Shown here piece by piece: positions 1 through 64,000 of a stretch of DNA of 64,000 bases. Source of the DNA: Selaginella tamariscina. Lineage: Eukaryota; Streptophyta; Lycopodiopsida; Selaginellales; Selaginellaceae. Position 1 is the stretch's first letter, and the number at the start of each line of letters is the position of its first letter. The stretch lies in contig PUQB01000001.1 in the NCBI GenBank assembly GCA_003024785.1, positions 2,431,501 to 2,495,500 of the forward strand, in the 5' to 3' direction. Below the pieces are notes generated by a model. The model saw only the letters and a program-made list of their open reading frames with translations, had not been told where the DNA came from and made no database searches. Made by a program: the position numbers and the translations under genes.

Positions 1-572
1 CATTCAAAGTAAAGAGGAGTCATAGTAAAAACTATGATAGTAAGAATAGTTTATCCTTAAAGATTTTTACTCATAAGTACAATGGTTAAAGTTTTTATGT
101 CTACAGAAATTATTATTTTACATGTTCACAAAGATATTTTGGTTTCACAAAATCTTAATTTAATATGTTTTTGAAATCAAGCTTAATTCAATTCATTAGT
201 GGGAATTTACTTTTCAAATTCTATATTTAGCTTGTTAATCATACTCATCAACATCTAAACATAGAAACTATATTTGTAACCTCATAGACCCATGTAATGG
301 CAATAATGATGGTCATGAGTGTACATAACCATCATGATTTTATTTTGTAATGCCATACCTTCATAAAGTTACAAATCATCACGATCCTTAATTAAATGAA
401 AGATTCTCAAAAATAAATTGTATAAGATTGTAGTGGTCTAAAACAATGAAGCTCCAAGATGATGTTCCACTTGTGAGATTGTATCTTGTCAACTTACTTG
501 CTACATAAGAGTTAAGATCAGAAACCAAAATATACGCTAATCTAATATCATAAACATAACAAGTGTTGCCCA
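1..572. repeat. Non-coding repeat, left of the retrotransposon
   Basis: No supported gene. The first 35 bases resemble the outer end of the right inverted-repeat arm (11430-11460) and the reverse complement of 7440-7465. About 430-572 resembles 9550-9684. The same sequence resumes at 6845, because the LTR element was inserted at 572/573. An open frame at 388-792 (-) runs into the LTR and has no recognisable domain. Confidence 0.7.
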
Positions 573-748
573 TGTCACGACCCGATACAGAAACAGGATT
601 CCGGATACAGGACATGGGTTGCAGGATTTTCCTACAGGATACTCCTACCAGGATTCCGGACACAGGATTCGGTTGCAGGATATTCCTACAGGATATGCCA
701 CAGGATATGCCTAGAGGATAAGGGACATGTGGACTCATCTTAGCCTCT

Positions 749-798
749 GCATGCATGCAATCACTTTTGCATGCATGCAACCACTTTTGCATGCATGC
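749..798 (+). promoter_or_regulatory. Three tandem RY/Sph-like elements in U3
   Basis: TGCATGCATGC occurs three times with a 20-bp period, separated by CAATCACTTT or CAACCACTTT. CATGCATG is the RY/Sph core bound by B3-domain factors of the ABI3/FUS3/VP1 type. The block ends about 26 bp upstream of the TATA-like box and is conserved in the 3' LTR (6451-6500). Regulation by B3 factors is an inference from the motif alone. Confidence 0.6.
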
Positions 799-823
799 CT
801 AGATTAGCTCTTGGAGTTGTGAG

Positions 824-831
824 CATAAAAG
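824..831 (+). promoter_or_regulatory. TATA-like box of the LTR promoter
   Basis: CATAAAAG lies about 24-31 bp before position 855, the 5' end of the block that pairs with the primer site. The spacing fits a TATA box for a transcript starting at or next to 855. Confidence 0.55.
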
Positions 832-1158
832 CTCCGACCTAATTGTTGTACAATCAGTTACTATCAACACCAGTCTTACTACGATCAATCTTGTCTTGTC
901 TTGTTCTGTCTTGTTTCCTGTCCTGTTCCTGTCTCGCTCCTGTTTCCTCTGTCCTGTTCCTGTCCTGCCCCTGGATCCTTCCTTGCTCCGGATCCTGTCC
1001 TGTTCCTGTCGCTCCCGGATCCTATCCTTCCTGTCTTGCTCTAGATCCGTCCTGTTCCTATTCCTTTCCTGTCCTGCTCTCGGTCCTGTTCCTGAGTCAA
1101 GCCTTCATGTCCTTGGAATCCTGCTCTCTTCCTGTTTCCTGGATCGTGGCTTGACAGT

Positions 1159-1171
1159 TTGATAGTAACTG
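1159..1171 (+). other. Self-complementary primer-binding site
   Basis: TTGATAGTAACTG begins two bases after the 5' LTR, where a primer-binding site belongs. It is the exact reverse complement of 855-867 (CAGTTACTATCAA) in the LTR, at the predicted RNA 5' end. Pairing stops at both ends of the 13-mer. No TGG-type tRNA-complementary start is seen. This is the layout of Tf1/sushi-group elements, in which the 5' end of the element RNA folds back and is cleaved to prime minus-strand synthesis. Confidence 0.75.
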
Positions 1172-1249
1172 CTTCATAGTTCTCCGTTTTCCAGCTACCT
1201 TTTTCTTGATTCCTTTCCTTCATTTTCCTCCTTTTTTCTTTCCTAGATC

Positions 1250-2227
1250 ATGGCTGATTTTGAGCATTTTCAACACGAGCACCAAATGCTACTTCATGAG
1301 CTGGCCACTTTGCGCCAAGTGGTCACCGACCTGCAAGGTTCCACCACTGCGGCACATGCAGCTGCTGATGCATCCTCCAAGGCTGCTGCGCAGGCTCTCT
1401 CCCAGGCATCGGTGGTTTCCTCTTCATCAAACTTTTCTTCGGAGCCGAAGGTTAGCATGCCAGAGAAGTTCAGTGGTAATCGTGCCGATTTCCAAGGTTT
1501 CCTGAATCAGATCCGACTCTTGATCCGTATGCAACCACGGCGCTACTCGACTGATGCTCAAAAGGTGGGTCTTTTGGCATCCTTACTAAGTGGATCTCCA
1601 CGGGCTTGGGTTGCCCCCTTGCTGGAGCGTGACGATCCACTGATGGAAGACTTTGAAGGTTTCGTGGCTGCCTTTGAAGCCTGTTTTGGAGATCCTGATA
1701 AGTACCGTTCTGCATGCACGAAGTTACGGAAGCTCACTCAAGGATCCCGACCAGCTTCCGTCTATGCATCCGAATTTCAGCAACTTTGCACGAACATTCC
1801 ATGGGACGAGACTGCATTGATCGAACACTTCCGTTTTGGGTTGAGGGACGACGTGAAGGACCTTCTCCTTACGTTACCGGATGCCCAAACATTAGCGGAG
1901 ATCATGCAACAAGCTGTTCGTTGCGACAACCGTTTGTTCGAGCGTCGTCAGGAAAGATCCCGTCAACAGTTCCTGCAAACCAATCCTACAGCTGTGGTAC
2001 ATGTTCCTGCACCACCTTCTGGAGTAGTTCCTATGGAGGTTGAGAAATCCAAGCGTGGCTCTCTTTCCGCTGCCGAGAAGCAACGTCGTCGCAGTGAGAA
2101 CCTGTGCTTGTATTGTGGTGGAGCAGGACACAAGGTGGCAGATTGTCCTATTAAAGCCAGGAACTTCAAGACGCGTGAAGTCGAAGCCGAAGTTCAGTCG
2201 GAAAACTCCAATGTCCACTTCGTCTAG
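1250..2227 (+). CDS. gag: Retrotransposon Gag
   Basis: A 325-residue protein starting at ATG 1250 that forms the capsid and binds element RNA in the virus-like particle. Residues 1-60 are Ala/Ser-rich with a likely coiled coil. The centre has the plant Gag/retrotrans pattern (FSGNRADFQGFLNQI, then a conserved Trp and YASEFQQL). Near the C-terminus is a CCHC zinc knuckle, CLYCGGAGHKVADC. It ends at TAG 2225-2227. The pol frame overlaps it from 2179, one base back (-1). Confidence 0.93.
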   Translation: MADFEHFQHEHQMLLHELATLRQVVTDLQGSTTAAHAAADASSKAAAQALSQASVVSSSSNFSSEPKVSMPEKFSGNRADFQGFLNQIRLLIRMQPRRYSTDAQKVGLLASLLSGSPRAWVAPLLERDDPLMEDFEGFVAAFEACFGDPDKYRSACTKLRKLTQGSRPASVYASEFQQLCTNIPWDETALIEHFRFGLRDDVKDLLLTLPDAQTLAEIMQQAVRCDNRLFERRQERSRQQFLQTNPTAVVHVPAPPSGVVPMEVEKSKRGSLSAAEKQRRRSENLCLYCGGAGHKVADCPIKARNFKTREVEAEVQSENSNVHFV

Positions 2228-5200
2228 GAGCCGCGAAGTTGGACGTAGGTGCAGGCTCCATTGGTGCTGCTCATACCATCCCGTCACTTAAGTTTCCTGT
2301 ACACATTCATCTTAATAATCGAGAGCTCATGGAGTTTGCCTTGTTAGACACTGGTGCAAATGCATGCTTCATGGATGACACGTTTGCAACTCAACATGGC
2401 ATTTCGGTGGTGAAGTTGAAGCGTGCAGTTCCTGTAGAGGTGGCCGATGGGCGTCTAATTGCTTCCGGTGCAGTTACCCATGCTACCGAACCTCTCTCCT
2501 GCAGGTATGGCACATTCAACTGTTCAATTTCCTTCAACTTGATCAAGACTCGGTCGACTCCCATCATTTTGGGCATGCCATGGTTCGTTGTTGCAAATCC
2601 GCAGATCGACTGGAGGTCTAGGACACTCACGTTTTCCTCTCCAACTTCTAGGATCAATCCTGTACCTTCCTGCGTGCAGGATACATCCTTAGTATCTGAG
2701 GCAGTACAAGCTACAGGATTGACCGTACCTGTTCCTGTACCAGTGTTGAAGACTCCTCCTCGACAGGATTCACCTCATGGCAGTTCCTCAGCACATCCGC
2801 AGGCTCTCCCCATTCCTGTAAGTTTGCGGTGTCCTGTACAGGGTTCTTCCAATCCTGTATCAGTGTCGAAGGTTCCTCCTCAACAGGATCCACCTCCTGT
2901 TGATTCGTCAGCACATTCGCAGGCTTCTTCCACTCTTGCGCAACCACGGACTCCTGTACAGGATTCTTCCAATCCTGTACACTCACGGTGTCCTGTACAG
3001 GATTCTTCCAATCCTGTACACTCATCAACAACCACACAGGTTTTTTCCAATCCTGCTTCTTTCTGTTACCCTGCCTCTGTTCCATCCCCCAAGATCCTTC
3101 CTCTTTTTCAGTCACAGCTCCCTCCTTCTCCTCTCCGAGTTCTTACCACTACCATGCATGAACTCGCCACTGATCCTGCCCCCTTCCACCTTTTTGCTTT
3201 TCAAGTAACTCCTACGTCCTCTCCTACCTTTCCTGTATCCGACTCCCCTGTTTTTTCTCCTTCTCCTTCTCCTTCTCCTCCTTCTTCCCTACCATCCAAG
3301 TACCACGACTTTAAGGACGTTTTTGACAAGCACAAGGCTGCAGTTCTTCCTGTTCACAGGTCCTACGACTGTCCTATTGATCTTGCGGAAGGAAAGACTC
3401 CACCATTCGGACCGATCTATGCATTGTCACCCACAGAGTTGGAGGTTCTTCGTCAATACATCGAGGACAACTTAGGATCCGGCTTCATTCGTCACTCAAA
3501 GTCCCCTGCAGGAGCTCCTATCTTCTTTGTCAAGAAGAAGGATGGGAGTTTACGTTTGGTGGTGGACTACAGGGGTTTGAATCAAGTCACCATTCGGAAT
3601 CGGTATCCGTTGCCATTGATCCCGGAACTTCTCGATCGGCTGCGAGGGGCAAAGGTGTTCACGAAGATCGACTTACGAGGAGCCTACAACCTTGTACGGA
3701 TTCGTCCCGGCGATGAGTGGAAGACTGCCTTTCGTACAAGGTATGGACATTTTGAGTACACGGTAATGCCTTTCGGCCTTACCAATGCCCCAGCTGTATT
3801 CCAACACATGGTGAACGACATTTTCCGTGACTTCTTGGACCAGTTTGTGGTGATCTACCTCGACGACATCTTGATTTTCTCCAAGGACCAGGCGGCACAT
3901 GACAAGCATGTACGACTAGTTTTAGAGCGGCTTCGCGAGCATGGCCTGTACGCGAAGTTGGAGAAGTGTTTTTTCGATAGGGATTCGGTGGAGTTCTTGG
4001 GCTACATCGTCTCTCCTGCTGGCGTTTCCATGGACATGCACAAGGTGAAGACCATCGTGGAGTGGGAGAGGCCCAAGTCGGTACGAGATGTACAATGTTT
4101 CCTTGGCTTTGCAAACTTCTACAGGCGGTTCATACAGGACTTCTCCAAGCGTGTACTTCCACTCACAGAACTCACCAAGCGCACAGGACTTTTCTCTTGG
4201 TCCGACAAGGCGGAACACGCGTTCACAACACTCAAGGACGTTTTCACGACAGCTCCGATTTTAGCACATCCTGACCCTTCTCATCCTTTCTTCATTGAAG
4301 CAGATGCCTCGGATTTTGCAGTAGGATCCGTCCTATCGCAAGTTGGAGAGGACAAGTTGCTTCATCCTGTAGCCTTTCACTCTCGTAAGTTCCTGTCGGC
4401 GGAGATCAACTACGAGATTCATGACAAGGAACTCAAGGCCATTGTGGATTCGTTTGAGGAATGGCGGCATTTCCTGGAAGGTGCTGCACATCCTGTACAA
4501 GTTCTTACGGATCACAAGAACCTGGAGTACTTTCAAACGGCTCGGGTCCTCAGTCGGCGACAGGCTAGGTGGGCAGAGTTCCTATCACGTTTTGACTTCG
4601 TCATCGTCTACAGGCCCGGCTTTCGGAATGGCAAGGCGGACGCATTGTCTAGGCGCTCTTACCTTGCACCAAGCCCGGGCGATCCTGCATTTGACGGTCA
4701 AAGGCAAGTGTTGTTGGGTCCTGATCGTTTCCGGCTTGCGGCACTGCAGGTTCATCAGGCTCCAGCAAATTCAACACTCCTACAGGACGTTCGTTCGCAG
4801 TTGCCTACAGACGACTTGGGAAAGAATGTGTTCTCACACATTCATCCTGACGTTGCAAGTTCCTCTTCCTCCAGTTCCCGTCCAGACTACAACCTATTCA
4901 CCATACAGGATGGACTCCTGTACCGGGAAGGTCTCCTGTACGTTCCTGTTGGTATTTCTAGGACTCGTGTGGTACAGGATTGTCATGATACCCCGGCTAC
5001 AGGACATTTTGGTGTGGCCAAGACAGTGGAATTGGTGACTCGCAACTATTGGTGGCCTGGGTTGCGAGGTTTTGTGGAGAGGTTTGTACGGAGTTGTGAC
5101 ACTTGTAGCAGGTCGAAGATGCCTCATCATGCACCCTCTGGTCTTCTTCGTCCTCTTCCTGTTCCGTCTGCTCCTTGGAGATCCATTTCTATGGATTTCC

Positions 5201-5916
5201 TCACAGATCTTCCTCCTTCCCGTGGATTTGATGCAGTTCTTGTGGTGGTTGACCGTTTCACCAAGCAGGCTCATTTCCTACCCTGCAACAAGACAGCTAC
5301 AGGTCAGACAACTGCCGAGTTGGTGATCCGCGAGGTGTTCCGACATCATGGTCTTCCTGAGAGCATTGTTTCCGATCGAGGTCCACAATTCATGTCCAAG
5401 TTTTGGCGAGAGCTTCTTCGGAGTCTACAGGTCAAAGCGGATCTTTCTTCAGGATATCACCCACAAACCGATGGGCAGTCCGAACGCACAATTCAGACCT
5501 TAGAACAGTATCTTCGTTGCTTCATCAGTTACCAGCAGGACAACTGGTTGGACCTCCTTCCAATGGCAGAGTTTGCCTACAACAACTCCATCCACGCATC
5601 TACAGGACAGACACCTTTCTTTGCTCTTACAGGCCACCATCCACGTTTTGACTTTGCTCCTACCGCTTCTCCTTCTTCCGCTCCTGCAGTACAGGATCGT
5701 CTTCAGCATCTTCGGCAGGTACAGGATGATCTCCAGGTTCATCTTCAACAGGCACAGGAACGATACAAGCATCATGCTGATGCTCACGACAGCCGGCACC
5801 TGCATACAAGATTGGTGATCTCGTGTGGCTTCTTCGTCGACACATTCGCACCAACAGGCCTTCTTCTAAGTTGGATTTTCAACGATTGGGCCCTTATAGG
5901 ATCGTGGCGGAGGTAA
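2179..5916 (+). CDS. pol: Retrotransposon Pol (protease, RT, RNase H, integrase), lacking its C-terminus
   Basis: This frame is open from 2179, just after a TGA, and has no obvious ATG of its own. It was probably expressed from gag by a -1 shift, or was once fused to it. In order it has an aspartic protease (LLDTGANACF), a Pro/Ser-rich linker of about 230 residues with a 13-residue repeat (2952-3029), and reverse transcriptase with YLDD in the active site. RNase H (EADASDFAVG, DHKNLEY) and integrase follow. Integrase has an H-H-C-C finger around CDTC, the first catalytic Asp in MDFLTDLPPS, and GYHPQTDGQSER near the catalytic Glu. A one-base loss near 5790 sends the frame into unrelated sequence that stops at 5916. 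The proper continuation is in the next entry. Confidence 0.93.
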   Translation, partial: SRSRSSVGKLQCPLRLGAAKLDVGAGSIGAAHTIPSLKFPVHIHLNNRELMEFALLDTGANACFMDDTFATQHGISVVKLKRAVPVEVADGRLIASGAVTHATEPLSCRYGTFNCSISFNLIKTRSTPIILGMPWFVVANPQIDWRSRTLTFSSPTSRINPVPSCVQDTSLVSEAVQATGLTVPVPVPVLKTPPRQDSPHGSSSAHPQALPIPVSLRCPVQGSSNPVSVSKVPPQQDPPPVDSSAHSQASSTLAQPRTPVQDSSNPVHSRCPVQDSSNPVHSSTTTQVFSNPASFCYPASVPSPKILPLFQSQLPPSPLRVLTTTMHELATDPAPFHLFAFQVTPTSSPTFPVSDSPVFSPSPSPSPPSSLPSKYHDFKDVFDKHKAAVLPVHRSYDCPIDLAEGKTPPFGPIYALSPTELEVLRQYIEDNLGSGFIRHSKSPAGAPIFFVKKKDGSLRLVVDYRGLNQVTIRNRYPLPLIPELLDRLRGAKVFTKIDLRGAYNLVRIRPGDEWKTAFRTRYGHFEYTVMPFGLTNAPAVFQHMVNDIFRDFLDQFVVIYLDDILIFSKDQAAHDKHVRLVLERLREHGLYAKLEKCFFDRDSVEFLGYIVSPAGVSMDMHKVKTIVEWERPKSVRDVQCFLGFANFYRRFIQDFSKRVLPLTELTKRTGLFSWSDKAEHAFTTLKDVFTTAPILAHPDPSHPFFIEADASDFAVGSVLSQVGEDKLLHPVAFHSRKFLSAEINYEIHDKELKAIVDSFEEWRHFLEGAAHPVQVLTDHKNLEYFQTARVLSRRQARWAEFLSRFDFVIVYRPGFRNGKADALSRRSYLAPSPGDPAFDGQRQVLLGPDRFRLAALQVHQAPANSTLLQDVRSQLPTDDLGKNVFSHIHPDVASSSSSSSRPDYNLFTIQDGLLYREGLLYVPVGISRTRVVQDCHDTPATGHFGVAKTVELVTRNYWWPGLRGFVERFVRSCDTCSRSKMPHHAPSGLLRPLPVPSAPWRSISMDFLTDLPPSRGFDAVLVVVDRFTKQAHFLPCNKTATGQTTAELVIREVFRHHGLPESIVSDRGPQFMSKFWRELLRSLQVKADLSSGYHPQTDGQSERTIQTLEQYLRCFISYQQDNWLDLLPMAEFAYNNSIHASTGQTPFFALTGHHPRFDFAPTASPSSAPAVQDRLQHLRQVQDDLQVHLQQAQERYKHHADAHDSRHLHTRLVISCGFFVDTFAPTGLLLSWIFNDWALIGSWRR

Positions 5917-6263
5917 ATCCTGTAGCTTTCCGACTCGAGTTACCATCCACGGTGAAACTTCATCCTGTGTTTCACACCTCTTTGTTGGAGCCGTATCATC
6001 CTTCTTCTCTTCCTGGTCGTGTTTCTTCTCCTCCCCCTCCTGTGGTCATTGACACGGAACCTGAGTACGAAGTCGCAGCCATCCTTGACTCTCGTCTTCA
6101 TCGTCACCAACTCCAATACTTGGTGGATTGGAAAGGGTACCTGCCTACTGATCGCACTTGGGAACCTGCATCCAACTTACTCCATGCTTCTTCCAAGGTT
6201 GCTGCCTTCCATCGGCATTATCCTGCTAAACCAGGTCCCAAGACTCGTGGAACTCGTCTTTAG
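5790..6263 (+). pseudogene. Integrase C-terminus with GPY module and chromodomain (frameshifted end of pol)
   Basis: This is the true end of pol, in the -1 frame. It shows the integrase C-terminal pattern (YKIGDLVWLL), a GPY module (LGPYRIVAEV, then LHPVFHTSLLEPY) and a chromodomain from EYEVAAILDSR through YLVDWKGY to TWEP. The three aromatic cage positions expected for methyl-lysine reading (Tyr, Trp, Trp) are present, as in chromoviruses that target heterochromatin. It ends at TAG 6261-6263, inside the polypurine tract. It is separated from pol only by one missing base, and the codons on both sides look well preserved. Confidence 0.88.
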
Positions 6264-6274
6264 GGAGGAGGTGC
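6261..6274 (+). other. Polypurine tract
   Basis: TAGGGAGGAGGTGC lies directly before the 3' LTR start TGTCAC at 6275. It is the expected plus-strand primer of reverse transcription and overlaps the pol stop codon. Confidence 0.8.
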
Positions 6275-6844
6275 TGTCACGACCCGATACAGAATACAGG
6301 ATTCCGGATACAGGACATGGGTTGCAGGATTTCCTACAGGATACTCCTACCAGGATTCCGGACACAGGATTCGGTTGCAGGATTTCCTACAGGATATGCC
6401 ACAGGATATGCCTAGAGGATAAGGGACATGTGGACTCATCTTAGCCTCTGCATGCATGCAATCACTTTTGCATGCATGCAACCACTTTTGCATGCATGCC
6501 TAGATTAGCTCTTGGAGTTGTGAGCATAAAAGCTCCGACCTAATTGTTGTACAATCAGTTACTATCAACACCAGTCTTACTACGATCAATTTCGTCTTGT
6601 CTTGTTCTCGTCTTGTTTCCTGTCCTGTTCTGTCTCGCTCCTGTTTCCTGTCCTCCTGGATCCTCCTGCTCCGGGATCCTGTCCTGTTCCTGTCTGCTCC
6701 CGGATCCTATCCTGATCCTGTCTTGCTCTTAGATCCGTCCTGTTCCTATTCCAGTTCCTGTCCTGCTCTCGGTCCTGTTCCTGAGTCAGGCCTTCCTGTC
6801 CTTGGAATCCTGTTCCTTCCAGGTTCCTGGATCGTGGCTTGACA
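6275..6844 (+). repeat. 3' LTR
   Basis: Matches 573-1156 across its whole length with small indels and substitutions, for example GAATACAGG against GAAACAGG near the start. The CAGGAT cluster, three RY units, TATA-like box and the self-priming 13-mer (6556-6568) are all kept. Confidence 0.96.
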
Positions 6845-7435
6845 GCCCAAAACCTGGCCAAGAACCCTAATCCCTTGCTACACACCTAAAAAGGCCCTCT
6901 CCCTCCACATGTCCTTCTCTTGTTCATCCTTGAGTCATCGTTTAGTAACTATTCATTCCATGTCAAATGCCACATATACTAGAAAATTCTAGTGCATCAT
7001 TCTTCTACAACATCAAATCGACCTGCTACATATGTAACGGCCTTCTCTTCCCTTCCAAATATGCATCTACTCATGCATCTACAAGATTACTTAAAAGATA
7101 TGGTTGGCTTAAAAAAAAACCCCATGGACCACTAGGAAATCTCTTACAACTCCTAGATTTGTTTCACATATGTAGGCCATATCAGTCCACACATGGAGAC
7201 ACACACACACACTATATATATATATATAAATATAGTTTGTGAATTCATAATCTTAGTGTAGGTATATACTTGGTACACAATCGCAAGTATTATTGTGCAA
7301 CTTGGACAGGAGCCCATCGGCCACTATCAATTCACATTGCCTAGAGGAACACACCGCATAAACCAATGGCCACTCCACCCTTAGTCGATATCTATCACAT
7401 GGAAACTGCCTCACAAGCTAAATATATGTCAAAGC
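6845..7435. repeat. Right half of the interrupted repeat
   Basis: 6845-7040 aligns with 9680-9870: the order gcccaaaacc, then ccttgctacacacc, then aaaaaggcc, then attcattcca is shared. A (CA)n(TA)n tract lies at 7200-7228. 7381-7430 resembles 9190-9240. No gene is supported. Confidence 0.7.
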
Positions 7436-9175
7436 TTTGATTATGACTCCCCTTTACTTTGGATGTTAACTGTTGTTACCTACTATACTATGTTGATGGA
7501 CCCTAGATGTAATAGGAAACATGCTCATTTAGTGCACTTGGGTATTTGGTGATGGTCTGGCCGGGTGTCATTAGGTATTTGTAGAAAACTCTAGGTGAAG
7601 CTAGAACTTACCTTATAGAAAACCCACCCCTAATTTTGACGTCTCAATTAAGATGATTAGTTAATGCAGATGAGTTCCATGAGTTGAATAGGGTTAGGAA
7701 CACCCCTAGGGTTTACCTAACCCTAGAGTTGCCCTAACCCACACCCTAAAAACCCCCACCCCCTTGGGTAGGGTTTAGGGGTAGGAGTTAGGTTAAATAT
7801 AAGCTCATCTCATTAATTTAACTAAGGGGCTGGAATTTCGTGCCAACCCACTTACACATATAGGAAGGGAGGGGGGGGAGGGTGTTCGTCACATAAATAA
7901 GGTAGAGTATTAGTAGGAGAGCTCCTGGGTTCATGAGTGAGTTCGTTGCTTTTCTGCCGGTGCAAGCTCTAACTTGTGTCATTAAGGCACACAACCCTTT
8001 GTTGTGCCACCCTAACTTCCAGATGACAAGTGTACGTCCACCTTCGGAGTAGCTGACCCTTAATGTTGGCGAATCCATGCATGGAAGGTCTTGTCGGAAT
8101 GCACGTTCCAAGAGGCAGAGGTTGAGGCTTGTCTCCAGCCTCCTCCTCCATGTCAAGCTAGGTGTAGCACTCATGGCCAAGCAAGGCACATTCATGTCCT
8201 TGCCCAACTGTGGGCGTGGAATCTTGTTTGACAGGTTCACATTACCCAGTTCCTGAGGGTTCACTAAGGGGTTTTAGAGTTGGCATTTAGGAGCCACATT
8301 TGTGGCACTTGGTGCAACTCTTGAATCTAAGGGCTATGGCATGATAGCCCACATCATGAAAGGCAGTGTCACATGGAGATGTGACACTAGGCTAGACGTC
8401 ACACGATACAACGCTCGAGGCACGCCCTTTGGGTTTGTTGCCAAGGGTTGGATACTCTAGCAAACAGGCATGTTTTGTGCTCGCACTAAAGTGATAAGCC
8501 TTGGGCATTTGTCAAGGGAGGTTAGGTCTCGTAACTAGGTGTGCTTAGGCACACTTGGCTAGAGGAGTGTTTTCCTTGGAATCCAAGGGTTGAACAACCT
8601 AAGCTTGTTAGCATGAGCCCTTTCGTGAAGCACTCACAAGGTCATGTACTTAGGATTATCCAAACCTAGTCTTAGGGAGTTTGCTTAGTAGAACACTCGT
8701 GTCCACCTACGGTGCACACTCGTGCCCTCACTAAGTACTAGCCTTATGTCTAGGGTATAACTTGACCACTCAAACCTTCAAGGGTTAGTCGTGGTTCAGG
8801 GTACCCCTTGTCGCCCTAAAGGGGTTGTACGCCCAAATGAGGGTGATTCCTCAAAGGGTAAATGGCGATGCCTTAGCTTTGTTATGGGGGTAAGTGTAAG
8901 GCACATCTCCTTGATGAGGTTAGGGCATGAGCCTGTCTAGGTCTACTGGGATAGGATCTTAAAGTCTACTCGAGATATTTTCTAAGGTTCATGGGATGGT
9001 CATTCTAGGGGAATTAGGGTAGGACTCTAAGTTTTCTGTTTAACTAGGCATTTGAGTCAGACTCTTAGGGTCATCTTGGAAGACTTAACATTGCTCACAT
9101 AGGGAATTAATGCCGGAAAGCCACTTGGCGGCCATGTGTTGCCACGTGTTAGCCCTCCGGGTTAAAACTCTAACA
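7436..9175 (+). repeat. Left arm of a large inverted repeat
   Basis: The reverse complement matches 10000-11460 along its length. Anchors are the outer end (ATGTTGATGGACCC against 11405-11418), a telomere-like G/C block (7690-7790 against 11150-11235), a small hairpin (8367-8389 against 10697-10717) and the inner end (CCACTTGGCGGCCATGTG against 10042-10059). The arm is longer than its partner, so the two have diverged by indels. A frame at 7818-8264 (-) has no domain and is not called. Confidence 0.8.
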
Positions 9176-9999
9176 ATATATCTTCTCTCGATTGGTGTCT
9201 ATCATGTGAAAACCATCTCACTAGTCGAGCTGGGTGAATGCGACTAGTGCTTGCATGTAAGCTTCACCTCACAAGCACACATTCACTAGAGTCTTAGCTA
9301 GTGTTTGCCTGATTGATATCTTAGGGCACACTTCATAAGCCTTGACTAATATATTTATTATGTTACCTAGACATCAAGAACCAAGAATCCAAGGAAACTA
9401 ACATGATGTGTGGAGTGTTCTATAGATGATGTCCACACACATTTGTATTGTCTATACACAAGACCTTGAATTATCTTAAGCAGTACATGCCACCAAAGTC
9501 TAATTTTTCCTAGTTTTGGTACCTAGCAATCTCCACCAAAAAATGATAAAGCTTTATGGATGATGCTCTAGATGTTAGCTTGCCTATTGCATGTGAGTTA
9601 AGATTTAAAATCAAAATATACATAAATTGCCCCAAAATATACTCAATTCCAATTTAATATCATATACACAACAAGCCTTGCCCAAAACCCGGCTAAGAAC
9701 CTTATACCTTGTTACACACCCAAAAAGGCCTTTCCCTTCATGTGTTCTTCTCTTGTTCGTTCTTGAATTATCATTCAATAATTGTTCATTCCACATCATA
9801 TGTATTACTGAAATGTTCTAATGCATGAATTTTTCTTTGGAACATCAAATCAACCCTCTACATATATAGTAGCCTCCCAAAACTTGGCCAAAAACCTCAA
9901 TCTCCTGCCATGTCACCTCCTCCTTGGTTACTAAGCCATAATACAATAACTACTCTCTCACCATGTGTACCAATTGAAAGACTATGTGTCACCAATTAA
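9176..9999. repeat. Spacer between the arms, with an uninterrupted copy of the target repeat
   Basis: 9550-9900 is a paralogue of 430-572 plus 6845-7050. The retrotransposon target GCCCA occurs only once here (9680-9684), so this is an empty site. A partial further copy begins near 9870. No gene is supported. Confidence 0.75.
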
Positions 10000-11460
10000 A
10001 TGTTTTAACTTGGAGGGTTAACACGTGGCAACACATGGCTACCAAGTGGCCTTTCAGCGTTAATTCCCTGTGTGAGCAATGCCAAATTTTTTAAGACAAC
10101 CCTTAAAGTCTGATTTAGATGCCCAAATAGACACAAGACTTAGGGTCCCACCCTAAGTCCTTTAGAATGACCATCCTCCAAATCTTAAAAGATAATACGA
10201 GTAGATTTTAGGATCCTGCCCTAAAAGACCTAGACAAACTCATGCCCCAACCCCATTAAGGAGACATGCCTTGTAGGGTGACTAACCCTAAGGGTTTGAG
10301 TAGTCAAGTTATACCTTAGTCCTAAAGCTAGTACATAGTGAGGACACGAGTGTGCACAATAAGTGAACATAAGTGTTCTGCTAAGCAAACTCTCCAAAAC
10401 TAGGTTTGAATAATCCTAAGTACACAACCCCACAAGTGACTTACGAAAGGGCTTTTACTAATGAGTTTAGGTTGTTCAACCCCTAGATCCTAAGGAAAAC
10501 ACCCCATAGCCAAGTGTGTCATTAGCACACCTAGTTATGAGACCTAACCTCCCTTGAAGCAATGCCCAAGGTTTAAATACTTTGATGTGAGCACAAGTAC
10601 ACCTGCTAACTAGAGTATCCAACCCCTTGATGTTAATCCCAAGATATAACCCCAAAAGGTGTACCTTAAGCATTGTATTGTGTGCCATCTAACCTAATGT
10701 CACATGAAGATGTGACACTGTTTCTCAAATATGGGCTACCCCTTGGATTCAAGAGTTGCACAATGTGCCACGAATGTGACTTTAATGCCAACTCTAGAAC
10801 CCCTCTGTTATCCCTCAGGAACTCGGTAAGAAAACCCTGTCAACTAAGAACCCATGGCCATAGTTGTACAAAAACAAGAACGTGCCTTACTTAGCCGTGA
10901 GTGTTGCTCTTAGCTTCATGTGGAGGAAGTTGGAGATAAATCTCAACCTCTGACTCTTGGAACGTGTAGTTCAATAAGACCTTCTAGGCATGGATTTGCC
11001 AACATTAAGGGTAGGTTACCTTAAAGGTGGGACGTACCCTTATTGTCTGAAAGTTACACCACAACACCCCCCCTTTTCCTATATGTGTAAGTGGGCTGCA
11101 CAAAATTAGTCAGCCCCTTAGTTAGTTAATGAGATGAGCTTGAAACTTAACCTTATTCCTACCCCTAAAACCCTACTGAAGGGGTGGGGGTTTTAGGGCG
11201 TGGGTGGGCTAGGTCAACCCTATAACCCTACTTAACACATTGAACTCATTTGCATTAACCAATTAACCTAACTAAAATGTTAAAATTAGGGGTGGGTTTT
11301 ATAAGGGTAAGTTCTAGTTTCGCCTAGAGTTTCTTTCAAATACTTAATAACATCCGGTCGAACTATCACCAAATACCCAAGTGCATTAAGCGGGCCTGTT
11401 TCCTACTACATTTAGGATTCATCAACACAATAGGTAAAGAGAAGTCATAATAAAAACTAT
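10000..11460 (-). repeat. Right arm of the large inverted repeat
   Basis: Reverse complement of 7436-9175 with substitutions and deletions. It carries its own copy of the telomere-like block, with CCCTA and GGGGTGGGGG words at about 11160-11205. The outer end, taaagagaagtcataataaa, also matches the start of the window. No coding sequence is supported. Confidence 0.8.
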
Positions 11461-12773
11461 GACATTGATGCTTAATTCTTCTGCCGCATCAAATTAGCCC
11501 GTTATAAAGAGTCACTTAATAACAACATAAAATTCAAACCACGCACATGAATGCATATGCTATACACCTCAACTAAAATACCAATCCTTAATAATATGAG
11601 ACATAAGGGTACTTGTGCATGTGAAAAATCCTAACCCTAAAAAGAGAATATAGGCATATTCAGAATTATGAAGGTACAAGTCTCAAATTGAGAGGACATG
11701 TGCATTATGAAATACATAAATTAGGATTAATATAAAGATATAAAGAAACATAACCTCAAAACTCAAGTTTATAAACTAAAATTAGTACAGAAATATAAGG
11801 AAATATAACCCAAAAAATTGATTTTATAAATTAATATTAATATAAAGACATAAAGAAACAAACAAAAATTATTAGGATCGATTATATCAATATTAATTCC
11901 AAATTTAATGAAAATAAAATGGATGGTCCAATACTATGTGAATGTATGTTATAAATGATTCATCCCTTAAAATGAACATGTGTGAGGAAAACTTGTGAAC
12001 AAGGGTTTTAAAACAAGTAGAACCAAAAAGATAAGTATAAATATATCACTTAAAGTAGAAATAAGGTAAAATGGGAAAGTATATGAGGTGATTAAACTAA
12101 AGATAAGTCTTATTTTTCTTACTTATTTAACTTTTGCTATAAAATCTCTTCCATATATAAAAGGTAATATAGATATTTGGAATCTAATTACATATCTTCC
12201 ATATGCATTAATTCCATCGTGGCTTAAAAAGTAAATATTATTTTATTATTTTACTGATTTAATTTGATTCTGATTATAATCATAATTGTTGTTTAATGAG
12301 AACCCCACCTTATAAAGATGTTCAATAAGAATTGCAGGATATCTTGTTGTGTGTTAACACTACATTAATATTATTATCATGCATTACGCTTAAAATAAAG
12401 ATTTTGTGTTTTATATAAATTTGATTAAACTTGTTAAATAGACCAAATAATGTGATCTAAAGTCTGTGTAAGTTAAATTCGATAACTTAAACTTAGATTT
12501 TATGAGTTTCGATCACATTTAAATCCAACAATAAAATTAACTTATAATGATCCGACGGATCATATATTTAAAACAGTAATATACTCCATTCTTATAATAT
12601 TATACAATATCCATCATAAAAATCCTGTGCACTCACCAATAAATTATATTTTGAAAAAAATAACGTTCTTAATAAATTATATTTTAACAAAAAAAAAATA
12701 GCGATTTGGTCAGCACAATAAGGAAATTGATTAAAATATACAAACACTATTAAAAAATAAAAGGAAAAAAACA
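11461..12773. other. AT-rich intergenic sequence
   Basis: About 1.3 kb of AT-rich DNA without a supported gene, ending in the 3' flank of the WRKY gene. Nothing recognisable was seen. Confidence 0.6.
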
Positions 12774-15333
12774 CTATAAAAGGCAAGCATTTGCAGCAAA
12801 TGATTGAAGATCATCCTGCTCAGACTTTGGCCTTATCCCAAATGCTAAACCGTCCCAATTCTGCTGATGATCTTGGGTAGAGTTCATCATGTTCATCATA
12901 GAACCATTGTACCCTGCGTACCTGGACTTGGATGCAAACTGTGCAATCTGGTCCTGTATCGAGGTGGCAGACGACTGCATTGTCGGGTTCATGGAGGCAG
13001 ACGTTGCCGGCGGTGGCTTACTCAATGCTTGTGCTTGCAAACTGGAAGCACCGGCATCGTGGCTTCCCCCGGCATTCTTTGCTGCCGGTACATCGTGGTT
13101 GTGTTTGCCTTCGTACGTTGTTATGACTGACTTTGGATCGTTTGATGCTCGCTCTACGTGCTTCCTGACTGGACACCCCACGTTTGTACACTTGTAGTAG
13201 CTCCTGGAAAATAAGAAACATATCATAACATATTCTATAGTGGCTAAAGTACGCACACGCACCACTAGAAAGGATAGAATACTATGTGTTTCGTTTAAGC
13301 ACGGAAAGTTAAAAGTTCACTTTCCGCAATTCTTTATTGAAACGATATATATTCTCTCATGATTTGTAACAAGTTTATCGACAAGAACAACATAACAAGA
13401 AGCAGCTCAGAAGGCCAACACACACACGCACTATATGTGTGTGTGAGTGTTAATAATAATGACTAGCTAGTACAATGGGAAAAGATGGAGATAAGAGTAA
13501 AAATAAAATAATACATATTGTCCATGTCACAGAAAAGATCTCTATTCAGTGAATGCTTCTAATAAGATACTTAATAACTAAAATATAATACGGAACTGAC
13601 CTTGGATATGGATTGCCCTTGACAATCTTTTGTCCGTACTTTCTCCATCTGTAGCCGTCGTCCAGAATATCAATCTCACTCGGAGTCTGCACAACCACAC
13701 GTGGCTCACGTATTGTTCTTTGTACTGCTGCTGTCTCCCTCCCACTAGTATTGCCCTCGATCCTCCTATATACATAGATATAAATATACTATGTCCAATG
13801 TACGATGCAATGTATGTACATATGAGACACACACAAACACACACACACACACACACCTTCGCTTGGAATCATTTTCGTCTTCATCACCGTCATCAACCTT
13901 GTGACCGTCCTCATCAACGGAGGAAGGAGAAGAGGGATCATCAGCACCTCGAGCAACACCCACAGAAGAAGAAAATGGATCATCACCGTTCCTAGCATCA
14001 TCCAGAAGCATACCACCGCCAGATCTCCTACTTTTCTGTGGCTTGGGATGGTTATGCTCCCCTTTATAGACAATCTCAGTCACCTGACCATCTTGGGACC
14101 TCTCAACCTTCTTCTTCACAGGACACCCGGAGCTCGTGCACTTGTAGTAGCTACGTGGGAACTCACTACCCTTCACCTGCTTCTGTCCATATTTCCTCCA
14201 GTTGTATCCATCATCAGAGGGCCTCTCAACGAGTACAGGGAACTGCTGTACGTGCTGCTGCTGTTCTTCCAAACTCTCGGTGTTTGCTCGAGTGGCTGGA
14301 AGTGTTTGAGTCCCCAGTGGAATTGCCATTGGCGGTGACTCGTGTGCTGCTGCTGCTGCTGTGCTTGCTGTGGACGATGAAACTCAAAAGGTACCTGTTC
14401 ATATTAACTATGTAAAATACTCTGGACACTTGAAAACTCTATAAAGTACTGAACCAGAAAATGCGACACCAAACTTGAACAAATATACTTTATACTGTAG
14501 TATCTTCAACCAACACATTGACTTTAAGGCACACACGCACACACACGCACACAGAGGACTGAATAGGAGTCAAATGATGCACCCACTTACAACTCATTAA
14601 CAAAGCAAGTCAAACAATGCCACGAGGAAAGATGAAATGAAGACCCAAAGGCCAATTAGATAGAAGGGTTGATTACTTAAGAGACACATCCACATCAAAC
14701 ATTCATGCTTTTGTATTCATACACACGCTAACACACGCACACACACACACAAATGGTAAGCTCACCCCATAAGACTGAGAGGAACCAGTGGATCCCTGGC
14801 GAGGAACCGGCTTGAAAACAAACTCTGAAGATGGGTTATTGGCGTTGTCGGCGTTGCCGCCGCCATCAAAGACTGGGACAGTGGACATAAGGAACGATCC
14901 GGTTGTGGGCGACCGCTCAGCCTAAGAGCGCAAAGGAAAAGAACACAAATTCAGACCAAAAATCTGTGAGAGAAACCGTGAAGATAAGTACCTGATTATT
15001 AGTAAAGAGCACAGGAGACGGCGAGAATAGAGACGTCGGACTGATGCCTGGAGGAATTGTGAGGCAGTTAGCAGGCCGAGAAGGCTGTATGCTCAACTGG
15101 GTCTTGGACACCGCCTTGATATCCGTTTCGTCCTGTGCTGAATTTCCTGTAAGCAGATTTGTATGGGCCTTGTTCTCATTCTCTGGATCGATTAGAAAGC
15201 TCGCAACCAGTGACATCGGGCTGGGGCTAACCTCAGACGGCTTGAAGAAGAAATCTGCTCGAGAGGGCACATTTAACTGTGGCCGAGAAGGTGTCGGCTT
15301 CCTCAGCATCGTTTGTTCCTCCCCAAACTCCAT
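12774..15333 (-). CDS. Group I WRKY transcription factor (two WRKY domains)
   Basis: Exons on the minus strand are 15333-14992, 14921-14766, about 14345-13857, 13765-13601 and 13203-12774. Start is MEFGEEQ. The N-terminal half has an [12 protein letters not shown] motif followed by ERSPTTGSF, both typical of group I proteins and rich in Ser-Pro. WRKY domain 1 ([11 protein letters not shown], then C-X4-C and HNH) is uninterrupted. Domain 2 ([11 protein letters not shown]) is split after its PR by the conserved phase-2 intron and ends in KHNH. Such factors bind W-boxes (TTGAC) in the nucleus and often act in stress or defence signalling. The start of exon 3 is uncertain: from the natural acceptor at 14394 the reading gives a Gln-rich stretch in a different frame from WRKY domain 1, so a frame change or another acceptor lies near 14335-14345. 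Confidence 0.92.
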
Positions 15334-16447
15334 AGCTAGAGCTTCGAAAATACACAGAAACAGAGAGATTTCTACACTACCCACCTGCGCACAATTTACC
15401 GATTTGATTCATTCAAGAACATGTACATCACCATCGCCCCTAAATGTCACACACCAGCGTGTTCCCACTAGTAAGCTAAGAGTGAAGAAGGGGACGAAAT
15501 ATGCAACCATTAAATAGTAAATACAATTAAACTAATAGAAACGTGGAAAACTAAAACCCTTGCTAAATCCAACACGCCATGTATTTCTTTTCAATAGTGA
15601 CTGCTAACTATTATCCCCTTTACCCTTTCGCCCTTTACCCTTTGTTATTTATTATTATTATTTTATAATTAAATTTGATTAATCGTGCTGTTGTTGTTGT
15701 TGTTGTTGTTGTTAGCTTTTAAATGACCACTTGTAAGAAATATACTCTCGTCACGCCCCACTCGCAATGCGTGATCCGTTCCTGGGGATTCCACACTGAA
15801 AGCAAAACAAATAAAGAGAAAATAAATTTAAATAATATTAATAGTATTTACTTGGATCCTTCACAAAGTTGAATTTTGGTTTTTCTGCTAATAATTTATA
15901 TATATAAATACGTATTAATACTAGCTTCTAAATACGATTGGCAGAACGTAAAACCAAACGCAATCTCCGTTTTCTATATTAAGGGATGGCTTTTCAGTTA
16001 CAGTAAGGAGAATCACACAGAGATTAGGATACAAACATATATAAATTAAACGCATATGTGTCGTGCCGCGTGGCTCGACGCCTTAAATGCGCTTTCGCGG
16101 GCGTTTTTTCGGCGGCCATGCTTTTCCACGCCGGCATATTCCCGACAAGCATATTCCGTCGCACACTTGTCACGCAGCTTCCAGCCTCCTGCTCAGAAGC
16201 TTCCATCCATGTACTGAATTATTTAACTCGGTAATTATTGGGCCTCCTCCACTTGCTATTTTTACCAGTTTTAGAATGTATATATGGGATCCTCTCTATG
16301 TGTGCGATATGGATTCGATATGCTATCATTCTAAGTGTCTCCGTTTTGCTTGAAACGTGTAAGAAACGTATACATTTGCCATGATCCACGATACACCCGA
16401 CTAGTCTACGTACATATTATATACACACACAGTAAAAAAAAGACGTA
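15334..16447. other. Intergenic region: WRKY 5' flank and PPR-A 3' flank
   Basis: It contains a (TTG)n tract at about 15685-15712, a short repeated CCCTTTACCCTTT block (15613-15642) and AT-rich runs. No gene is supported; short frames at 16024-16353 have no domain. Confidence 0.55.
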
Positions 16448-17683
16448 CTAACTCGGAGTGAAAGGCTTCTGGATTGTGTTACAGAGTATGACATAAGGTG
16501 AACTTGCCTGGGGATCCAATGGAACGAGGCTCTTCATTGCCTGCGAAGCGATTCTCACGTCCTTGTAGCTTGTAGAAGCTGCAAGAAGAGACCGCCAGTC
16601 CTCGCGAATGGGCAGGAAAGGCTGGGTGTGGATGAGTTCCTCGGCTGCCTGTAGGTGTCTGGCTTTGGAAAGAAGATCAATCATGCAACTAAAGTGTTGC
16701 TTGGATGGACTCAGACCGTAATCGGCCTGGATCGAATGGAAACACGACCTCCCGAGACTCACGGTTCCGCAGCGAACACAGGCAGCGAGTACGCACACCA
16801 TGCAAACGTCGTCCGGCAAGTCGGTTGTGTTCATGGTGTGGAACACGTCTAGTACGCTCTCGAAATGCCCGGTTCGGGCATATGCGAACATCATCGAGTT
16901 CCACGAGATGAAGTCGTGCTCCGGCATTCGATCGAATAGTAGTTTTGCTTCTTTGACATCCCCTTTGTGTGAATACAGGCACAGCATAAGTGTCCATGCG
17001 ATGAAGTTCCGCTCCTCCATACTGTCAAACACTGCTTTGGCCTCCGAAACATACCCATTCTGTGCATAGGCACCAACCATGACTGTCCATGTAACCACGT
17101 CCTTGTCTGGCATGGAGTCGAACACGAACTTGGCTTCCTCCAGATGCCCATTCTGGGCATACGCGGTTTGCAATGAGGTCCAGCAGACCATATCCCTCTC
17201 GGGCATCTGATCGAAGACGGTCCTGGCAAGCTCTATATGCCTGTTCCGCGCGTATGCGTCTAGCATGGTAGTCCACGAGACGAGGTCCCTCTCAGGCATC
17301 TCATCGAATACTTGCTTGGCGTCGTCGATATACCCATACCGAGCATATGCAACTAGCATGGCAGTCCTTGTAAACATGTGCTTCTGCGGCATTGCATCGA
17401 ACAGTTTCTTTGCTTCCTTGATATGCCCGTTCCGGGCATATGCGGACATCATCACGTCCCAGGATAGGCTTGTCTTTCGTTGGATCCGATCGAAGACTCG
17501 CCTCGCCAGTTCCGGGCTCCTACATTTTCCATACATGTGCACAACCATGTTGCTCAGTAGCACGTCTGTTTCTAGTCTGGGCTGCATTCGTGCATGCAGT
17601 TCTCTGGCTTGTGAGAGAGTTCTGCAGCTCTTGGTAAGTTGGAGACATGTACGCCTGTCTAAAGCTCTTGTATTGCTCTCCAT
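16448..17683 (-). CDS. PPR protein A, PLS-type with partial E1 region
   Basis: Single exon of 411 codons from ATG 17683-17681. About nine PPR motifs follow, most of 31 residues and of S type (for example AYARNGHIKEAKKLFDAMP). After them comes a weak E1-like segment (PFLPIREDWRSLLAAS, then DPQASSPYVILCN) that stops before any E2, E+ or DYW domain. PPR proteins read organellar RNA one base per motif and direct processing, stabilisation or C-to-U editing. Without a DYW domain an editing role would need a partner enzyme. An organelle presequence is not obvious, so the true start could differ. The PrmC gene starts 25 bp away on the other strand. Confidence 0.9.
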   Translation of the reverse strand: MESNTRALDRRTCLQLTKSCRTLSQARELHARMQPRLETDVLLSNMVVHMYGKCRSPELARRVFDRIQRKTSLSWDVMMSAYARNGHIKEAKKLFDAMPQKHMFTRTAMLVAYARYGYIDDAKQVFDEMPERDLVSWTTMLDAYARNRHIELARTVFDQMPERDMVCWTSLQTAYAQNGHLEEAKFVFDSMPDKDVVTWTVMVGAYAQNGYVSEAKAVFDSMEERNFIAWTLMLCLYSHKGDVKEAKLLFDRMPEHDFISWNSMMFAYARTGHFESVLDVFHTMNTTDLPDDVCMVCVLAACVRCGTVSLGRSCFHSIQADYGLSPSKQHFSCMIDLLSKARHLQAAEELIHTQPFLPIREDWRSLLAASTSYKDVRIASQAMKSLVPLDPQASSPYVILCNTIQKPFTPS

Positions 17684-17708
17684 CAAGTGATGGGATTAGG
17701 GTTCTTAG
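17684..17708. promoter_or_regulatory. 25-bp divergent interval between PPR-A and PrmC start codons
   Basis: Both ATGs are the first in their frames. Any shared promoter must lie in this gap or inside one of the coding regions, so the 5' UTRs are either very short or overlap the neighbouring gene. This is sequence-based inference; no motif is claimed. Confidence 0.5.
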
Positions 17709-18810
17709 ATGGCTGTTCATCTGGTCGTGCCGCTTTGTGAACGACCGGCTTCCGTATCAACAACTCTGGCCAAGCTTCTTGCATGGCGGACCCAGGCACG
17801 CAGCAGGGCGGCATCGATAAACTTCTCACAGGTAGATGGTGGGCCGGATTCTGAAGAGCTTCACATGGAGATAGACTGGCTTTTAGATGATGTAGTTGCT
17901 GAATCCGGTAAGCATTCTGGGTGGAAGCAGCTGAAGGGATGCGCACAGAATGCAGGTGATATGCAGATTTCTTTGCGGGCAAACCTGGAAGAGCTAGATG
18001 AGCTCTGCAGAGAGAGAATTGAGCAGAGGAGGCCATTCCAATATATTGTGGGATGCGCCCATTGGAGAGATTTCGTGCTGGGTGTTCAGGAGGGAGTTCT
18101 TATTCCCCGGCCGGAGACGGAGCAACTGGTGGATCTGGCAGCTGCGACAATGGAGAGAAATAATGGCTATCTCAGGAGCGGCATCTGGGCCGATCTGGGA
18201 ACCGGAAGTGGTGCAATTGCGATGGGAATTGCTCAGGCGCTGCGTGGGAATGGGTGTGTGATCGCTGTTGATATGAGTGATATTGCAATCGCTGTCTCCA
18301 ATGCCAATATCCATCGCTACAAACTCGAGGTTGGTGTCTTGTCACAATGTTCATTGATAGATTCCATGTGGATCGTTTTCAGGGAGTTGTGTCTGTTGTG
18401 AAAGGCTCGTGGTTGGCTCCACTAGAAGAGAAAGCCGGTGAACTGTCTGGAATTGTGAGCAACCCACCTTACATCCCTTCGGAAAGGTTTCCTAGTTTAC
18501 AAGCAGAAGTTGGCAAACACGAGCCAAAGTGTGCATTGGATGGTGGTGTACAAGGAACTGACCATCTTCTACAGATCTGTGATGGAGCTTGTTGGTCTCT
18601 AAAACCCGGTGGTTTCTTAGCACTGGAGGTAGGTTTTTATATTTGTTTGCTTCCAAGTTGTGATTGATCATGCTCATGGTTTTGTAGACTGATGGAGATG
18701 AACAAGCACAGACTATTGCGAAGTATTTGTCAAACAAGGAGTTTAAAGACATTGAAGTCGTCAAGGACTTTGCAGACATAGATCGTTTTGTGACAGCATT
18801 TCATATTTGA
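17709..18810 (+). CDS. Release-factor glutamine N5-methyltransferase (PrmC/HemK family)
   Basis: Exons 17709-18329, 18383-18628 and 18688-18810, with GT-AG introns of 53 and 59 nt. The protein has about 329 residues, near the family norm. The N-terminal 45 residues are Arg/Ser-rich and acid-poor at first, resembling an organelle transit peptide. The substrate-helix region has RRPFQYIVG, then IPRPETE. The S-adenosylmethionine site is DLGTGSGAIA, and the catalytic NPPY motif is in exon 2 (IVSNPPYIPSER). The family methylates the Gln of the GGQ loop of class 1 peptide release factors, here probably those of chloroplast or mitochondrion. The introns rule out bacterial contamination. The frame is intact throughout. 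Confidence 0.95.
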
Positions 18811-21734
18811 AACCTGGGTTACTCAACATGATCACATGGACACATGACATGAAGCAGGCAAGTTCAATCTCAAATATATTTATTATGCGTGCGTGCGTGT
18901 GTGTGTGTGTCTATATATATATATTATATATATATATATATAAGAAGTATATAAAAGAAGTTTCAAGTTTGCATTAATCTGAACAAACATCCCCATCCTC
19001 CACATAAATTCTACCTGTCTTGTGTGTGTGTGTGTGAGTTTAAATCTATATGTGATACTAAGCATCATATGAGAGTTTTACAAGATAATAAAGCTTTCAG
19101 ATAAACTGGCACTAACTTAATTTTATTCTGAGTGTTAAATTTTATTTATATTATAATTACTGTAAAAGAAGTTGAATTATAATTTTAAACATTTACTTAC
19201 CTTCACTTTCAAATATTGAGGTTGAGCTTATGTATTAGATTTAATAGATGATCTTAGATTTATATCATTAAATGCTAGATCTACCAATATAAACCAGATT
19301 TAATAATGTATATATCATAATCAACTAATATAGATAGACAAGTTATAATACTAGATATTATTTGTTATTATTGAAATATAAATATAAAACTACAATCACA
19401 ATAAACTTATAATTAGATTTACTTTTACCCAAATAAGATAAACTATAATAATATAAAAATTTAAGAAAAAAAAAATGAAAATGTAAATAAATGATATGTG
19501 TATATATTAGTTATCTAGCCCCCAAACTTGGCCTAATTCATTTAGTATCCACACTTCTTCAAAACAATGACCATGTGAAACATAAACACATAAATAAATA
19601 TATTGAGTTACATTACATACATGTACATAATCTTATACATCAATTTAATAAGACTTTTTCAAAAGATTTAAGTTTTTGAGATTGATTTATTATCTTAATA
19701 ACTTTATCTACCATTTATATTTATATAATTGTAATATTTTAATAAAACACTATATAAACACTCAAATTTTTTTTCATATTTCTTATTAAGCACCATAGGA
19801 AGTGCATTTAAGTCCATATAAATAATTTTTCTTAATAAAATTATCTAAAGTGTAATACAATGTATTTTTTAAAGTTGAAAAAGAAAACCTAAAGATATCA
19901 TTCATTTTATTCAAAGCAAATCTAAAATTGTAAATGTAAATATATATATTATAATTATTTTATCTTAATTTATACATATATTTAAGTCAATTGTACATTT
20001 ATTAATGTAATTTGCATACACTTGTAATATTTAATTTTTAATGGTCCTAAACATTTAAACCTTCTTTATAGTGAATATATATGCAATGTTATTACTCATA
20101 TTTAAAACATTATTTATATCGTATGTCTCAGTTTTAAATCATATGGTACAATCTCTTTTAATTATAATCAATTTAAATTAAGATAATGACATTATCTTAT
20201 TATAAATTTTTCATTTAAATTTTGCATTAAAAAATGTTGTTAAATTTCTGAATGAAAGGGTTTTTAAAAATAAAAATAAAATAAGTAAATAACACATAAC
20301 CTAACGTAATAATTAAATTAAAAACAATTCAACATAAAAACGATAGAGAAGATAATAATGATACAAAAATCAATTTAATAATGAAAAATACATAACTCAT
20401 ACCATCACAATATAAATAAAATAACTTACATATACCATAAATATGTCACATATAAGAAGCAAATGATAAATAGTTTTGAACCTTTTATAAACAAACCCAA
20501 TATAAATATAATATCTTCTGCTTGTTAATTATGTATGTCTTTTATATATATTTTAATTATTAAAAATATAGATTAAGCTTTTAACAAACATAAGTAATAA
20601 AAAGATACTAAAGGGAATGGGAATTTAACTAATAATAACATTAACATATCAAAGTAACATAACAAATGAATAAACAAAAATTATTATAAGTATAATAATT
20701 AAAGAACAAAAAAGTTATACATGTTCGCATACAAAGTAAATTTATATGAATCAAAATGAAGAAAAAATAGTTATATATTTATATTCTTATATGGAATTAA
20801 GTAAAAATAATGTAAATTAATAAAATAATCAAGTTAAAAATAATATTGTTAAAATTTTAACCTAGTGAATTAATCACTTATGTAAAAGTTATGTAATATG
20901 TAAAACCTTTTTCATTTATTCCACAAATATCATATTTTGAACTAGATTGACTACATAGATAAATATTATAAAATATATCACAAATTGACCTTAAAAATAA
21001 TAGGTCATAACAAAGATAAATAAATGAATAATAAATCTATTTAGATAGTAAGAAGTATTAATAAAAAACTTAAAATTTAATATACAAAATGGAAACATTG
21101 GAGAATGTTTGTATTTTTTTTATGTTGTCATAAAAGACATAAAACATTGCATTTATCTTTATATTTATATAAAATTAAAACTTGCATACACTTTAAAATA
21201 TATCATAAATGAATAACTTCATTTAAATAATATAATAAAACTTTTTAAACACAAAATGTTGTGTGTTAAAATAAAAATAAATTATTATCCTTCATCATCA
21301 TTTAAAATCTTTATATATATGTAAGGTTCATGTTCTTATTTAAACGTAAACATTAAAAGTAAGATTACATAATTTATATTTAAATAAATATTAAAGATTT
21401 CAATGTTAAGATGTAGAATTAAAAGATATATATCTTTAATATATTACATTAATCTTATCATCAAAATTTACCAAATTAAAATATAAGAAGGTAAAACACA
21501 AATGATTTTCATTTTAACATTAGCATTTAAAATTGAAGCCATAATTACAAATTCATTTAAAAAAATTATCTAATAGTTTTTAACCAAGTTTAATATAAAA
21601 AATTATTTAAATAAACCACTTTAGTTAAAAATTATTTAAATATCCTTATTATTATTGTATTTATTTACTTTTAATTATATATTCAATATGTAGCAAATTG
21701 GAATAATATAAAATGAAGTTAATTATATATACAT

Positions 21735-21766
<32 letters not shown>

Positions 21767-22195
21767 GTATGTATGTATGTATGTATATGTATATACAAAT
21801 TAAGTTAAGTATAAGAAATGCCATAATTTCTTAAATTTTATTACGATAAATATGTTTAATTAATTAGTTAAATATTTTAATTATAAACTTTATTTATTTT
21901 AAAAAAATATTTTCTTGAAGTGTATAGAGTTTAAATTGAATTTTGAGCAATAATTAAGGTATATATATATATATATATATATAAACTTTTCCCTTTATTT
22001 ATATAATGTGTCTCCATTATTTAAATTTTACACGTGTTTAAACATAAATATATGTGTTTATCGAGTGTGTGTGTGTTTTTTAAAGTTGTAAATAAAATAT
22101 ATATTAATAATAAATTGTACGATAGCTGCATATAATCTTCTAAGTAAATTCATTTATCAGTTGCATATGTGATCAGTGTGGAGCATAAGCCCCTG
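18811..22195. other. AT-rich gap without genes
   Basis: About 3.4 kb, strongly AT-rich between 19080 and 22160, in sharp contrast to the genes on both sides. It has (TG)n and (TA)n tracts at 18894-18942 and 19021-19036, (CA)n plus GTAT repeats at 21733-21790, and (TA)n at 21961-21982. No open frame with a domain was found, and no terminal repeats of a transposon were recognised. Confidence 0.65.
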
Positions 22196-23904
22196 ATGGT
22201 CCGTATTTCGTTGTATTCTCGCCTACATTTTCAGCACCATGTACTTCAAGCAATCCGTACAGTCCGGGATGTGAAGCATGTCTCCAGCAGCCTGACAGAA
22301 GCCGTGAGATGGCTTGAACAATGGGACCGAGGAGATAACAAGGACGCATACTTCTACCTTCTCCGCAGATGTATCAAACACAAAGCACTCCCAGAAGGCC
22401 GCAGATTACACGCTCTCATCCGGCAACGAAGATACGACTACGATGGCTTCTTGGGGACTCTTCTCATCAAGTTCTATGGAGAATGCAATTGCCTCGATGA
22501 GGCACGGTCCGCTTACGACTCACTTCCCACTTCAAACTCCATGTTGGCACTCAACAACTTGCTCGAAGCATACATTTCCAATAGCCAGATTGAACAGGCA
22601 AGGCAGTTGTTTGACAGCGTATCTAGGAAAGACTCCAAAGTCTGGGATACCATGATCTCAGCATATGCCCAGAAAGGGGATATGAACGAGGCTAAGAATC
22701 TCTTCAAGCAGGCCAAGGAGCCGGGCACGGAGCTCTGGGCGACACTCATTAAGGGCTACTCGAGTATCAGAAGGCTTGACAAGGCCCGAGTTATCTTCCG
22801 GATGGCTCCTGGCGACGAACGTGTGTGGAATGCAATCATCGCTGCATATACCCAGAATGGAGATATCAAAGAAGCCAGAAGCTTACTGAACCGGATGAGG
22901 AACCCGAGTGTTCCCACCTGCAAGCTGCTCTTGGATGCATATCTGAAATCTGGCCACATAGCTGATGCCGAGGCTGTGTTCAACAGGATAACCAGTGTGA
23001 GTGAAGCTCCGTGGTCGACCATGTTGGCAGCATATTTGGAGACCGGCCGTTTCTCAGATGCCAAGCATACTTTCAAGATGATGCCCAACAAGGACTCGTC
23101 TTCATGGAATGCAATGATCCGAGCTCATGCACTCCGTGGTGAGCTTGAAAACGCAAGTACATTGTTTGAGGACATGGGAAAGATGAGGAACTTGGAATCA
23201 TGGAACCTGATATTGGAGGCGTATAAACAACATGGACGTGCAGGTGATACATACAAGATCTTCAGAGGCATGAAGGAAAGATATGTGAAGCCGGACAAGG
23301 ACTCTTTCACCACTTTGATCAGCGGCTGTTACGACTTAAAGGAAGCTGACAGAGTTCTTAAAGAAGTAGAGTGGAGTGTGTTCATACGGGACGTAGATAT
23401 CAATAACGAGTTGATCAGGATGTACCTGAGGCTCGAGGTGCTCAACGGAGCAGAGTCAGTGTTTACAAAGCTCGAGATGAAGAATGCCGAGTCTTGGATA
23501 CTGATGGTATCGGATTTGCCAAGTTGGGATCTTATAAAGAAGCAGTGGAGCTTCTTCCGAGGATGGTTATTGAAGGGTTTATGCCAGATAACAGTGTGTT
23601 TGAAAGCATGGTTTCAGCATGCTCTCAACTTGAAGACGCTGGAAAATGTTTCCGGTGTATGATCTCGGACTACTACCTGAGTCCGAGCTTGCCCATGTAT
23701 GTACGCATGGTTGAGCTTCTCAAGAAACCCAATGAAGCTGAGGATTTGGTAAACAGTATGCCCTTTATACCAGACAGATCTGTCTGGACGGCTCTTCTTA
23801 CTGTTTGCGACAAGGCTGGGGATGCGTCCCGTGTCAAGGTTGCGCAACGTGCGTTGTCACAGATGAACTATGAAGTGAGAGCTCGTTCATCAATGTATAA
23901 TTAA
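22196..23904 (+). CDS. PPR protein B (one frameshift)
   Basis: The first in-frame ATG is 22196 (MVRISLYSRLHFQ). The N-terminus is Arg/Ser/His-rich and could be a mitochondrial presequence. About a dozen PPR motifs follow, mixing 31- and 35-residue types (AYAQKGDMNEAKNLF, AYTQNGDIKEARSLL). At 23510-23514 the frame moves by -1, from ILMVS into GFAKLGSYKEAVELL. It then runs cleanly through the last motifs and an E1-like segment (SMPFIPDRSVWTALLTVCDKAG) to the stop at 23904. The single missing base is the only lesion. The stop is 8 bp from the stop of the convergent PPR-C. Confidence 0.88.
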
Positions 23905-23912
23905 TGTTGGTG

Positions 23913-25895
23913 CTAGTCGTTCTCAACATAGATATTTGATAACAACACGTAATCTGAAGAAACATCCAGCTTCATATCTATCATTCTTGTTGCAGCCCGT
24001 TGTCCAGTTTCTATGTCCCCGTGCATTCTACAAGCCCCAAGTAGTGATCTACACACAGTAATCTGCGGAAGAAATGGCATACACATTACCAACTCTTCGG
24101 CTTCCTTTACACGTCCGGACCTTCCAAGTGCATCCACAACGCAGTTGTAATGTTCCGAGCACGGGACTACAAAATGGTCCGAGATCATTGAGAGAAACCG
24201 CTCACGGCTGTCATCTGGAAGTCCCTTCTGACTATGTACCATAAGCAGAAGAACAAATGTGATATCATCGGAGCGAACACCCTCTAAACACATATTCACA
24301 AAGAGTTGGAAAGCTTTCAGGTGATACCCATTGTGTGCATATGCAGCTACCATTGCATTGTACAATATGCAGCTTGCACCTTTGAGCCGATCGAAAACCT
24401 GTCTTGCTTTCTCAACGAGTCCACCCCGTGCATAAGCAGTGATCATTGTTGTTCCGGATGAAATATCTCCACCATTTGGCATTTCAGTGAAGAGTCTCTC
24501 TGCTTCAAGCAGATGCGTACCACGGGCATATGCGGTAACGAGCGCATTCCACGGCACCTCATCTCTCACCGGCATCTTGTCGAAGAGTTCTTTTGCCAAA
24601 CGCAAACTGTCTTGCTGCTGACAAACAGCCTGAAGCATAGCATTCCATGACACAGAATTCCTGTAGAGCATGTCATCGAACACGCATTTTGCATCTGGCA
24701 GGATCCCCTTGCTCCCATATGCGGTAATCATCGCGTTCCAAGTCGTCATATTCTGCATCGGCATTCGATCAAGCAGTTCTTTCACCTTCTGCATATACCC
24801 TTCCCGGGCATACATCCCGGCAATTGCATTCCAAGACACAACATCCCTGTCTCGCCCATCTTTGAACATTCCCCATGCTATATCTACATGACCATTCTCC
24901 GCATACGCAACCAACATGGTTGTCCACGACACAACATTCGGCTCCGGCATTCTGTCGTAGAAACGTTTCGCTTCCTCCAGATACCCGTTCTGGGCATCCG
25001 CTGCAAGCAAAGAGTTCAAGGACACAGAGTCCCACTGCGGCATTCTTTGAAACAGATCTCGTGCCTCGGGCAGACTTCCTGTCTGAACATAAGCCGTGAA
25101 CATAGCGTTCCATGATACCACACTTCTTTCATCCGACCTCTCAAACACTGCCTTCGCATCTTCAATATGCCCATTGTCACCGTACTTTGAAACAAGAACT
25201 GTTGACAGTAACACTGTCCGAGAAGGTATTGCTTCATAGAGAGCCCGAGCTTCACGAATTGTTCCATTCTCTGCATATCCTGCAATCACCGAAGTATGAG
25301 AAGAAGTATTGTGAAGAGGCATCCTGTCATAGCATCTCTTGGCCTCTTCCATGTGCCCATTCTGTGCATACCCTGCTAAGGTAGCATTCCAGGACACTAT
25401 GTCTCTGTGGGCAAGCGAGTCGAACATCTCTTTCATCTCCCGTAAATGCCCAGATTGGGCATTGGCTACGAGGGCAGAAGTCACGGTTACCAAGTCCCAG
25501 CTGGGCATCCTCGTCAGGAGAAAGAAGGCATTCTCTACATCTCCTGCACCGGCAAAGCCACTGATGAGTGTTGTCCAGGAAATTGCATCTCGATCGTGCA
25601 TCAAGTCGAACACAGACTTGGCATCCTGCAAATGTCCATTCTGCGCAAATGCACGAGCAAGGATGTTCCATGAGAAAAGATTGGGATCGTGAATGGAGTC
25701 GAAGGTTTGTTTTGCTTCGCTCAAGCTACCGCACTTGCCATACATCTCCACCACGAGATTGGATAAGCACCGGTTTCTCTTGTGTGGGCTTGCAAGTATC
25801 CTCCGATGTACTTCCTTTGCAAGCAACAAGTCCCCTGAATCTCCACATGCTTTCACAAAACCAACAAGCTCTTCCTTTAGTACAGCTCGTCTCAT
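23913..25895 (-). CDS. PPR protein C, array of S-type motifs
   Basis: An intact single exon of 660 codons from ATG 25895-25893. After a short leader it has roughly 17 PPR motifs, nearly all 31 residues, with consensus AYAxNGHxEEAKxxFDRMPxxDVVSWN. The last part matches the start of an E1 region (MPFLPQITVCRSLLGAC, then SSDYVLLSNIY) and ends there, before E2/DYW. Predicted role is organellar RNA recognition. It is convergent with PPR-B (8 bp between stops) and divergent from PPR-D (71 bp between starts). No clear transit peptide is visible. Confidence 0.93.
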   Translation of the reverse strand: MRRAVLKEELVGFVKACGDSGDLLLAKEVHRRILASPHKRNRCLSNLVVEMYGKCGSLSEAKQTFDSIHDPNLFSWNILARAFAQNGHLQDAKSVFDLMHDRDAISWTTLISGFAGAGDVENAFFLLTRMPSWDLVTVTSALVANAQSGHLREMKEMFDSLAHRDIVSWNATLAGYAQNGHMEEAKRCYDRMPLHNTSSHTSVIAGYAENGTIREARALYEAIPSRTVLLSTVLVSKYGDNGHIEDAKAVFERSDERSVVSWNAMFTAYVQTGSLPEARDLFQRMPQWDSVSLNSLLAADAQNGYLEEAKRFYDRMPEPNVVSWTTMLVAYAENGHVDIAWGMFKDGRDRDVVSWNAIAGMYAREGYMQKVKELLDRMPMQNMTTWNAMITAYGSKGILPDAKCVFDDMLYRNSVSWNAMLQAVCQQQDSLRLAKELFDKMPVRDEVPWNALVTAYARGTHLLEAERLFTEMPNGGDISSGTTMITAYARGGLVEKARQVFDRLKGASCILYNAMVAAYAHNGYHLKAFQLFVNMCLEGVRSDDITFVLLLMVHSQKGLPDDSRERFLSMISDHFVVPCSEHYNCVVDALGRSGRVKEAEELVMCMPFLPQITVCRSLLGACRMHGDIETGQRAATRMIDMKLDVSSDYVLLSNIYVEND

Positions 25896-25966
25896 CCATC
25901 AAGGGAAGAACCCTAAAACAGAGGGAGGAGTGCGAGGAAGAAGAATGTAGGCCGAGGCTATGGTGG

Positions 25967-28148
25967 ATGATCTTGATATGCGGCTTAACACAGCAGGTTC
26001 GCACATACACAAGTGTTGCATGCAGAGCATCCTTGAATCCGCTTGTAGAGGCGCTGGCGGCCGCCATAGAAGAAGGCAAGTCATTAGACAGAGCTCTTGG
26101 AGGAAGAGCATTAGGAACCTCCATTGTAGCCTATGTGATGAGAAGGGTTGATCCTGACTCTGCCAAGAGCTTCTTCTTCTGGGCATCTCAACAAGTGGGT
26201 TTCTCACACAATTGCTACACTTTCAACACTCTGTTAGAAGTGTTTGTCAATTCTGGACGGATCTCGGAAGCTCGGGAGATGTTAGCAGGTGGGTTCTTCA
26301 GAGCAAATGTAGGCAGCTACAACACGTTGATTCAAGGGATATGCGAAACAAGAGGTGAAGAAGTATTAGAAGCTCTCGAGTTGCTATACCAGATGAGGCA
26401 TGTTGGTGTGCGTGAGAATCCCAGAACCTATATGTTTCTGTTGCGAGGAATTGCTCGTGCTGGGATGGTTGCAGTGGCTCTGAAGTGTTACAGAGATGTT
26501 CCAATCCAGCTCGATGTGGTAGTGGTTACTGCATTCATAAGCAGTCTCTGTAAGACGGGATATATAGATGAAGCTCTGGGAGTCATGTCCGAGATGAGTT
26601 CGAACATTGTGACATACAATGTTCTGATTGATGCACTGTGCAAGGGACGGAGGATATCCGAGGGGTTTGCTCTTTTCAGGAAGGCCCTTCTTTCTGGGCT
26701 GAAGCCCAATGTTGTGACGTATACCAGTCTCATATACGGGCTATGCAGGATTGGTGAGGTTGATTCTGGATGCAGTCTTCTGAAGGAGATGCTCGAAAGA
26801 GGCTGTGCTCCGAACACAGTGACTTACAACACTTTGGCAAATGGATATGTAGATCAAGGTCGTGCATATGACGCATTTGCTCTTCTTGAACAGAAGAGTT
26901 TTAAACCAGCTCGTGTCACATTCGGTGTGATTGTCAAAGGTCTGTGTAAACTTGGGCGTCTGGAAGAAGCTTATGGTGTGGTAGAAGAGATGGTTAGCAG
27001 GGGAATCACTCCGGATGTTGAGATCCATACAGTACTCACTGATGCATTGTGTAAGCAAGGAAGATCGATGCTGCTTGGTATGTGTTTCGTGGGGTTGTTC
27101 AGGCTGGATTCACCCCAGATGTCGTCATATACAGTGTACTTGTTGATGGATTTTGCAAAGCAGGCAGGATAGAGGAAGCCTTTGGGATGTTACAGACGAT
27201 GGTGGAGAATGACTGTGAGCCAGACGTGTATACATTCACCATTGTGGTGGATGCTCTGTGCAAGGCGAGATACCCAACCGGGGCATACGAAGTGTTCGAG
27301 GGGATGTCCAAAGTGGGTATATTGCCAGACGAGGTGGCTTTTGATGCAATGTTTAACGGGCTTTGCAAGGAAGGGAAGATGGATCAAGCATGCGAGATTC
27401 TGAGGACAAAAGCAGGAGTTTTCACATATAGCTCCTTGCTACAGGGTCTCTGCAATATCATCAACAGAATAGACGAGGCACTGCGGCTGCTTAAGGACAT
27501 GCCTAGAATGGGTTGTGTTCCTAATGCGGTGTGTTTCAATGTAGTGATGAACGGACTTTGCCGGGCACGTCGGGTTGAAGAGGCTTATCAAGTTTACCGG
27601 GCAATGAACGATGCTGGATGTGTTGGAGATGTCATTACTTACATATCTTGTTACACGGACTTTGCAAGGTAGGCAGGATCACAGAAGCTTATGAACACGT
27701 TGAGAGCATGACATATATAGAAGGATGCAGTCCGAACGTGGTGACTTATACGACACTTATTAAAGGGCTTTGTGATGCCAACAGAGTAGAGGAAGCTTGT
27801 AGAGTTTATGAGAAGATGGTCGAGAGTGTTCCTCCTAACGAGTTTACTTATGGGTTGCTCATCAGTGGACTATGCAAAGCTGGGGAATTTGAGAGAGTGA
27901 ACCACGTTTTTGAGCACATGCTGTCGAGAAATGGGGGTGAGTACGCAGAGGTACTGGTTGCTGGACTTGCAAGAGATGGGAGAGCTATGGTTGCTTATGA
28001 GATGGTTAGACAGATGATGAGTAAGGGATTCTCACCGAGTGGTGCTGCATGTAGTGCTGTTTTGGATGCTCTGTGGACATCCGGATGCATGGAAGAACAC
28101 AGGCTGCTTGTTGATGAGATTATCAAAAGAGCATCCATTCGAAATTGA
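25967..28148 (+). CDS. PPR protein D, P-class (two frameshifts)
   Basis: ATG 25967 is the first Met in frame after the divergent PPR-C start. Segments lie at 25967-27062, about 27063-27650 and about 27650-28148, each in the -1 frame of the one before. Together they give about 725 residues with some 16 motifs of 35 residues, of the type YNVLIDALCKGRRISEGF and TYTSLIYGLCRIGEVD. P-class proteins stabilise, splice or process organellar transcripts. The missing bases are near 27060-27064 (GGAAGATCG, where an extra A restores KIDAAW) and near 27645-27652 (before LLHGLCKVGRI). Motif phase is kept across both breaks, so the ancestral gene was continuous. The epoxide hydrolase starts 84 bp downstream. 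Confidence 0.88.
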
Positions 28149-28231
28149 CATGACTTTTTTTTATGTCTGTTCATGTCATCTGAATAGGGGTTTAATTCCT
28201 GTGGTAACTACGTCATTGTTGTGCTTTGGAT

Positions 28232-28886
28232 ATGGCGGACCAGGTGATGCATCGCTTTGTAGAAACTAACGGAATTCGGATGCACATAGCTGAACAAGGA
28301 ACAGGTTTGTCAAAAAAGAATTTGTTGATTATGTGTTGAATTCTTTTGTCAGGACCGGTGGTGTTGCTTCTTCATGGGTTTCCAGAGATTTGGTACTCGT
28401 GGAGGTACCAGATTCCTGTTCTTGCTGCTGCTGGTTACCATGTGATAGCTCCTGACTTGAGAGGCTATGGACAAACAGATGCTCCTTCTGGGGTTGAGAA
28501 TTACACCCATTTTGACATTGTTGGTGACTTGATCGGCTTGCTGGATTCTATCAAGGAGGAGCAGGTACTCTGTATTCATGTACTTATGTTCCCTGCAAAT
28601 GCCACTAATGGGTATATCATGAATGCACATACACATACAAAATGTTATTGCGTACACAAACTTTGTTGTGGATTTCAGGTGTTTGTTGTAGGCCATGATT
28701 GGGGAGCAATTATAGCATGGAATTTATGTTTATTACGAGGTGAAAGAGTGAAGGGAATTGTAGCTCTTAGTGTTCCCTTCACCCCAAGAAGGTCCCACAT
28801 AAGTCCTGTCAAACGCTTTGAAAAACTCATTGGTGAAGGTTTCTACTACTGCCGTTTCCAGGTTCCATATACTCAGTATCTGTCAG

Positions 28887-28923
<37 letters not shown>

Positions 28924-28929
28924 TTCTAT

Positions 28930-28993
<64 letters not shown>

Positions 28994-29253
28994 CACACGC
29001 ACACGTTTTTTCAGGAGACTGGTAGAGCAGAAGCGGATTTTGCAAGGTATGGAACCAAATCAGTTTTGAAGACTTTACTGGGATCAAACATCAAGGTAGC
29101 ACCCAAAGACAAGGAGCTGTTTGATATTCTTAGAGTGCCAAGCACATTGCCTCCGTGGTTAACTGAAGACGACCTCGACTTCTACACACAACAATATGAA
29201 AAGTCCGGATTCACTCCTCCACTCAACTACTATAGAGCAACAGACCTGTAAGA

Positions 29254-29314
<61 letters not shown>

Positions 29315-29697
29315 GTATATGCAGCTCATGGAAGCTGAGTGCTCCATGGACGGAAGTGGGTGTTACCACACCTGCAATGTATATAACGGGTGAGAAGGAC
29401 CTCGTGTACCATTTCCCTGGGACGAAGGAGTTTGTTCATCACAAAGATGGGCTACGTAAGTATGTTCCAAACATGAGGGAGATTGTCATCCTTCCTGGTG
29501 CAAGCCACTTCATGCAGCAGCAGAAACACGCCGAGGTGAAACCAACTGTTGCTCAAGTTTCTTTAAGTCTTTCAACCTGTCCAAGTTATAAAGAAGTTAA
29601 GCTCGTTTATTATAAAAACACTGGTGTGTGCGTGTACGTGTGTGTGTGCGTGTGTGTAGCTAACAAACAAGCAGGCAGGAGAAAGTTAAATGTTTGA
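28232..29697 (+). CDS. Soluble epoxide hydrolase-like alpha/beta hydrolase
   Basis: Exons 28232-28304, 28353-28564, 28679-28861, 29014-29247 and 29325 to about 29540-29697. The start is MADQVMHRFV. It has the HGFPE oxyanion motif, the nucleophile Asp in GHDWGA, a cap-domain FARYG region, the charge-relay Asp in TGEKDLVY and the catalytic His in GASHFMQQ. These enzymes hydrolyse epoxides to diols in the cytosol; plant members act on fatty-acid epoxides for cutin and defence compounds. The order of elements and the length (about 310-350 residues) are normal. The C-terminus is uncertain: the frame runs on past KHAEV into low-complexity sequence and stops at 29697, so a further intron is possible. 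Intron 3 holds a 100-bp compound microsatellite. No frameshift was found. Confidence 0.93.
28887..28990. repeat. Compound microsatellite (TA)n(GA)n(CA)n(TA)n in an intron
   Basis: Lies wholly within intron 3 of the epoxide hydrolase gene, ending about 23 bp before the acceptor at 29013. A second compound tract, (TC)n(AC)n, fills intron 4 (29258-29310). Confidence 0.95.
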
Positions 29698-29775
29698 TCA
29701 CGGAAGCAAAGTTCAAACTAAATTCGTTATGTAAATTAAGTTTAAACAAAAAAAAAAAACCCTAGAAATTCAAAC

Positions 29776-31192
29776 ATGGCCAAGGCGAGAGCTCCAGGGA
29801 AGGTGATTATCTGCGGGGAGCACGCAGTGGTTCATGGTGCAACTGCGCTTGCTGCTGCAATTGGGATCTATACAGAAGTGGAGATTACAAGAGGTAACAC
29901 AGCAGAAATTGTATAGATAGAGCGTTGAATTTCCTCTCCATTGTAGCTGATGATGGATTTCTATCTGTGACACTTGTGAATGAGGATTTGAATCTGAAAT
30001 GGCCTCTGAAAGACATTCAATCCGCCGTGCATCGAATCCTGCACGAGCCCGATCCGATGGCAGTCAGATCTTGCGGTAAGGACTTAGTAGCCAGTCTTAA
30101 GGAACTTATCAGTAAATGGGAGTTGCCATTGCACTTGAAGGATGGTGTTCCAGACGGAATTGTTGCGTTCTTGTTCCTTACTCCTCCATTGTTGGGTAAG
30201 ATATTAAGATAGTATATATATACAGTAGTCGTAATCAATGTAATGAATGGTTTAGATTGAGGAAGGCAGGAGTTGTGAGGATACAATCTGAGATTCCTAT
30301 GGGATGTGGTCTTGGTTCTTCAGCTGCGTACTCAGTTGCTACTGCTGCTTGTTTACTAGGTTTTACCCGTAGAGAAACACCGCTTGCTACTGCAGAATGG
30401 AGTTCAGTTTCTGAGGCAGATGCAGATCTCATAAACAAGTGGGCTTTTGAGGCTGAGAAGATCATCCATGGAACACCATCAGGCATAGACAACACTGTCT
30501 CTTCTTTTGGTATGCCACTTTAAACTTCTCTCACAACATGCTGTTAATGAGTATATGTTAAGGCAATATTGTCAAGTACAAGAAGAACAGGGAGACTTCG
30601 GTCTCCGAAATGACTCTGCTCCATGACTTGCCGTCCTTCAGGATTCTTGTAACCAACACGAGAATATTACGGAATACAAAGAAGCTGGTAGCTAACGTGG
30701 GTGCACTGAAATGTCGGCACGAAGAAGTAATGCATAATGTTTTTGAGGCTGTTGACTCCATTTCTAACGAGGTTGTCGACATTCTACAGTCTATGATCCA
30801 ATCAAAGGCAAGTTCGTAGTTTATTTGGTTCAATATATGAATGTGTTTTCAGGATGTGAGTGAGCTAGAGGAGAAGCTGGCAGAGGACTTTGGTATTAAC
30901 CAAGGTCTCCTGGAGATAATGGGTGTTAGTCATCCAACTATTGCCTTGATATGTGAAACTACATCTAAATACAAGTTAACCTCGAAGCTAACTGGAGCAG
31001 GAGGAGGGGATGTGTGATTACATTCATACCCAAAGGTATTCTAAGTTAATCATGATTCATATAATTGATGCTTGGTATACATCAGCTCTCCCGGAGAACG
31101 TTTTGGAGCAGGTTAAGGCGGACTTGACACAAGCTGGGTTTCAGTGCTTTGAAGCAGAACTTGGTGTTAACGGTGTCCAGGTTCTTAAGTAG
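29776..31192 (+). CDS. Mevalonate kinase (two single-base losses)
   Basis: GHMP-family kinase that phosphorylates mevalonate in cytosolic isoprenoid synthesis. Exons 29776-29893, 29947-30195, 30256-30509, 30563-30807, 30853-31035 and 31086-31192. Motif 1 is [19 protein letters not shown]. Motif 2, the ATP loop, is [14 protein letters not shown]. The conserved GTPSGIDNT and TNTR follow, and motif 3 is KLTGAGGGG. One base is missing near 30178-30181 (an extra T restores LYSSIVG across the exon 2/3 junction) and one in the G run at 31001-31009 (an extra G restores the motif 3 frame into CVITFIP). The intron at 30808-30852 is of GC-AG type (AAG|GCAAGT), the only junction that keeps phase. All other parts fit a working enzyme of about 385 residues. 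Confidence 0.94.
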
Positions 31193-31282
31193 GCACATCG
31201 TTAACCATAAAATAATATGTGCTTTATTCACACATTGTACGTACATAGATGTAAAGTATACATGTATCATGTAAACTCAAGA

Positions 31283-31460
31283 GACGCAAGATGTATACGC
31301 AAGATGTATCACGTATCAGGATACGCAAGATGTATCATGTATACGCCAGATACATAAGATGTATGGTATATACGCAAGAAGTATCATGTATACGCCGGAT
31401 ACGCAAGATGTATGGAATATACGCAAGATGTATAATGTATACGCAAGATACTTACATGTA
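31283..31460. repeat. Minisatellite of ATACGCAAGATGTAT-type units
   Basis: About 180 bp built from imperfect 15-21 bp units, TATACGCAAGATGTATCATG and variants (CCAGATACATAAG, CCGGATACGCAAG). It lies in the 3' flank of mevalonate kinase. The open frame through it is a by-product of the repeat. Confidence 0.85.
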
Positions 31461-32131
31461 TAGATGTTACCACGCAATGTTATATTAGACCCTCATATAA
31501 TATTTGTGGATGATCTCTTCATTGAAGTTTGTTATATATGTGTGTGTGTGTGTGTGTGTGTTTACTACGTGTATTATTGAAGAATGAATACATATACGAA
31601 GTCTATGTGTGTATATATGTGTCCGTATATAGACATATATACGAGGATATTCAGTTGTTTGAATCCGGTATCACGGGAAGTGCATGCAAATGGAGTTTTA
31701 GATTACCTCAAATCGGAAATATAAATATCGTTGCTGAATTTTCAATATCACATTCTTGCAAATGATGCAATCACGATGTTGACGCAAAAAAAAAGCAAAC
31801 CCTCCAACATAGATTATCAAATAATACACGGTCTGGATCCGCCTAGATGCTTCACATTTGACGGTTTAGATTCTTTCTTGATCGGACGGCTATTATCCAG
31901 CAAAGAAAGCACTGGGCTATACAATTTTCCTTCGGTTCCGTAGCCGGCCCCCTGTTGGGCGCTAAAGAATCGAACAAAACCATGGGGATGATCGTTCTGG
32001 GTAGTCTAGATCATCTTAGATTTCTTCTGTATTTTGATCTACAAGGATCTGGCTCAAGATTTCCCATAAGCGTATGGGTTTAGTGTTGTAGGGCAAGCAA
32101 GAATTGGTAAAGGAAAACAGGGGCGAGGAAG
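31461..32131. other. Intergenic region upstream of the DnaJ gene
   Basis: Contains a (TG)n tract at 31538-31561 and no supported gene. The last 150 bp probably hold the DnaJ promoter and 5' UTR. Confidence 0.5.
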
Positions 32132-33853
32132 ATGGGCGATGTCAAGGCGCCACGCAGTAGCAAGCCAAGGAATCAGATCGCAGAGATCCTTATGAAGTTC
32201 TGGGCGTCCCCAGAAGTGCAACAGACCAGCAGATTAAGGCTGCGTACAGGAAAATGGCTCTCAAGTATGTCCCTTCTTGTTCTTGGTGTGTGTGTGTGTT
32301 CTTACTGTGTGTGTTCTACAGGTTGCATCCAGATAAGAACGTAGATAATCCAGAGGCAGCTGAATTATTCAAAGAAGTTGCGTTTTCTTACAGCATATTG
32401 TCGGATGCAGAGAAAAGACGTCAGTATGATGCTGCTGGGTTTCAGGTAATTATTTTGACCAAGATGTTACATGTATTTTGTACATATATACGTATATACA
32501 TGCTGTTAGTGTAGGCTGTGGAGCTTGACGGGTTGGAAGTCGATTTATCGAATCTGGGGACTGTCAACACCTGTTTGCTGCAATTTTCAGGTTGGTTTCT
32601 CTTATATGTCATGTATGTTGTGTTTATATGGTAAGATGGTAGTCTTTACTTAAAAGAATGGTTGCAGCAAGTTAGGAGTTCCCATAAAGACATCGATCTC
32701 ACCGACAGTTTTGGAAGAAGCACTTAATGATTCAGTGCAAATTAGACCTCTCGCTTTAGGACAACCCGTTCACGACAAGGTATTTATTTGTTTTATCATC
32801 TTGTGAGTTATGAACAAAAGCTAGAATACATACTGCATGTCTCTGTCTCTCTGCAAAAGATCAACAAAAACTAGACGTATACATACATAGACACACATAT
32901 ACACACTTGTTAAGTACATATTTTGAAAAAATATCAAGAATATAACCTTCGATGCAGGTTGAGAAGCAGGGGGCACACTTTTACAGTGTAACTCTTACAG
33001 AGGATGAGGCAGATGCTGGCCTAGTAGTCCGTGTTTATTCAACCTCTCAAAGCAAATTCAAGGTAAGAACGAACGCCCACACACACATTGTATACTAGTT
33101 TTATATTCAGTATAGTGATAAGTTTTAAGATGTGGTCATTGTAAACAGCTACTATACTTCGAACCTGAAGAGAATGGGGGGGACTGTCTTTACAGGTAAG
33201 AATGTTAAGTAGGCTCATTCATATGACTTTTATGTAGATTATTTGCATTTTCTTTTAGGAAGACAGCGGAAAGACTGGAAAGGTCACCTCAGCCGGGATG
33301 TACTTTCTACATTTCCAAGTATACAGATTGGATACAACCATGAATGCGGTATGTAACATGCACAATACACATGTTATATAGTATATTAACAAGCTACATA
33401 TTTCAGCTGGCAATGGCAAGAGATCCAGATACTGCATTCTTCAGAAGATTAGAAGGCTTACAACCATGTGAAATTGCAAAGTTGCATGCTGGCTCACATG
33501 TTTTTGCAGTTTATGGTTAGGATAACCTGCTACTTATATTAGTTTAGTTAAACTTAGTTGTTTCCTTAATACTTTGACAGGGGACAATTTTTTCAAGAGT
33601 GCTAGTTACACTATTGAAGCAGTGTGTGCTGATATGTTCCCAGAGGCTGCTAGCCAACTCCAAGGCGTCGAGGACCAAATAGTGGCAAAAAGAAACGAGC
33701 TACGCGACTTTGAAGCCGAGTATCGGGAGGTAAAAGATACATTAACACACATATTCACACATAATACCTTCTGTGTTTATGAATGGGTATATATATACTT
33801 ATATATATATACACACATACATATATACATATATAGATAAACACACACACACA

Positions 33854-33928
<75 letters not shown>

Positions 33929-34378
33929 TTTTCAACTTTCATTGACTGTCTGGTCTGTTATGCAGGCTTTGGCCAGATTCAATGCCGTAACTCAAAAGTA
34001 TTCGGAGCAGAAAGTTGCTGTAAGTTATTTAATACGATTTCGAACTATCGAGTATCTCTCTCTCTCTCACACACACACACACCAGAATTTGTTGATAACA
34101 TTCTGTTTAGAGTGGTAATGAGATATGCAATGCAGGTGGATCAGCTGTTGAAGAACAGAGACAAGATCCATGCATCGTTTACAACAGCACCAGTGTCAAA
34201 GAAGCACGGAGCGTCTCACAGCTCGCACAAGATGAGCATCGAGGAGAGCAAGGATGACAATTCGTCGTCAGCTGCCACATCGCCAGGTAAGGAAAGCAAC
34301 GGGAGCAGCCGCGAGGTCAAGGAGAAGTCTGGTAAGAAGAGGTGGTTTGGGTTCAAGGAGAAGAAGTCCACGTTGTAG
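32132..34378 (+). CDS. DnaJ (J-domain) co-chaperone, ARG1/DNAJ16-type (three single-base losses)
   Basis: Exons 32132-32264, 32322-32445, 32515-32590, 32668-32779, 32958-33062, about 33149-33195, 33259-33348, 33407-33515, 33581-33729, 33966-34019 and 34136-34378. The J-domain has DPYEVLGV, an intact HPD (KLHPDKN) and [11 protein letters not shown]. Next come the family-specific [45 protein letters not shown] and [18 protein letters not shown], a coiled coil ([13 protein letters not shown]), and a Lys-rich tail ending [14 protein letters not shown]. Plant members act with Hsp70; ARG1 and its relatives are needed for gravitropism. Bases are missing near 32171 (between PRN and the J-domain), near 32571 (before VFAAIFS) and in the G7 run at 33175-33182. 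Domain order and length (about 400 residues) otherwise match the family. Confidence 0.93.
33841..33926. repeat. Compound microsatellite (CA)n(TA)n(GA)n in a DnaJ intron
   Basis: Lies inside the intron 33730-33965. The apparent open frame across it, reading into exons 10 and 11, is an artefact of the repeat. Confidence 0.95.
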
Positions 34379-34610
34379 GGTGCGTAGACGTTCTCTTAGA
34401 TTGATTCTTTTGTGGGCGAGTACAAGTCTGTGCTTGTAATCTATAGTGATCAAGACAAATATATTCATCATGCTGATATGTGCGCGTGTGTGTGTGTTTA
34501 CAATTGTGTTTATACAAAAACCATAGTAGCTTTTCATTACATATGTAAGCACTATAACTTATATATATATATATATATATATTTACAAAGCACCACGGTC
34601 TCTCCTTCAC

Positions 34611-34804
34611 TCCGAGGTGGTGGAAGCAGGTGCCTTAGGAGGATGGCAAGACCGCCTGAACCAAGTCGCAAAAGCCAGAGAAAGATGTGTATCCTCGTCA
34701 TGACTGCTCCGAGGTGGTGGAAGCAGGTGCCTTAGGAGGATGGCTAGCCCGCCTGAACCAAGTCGCAAAAGCCAGAGAAAGATGTGTATCCTCGTCATGG
34801 CTGC
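34611..34804. repeat. 97-bp tandem duplication at the 3' end of the BTB gene
   Basis: Two near-identical copies, 34611-34707 and 34708-34804, both start TCCGAGGTGGTGGAAGCAGG and differ at a few bases. The upstream (in gene sense) copy encodes the last residues of the BTB protein (LSLAFATWFRRASHPPKAP). The second lies beyond the stop. As 97 is not a multiple of three, the copies are in different frames. Confidence 0.93.
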
Positions 34805-36174
34805 TCCTCGATGCAAAGCTCAAGCACTGCTGCAAAAGTTCCTGAGCATCCTCCACAGGCAAAGTAGATATCAGCTTCAAGAACACCTCCTCCAGATCCT
34901 GATGCAGCTGCTTGTTACTGTTGGCGGACACCGCATTCTCCTTGGATGTCACAAGCACCGGAAGCCAGTCTCTCACCATCCTCTTCCTCACCTCTCTGGA
35001 GACGAGGATCGATCCACTCACCATCGCACTTGCAAGCCTCCATGTACACCGGAGAAGCACGGCAGGCAGACCTGGTACGTTGTTCCTCCACACATCGTCC
35101 ATGAAAGCACGCTTCAGGTTGGCAGTGAACACACTCTGTTCGCTCCACTCAAGAACAGCATTCTCTGCGACCTTGAAGCTCGATCATCCGCTCCACCAGC
35201 CACAGTAAGTGTCTTCCACTCACCACTGCTGTGTGCAGATTCTGCCTCTGTAATGCTTCTATTTCATCATGCTTACCTCTCACATTCGGGCTTGAATACT
35301 CCTCTACAGAGTCTTTCACAGTCTTCAGTCCGTTCTTAAACGCCTTATCCAGCACGTGACGGACAGTCTCCCGAGACTTATGCCCACCGAGTATCTTCCC
35401 CACGAACGCCTTCACACACGCTGCATTCTGGTGTGCGTGCGTTGCTGCGTACACAAGCTCGTTCAGCATGTCCTCCACTGCATGCTCACTCGTAGGCAGC
35501 ACTCTCGCCAGCAGAAGATCCGATGCTTCCTCCAGCTGCAAGTAGCTTATCACCTGCATCACCTGCTTTTCTTCCTCCTTACTCCAAGGGACCGCCTCCA
35601 GGAATCTCACGCAGGCCGCTAAGCAGTCGTCGTAGAGAAGCTCGGCTGCCACAGGCAGAATCTGGAGCACAGTGTGTACAGAATTCAGTGCCGATTCAAC
35701 ACTATCCACATAGAAGAGCCTCAAAGTGGCAATGTAAGCCGCCTTTGAGGTGTGCTCCGAAGTGCTGAGCCTGACATGAATCCGTGGATCCTCCTGCTCG
35801 CCTTTCCATCGCTCAGAGAACAGTGCAGCAAAGTACCTGGATTTCGAGAGGAGGTCCGAATGCAAATGCAGCACGCCATCGTCGCCTTCGGAGTCCATAT
35901 CGTCTTCGGTGCTCACCAAGTGGATCACGACATCGGCTGTGGATTTATCCCCGAACAGACTTACAGATTTCCCTCCCTGTGATGCTTCTTCCTCTTCCAC
36001 CTCGGCTTCTGCCGCTCGCCTTGAATCGTCCTTCGAATGCGGTTCCTCGTTCAGATTGCTGGACACGGACGATACGATACCTGGCTGTCCGCCTGTAATC
36101 TGCCCCAGCCTGCTATTCTCGCTGCATCCGGAAGTGGAGACGCGATGCCGTTTCCTCGCCATGTTCTGCGCCAT
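34698..36174 (-). CDS. BTB/POZ domain protein, plant-specific (one frame change)
   Basis: Single exon from MAQNMARKR. An acidic, Ser-rich N-terminus (residues 1-75) is followed by the BTB fold: DKSTADVVIHLV, then LHLHSDLLSKSRYFAALFSERW and YVDSVESALN. A BACK-like helical part comes next (WSKEEEKQVMQVISYLQLEEASDLL) and then the conserved C-terminal block RAFMDDVWRNNVPGLPAVLLRCTWRLA. BTB proteins of this group are thought to be Cullin-3 ligase adaptors. The reading frame changes near 35174-35176: IEL is followed by one extra base before KVAENAVLEWSEQ. This is the only +1 change among the frame breaks found. The tail is duplicated (see 34611-34804). Starts face the macro-Sec14 gene across 180 bp. 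Confidence 0.88.
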
Positions 36175-36354
36175 AGCCTTTGAGACCCTAAATGCGAGAA
36201 CTTATCCAGAGGAATATCATGTTCCGTACGTTTGCCGGGATCAGGGTACGGAACTCGGGGATGCGAGAGTAAAGGACGGATTAGGGTTCTTTAGGCCGCA
36301 GCTGTGAGGGAGCCGATCTTCGGACAGGTCTGGTATGAATCCATAGCCTGCGCA

Positions 36355-39300
36355 ATGTATGGAGGTCGAACCGGGAGCGGCATTCCTCGGACAGGGAGCA
36401 ATGGGAACGGAGGAGGCGCGGTGGTGAAGTTGGATCAGGCAACTTGCTGGACAGATGTAGAGCACAGCAACATTGGGGCCGTGGGAAATGGGATTGAGGA
36501 TTCGGCGGTGAACAGGAGCTTTGATCCGCTCTCTGACGATGCCAGAGACAGGATCCCCAAGTTCCCGATTGATCACAGTATCAATTCGAAGCTCTACTTG
36601 TGGCGTGGTGCTCCTTGGAATCTGGAAGTCGATGCAGTTGTCAACTCTACCAATGAGGTCTGTGTGTGCGTGTGTGTGTTTCAGAAGAACTGTAACCTGT
36701 ATTTCTATATAGAACTTGGATGAAGCTCACAGCAGTCCTGGATTGCATGCTGCAGCTGGACCAGGCCTTGCAGAAGAGTGCTCAGCTCTGGTCAGGACAT
36801 AATATTTATGCATGTAAATACACGTTCTGATTGAACTGTTTTATAGCAGGGAGGGTGTAGAACTGGAATGGCGAAGATTACTAGTGCGTATGATTTACCT
36901 GCCAGGTGAGTGAATGGTGTTGTTTATGTCTTCTGTTTTGTAATCTTTTTGCGTTTTCTTCAGGCGGGTGATACATACCGTTGGGCCTCGATATGCTATG
37001 AAGTATCATACAGCTGCAGAGAATGCTTTGAGTCATTGCTACAGATCTTGTCTTGAGCTTTTGATTGAGCATGAACTTGAAAGGTTGGTACAGGCAATAT
37101 ATATGGGTGTATGTTTCGCGTTTGTGTGCATGATGATGCCACTTTCCTCCTTTCCAGTGTTGCGATTCCTTGCATATATTCTGAAGCAAAAGGGTATCCT
37201 CGGGAGCCTGCTTCTCACGTAGCTATTCGTAAGTTTTCTTTACACGCGCATTTATGAATGATGAATATTAATATATGTATATTTATGTAAAGGATATGTT
37301 AAATGTGGGGTGAATTTAATAGGTACTGTGCGTCGTTTTCTTGAAAAGCATGGGGCGAAGATCACGGCTATAGTTTTCTGCTTAACCACATCTACAGATG
37401 CCGAAATCTACAAAAGGTAAAGTTTTACACGACTATAAATTTTTGTGGCGAGAGAGAGAGTTCTCGATTCTGACGTTTTTATGTTACAGATTGCTGCCAC
37501 TTTATTTTCCAAGAGACAAGTACGAAGAAGACATTGCTACTGTAAAGCTTCCTGCTGACGTCGGAGATGAGAACGGGGAAACAGTAATAACAGAGCGCAA
37601 GATTAGAATATCTGCTTTACCTTCATCTGACTGGGTTCCTAGCTTGTTGGAGAACGGAGTAAATAACTACCGGCCAACTGCTGTGAAGAGGTAGATTTCC
37701 TTCTTGTACACGTGTGTATGATATACATATTCATGTACATATATATAGGTAACTTGGAGTGAGGTGTTTCTTAATTGTATATGTGCACTAGCTGTACATG
37801 ACTATACAACGTGAGTGTGAATCTGTGCGTGTATGAATGTAATGTACATCTCTCCGCTCTCTTCCTTGCACAAGAGAGAGAGAGAGAGATTTACTAATTG
37901 TTGGTTATTTGTGCAGGAACGACTCATTGGATGCATTAGTAGATCCGGGGTTCATGTCAATGACAAAAGATCCGGACCAGAGAAGGCAGGAGCAGTGGGA
38001 AAAAGTTGCACAATCCCAAGGAGGTTGGACGTGGTTAAAGTGGATGGGACTAGGTACACTTAGCACCGCCCCACTGTCGCTTGCGGAGGAAAACGCAATT
38101 CACGCCCGGTACCTTGCAAGAGCCAACGCCATCAACCTAACTGAGGTTGCAGAGATGAAAATAATGTAAGTCATCGGTGCATGTGCGTCAATTTGTGATA
38201 GTCATATGTTAAGAAAATAAATGTGCGTACATATACAGTTATACTTGTTATAGTACAGTGTACATAAATGTACATGAGAGAGAGACGTGCATATGTAGTA
38301 GTCGTATGTTGAGAAGACTTATTATTTGCGTACATGTACAGTATAGTATAGTACAGTGTTATGTACGTTACTGGCTTTGCAGATATCGTGCGGGTGTGGA
38401 CGCTGAAGGAAAGCCAGTAATAGTTATTGTAGGTGCACATTTTCTTCTTCGCTGTCTTGATCTAGAACGCTTTGTCCTCTACGTGATTAAGGTGACTATT
38501 TACCTTATATCGAGCTTTGATTAATTAACCATACCTGTTGGTTTCCCATTTTCCAGGAATTTGAACCCGTTATTCAAAGACCTTACACTATTGTTTATAT
38601 TCATTCTGCGGCTGCTTTACAAGCGTAAGTTAATCATGCTCCTACACACACACACACACACACACACACGTACACAAGGTGCACAGGTATATATATATAT
38701 AATATTATATATATAATTATATATATATATATACAGACTGCAAACTGTGTCTCTCAGGGTGCCTGATCTTGGTTGGATCAAGAGAATACAGCAGATTCTC
38801 GGCCGCAGACACAAGCGCAATCTCAATGTATGTACTGTGTTCTTCGACACAACAGACACACAATATATATATGAGAATTTATATTTGTGTTTGTATGTTG
38901 TGTGTGTGTGTGAGAGAGAGAGAGAGCGGGCTTTCTGTAGTACATACGGATGTATATGCTTATGTATATGTTGCTGATGTTGTGTACAGGCCATTTACGT
39001 TCTCCATCCCAGATTAGGATTGAAAACTGCGATTCTTGCATTGCAGCTCTTGGTGGATCAGGAGTAACAATATTCACACTCCATTATATATTTTTCACAT
39101 TGTCCCTTGCAGGTGTGGAAAAAGGTCATATATGTTGAAAGATTGCTTGATCTTTTCCAATTTGTTCCACGCGAGCAGTTGACTATCCCAGATTTCGTTT
39201 TCCAGTAAGTTGTCAACTCTCTCTCTCTCTCACACACACACATATATATGTATATGTATATGTATATTATATGTATGTATATCTATATGTGTGTGTGTGT

Positions 39301-39426
39301 GTGTGTATGTATGTATATATGTTTATATACAGGCACGATTTGGAAGTTAACGGGGAGAAAGGGCTGGGGTTCGATCCAAAGCCAAGAGCAATCACCAACA
39401 CAAGCAGGCAAGCAGCACCGAGATAA
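36355..39426 (+). CDS. Macro domain plus Sec14/CRAL-TRIO protein (GDAP2-like)
   Basis: Fourteen exons: 36355-36657, 36713-36790, 36850-36905, 36964-37083, 37158-37228, 37323-37416, 37490-37690, 37917-38165, 38383-38491, 38557-38624, 38737-38827, 38990-39063, 39113-39204 and 39333-39426. The start is MYGGRTGSG. The macro domain has the ADP-ribose site pattern VDAVVNSTNE, GLHAAAGPGLAEEC, GGCRTGMAKITSAYDLPA and VIHTVGPRY. A linker with PADVGDENGE follows, then a Sec14 lipid-binding domain (GKPVIVIVGAHF, PYTIVYIHSAA, RHKRNLNAIYVLHP, YVPRE-like FVPREQLTIPDFVFQHDLEVN). Plant and animal homologues share this architecture; ADP-ribose binding or hydrolysis is likely but the role is poorly known. One base seems lost at the donor after LLVDQE (39061-39064, GGAGTAAC where GAG|GTAAC is expected). 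Confidence 0.94.
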
Positions 39427-40887
39427 GTGTTATTTATTTTTTTCTAGTGTCGATGTATAAAGGTTTAAGGGAGGTTTTTGTGTGATAACGTATCTCACGG
39501 GTATGATTATGTATACGCACGCGCGTATCGTATGCGTATCCGGTGCATGTATTTGTACACTAGTACTTTCTAATATGGATGGAGAATGGGTGGTGATGAT
39601 GGGATAGGAAACGGATGGATGATGCGGATGTGTCCCGCACTCCCATTGGTGACACCTCATGCTTGGCATCCTACGTGGCAAAGATAACATGTCACGTCAG
39701 CTAGTATAGCGTATGCCTATGTTAACACGCGCGTATACGTACCAACCTTTTTTTCCCTCTATTGACAAGAATCTTTGGAAATAGTGTGGGAGCGTGAGTG
39801 GATGGAAAACAAAACCCTTTCGACTTCTAGACGGAGTTAGATATTTTAATATTTTTGATTAATTTAATTATTAAATCAATTTTATGTGTTTTCCAACATC
39901 CGGACAATGGCGATAGCTTAGCATTTAGTTGGTGACGCAAAGCTTGGGGGATATGGATTAATAATTCAGGGGATATTCGAATGGAATATTCTCCGGGTGA
40001 GAATGTTGGGCGATGCTTGGACTTCCATACTGATGGAAAGTTCCCCGAAGAATATTACAAAAAATAAATAAATAAAAATTTACTGCAATTGATTTTTTTA
40101 ATTAAAAAATTTTACTTAGGTAGACCCGGTCAAAGATAGTGGGCCTTTACCTGTTGTACTTTGTTATGTTCTTTTTCTGTTCTTAACAATTCTTAACAAT
40201 TGTGTTATGGATCGCTGGGGATTGGATATCCAGATGATAATGGATGAGCTAATTTGTCTGTTTCTCACTAGGATGGTTAGTTTAGGGAAAAATAAATAAT
40301 AAATAAATAAAAATAAAATTATAAATTCAAATATGAGGGAGAGGTTTTTAGGGTAGCTTTTTATTTATTTAGATCTCCTTTTTTTAATTTTCTTTTTCTA
40401 TTTATTTTTTCTTTTTGGGGCCCCAATTTGTAAAATACACACTTATCAGAAAAAATTTCCACTTGTGTTTGTCTTCCTTGCTGGTTTGGGAGGGCGTAAG
40501 CGCCCAGAATCTGAGGTGCGCGCGCCCGGTCAGATTCTAGGGTTCTTGAGCTCGGTGTGCTGCGTTTCGGAAGCAGCACATTGATCGAGCTGCCAGATTT
40601 TCTCCACGCATGGATACTGGCTGTCTTGTTCTTCCCACTGATAGCCTGTGGTAGCGGCAATCTATCCGTTTCGGCGGGCTAGGGTTTGTAGAATCCAGAA
40701 TGCAGGCATTGAGGCAGGCGGACGAGCAGCTGCGGCAGCAAATGTGAGAGTTTTCTATCTTGTCTCTGTGTTCTTGCAGCGCTTCTGCAAGCGTTCCATC
40801 TGCGAAGAAGAAATCGGAAAACTGGAAGGCTACGAGAAGTGGAGGGGAGAAGGAGGGGGAGGAGGGGAGCTCCTAAGATTCTACGGC
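39427..40887. other. Intergenic region and AHL 5' leader
   Basis: No supported gene. AT-rich 39830-40130 and 40280-40440 are followed by GC-richer sequence from 40480, probably the AHL promoter and 5' UTR. The frame continues open upstream of ATG 40888 as far as a GTG at 40648, but without recognisable protein. Confidence 0.5.
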
Positions 40888-42960
40888 ATGGAAGGAAGAG
40901 GAGAGCCGCCGCCGCCGCTCTCTCCTCACCATCTGCATCACTCCATGGCCCCCTCGCAGGCGCCTTCCTTCTCTGCCATTCTCCAGCGGCAGCAGCAGCA
41001 GCAATCGCAACAGCAGCAACATTCTCAACAGCAACACCCGGGGATGCATATGTCGATGTCTTCTCCTCCAGGTTTGCATGCGCCTTCGGCAATGAGGCCT
41101 TCTTCTGCTCCCACGGCCTCGATTGGCAGCCCTAACAATCCGTCCGGTGGAGGTGGATTTCATCCGGACGGTTCCATGGCGCTCGTCCCACAGCAGATGA
41201 GCAGTCCGAGCATGGTGGGTATGATCGGTGTTCGACCGGGGTCCGAGCCGGTTAAGCGGAAGAGGCAGGCCAAGGAAGTATGCGATGCGCCGCGGCTAGG
41301 GCTCCAGCGTCTCGCTCGCCCTCACACCGCTCTCTTCAATCAATCCGGGGTCATCCCCGCCCGAGAGAAGCGGAGAGGCCGTCCTCCGGGGTCCGGCAAG
41401 AAACAGCAGCTGGCAGCACTCGGTACGTTTGTTGTATGGTGTCTCGCATTGTGTTGGGAAATCTCGGTGGATTGATTGCATTGAAGTTGTTTCTTTTTCT
41501 TAAGTTTCTATCATTGTTTTGTTAATTCTTGTTTTGCTTGTCTGAAGGAAGAAAACTATGCGTTCTTAACATTGAGGTTACTTCTGTAGGCTCTGCGGGA
41601 CAAGGTTTTACTCCTCATGTCATCACTATTGCTGCTGGAGAGGTAAACTTTGTCACAAAGTCTTGTGTAAATGGATTGACATATGTTTGTATTGGAATGC
41701 AGGATGTGGCAACGAAGATTATGTCATTCTCGAACACTGGACCGAGGGCTGTGTGCGTTCTTTCCGCAAACGGTGCCATTTCAAATGTTACGCTTCGTCA
41801 ACCCGCAACATCTGGTGGCACTGTTACTTACGAGGTGGGTGGATAATTATACCGTGCGTATTTCTCGAAACATGCACTAATTAAGCAAGTTATAGCATTT
41901 CTAATTCGAAAACCGATGGTTTCTATTTATATTTTTCAAATTTGAAATTTGAATATCTTGTGTACAGGGTCGATTCGAAATACTTTCGCTGTCAGGATCC
42001 TTCTTATTGACTGAAAGCGGTGGAACACGAAGCAGAACAGGGGGTCTCAGCGTCTCATTGGCGGGTCCAGATGGTCGCGTTGTTGGCGGCGGTGTTGCCG
42101 GCCTTCTCATGGCCGCCAGCCCTGTTCAGGTACCTGCACGTATAATATCATATCGTAGATTCCTTGTTGTCAATGAATAGTATATGAACTTCACGTGTAT
42201 ATGTATCTACGTATATATAGCCATTTGTCCAGTATCATGCATTTTATATCCATGTATGCTTACATATACACAGACCAGTTGTTTTCTACTATTGTTTTAC
42301 TTGATGAGCAGTTTTGAAACTCATCATGCACGCTTATGTACTCGCAAACAGGAACAAATGTGTATCCTGACACACTTTTTATTAAGTATTGTACATTTCC
42401 TAAGATGTTTATATACATGGCTGTCTATATCTCGCCTTGTCCATCTTTGCCACACAAGACATACGTGTTTATATATACATCTATATATAGATGCCTGTGC
42501 AAGCACGCAACACAATTCACATACCCATGTACATACACATACGTAGCTCATTGTTTTAGTTCTGTGTAGCTATAAATTCAACTGGTGGGTATAATTAAGG
42601 AGATGACGGGACACAGTTATCGGTGTTCGTGCAGGTAGTTGTGGGGAGTTTATTGCGGACACGCGCAAGGCAGCTCTTCCACGGGCAGACAGCGGTAATC
42701 CTTTGCAATCCCCACAAGCAGGAGCACCACCGGGAATGCAAAGAACACCGCCGGCGGGGAAGCCGGATCATCTGGGAAGCCCCAGGAGTCCGGAAGACAG
42801 CCCCCCAAACATGGAGCAACAAGGTAGTGGCGGTAGCAACCTCATGCATTCCTCACAGGTACAGGGTTTGGGTTCAATGCACGCACTAGGGGGATGGTCA
42901 AGCAGTCAGTCGCTGTCGGAGAGGCGTGATACAGATATAAACATACCGTTACCGGGATAA
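40888..42960 (+). CDS. AT-hook motif nuclear-localised (AHL) protein with PPC/DUF296 domain (frame breaks)
   Basis: Exons about 40888-41422, 41590-41642, 41703-41834, 41968-42129 and 42634-42960. The start MEGRGEPPPP leads into a Gln/Pro/Ser-rich region. AT-hook 1 reads VKRKR then GRPRKY, but only if a base is added near 41268-41272. Between it and AT-hook 2 (EKRRGRPPGSGKKQQ) the frame that looks like the family (VSLALTPLSS) holds one TAG and must shift back. The PPC domain is complete: GFTPHVITIAAGEDV, IMSFSNTGPRAVCVLSANGA, LRQPATSGGTVTYEG and VAGLLMAASPVQVVVGSF, followed by a lost T near 42649 and a Ser/Pro/Gly-rich tail. AHL proteins bind AT-rich DNA minor groove as PPC trimers and regulate growth and chromatin. 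Confidence 0.9.
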
Positions 42961-43869
42961 TGACTTAACGGAAGGGGGGAGTTTCTTAAAGGTTTCCTTA
43001 AAAGGAATTAACTGGCTCCCGTTAAATTTTCTCTCAGCTAACAGCAGCAGATTGGAAGGCTCTCACGTCATCCGTTATCTTATCTCAGCTTCTAGGTACT
43101 CCCATTTACTACTTTTTTTTCAATTTCTTTTTTGCCTGTCTTCTTTTTAATAGCTTTAGTTTTTTTTTTAATTTATATATAGGTGGTTTTTGTGTTGTAT
43201 ACTTAAACAATTTTTTTGGGACTGATTTTTATGACAACACACACTCTCGGGTGAGGAAATTCTTTCACCCGTTTGGAGGTAGAAGGGCTTTGCTGACTGT
43301 TTGACGGAATCTAATATCAAAATGCTCCTCATTTATTGATATGCCTCGGTTGTGCTTATCACTATATCTATCCCCATACATACGTGTGTGTATAGAGAGA
43401 GATATTAAAGTAAACAAGATATTTGAAATTTGAAAGTGAAGATATTTGAAAGGGACAAGGAGGGAAGTAAGAACCTGGTGCGTGTGAGACGAACACTTGG
43501 TTGAATGAATGAGGTGAAAACGAAGTAAACGACAACTGACATCTCAATTCTCTACACTACTACTGCTGCAACATATGGCATTCAAGGAAAAGGAATGGGG
43601 GTGAAAAGAACACCGTCATAGTTGTTTTCTTTTTACACACATATACACCACACCAACTGGATTGTCACATTTACTTCCTGTGTGTGTGTGCGTGTTTCTG
43701 CGTGTGTAAGTCAGTGTGTACAGACTGCTGCCGCCTTCTGCACCTTACAGTCACAAGATATAACTTTGACACTAACATCAAACCGATGGTGACCTGTCAC
43801 GGTTCAGAATTATTAGTTGTTCATTAAACTCTACTAAGCTAGAGAGAGAGAACTCACTACACTACACTA
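42961..43869. other. Intergenic region between AHL and lipase genes
   Basis: About 0.9 kb of 3' flank on both sides (tail to tail). Poly-T runs and a (TG)n tract near 43681-43707; no gene seen. Confidence 0.55.
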
Positions 43870-45932
43870 TCATTTGCGATTCTTCCATAGCTTGTGGACT
43901 TGAACACCCACGTAGAACAGGGAGGAGCACATGAACAGATAATCAAACCGGTGTGTAAACCTTGAAACCCTCCCCAATGTAATGACTAAAAACCTCATCA
44001 AAGGTCGCTTCTTCTCCTTCTTCCTTCTATATGTCGTTGCTGATGCCTCTTGTACTCTCCTCGCAAATATTAAACACGCCACCTTGCTCCTAAAAGCCCT
44101 GTTGTAAACAATGAACGTTAGGAAGGTATGTGTGTTTACGGAAGTGAGATACCTTAGGGCCTGCTTCTTGGGGCGGGTAAACCTTCGAATCGGTTCAATC
44201 TCATGCTCACTTTCCTCGCTGAGAGTCTCCATGGTACGCACCGGCTTAGACTTGGAGCTCTTCTTATTCTTGTACCACTGCATGTTTAGAGAAGCAGTGC
44301 AGACCTCCACTTCAGAACTGCCCTGCCTCTCTAATGTAGTACTCGCAGCCAGCTCTGCGGATTGAATAGCAAAGACATTATCTATGTAGCTCAGTAGACT
44401 GTGACCCTTCATGATGTCCATGTTTAGATCTCCGAAGTGGAAGTCTAGATGGTGACGAACAGTCCAGCAAGCTTGGTCTACATACTCCGGTGCACCACTC
44501 TTCTCAGGGTCGAGGAGAACCATATCACCGGCAAAGAAGTAACCGTACCCGGACTGATGTGAGAGTGCAAGTGCAATTGCACGGTGAAGAATAACACGTA
44601 CAAGACCCGGGAACCAAGCAACAGCCTGCGTACACACTGTGATGATCTTGAACTTGTAGCCTTTGCCCTTCATGATAAGCTGTCCGACCATGAGTAAGAG
44701 GTTTGAGATATGGAGGATGTCCTGCAAGGGACCTGCTTGGAGTCCTGCCCACATAGAGTAGAGAATGTATGCAACCGGCATCACCTTAGGAACTATGTCG
44801 TCTCTGGAGACTATGTGGACAAAGTGGTGCTTGTAGCGTGTGTTGATGTGTCTTGCCAGGTTGTAATCTGCGAAGAACGGGGATCCAAATGTATAGCATT
44901 GTAGCTGCATGGGAGATCAAAACCATAAGTTCGATATAGCCTTCACACACACACACATGGTTGGTATATCCAAGTACATAAAAGTGTATACCATAAGTTC
45001 CTGAATGTATGAGTGTATATGTATAACATATTCAATGGGTTAATAAAAAGCAGAAGAACATACATATACATATATAAGCATTCTATGTTTGGTATATCTA
45101 AATATAAGTATGTGTATACGTGTGTTTCAACAATATAATTTTAGTGTATTCATATATACATAGATTATAGATAATATTTATTGGAAGTTTCATATGCATA
45201 TACAAAAATATACAATCACAGTCTAGTTATGTGCAACATAAACCACGGCTGTAGTTATCTACACAACACCACACACAGGGGAAAAGGAGAGAGACGTCCT
45301 GTACTTCTCTCGCTCCGCCCTTTAGGCTGTTATTTAACATGGATAAACTATAGCTGCTTCTAGTGGCATTATCTAGTCACAACGGAATCATTTAACAACT
45401 AAACCACACACACACACACACAGTACCTGCTGGTGACACCAGCGACCAGTAGCCTCCAAGAGACGCAATCCAAGTAAGGAAGCTACAGCACCACCCAGAG
45501 AATGCCCAGTAAGCACAAGGTTCTCCCCACGAACAAGCAACCTCCGAAAGTAGTCGAGCGGTATAGTCTTAGCCCTGTCAAGGAAACCGGCATGCGCAGC
45601 ACCCGGTCCGAGGCTCATTGTCCGGTGTATAAAGTTGAGGTCGGTGAACGCATCGCTCACATCAAAACTACCTCGGAATGCAGCAATTATGTGGTTACCG
45701 GACACACTTCGTACGACAAGCAGCGTTTGTCTGCAGTTCTCAAAGCCAGACTCCTTGAGCTCCTCCTCGGGGATGAACTCGTACTGTGCAGACGGTGGTA
45801 GTCCGTACGTCTCGTTCATTGCACGAAGCTCTTCTTCTGGGTCCTTGCTGTATACCACCGCAGACAGGATTATCGCATCTATGAGCCATAGCGGATGTTA
45901 TCATCTCTGATAATCTTATTGAGAGAAGCCAT
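43870..45932 (-). CDS. Class 3 lipase, diacylglycerol lipase-like (one single-base loss)
   Basis: Two coding exons, 45932-45427 and 44904-43870, joined phase 0. The start is MASLNKIIRDDNIRYG. A base is missing near 45883-45886; restoring it gives LIDAIILSAVVYSKDPEEEL in one frame. The fold has the AFRGSFDVSDAFTDLNF strand-loop, the nucleophile in GHSLGGAVAS, the acid in SRDDIVPKV and a likely His in KGHSLLSYI. The C-terminal 150 residues are basic (TYRRKKEKKR) with a hydrophobic stretch near the end (YLFMCSSLFYVGVQV) that may attach it to membrane. Relatives cleave acyl chains from glycerolipids. The substrate cannot be told from sequence. Confidence 0.92.
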
Positions 45933-46680
45933 CTATGAGAAATGGGGAAAATAATCAGGAAAATGATAATAAAAACCTTATATTTCGTTTAATAATCAGA
46001 CTGTACTAAATACCTTATATTTTGTATGATTATATAATTTTATGGATCAAATTAATTCTTACCTGTGTATAGCAAAATCCAGATCCTGCCGCCTTCCGAT
46101 TTGTTCCTGGGGTCCAAAATGACCTAAAAAGCGATTCTGTCTCCTATCTGTGCCTTACACGTGGATCCTTGCTCGTGCTTCCGTGGCAATATTCTGTGTC
46201 TCAACGTGGCACAACCGGGTTGTTGTTACACCTTGTCCCATCTGCTCTTTAGATAGATTAGTTTAATAAATTAGATAACCATGAATTATTATTTTAAGTA
46301 CTTTGCACTTTAACGAATTGTGTTCTTTTACGTGTCGCCTAACTACAAAATCAATATATACACACTGTATATATATATATATATTATACTGTATTAGCAA
46401 ATGACACACACACACACACAACGTCATAATGTGTTTATAATGTATTTTATAATATATTAAACTCTTTAGCAGCTTCTCAGAGATAACCCGATGAAATGAA
46501 ACACAAATATATAAAATATAAAGAAACATTTAAAACTGCTTGTCATGGAAAGAGTGATTTGTAACAATTTGATAGTATGCAATATACTAGCATGAGTTAC
46601 TGTTCATGCAACCCATCAAGTCAACACCCAACAGAAAACGCATACTATGCACACATGCATCTCTCTCTCTCTCTCTCTCT

Positions 46681-46743
<63 letters not shown>

Positions 46744-46784
46744 ACCTACACGATACACAGAGCTTCTTAAAGAACAATATATGC

Positions 46785-46869
<85 letters not shown>

Positions 46870-47578
46870 TTGAGCACCTACACGATACACAGAGCTTCTT
46901 AAAGAACAAAATAGCAACGATGACAAATGGCAACTGTTTTTCTATAAATTATTAATTTTAAAGACACGGTAAATTCGTGAAAATACTGTGGTGAAATATT
47001 ATCTTAATTTTAACCATGGTGAATATTTTAACTTTAACCATGGTGAATATTCACAATATTGCTAATAGTTCGTGGTATGTAGTGTGTACATATATAAACG
47101 ACACGTACATGAAGAGTATATGAGTATATTAGAACATACTACATATAAAATCGGCGCCCACACAACATAAGCACATGCAGATTCTTCAGCTACTACATTC
47201 TTTTCATTTATGTAAATATGCAAGTTTTTATAACTTGCGAATTTGAATTTAAATAGGGCGGGAAGTCGCTTAGAAATCACATAGGACTTGTTCCTTGGAA
47301 TGTTATCTGCAAATTCCCAACATACACGTTACGGTGACCAGGCGGAATTTGGCATCTTCCGTAGAAGAAAACGGAGCACAAAAAACGCGACCTGACCACG
47401 TCGCACCACGTTCCACGCTCTACCACGTGGCACCGTGTTGGCCGTGGGATAAGAGATCGCCGGCTTGTCTGAAGTGCTTGGTCTATTTGGGAATCTAGGA
47501 CGATTCCTACTGTTCCTCAATCAATCACTCGATCTCTGCAATCTCAGTTCCCTTAGTCGGATTTCTGATCACAAACTG
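45933..47578. other. Intergenic region with microsatellites
   Basis: Divergent promoter region of the lipase (-) and RIN4-like (+) genes. It holds (TA)n at 46369-46385, (CA)n at 46406-46420 and the duplicated microsatellite block at 46656-46911. Frames of Ser-Leu or Arg-Glu repeats there are microsatellite artefacts. No gene was seen. Confidence 0.6.
46656..46911. repeat. Two copies of a microsatellite-plus-36-bp unit
   Basis: Each unit is TGCA, (TC)n, (TA)n, (GA)n, then AGCACCTACACGATACACAG and CTTCTTAAAGAACAA. Copy 1 is 46656-46779 and copy 2 about 46782-46911. Because TC pairs with GA and TA with itself, each unit can fold into a long hairpin. Copy 2 has an added (CA)n. Confidence 0.9.
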
Positions 47579-48636
47579 ATGGCAGTAAGTGTGTGTGCGT
47601 GCGTGTGCAGTAAATTTAGCTATGTTCAAATGAATTCTTTGCAGCAGCAGAGAGGCACGCACGTGCCACGATTTGGGACCTGGGATGCAAACGACCACGC
47701 TCCTTTCACCAAGGTGTTTGACACAGCAAGAGCAGGGAGAGGTGGGAAAATGATCAATCCCAACGATCCAGAGCAGAACCCGGATGCATTCCTAAAGCCC
47801 CCAACTCCTCCCCCAAAATCCCACGACGCCGGCCACTCAGATCCACATGGGAGACGCAGCAGGCGTGCAAGTAGAGAGGAGGGGGAGTTGAGGAAATACA
47901 TGGGATCTCCCGCTCGGAAACCTGCTGTTGCCCGGACTGCATCCTCTGCTTCTGACCATGGAAAAATCCGCTCTCCGCTGCATCCTCAACCCAATCCCAA
48001 GGTAGATTTTCATGTTTCATTTCTGCAAGGGGAATGTTTTAGTGTCAGAGGGACATATGCATGTGTTGTATTCACACATTATACTTGCCGTGCTTTGTAT
48101 GCCATCTACGGTGTGCTACAAGACAATGTGTATGTCACATCTCACATTTGTCTTGATACAAGCTGGCTACTATGCAATGTATGATAGTATAGTCTAAATG
48201 CAAACTGAAGACAGGAAATAACGATATCATCTATAATTCTAGTTCATGATGTTGATATGCTGGAAAGCATACACATCATGCGTGCGTGCGTGTGTATGTG
48301 TGTGGTATATTCACATCCTATTGTACAGGTTGCTCCTACGTTGCCAAAGTTTGGGGATTGGGATGCAAAGGATCCTTCATCTGGGGAAGGATTCACAGTG
48401 ATATTCAATAATGCACGTAATGAGAAGCAATCTGGAGGGCCTGGCCGTGGCCCTCAAATGACCAACGGAGCCATGCCATCCTTCGATTCTCAACATCATC
48501 ATAACCAAGAACAGGAACACAAGCGAGTAAGTTTCCACACACACACACACACGAATATGCATACACACACATGTATATGATCTCATTTGATTTTATTGCT
48601 TAATTACAGAGAAACTGGTTTTGCTGCTTTTCTTGA
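47579..48636 (+). CDS. RIN4-like protein with two NOI domains
   Basis: Exons 47579-47584 (only six coding bases, ATGGCA), 47645-48001, 48329-48526 and 48610-48636. NOI-1 starts THVPRFGTWDANDHAPFTKVF. NOI-2 has TLPKFGDWDAKD followed by FTVIFNNAR. Both carry the (V/L)PxFGxW core that in Arabidopsis RIN4 is the AvrRpt2 protease cleavage site. The linker is Ser/Pro/Arg-rich and disordered. The last exon encodes RNWFCCFS, whose Cys pair is the likely palmitoylation site for plasma-membrane attachment. RIN4 itself is a guarded immune regulator; whether this homologue has that role is unknown. The frame is intact. It is tail to tail with the kinesin gene (182 bp). Confidence 0.93.
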
Positions 48637-48818
48637 GCACACGTTTGATTCTTTCTCGTATTGTATACAACGTTAGCAATTAACTATATTCTTTTATTTC
48701 TTGTCTAAATATCTATAGTTCATATACTATGTATATATTTCTAAATGCTGATAATGCTTGTATCTATTATGTTGTTGACTTCTATACGAAGCAAACCATA
48801 TCGTTTGTGATTATGTAC

Positions 48819-49517
48819 TTACCGTGCCCTTAGTAAATGTAGCACGCTAAACACAGCTGCTTTGAAAGACCACCTTGCCACATCATGACTTTCCCCCGAC
48901 TTGCAGTTCGAACCCACTTCATGAACTCCTTGCGTTCCTCCTCTAAGAGGCCTAATTATCTGTGCCTTACGTACAGATAACGTCTTCGTATTACCTATTA
49001 AACAGAAAAATGTGTTATAAACATACTTGTGTGTGTGTGAGAGAGAGAGAGAGAACCTGGAACATCTCCTCCGCATTTGGTTAACAAGTCCTTGTAAGCA
49101 AGCAACTGGACCTCCAACATTTCCTTTTCACCAGCCATCTGCAAATTTGCATGACATGTATGTGACTTGCCTTATATATGTATATGTTAGTGCATCCATA
49201 GATATATTATCCAGTTGATGTAACATACATATCACCATGTATATGCTGTGTGTGTGTGTTATGTATACCTTGTTAAGTTTTTTTCCCAGTGTTTGAACTG
49301 TAATCTCAAAAACAGCTAGCGTTTTTGAAAGTTCCTCATTAACCACCTCTTCACGATCCGTTTCTACTGGATCGCTGTATAATAGCCCTTCTTCCTCGAA
49401 TAGCTGCTTTAATATTTCACCTATATTATGCAAGCTTGGTGTTTTCTTCGAAAGAGCTAGCTTCAGCTGCTTGGCAATGGTAATGAGTAATTATTTGAAT
49501 AACTAAAACCTGGTCAG

Positions 49518-49571
<54 letters not shown>

Positions 49572-50158
49572 GTTCAACAATTCTGGCTCAGCTAATATAT
49601 ACCTTTTCAATTACTCCGATGCATTGAGGACCATTCACGAGAGTATATGTTACTGTAGTACCTATAATATATATGAAATAATAACTAATTTATCAAATAA
49701 TTTAATATACTTTTTATGTTGATGGATATATATTAATATCTTATGTTATAGGAAAACGAATGTATTTACCTTCATTTATTAAAGAGTTGAGTCGAGCGTT
49801 TAGCATAATCACTTGAGACCTTAACTGCTCGCATTCACCTTCGGCTTTCGCCAGCAGCTGTTCGAGTTCATACCTCGACCTTTCTGCGTTTACTTTGGGC
49901 TTGTTCTTTATTTGTTTGGCCCTGCACGTGAAAAACTTATAAGTATCATGCAGCACCTAACACCTAGTCCTATATTAAGCATTTATAAAACTTTATTAAC
50001 AGTAAACCGCACCTCAGTCCGAAACGCAAGGTGGACAAAGTCTCAGATGCATTATACGGGCTCGATGAGCAGCAGCAAAGCAAAGCGGTCCTAGAATTTC
50101 CACCCTGTGCAGACGCAGACGCATATATTCATGTATGTGTATGCATGATATATATATA

Positions 50159-50191
<33 letters not shown>

Positions 50192-52372
50192 TGTTACCAA
50201 AGACTCTTGCAGGATCCTCGTCAACTTTGAGTCACGGTAAGGTATATGGCATGCCTTCTCTACAAATTGAACCTTTTATCACATAGACAATAACACATAT
50301 AAACAAGACATGTACTTGTGTATACGCATACCGACATAATACAAACCCGTATAAAAATTTACAATCCGATACCTACCGCTGGTAAGAGCGTTAATAACGT
50401 TTCCGAGGGCAGAAAGGGACCTGTTAATGGTCTTTGCTTCTGTAAGGAGTTTGCCTTCAGCACAAGTCTTCTCCACTTTCTCAGATCCCGCAAGGTCCAC
50501 GAGAAAAAGCTTTCCAGTTTTCACACTGCATGTATATCATGCAAAATCGTTATTGATAATAATGGTTATCCTTAGCATCTAAAGAAATGTGAAAAAAAAC
50601 GAATATGCCTGTCTGTCCACTATGATACTCGAGAAAACTTTCAACCTTCTGTCCTCCGTGTTTGTTTGCTGAATGTTGATCAACACGACGCAATGGCTTC
50701 TGCTGCTATTGCAGTTCATGTCTGAACTTATTGAGAAAATACAACCGTGTAGATATGTGTATATGTCCGTGCGTATGTGAGCGTGGGTGTGTGTGATATA
50801 CAAAAGGATACGAGTTGCACCAACAGCCCTGTTTGATATTCCCACCTGCAATCACGGTCCAAGTTGCATCTCTAAGGATGTACTTAAATTTCAGTACCTG
50901 TACGAGCTCCATCATTTCTTGCTCCGTTTGAACATAAACCTGCACATGATCAACTGGATTAATTATATAACAACACATTTAGTGTGTGTGCTCGCGCGTG
51001 CGTGCAGAGAGGGAGGGAGTGAGAGAGCACCTCTGAAGCCTCCGCAATGAAAATCCCGCGCGTTTTATCTTCTTTCACCTGCAGGTTGTCTTTTGTAGAG
51101 TCGAAAAGATCTCTAGATATATAAAAAAAAAAAAAACACTGTCAGTGTTTAAGAGAAAAGGTTAATCCGGACCTTATTTTCTCCATGTAGATTTCCACCT
51201 GCGTCCGATTTCGAAAATCTCTCTCTTCTCTCTCTTCTCTCACTCACTCACACACACACACACGCATGCACCCACGCAACGTGTGCACACATATATACCA
51301 GATAGATACACACACAAATATAGTTTCAGTTACCATTGACAACTTGATGATGAATTCCACTGTTGGATCCGCTGTTTCAATGTACTGAAAAATGCAGCGT
51401 GCGACCCTTGGCAGAATCCCCTTATGCTTATGATCGTCGGAGCCCTAAAAATAAATAAAACAAACAAGAATAAAAAAAGCAACTAAAGACTCACCTCCAT
51501 GCTGTACGTCTTGCCAGCTCCAGTCTAGACAAGGTATATGAGAATATTGAAGATGTATGACAAGTACCGACATACATCTTAGAAATATAGACCCACGTAC
51601 TTTTTCTTTGTTAGCGTAATCATATACAATATATGTGTGTGTTACACAAATACAGACATACAAAAAAAAGTATATGAACTTTCACGTGTATAAACACGCA
51701 CGTACGTTCTCCTATGTATATATACGCACAATACACAGGCAAAAACACAGAACCCCATATTACCTGTCCATATGCAAGGACAGTCCCATTGATGGCGGTC
51801 ATGGCATCTAATTACACAGAAACAGAGAGATCATTACAAAGAAGCGAAATGGATAGTTTGCAAACCTTGTACAATGGGGAGGGCAACAAAATCGAAGACT
51901 TGCTCTTGGGTGGATTTTTCTCCGAAAACTCTATCGAAGGAGAATGCAAAATCTCCCTCTTTGTCGTCCTGTCCGTCATTGTAGGCGGAAAAAAAATATA
52001 TGAAATTTGTTAGAATGCAGAAGGATCGAGGTAAAAATCTGGATGAATAAGTAAGAATCGAGCCACAAAAAACAGATTTGGGATGGATAAGTAAGGATCG
52101 AGTCACAAAACATGAACTTTGGGATGAATATGCAAGAATCGAGCTAAAACCATGAAATTTGGGATGGATAAGTATGAAGCGAGCTGAGAAATATGAACTT
52201 TGGGATGAAGAAGCAAGATTTGGATGAGTAAGAGCTAGAAAAACAAAGAATGCAGAGAAATGACCTTAAAATCAAAGGACTGATCGTCGTGGATACGGAA
52301 TCCAGGTGCATCGCCCGCCATCTCCTTGGCAGTCTGCGGCCTGAAGCGCACGCACACCACTACATGCGACAT
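48819..52372 (-). CDS. Kinesin-1-like motor protein (KIN-1 type)
   Basis: About 18 short exons, from 52372-52265 ([12 protein letters not shown]) to 48819. The P-loop [13 protein letters not shown] is split over exons 51807-51764, 51524-51495 (30 nt) and 51444-51334. Switch I is NSSRSH (about 50690-50710), switch II is LVDLAGSEK in exon 50528-50379, and [11 protein letters not shown] and [13 protein letters not shown] follow. The neck region [15 protein letters not shown] is in 49923-49772. A coiled-coil tail with a stretch [13 protein letters not shown] and a basic terminus ([11 protein letters not shown]) completes about 470 residues, the usual size for plant KIN-1. It should walk toward microtubule plus ends. 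All junctions I checked keep phase, so this long gene is unbroken, unlike many neighbours. Confidence 0.92.
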
Positions 52373-52600
52373 TCTTCCCTGCTTAGGGTTCTAACAGCCC
52401 TAAACACTTTCCCGCCATTTCTGCCCTAAATCCTCTACTTCATGAAGGTTGATCCGTTCCGTGGGCTTGTCGTGCATGATATGATGTGGATTCTTTGGTT
52501 TGTGTGTATGTGTTTGTGCGAGGGAGAGTGTGTGTATGTCAGAAAGATTTTTGCATCTATGGGTGTGTGTATGCATGTTGGAATCGGAAGGACGGGGAGA

Positions 52601-53125
52601 CAGTGATTCAGGTGTCTTCTCTTGTTAGCAGACAACACTCAGTTTCTTAATAAGCTTTTACTCTGCAGAGGCAACTGTGACAGTGGAATATCTGAAATTT
52701 CTGTAGTTGAGCGGAACCCTGAACCAGCATGAGCTGTTGGATGTTCTTCTTGTGGGGGACAAGTTTCTTGTTGGAAAAGCTCTTGAGAATTCCTTTGAAC
52801 GTAGACTTTGCAATACAATTATGCAATCTCGTGTAGGAATGAATAACTAAGTATATGATGCAAAAATGAAATTTATAATAATTATAAATTAATGATAATA
52901 TTTGATTTTGATGAGCAAGTAAAATTACTTGGTTTACACACACATATATATTGTTTGATTGATAAATTATAATAATATATAATGATTCAGTACTATATAA
53001 CTGTTGGCTCATTCCGATTTGTTTTTAGAATTATAATTTTGTTAGTTTTAAATATAGTTTCAAAAGTAATAACTAATAAATATGTAATTATGTAGTGTAT
53101 TATTCTAATACAAATATATATATTA
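52601..53125 (+). pseudogene. Internally deleted duplicate of the BTB-BACK-TRAF gene region
   Basis: 52601-52810 matches 54041-54300 (end of exon 2, intron and exon 3 of the next gene). The match includes CAGTGATTCAGG, the acceptor GCAGAGGCAAC and GGGGGACAAGTTTCT. It has an in-frame TAG (52707-52709). 52815-53125 matches 55790-56145, the 3' flank of the same gene. About 1.5 kb between these two parts is missing, with the join near TTTGCAATACAATTATGCAATC, where both parents contain TTTGCAAT. Confidence 0.85.
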
Positions 53126-53646
53126 TTATGATACATACATATGTCTATTTGTATAGTATGCTTGCTTGTAGTTTATCTCTATACATATGATATAATATGT
53201 ATATTTTATATGTTGAACCATATATAATTACATACAATTATGTATACACTTAATACTTGCTGTTTAACAGCTTCATATATAAAAATCATACTCGTGATTA
53301 TTCATGTAGGGTTTAGGGTTTAGGATTTATACCCATGATAAAAATATAATAAGAAGGTAGCACCTCCTTTCCTCTTTATGCGTATCTTAAGAAATTCTCT
53401 GACAAACACACACACACACACACATATATATATGACATAAGTGTTGTAAAGTTTTGATTATCGACTTGAATAGGAACCACCATTATTTGTTAAATATTGT
53501 CTCGGACTTATAACTTGGGACACCTATACCAAAATATTAATAAATGTATTGTTAACATATTAAATGTTTTAAGAAAAAAATAATAATTTAATATTGTGGG
53601 CGAGCCTCTGTTTGTAGGGTTCGATCGAGGGAGTGAATCTGGAGCT

Positions 53647-55235
53647 ATGAAGGGATTTCCAGGCTTTGGCTTCAACGATGAGCGGTTTTCCGATAAGGTC
53701 CTTCACCTGGTCCACTGTGGTAAAACGGAGAAAATTAATATCAACTCCTTGACCTTGTCCCAGCATAGTGATTTCTTCAAGAAGGTTTTCTCCGTGGGCT
53801 TCCTGTGTATGAAGAGTGCATGCGTTTATGTGTGTATTCTGGTTCGAGTGTGTGTGCATGTGTGTGTGAGAGAGAGAAAGAACATGTGTGTGTGTCTCTT
53901 TTGGTCTTCAAGAAAGTTTTGTGCATGTATGAGACTGTGTTATGCATGCTAGCTCTCACTCTGGCCTAATATATGATATAAACAGCTATTTACGAGTGGA
54001 ACGGAGGAAGCAAACGGAAGGGAACTGCAAGTCCAAGCAAACAGTGATTCAGGTATTATTCCTTGCTTAAAAAAACACCCAGTTTTAACAAGCTTCTACT
54101 TTGCAGAGGCAACTGCAACCATCGAAGTTCTAAAATTTATGTACCTTGGAGAATTGAACGGAACCCTGAACCAACAGGAGCTGCTGGATGTGCTTCTCGT
54201 GGGGGACAAGTTTCTATCAGAGTGTTGTATTGAAGCTTGCTTGGAAAAGCTGTTGACACTCCCTATGAGTGTAGACTTTGCAATACAATGTGTGGCTCGG
54301 TTGCCTTCAACAGACGCCGTCAGCCCTCTGAAAGCTGAAGCTGAAAATTTCTTTCTGCAGAATTTCAAGGTTACAAACTCAAGGTACAAATACTGTGTGT
54401 GTGTGTGTGTGAAATTGTATTGATAAACTATGTCTGTGTGACATGTGAAGTGATGTAAGAGGTTTACCTGTTGGTGTTTTCGACCTTCTTGTGAAGAAGA
54501 AGGCCATCGATGTAAACAAAGTTCATAATGTGGCCATGAGCTGGGCAGATGAATCCTTTACCAATGAAAGCGAGAAAGTGCAAGCTCTCCATGAAGTACT
54601 CCCGCACATCAACTATTGGGACATGCCCGCGGCGGACCTAATGCACATCTTTGAAACCAGCTCTCGCCAGGAGTATGGCTACATGTGCGTGCCAAGTTTG
54701 GCACATGGCTTCGTCGTGAAGTTTCGGAAGATTATGAATCTCCAAATGCAGAAGTATTTTTCATGGAAGATGAAGAACTTCTCTACTCTAACTGGCAGCA
54801 TAAAATCAGATGTTTTCCAGGCTGCAGGTGCCGAATGGTACTTTGTTATTGTTTTATCATTGTGCAGAAAGCTTTTAACGACTTACAGGGAACTCTCTGC
54901 TTGGAAAGACTCTCCCCCCGGTGGCTACTTGTCTTTGTTTCTCAAAGCCGTCACAGATACAACTCTTGGACATACCTGGAATGTTGAATTAAGCATTCCG
55001 AAGGCGACAGAGAAGTATGCCCGCGGTAAAAACAATTTGTATATAAGCTTGATTTGTGATTTATATGAATTCATCTGCAGCTTACCAACATAAGGTGGTT
55101 GATGAGTCTACCAGATTGTCTGGAATTGATCAATTTATTTCGCTGGAGAAAATACGACATGGTGGTTATTTGAATGACGGTACTCTTACGGTAAACCTTT
55201 CTCTTTCCATGGTTCGCATGGCCAAGGAGTTTTAG
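53647..55235 (+). CDS. BTB-BACK-TRAF-like protein (POB1/LRB-related)
   Basis: Exons 53647-53784, 53986-54052, 54107-54383, 54460-55025 and 55081-55235, all joined in phase, about 400 residues. The start is MKGFPGFGFNDERFSD. The BTB domain is shortened at the front: HQ-like SLTLSQHSDFFKKLFTSG, then VLKFMYLGELNGTLN and VLLVGDKFLSECCIEACLEKL. The BACK domain follows (VGVFDLLVKKKAIDV, AMSWADESFTNE, LPHINYWDM). The C-terminal part resembles a MATH/TRAF fold (FSWKMKNFSTLTGSIKSDVF, PPGGYLSLFLKA, FISLEKIRHGGYL). POB1/LRB proteins of this order are Cullin-3 adaptors, some acting on light signalling. MATH-BTB (BPM) proteins have the reverse order. The stretch EWYFVIVLSLCRK in exon 4 could instead be a retained mini-intron. 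Confidence 0.85.
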
Positions 55236-55677
55236 ATGTTTGATCTCCTTTTGTTAATAAAACATGTTGACGCGTTTGGTTATATAACTCACAAGTCCTT
55301 TTATAAAGTCTTTCCCGCCTATTTAAATTCAATTCACGTTCTATAATATTAGTTGGACATTTTGAAAAGCTATACTATATGATCAAACTTCATTTTGAAA
55401 AGCTATACAATGTAATCAACTTCATTTTTCAGACAAATATTCATACATATATATATGTATGTGTATATATAAGCCAAGGTACCAATCTGTAAATTTAATT
55501 TCCAAGCTACTTACTAAACAATGTATACTTTTTATTTTAATTATTTTATTATTTGCTTATAATTTTTATTATATATTTTCTTATGAATTTGGTTTAGATG
55601 TACTACTACGTGTGTGGATGTAAGAGTATATTATATAAATACATATAAATAAAATTATATACTTATTTTTGGTTTGC

Positions 55678-55732
<55 letters not shown>

Positions 55733-56672
55733 ATACAATATCTCCAGCTAATATTATAGGAGGGCAGATTTTGTCCATCTGTTAGTGTTAACTTTGCAAT
55801 CTCGTGTTTGTATAGGAATAAATAAGAATGTCTTTATGTGTGTGTGAGTGAGTGTGACTGTATGTATTTGCGAATGTAAATCAAATTTATATTAATTATT
55901 ATAAGTTAAATTGATTTTGATGTACGAGTAAAATTACTTGTTTTACACACACGCGCATGCACATATATATATTGTTGATCGTCCAGAGCAAAATAAATTC
56001 TAATGATTTAGTATTATATATAACTGCTGGCTCATTCAGATTATTTGTATTAGAATTAAAAGTATTGTAATTTTTAAATAATCGTCAACATAATTTCAGA
56101 AGTAATCACTAATAAATATGTAGTGGATTATTCTAATACAAAATGTGTGTGTATCTCTCTCTCTATGTGTGTGTGTGTTTGTATATGTGTCCAACCCGAT
56201 GGACACGGTGATTGTGCATTTCTTTTTCAAACCATCCTTTAAATATATAAGACATAACAGTTGTTTTAGAGGTGAAACAACAATATGTTTGTTAAGAGTC
56301 ATCGTTAGAGAAATACCTTAACAAATGATTTGTCATGCTCCGTTTGAAGGCTTCTTTCATGTCCTGACTGATGCCCTTCCCTATTTATAGGGATTTGAGA
56401 TAAAGGAGACAAAAGGATGGGCCCAAAAATTAGACATCTAGATTCAAACATAGGTGTAAGAGTTCTCCACTATGGCAATTATGGAAATTGAATTCCACTT
56501 TTGTTAGGGCCATAATCTCCTTGTTTGTTAAATTTGTTCCAACGGCAACGATACCAAGAACACTATTTGGCACTTGAGAAACATTAAAAAAAATTATTAA
56601 GAATGTAAAATGTTTATTGTAAAAAGTATTAGGGTTTTGGTAAAATGTGAGACTAGTTAGTAGTTAGTACTA
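55236..56672. other. AT-rich flank between the BTB gene and the transposon
   Basis: 55790-56145 is duplicated at 52815-53125. A (TA)n(GA)n tract lies at 55681-55732 and (TC)n/(TG)n at 56153-56182. No gene is seen. The last five bases, TACTA, are the transposon target site. Confidence 0.6.
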
Positions 56673-56688
56673 GGGGCCTCCGCACCCA
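56673..56688 (+). repeat. Left terminal inverted repeat of the Harbinger element
   Basis: GGGGCCTCCGCACCCA, exact complement of 60438-60453. After it both sides become T-rich (ctttttattttt here, tttttttgacac at the other end). Confidence 0.9.
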
Positions 56689-57040
56689 CTTTTTATTTTT
56701 GAATGGAACTTTTCAAAAAGTTTTTTGGGTTTTAATATTCATTTTGCACCGGTCAAAAAAGTGGAATATACCAATATCTTTTTGAGTTTACTTTTTAAGT
56801 ATATTCTTTTAAAAGAAAAGTTAAAAGGTACCAAAAAAGATTTCAATCTGCACTTAAATTAAAAGATTCTCTATAAAAGTGCCTCTTGCACACAACCCCT
56901 TTTAAGTTAAAATTTTTTGGATTGAAAATTCAAATTCAAATTTCAAATTTATATTCAAACTTAAACTCAAGAGCGGCAAGCAATCCACTGAGCAATTGCA
57001 TTTTGCACCACTTTCCCCTCATCCGTCTCGGGTGCTCTCT

Positions 57041-58275
57041 CTACATCCTCCTCCTAGTCCTCCCCAGCATCCTCTCTCGCTCCGCAAGCAAAGCCTCTGC
57101 ATCGGTGTCCTTGAAATCAATGAGCAAGTTGTGCAAAATGCAACAACTTGCCCAAATGTTGGGCATGTTTTCCACGCTCATCGCCTGTTTGTAATCTACG
57201 AACCTGAACTTCTGCTTGAGCAGGCCGAAAGCATTCTCCACGACGACGCGAGCCTTCCTATGTTCCTTGTTGTAGTTCACCATGATCGCGGTTGATCCGG
57301 CTCCATCTGAAATACACCAAACTGAATATTGAAAATGAAGATTCACACAACTATACCTTTGTATGGCGTCATGATCTGTGGTCGGAGCTCGTATCCCTGG
57401 TCTGCGACAAAGTACGGCTTCACCCTCTGGTCGAAAAGAATCACCTCGGGCTCCTCTAAAACTTCTCCATGCTGAAGCTGGCCGCTGATGGAGCTATTCC
57501 TCCAGACCCTCATGTCATGCAAGCTCCCTTCATACACACAAATAAGTAAAGACGAATGCAACAAATAAAACAAGTACCTGGCCACCCAGCATAAACATCG
57601 ATGAACCTCTTGCGAGCATCAATAATCGCTTGCATGACAATTGAGTAGTCGTTTTTCTTATCGTAGTAGTCCATGCCGCTGCCCTTCGGCTGGTTGATCA
57701 GAAAGTGAGTGCAATCGAGAGCCCCGACCACATTCGAAAGTGTCGTCCTCTTCACCCTCTAAAACTCGGTTGCTGCACTCACAATCTCCTCCTCAGTCTC
57801 CGGAAGCTTGATCACATACGCGAAGACCACTGTGATTGCCGCGCAAGTGTCCAACAAGATCTCGGTGAAAGTGGACTTCCCGATCGCGTACAACTCGGAG
57901 ATGGTCTTCACGTCTGAGCTGTGGATCAACTTGTGGAGAGTCGCTGCAACTCGAACTCGGACCGGAATAGCAACCGGTAGTGGGTATTCTGTCGCTGGAT
58001 CACCGGTGCTAGTTTCTCGCACAGAAAGTCGAAGCTGCTACGAGACATCATCAGCATCTCGTACCACCTCTTGTCGTCGTAGAACTCGCACATGAAGATC
58101 GGAACCAGGTGATCGATCTCGGCTTCACCCACCACTCACCCTCCTTCATCAACATTGTCCTTGCGGCTGCTCCAATCTGGTCCAGATGTTGCTGGTACAG
58201 CGGCATCTCCTCGTCCTCCTCGTTGTCATCGTCTTGTAGTTCTCGGAGTTGGGCGCTCAAGGACTCGACAAGCAT
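57041..58275 (-). pseudogene. HARBI1-like transposase (DDE nuclease), broken
   Basis: Minus strand from MLVESLSAQL. It has an acidic N-terminus and a helix region (EFYDDKRWYEMLMMSRSSFDFLCEKL). Next are the RVAATLHKLIHSS helix with KSTFTEIL, and the catalytic Asp residues in VGALDCTHF and SLHDMRVW. RVVVENAFGLLKQKF carries the catalytic Glu, and the C-terminal MPNIWASCCILHNLLID follows. Two short introns (about 57508-57572 and 57301-57354) keep phase. There are single-base frame changes near 58126 and 57975, and TAG 57759-57761 just before RVKRTT. The enzyme cuts and joins transposon ends together with ORF1. Catalytic residues are all present. Confidence 0.88.
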
Positions 58276-58399
58276 GTTGAAACTTGAAGGCCGGTCAATA
58301 TGAGCGACAAGATGAACATCAACAGCTGAAATAACAACAAAAACATTCATCTCTTAGAAACCAGCTTTTCTAAATGCAAGTACATGCTCCACTCTTCTA

Positions 58400-60103
58400 C
58401 TCTTTGTCACTCGAGTCTTCATCTTCCGGAGCTGTAGCATCTTCTGCAGGAGCCGAGGGTGGAGGAGGAGGCAGGAAGAGCTGCTCTACCTTGCATCGGC
58501 TGGCCAAACACATCCCCCAACTTGAGAATGACTAAGCAAAGAGCAAGGTGGCATCTGCGGTCTTTTGAGCAATTTCCAACGTCCTCTCGAACTGCTGCAT
58601 CTTCATCTCCCGGTTCTTCTTCATGTTCTTGCTCACATCTCGCTGCTGCTTTGCAAGGCATCCGCCACCGTGTCCTTTGTCTTCTTTCCTTTCTTCTTCC
58701 CCGTGCTCCCGGCCACTGAGTCTCCATCACCACCAACCTGGGTTTTTGAGCTCGGGTTTGCAGCCCCGGATCCTGCACTCGGGTTTGTAGCTCGGGATTC
58801 CAAACTCGGGTTTGCAGGCTGAGATTCCGAGCTCAAGTGTGCAGGCTCCTCTCGGGAAGCTTCCGGCTCGGTCTGATTTGGGAGGTTGGACTCGGGTTCC
58901 CTGGTTTCAGGGTTCCCGAGTTGCTTGTTGGTGCTCCAGATTGCCGAGCTGATGAAGAGTTGAAGATGTTGCGGGGCGTGATGACGGCTCGATCCGCCAT
59001 CCACTCATCAAAGGCCTCAAACACCTCGTACTTGAACACCTTGGGCAGCTTGGCGTTGGAGGCCTTCTTCTCCTCTGTCATCATCCAGTAGCTCGGGCCT
59101 CCTCCGGTGTGCTTGGCATGGTAATCCTTGATCTCCCTGTAGTGGCAAATAGTTCGATCCCACTTGCTGTTGACTTGAGGCCCGTCCCGCGGCACACCGG
59201 TCTCCTGAGCGAGTGTAGCAGCCAACTCAGCCCAGTGGTTGCATTCCCGGAGGTGAGAGATGCCATCTTGTCGTCTCGGTATCGCTGCTCCTGCTCTTTC
59301 TTCAACCGGACAAGGGTGATGGTCTCCTTGGTGGTCCAGTTCTTGCCCCGAGTAGAGTCATGTGCCATCGTCCTGTTCTTGCATGCAGCTAAGCTACTAA
59401 TGGAAAGAGAGAGAGATACATACCTCGTCATCGTTTGCTCCGGTGGCGGTTGATCAACTCTGCCTCTCTTGCGACGTCCACGAGTTCCAGCTGGTGCTTT
59501 TCTTCGGCGTCCAGCTGCAGTGGGAGCTGGAATGAAAGAAACCAAAAAATATGAACCTGATTGATCAGCAAGTTGAAGTTCATACCTGTTTGATCAAGCA
59601 TGATCACGTCGGATCATCACCAACCTGCCGCTGCTGCATCCTCCTTGCCACTTCCGCTTCCACACTCAATGCTGCATCCCGACTCCATTGGGATCCGCCC
59701 GTTGCTCCGGATGAGGCACACTTGGAGCTCTGGGAATGGGAAGCCTGGGAAGCCCGAGAAGCTCCCGGGAATGCTCCACTTGGAGCTCCCGGGAATGCCC
59801 CGCCACCTTGAGCGCCTCCACTCGGGCTCCCCGGATTGTAGCTCGGGAATGCCCCAGGCGGGAATACCCCGCCACCTGATGGAGCACCACCTTGAGGTGG
59901 CGGGAATGCCCCAGGCGGGAATGCCCCGCCACCTGCTGGAGCTGGAGCAGCACCTCCATAGGGCTCCCGGGATTGTATCCCGGGAATGGAGCTGCTGGAA
60001 ACCCCAAACCTGATGATGCCGGTGATGCCGGTGATGCCGGAGAACTCGAGTAGCCGGAGAAGCCTGTAAGATCCATGGATCCGGCATCTAATCGTCGCTC
60101 CAT
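58400..60103 (-). pseudogene. Harbinger ORF1, Myb/SANT-like DNA-binding protein, broken
   Basis: Minus strand from MERRLDAGSMDLTGF. Residues up to about 150 are Gly/Pro/Ala-rich with repeated GAFPPGAFP-like units, in a frame that shifts within the repeat. A basic segment follows (RRKAPAGTRGRRKRGRV). The SANT-like domain starts WTTKETITLVRLKKEQEQRY and continues after a frame change near 59225 as NSKWDRTICHYREIKDYH and SYWMMTEEKK. Beyond a second break near 58880 come repeats of ANPS, a KKKGKKTK stretch and a coiled region. In PIF/Harbinger elements this protein binds the transposon ends and carries the nuclease into the nucleus. At least three frame changes are needed to read it through. Confidence 0.8.
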
Positions 60104-60437
60104 CCTCCCTGAATCAATCTGGAGATGGCGAGATGTGCGCCGACCCCATTTCTCAAGAACCCTAAAAAAAAAAGCTGATGTGTCGCCATGGCAGGAAAAA
60201 AGTGACTTTTAAAAATAAACGTCCTCCAGAGGACGTTTATTTTTTGAGGGGAATCTTTTATTTTTTTGGCATATGCTTGAGTATATGCCAGAAATAAAAG
60301 AATCTTTTATTTGGGTGCAGAACCAGCCCTAAATGTAAGATTCCTTTTATTTTTTTAGCAGAAAAGTAAGCTTTTCTTTTAACTCTGGTGCAGAACCAAC
60401 TTTTGCACTTTTTTGGCCAAAAAAGTGTCAAAAAAAA

Positions 60438-60453
60438 TGGGTGCGGAGGCCCC
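60438..60453 (-). repeat. Right terminal inverted repeat of the Harbinger element
   Basis: TGGGTGCGGAGGCCCC, exact complement of the left end, followed by the TACTA target duplicate. Confidence 0.9.
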
Positions 60454-60458
60454 TACTA

Positions 60459-61259
60459 TACTTCAAAGTAATTTATCATATAAAATAGACATTTTGATCA
60501 CTCAGGAAAATTCTACGAGAATACTCAAAGTAAGTTAAAGTAAATTAACTTGAGCAAGTCTAGACCACTTGAGTGACTCTAAGAAACTAGGAACTAAAAC
60601 ATTTCACAGTCCGAAAAATTACATTTCTTTTATTAATTAAAATTGATTCTATCCATGACACCTTGATTTCCCAATGTATCATTGTATAGCTCATTTTATT
60701 ATTATAAGTTTTTATTAAATTATTATGTTAAGTTTCTATTTTTATTTAAAAAGATAAGTTATAAACTAATATATCCTCCCAATTGATATTGCTAGTATTT
60801 TATATTAGTTTTTCCAAAGGGTTTTTCAAACTTTGAGATAAAGCTATGTATCAATCTTGGCACACACATGTAGCCATACTCCTAGAGAGAGTGCTGCCTT
60901 CAAAGATATACATTAGCTCCCACGTGGGCATGTCTTCATAGTTGATATGTGGGAGTACTTCACCAAGAGCTCACTCTCGTTGGTATAAAGGTCTCATCAA
61001 CCTAACTTATGGTCACGTCGTGAACTTTATTTATTGATGTTAAGAAGGTTGAGAACACCAACATGTAAACCTCTGACATCACTTCACATGTCACGCATAC
61101 AGTGTGTCAATACAGTACTACACACATATGTACCTTGAGTTTGTAACCTTATTTTGTAGAAAGAACTTTTTCAACTTTAACTTTGAGAGAGCTAACGGTG
61201 TTTGTTGAAGGCAACCGAGCCACACATTGAATTGTGGATAGTCCTTAACCATTCAAAGT
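60459..61259. other. AT-rich intergenic sequence
   Basis: No gene or clear repeat was recognised in about 0.8 kb. Confidence 0.5.
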
Positions 61260-62781
61260 GTGTTTAGTATGACCACAGATAAGCTATTGGAACACATCAT
61301 ATTCAAGAAGGGCATCATAATAGACCTAAGGGTGGTACCAGAAATGCCAGATCCCCAAAATGTTACTAAGTTCATGTGGTTCTTGGGGAAGGTAAGATTC
61401 TATTGTAAGTTCATTAGGCAGTACACTAACATGGCCCAACCAATGACTGAGCTACTTGCAAAGAAGACACCATACAAATATCGATAGCGAGTGTTTGAAG
61501 ACATAAAGTGTCAACTAGTGGAGGCACTCATTCTCATTCCACCCAATTAGAATCGACAATTCCACATACAAACGTACAAGTCTAACATGGTAGCGGGTGC
61601 CATTTTATCACAAGAAGATGAAGTGTGGATGTTGTGCCCCATCACATATGGGAGCCAGCTCATGACACCAGCCGAGTCTAACTATTTAGTGACGAATAAA
61701 GAGTGCCTGACAGTGATCTATAGAGTCTTAAAGTTTCGCCATTACTCTCGGGCAACCACTTTGTGTTGATCATGGACCACCACATCTTACTGTAACTAGC
61801 GAGGTGGATCCTCTTATTGTAAGATTTTGACTTTATTGTGATCCACAAGGCAGATAAACTATATGTCTCTCTTGATCTCTTGTCTAGAATACCGAGCGGC
61901 AAGTGACCCTAATCTGCACCGCTACTTGACATACCAGTTGTCAACCTCTCTGAAGCAACAGTGGAACAACACGACCCGTCAAAAATCAACATGTTGACAG
62001 ATGACACAGGGGTCTCAGAGTGGCAATAATCGATACGTCACTACCTCAACGAGGGATTTAACATACTCTTAAGGATGTCCCCCAACCGTAGATGCAGCCT
62101 CACTCAAAGCACCTTGACATTTCAGTTAATAAGAGACCAACTATATAAGCAGGGAGAGACGACATTCTTTGGAGATGTCCCTGGGAAATCCCTAGGATAC
62201 TCGGGGTAGCACATGCGATACTAGATGCTAGACACTTCAGAGGGGAGAAAACAATTAGGAAGATCCTGCATATGGGATTATGGTTACCAATGATCTTCGA
62301 AGATGCCACAAGAATAGTGAGGAGTTACAACGATTACTAGTGGATCAGTTGATTGACAACCAGCCAAGGTGTGGAATACCACCCATCAATAGGGATGTTG
62401 GCGTTTGAGAAGTGGGAGTTAGACTTCATACGATTGATCAATTTGAAGGCCCACCCAATACACTCCAGGTACAATATGGTGGCAACAGATTACACCACGA
62501 AGTGGGTAGAAGAAAAGGCAGTTAAAAAGGCAACAACGGGGCAAACGACCAAGTTCATTTATGAGAATATCCTGACGAGGTCCAATTGTCTACTAGAGCT
62601 AGTGTTGAACCAAGGGAGCCACTTCATCAATGAAATGGTCTGCAAGCTGGTTAGCACGTTCATCATCAAGCATTGCATGTTAACGGCTTACTACCCACAA
62701 GGGAACAAACATGTAGAGTCCACCAACAAGACATTAGTGACTATCTTTAAGAAGCTTTTCCACAACAAACCCCAACGGTGA
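61260..62781 (+). pseudogene. Decayed Ty3/gypsy pol fragment (RT end, RNase H, integrase)
   Basis: Separate pieces lie in the normal pol order. 61260-61487 is the end of reverse transcriptase (VTKFMWFLGKVRFYCKFI, then AQPMTELLAKK). 61587-61769 is RNase H (VAGAILSQED, NYLVTNKECLTVIY). 62353-62781 is integrase core (KWELDFIRLI, VATDYTTKWVEEKA, GSHFINEMV, AYYPQGNKHVESTNKTL). The integrase wording is that of plant non-chromodomain (Tat/Athila-side) gypsy elements, so it is a different lineage from the 573-6844 element. Catalytic residues are partly replaced (NQGSHF for DNGTQF), and stops and shifts divide the parts. LTRs were not found. Confidence 0.82.
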
Positions 62782-64000
62782 GAAAAGATGTAACATCTAT
62801 CTTATGGGCATACTGAACAACCTTCAAAAGAACAACTAGAGCCACGCTCTTCTGCTTGGCATATGGTTCTTCCTTCGTTGATAAACTCTGGAAACTGAGC
62901 AGATATTGCAAAGTGGCGGGCATCTGGATGAGTCTGAATTCCTATAAAACATAATACCTTATAGAATAATTACATTAACAATTGGTATAGAGACACAACA
63001 TGCATAGCCGCATAACATAAGATGAGATAATACGTAAATAAACTACATATAGATTTAACAGTATTCAATGCCCAAAGGATCTGGTCAAGACCTCAAAGCA
63101 AGATACCCCAATGCGGAGAAGCAATGATGGCATGACCACCGAACAAAGAGATGCTAGATAATGGGACAATATGAGCAAGAGGAGCAAATGTCCAACTTGG
63201 GAGCCAATCCTCAAAAACCACAAGAGTGGCCAACTCACAAGGTATGTGGTCCGTGAGAGTGGACCACATGCGTGAGGGACATACTACGAAGGCAATGATG
63301 GTTGGGCAGTGTCATCATTGCACAATCAAAATGTAGGGATATATGCGTCAGTCACCTTAGATGACATCACTAGAACTGCCATATAAGACAACAAAAGTAG
63401 CTGGAGGGCTTATGTTCTCCCTTCATTTTATAATAGGCACTTCCATGCTTAGCTCCTTCTTGCACTCCAATGCCATGCCCAAGAATGAATTGAGATGATC
63501 AGGCTCACGTTGATCAAGAAGTTTGGGGGCCCTATGGAGGACATAAAAGGATGGCCAAGCTAGTCTTCCCCAAATACTCCTAATTCATGAAGTTAATCGA
63601 GCTACTTGATGTGTGGCAAATTAGAAAGAATATGCGCCTACTTGGATTTTTCAATCTGCCATGGGGACAAGTGGAGGAGTCGGGGGGCAATCTACTTCAT
63701 TCAATTCGCCCAATTGGAGATCGACAAAACCAAGCAATCTAAGATTCAATTTAATTTGGGAGGAAGCACATTCTACTACGTGGGAATTGATGAGCTAGTG
63801 ACGGCCTTCCAACTATCGGAGGGTAGAGTGGCGTTGGACAACCTCTCGGAGCCCATGTATCGATGGTTCCCCAAGAAGAAGGAAGAAATCTTCTTGTGCA
63901 AGTTTAGCCTGTAGGAGGGAGAAGAGGTAGATGAGTTCCTAACGCTTGTCAATTATATGTTCATAGGTAGAATGAAGAGAAGGATTGTCATGTGGCTGGT
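62782..64000. other. Unassigned sequence, possibly more of the decayed retroelement
   Basis: A 102-codon frame at 63606-63914 encodes a hydrophilic peptide (LVTAFQLSEGRVALDNL) that I cannot assign. The sequence continues past the window edge. Confidence 0.35.

Follow-up and report, generated by a model that had tools for sequence, protein, structure and literature searches.

In Tf1 of Schizosaccharomyces pombe, reverse transcription is primed by an 11-nt primer, which RNase H releases by cutting behind base 11 (PMC7175516). Three duplexes are described for Tf1 in a paper on S. osmophilus (PMC10085805), and a self-primer has been described for Tj1 (PMC4600332). Among plant elements, Neumann et al. 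2019 predicted self-priming for the majority of the Tcn1 elements of mosses and club-mosses and also for TAR elements, and tRNA priming is usual in plant chromoviruses other than Tcn1 (PMC6317226). The TAR lineage (Houba, Osr-1) resembles the element described here in being a plant lineage with predicted self-priming but belongs to Ty1/copia, a different superfamily. For SM-Tcn1 of Selaginella moellendorffii, the accessible part of Novikova et al. 2010 (PMC2864245) gives evidence for neither tRNA priming nor self-priming; SM-Tcn1 is reported there without a recognizable primer site, unlike the element under study. In the literature searched, as far as the texts were accessible, self-priming of plant Tcn1 elements rests on prediction, and covariation or other comparative evidence for it was not found. 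Arms that differ strongly between elements and yet pair are good comparative evidence. The present element represents another family from another species, in which the prediction is tested by covariation. Self-priming of this kind was already predicted for plant Tcn1, and the element is a better supported new case.

The element occupies positions 573–6844 of the forward strand of the window (the whole 64-kb stretch of DNA analyzed) and is flanked by identical copies of a GCCCA target-site duplication (568–572 and 6845–6849). Its 5' LTR (573–1156, TGTCACG...TTGACA, with TG...CA ends) is 93% identical to the 3' LTR at 6275–6844. The gag gene (1250–2227) encodes 325 amino acids and matched Pfam Retrotrans_gag (1.3e-13). 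An open pol frame, counted from stop to stop (2179–5916), covers reverse transcriptase (RT), RNase H, and most of the integrase, as evident from Pfam matches of its pieces to RVT_1, RT_RNaseH, Integrase_H2C2, and rve. The end of pol, with SH3_Tf2-1 and a chromodomain, is read in another frame (5781–6263). A change of the pol frame close to where the integrase ends interrupts the window copy. The chromodomain (Pfam Chromo, 3.1e-14) contains the motifs EYEV and DWKGY, which by eye supply Y, W, and Y at what we take to be the aromatic cage positions. The polypurine tract AGGGAGGAGGT, followed by GC, was read directly at 6262–6272; TAGGGAGGAGGTGC stands ahead of the 3' LTR in 27 of the 32 host copies printed with a tract. 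A comparison with Rfam at gathering scores gave no match.

Like Tf1, the element has a predicted RNA 5' end complementary to a site after the LTR, with a second duplex adjoining. The preliminary description had noted that 855–867 (CAGTTACTATCAA) is the exact reverse complement of 1159–1171 (TTGATAGTAACTG) and that the same 13-mer is kept in the 3' LTR, and sequence comparison agreed on both counts, the 3' LTR copy being found at 6556–6568. The putative primer-binding site had been placed two bases inside the 5' LTR. The offset of 2 nt is correct, but it has to be counted from the LTR end into the internal region, the spacer GT (1157–1158) coming before the site. The arm at 855 lies about 30 nt downstream of the TATA-like box CATAAAAG (824–831, read directly), as had been stated, and judging from this distance the 5' end of the RNA is expected at 855 or 856. 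The 64-kb window contains a single copy of TTGATAGTAACTG, and the complement of this 13-mer is confined to 855 and 6556. When 2000 dinucleotide-shuffled versions of the LTR were compared with the 25 nt that follow it, the longest complement did not exceed 11 nt (reached by three of them), and 2845 other 25-mers sampled from the window likewise gave complements to the LTR of at most 11 nt (three reached 11). In each of eight elements, the full site was matched by none of 2000 shuffles of the element's own LTR piece; the first 8 nt of the site alone were matched 0 to 12 times per 2000. The predicted pairing probability of the arms in the window is 0.94; the 5' RNA as a whole is not unusually stable (z −1.13).

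Relatives were sought in a single scan of genome contigs, which provided 18 MAG loci, all retroelement contigs within prokaryotic assemblies. The presence of eukaryote-type retroelements (L015–L032) in prokaryotic assemblies, a Trichormus MAG for example, is probably due to contamination. In six of the 18 loci (L015, L016, L018, L019, L020, and L031), the longest pair upstream of gag measured 11–12 nt and was placed as in the window. L135, which came to light when two of these MAGs were searched subsequently, is a seventh relative with an 11–12-nt pair at the same two places. L021, whose gag is in pieces, has 7 paired bases left. L022 is more distant (58% RT identity); it has a 13-nt pair between its likely LTR and the bases that follow (L022:5832-6041), and its TATA-like box is by eye off the usual distance. 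Pairs of at least 10 nt were absent from the upstream stretch examined in L024, L025, and L026, and in the other loci the region was missing or nothing there was assignable. The LTR end of the relatives was read from the conserved ...ACA, as their contigs carry at most one full LTR. With this reading, the spacer between ...ACA and the primer site is 2 nt in the window and in all seven relatives with intact arms, and the TATA-like box precedes the arm by 29–33 nt in the same elements. The sequence CACCAGT (868–874 in the window) directly follows the primer arm in six of eight aligned elements, with CACAAGT in L018 and L135. Viral contigs were also searched: a peptide scan with the window RT gave no match, a 17-mer scan returned 14 contigs with no retroelement protein among them (best RT E-value 0.58), and of 298 stretches matched in an alignment-based scan none was confirmed.

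Pairs of 10–13 nt also occur elsewhere in the contigs of L019–L025 and L027–L031. A bare pair in a contig therefore means little, and it is position and covariation that count. When the primer sites of seven elements (the window element and the first six relatives) were matched against the LTRs of all seven, pairing extended over 11–13 nt with the own LTR or one of identical type and over 4–7 nt otherwise. In an alignment of the same seven rows, 88.4% of the cells were paired, compared with 31–51% in slid controls; the former value leans towards structure because the arms around which the rows had been cut were already known to pair. Both sides had changed in 13 of 21 pairs, nine of them in the primer duplex, and this is not explained by the choice of rows alone. 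None of 500 shuffles reached any of five covariation measures. L018, L019, and L031 share one arm type (as does L135), so the seven rows amount to five types, and L020 is one compensated pair apart from the type of L018. The preliminary description had raised the matter of the two arms changing independently in relatives; in these retroelement contigs from prokaryotic assemblies, they covary instead. Chance complementarity, which the 10–13-nt pairs elsewhere in some contigs might suggest, is contradicted by the shuffles, the fixed position, and the covariation, and we regard its probability as negligible.

A scan for the complement of a tRNA 3' end detected no TGG between 1148 and 1240, a stretch that includes the LTR end, and ARAGORN found no tRNA within the window. 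The absence of TGG from the LTR end to 1240 speaks against pairing with a tRNA 3' end. It proves nothing on its own, since some chromoviruses without TGG (Skipper) also lack the self-complement, according to the accessible part of the source. A tRNA, or a fragment of one, acting as the primer in the manner of other plant Ty3/gypsy elements, and as is usual in the plant chromoviruses outside Tcn1, is nevertheless very unlikely here, because the primer sites of the relatives differ from each other and still match their own LTRs.

Self-priming is the best reading of these results, as the arms covary, the arm sits at the expected distance from the TATA-like box in the window and in seven relatives, and no TGG occurs up to 1240. 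The placement of the element with Tf1/sushi rows in the RT tree (see below) further supports this interpretation, which the preliminary description had put forward. Its presentation of Tf1-like self-priming in a plant chromovirus as out of the ordinary needs qualification: the mechanism is supported, but in light of the prediction by Neumann et al. 2019 (PMC6317226) it is not unexpected for the clade. Judged from its sequence, the element is with high probability a Tcn1-like chromovirus in the Tf1/sushi group, resident in a Selaginella-like plant, and would prime its own reverse transcription. Transcription would start at about 855/856, and the first 12–13 nt of the RNA would fold back onto 1159–1171, the junction being shaped by a second duplex of 1096–1103 with 1148–1155. 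The RNase H of the element's RT would then cut just behind position 867 or thereabouts, and synthesis from the 3' end released there would run across the GT spacer and on into U5. As the plus strand would acquire its primer site by copying the primer itself, a change at the RNA 5' end would be carried over into the site. Such copying would explain why the arms change together. The paired arms fix the expected RNA start and cut positions and thereby render both measurable.

Pairing alone is no proof of priming, and cleavage is a prediction. The arms might pair for RNA packaging, circularization, or translation control, with something else serving as the primer. In the window and the seven relatives, however, only 2 nt separate the end of the duplex from the LTR, at the point where minus-strand synthesis must begin, and a tRNA-type site was not seen in the window, which makes a role of this kind improbable.

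The self-primer of Tf1 measures 11 nt, whereas 12–13 nt are predicted for the window element. The second duplex of the window element consists of 8 bp between GTCAAGCC (1096–1103) and GGCTTGAC at the LTR end (1148–1155). It is modest (5 of 200 shuffles were as good), and its partner lies 228 nt downstream of the primer, which is a difference from Tf1. L015, L018, L019, L020, and L031 have a duplex of 7–10 bp that extends from exactly 5 nt after the primer to 3 nt before the site, with 2, 4, 2, 0, and 115 of 200 shuffles as good, respectively. The second duplex of the window element is placed elsewhere than in most relatives, and that of L016 is no better than chance (151/200). A third duplex of the Tf1 type was undetectable in the window, where 130 of 200 shuffles were as good. 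It stands out only in L020 (0/200); L019 yielded 22/200, and the other five elements yielded 129–192 of 200.

Further copies were analyzed in the host assembly (300.7 Mb in 1391 contigs). A first set was made up of the best 30 of 40 loci scored by similarity to 800–1260, the window's own locus included. Both arms were unchanged in all 30, although U5 varies; in the 3' LTR stretches of 20 loci, 19 arms were readable, of which 18 were intact and one carried a deletion. A second set of 30 loci was picked by gag similarity to L016. Every one of these has a pair of at least 12 nt, and 28 passed a CA-plus-2-nt filter, L089 and L093 being the exceptions. In the 28, the arms lie between 103 and 332 nt apart, implying that they stay while U5 is rebuilt. 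As the arms are unchanged, no covariation between them exists in the host copies, which add conservation only. Among 29 parsed 5' LTRs of the second set (one further locus was unparsed), the second-duplex motif reads GTCAAGCC in 24, GTCAAGCT in two, and a one-base deletion form in two, and was not found in one; besides the 24 intact motifs, two of these 29 have a G.U pair. A sister subfamily in the same genome (L083–L088 and L090–L092) has the same primer arms, a U5 of about 100–117 nt, and TATAAAAG at the position of the TATA-like box. Both flanks were read in 27 copies; in 14 of these, the target duplication does not match exactly, in two cases by a single base. Recombination or assembly joins would account for copies without a matching duplication.

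The RT tree was calculated for 41 rows (the window element, 15 of the 18 MAG loci, and 25 of 120 listed proteins) and rooted at the midpoint. It is split into 31 and 10 rows with 100/100 support. The window element sides with the vertebrate sushi and fungal Tf1/sushi rows, and the opposite side is made up of four rows from seed plants, five from green algae, and L029. Within the larger group it falls into a separate clade of 13 rows (100/97), the other members of which are unnamed metagenome and MAG sequences. Some long branches are unsure (L030 and a Berkeleyomyces row). Host, chromodomain, and clade point to membership in Tcn1, the tree itself containing no named Tcn1 sequence. With the plant Tcn1 chromoviruses of mosses and club-mosses, for the majority of which self-priming has been predicted, the element shares a pol with chromodomain and a host that is not a seed plant. 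The latter is evident from a neighboring lipase-type gene, for which S. moellendorffii is the closest named match (62% identity; next named match, 47%). For a pentatricopeptide-repeat gene in the window, S. moellendorffii provided the best match by score (30% identity) and two partial matches (46–49% identity over 56% of the query) among the best 120 of 4266 matches. We regard the host as a Selaginella species distinct from S. moellendorffii. At 16448–28148, several open frames similar to pentatricopeptide-repeat genes are found near one another, and a weak RT-like fragment at 61263–61888 is 26% identical to the RT of the window element. A sigma-70-type promoter scan was set aside as inapplicable to a plant.

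Six relatives (L016, L018, L019, L020, L031, and L135) have a hairpin of 12–13 bp, interrupted in L020, across the predicted start. It comprises the primer arm together with about 20 nt that precede it. In these six elements, 0 or 1 of 1000 shuffles were as stable; they represent three arm types, as four of them share one. The hairpin is absent in the window (557 of 1000 shuffles as stable) and in L015 (480/1000), as well as in L022 and the decayed L021. Such a hairpin was not found in the titles and opening parts of abstracts of literature on self-priming with a hairpin. The hairpin could make the primer copy of the 3' LTR inaccessible. We tentatively consider a structural switch that picks the active primer copy, although we would not expect it to be correct: a third covarying copy of the site in U3, just upstream of the predicted start, would form the hairpin and mask the primer copy close to the RNA 3' end, and the RNA 5' end, which would start inside the hairpin, would be free to prime.

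Within single insertions, the U3 parts of the LTRs agree, but the R-U5 parts often differ by several percent, as seen for the window element and 25 other host pairs (of 41 pairs attempted, 26 could be parsed in full). In the window pair, U3 has 0 differences in 284 positions and R-U5 has 21 in 279 (868–1156 versus 6569–6844). Corresponding values were 4/1250 for U3 versus 67/1128 for R-U5 in four duplication-flanked copies of the first set, 39/2434 versus 85/2132 in eight duplication-flanked copies of the second set, and 17/4009 versus 211/3676 in 13 pairs without matching duplications. Some pairs (L050, L096, L111, and L087) have no excess in R-U5. Possible causes of the difference are low-complexity misalignment, assembly error, recombination, or reverse transcription from two RNAs. 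The last would fit priming in trans, in which the primer would be the 5' end of a different RNA copy packaged in the particle; this is a form of self-priming and overlaps with the explanation preferred here. Two co-packaged RNAs could give LTRs that agree in U3 and differ in R-U5, and pairing cannot separate cis from trans. Folding in cis is strongly predicted, though, and the R-U5 difference has the other possible causes named, so we judge a primer in trans to be rather unlikely and retain self-priming in cis. If the primer switch were true, the switch and the R-U5 differences together would mean reverse transcription from two RNAs, with LTRs that are not made alike. If the R-U5 differences are real, insertion ages estimated from LTR divergence would be misleading for this family. 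Both the start hairpin and the LTR pairs alike in U3 and different in R-U5 look newer than self-priming itself. Finally, GTCAGGCC takes the place of GTCAAGCC in 14 of the 35 3' LTRs parsed but in 0 of the 41 5' LTRs, the window included, a count in which the 5' LTRs of the first set (about half of all 5' LTRs) had been chosen by similarity to the 5' end of the window element. In the second set alone, GTCAGGCC was present in 4 of 17 3' LTRs and in 0 of 20 5' LTRs.
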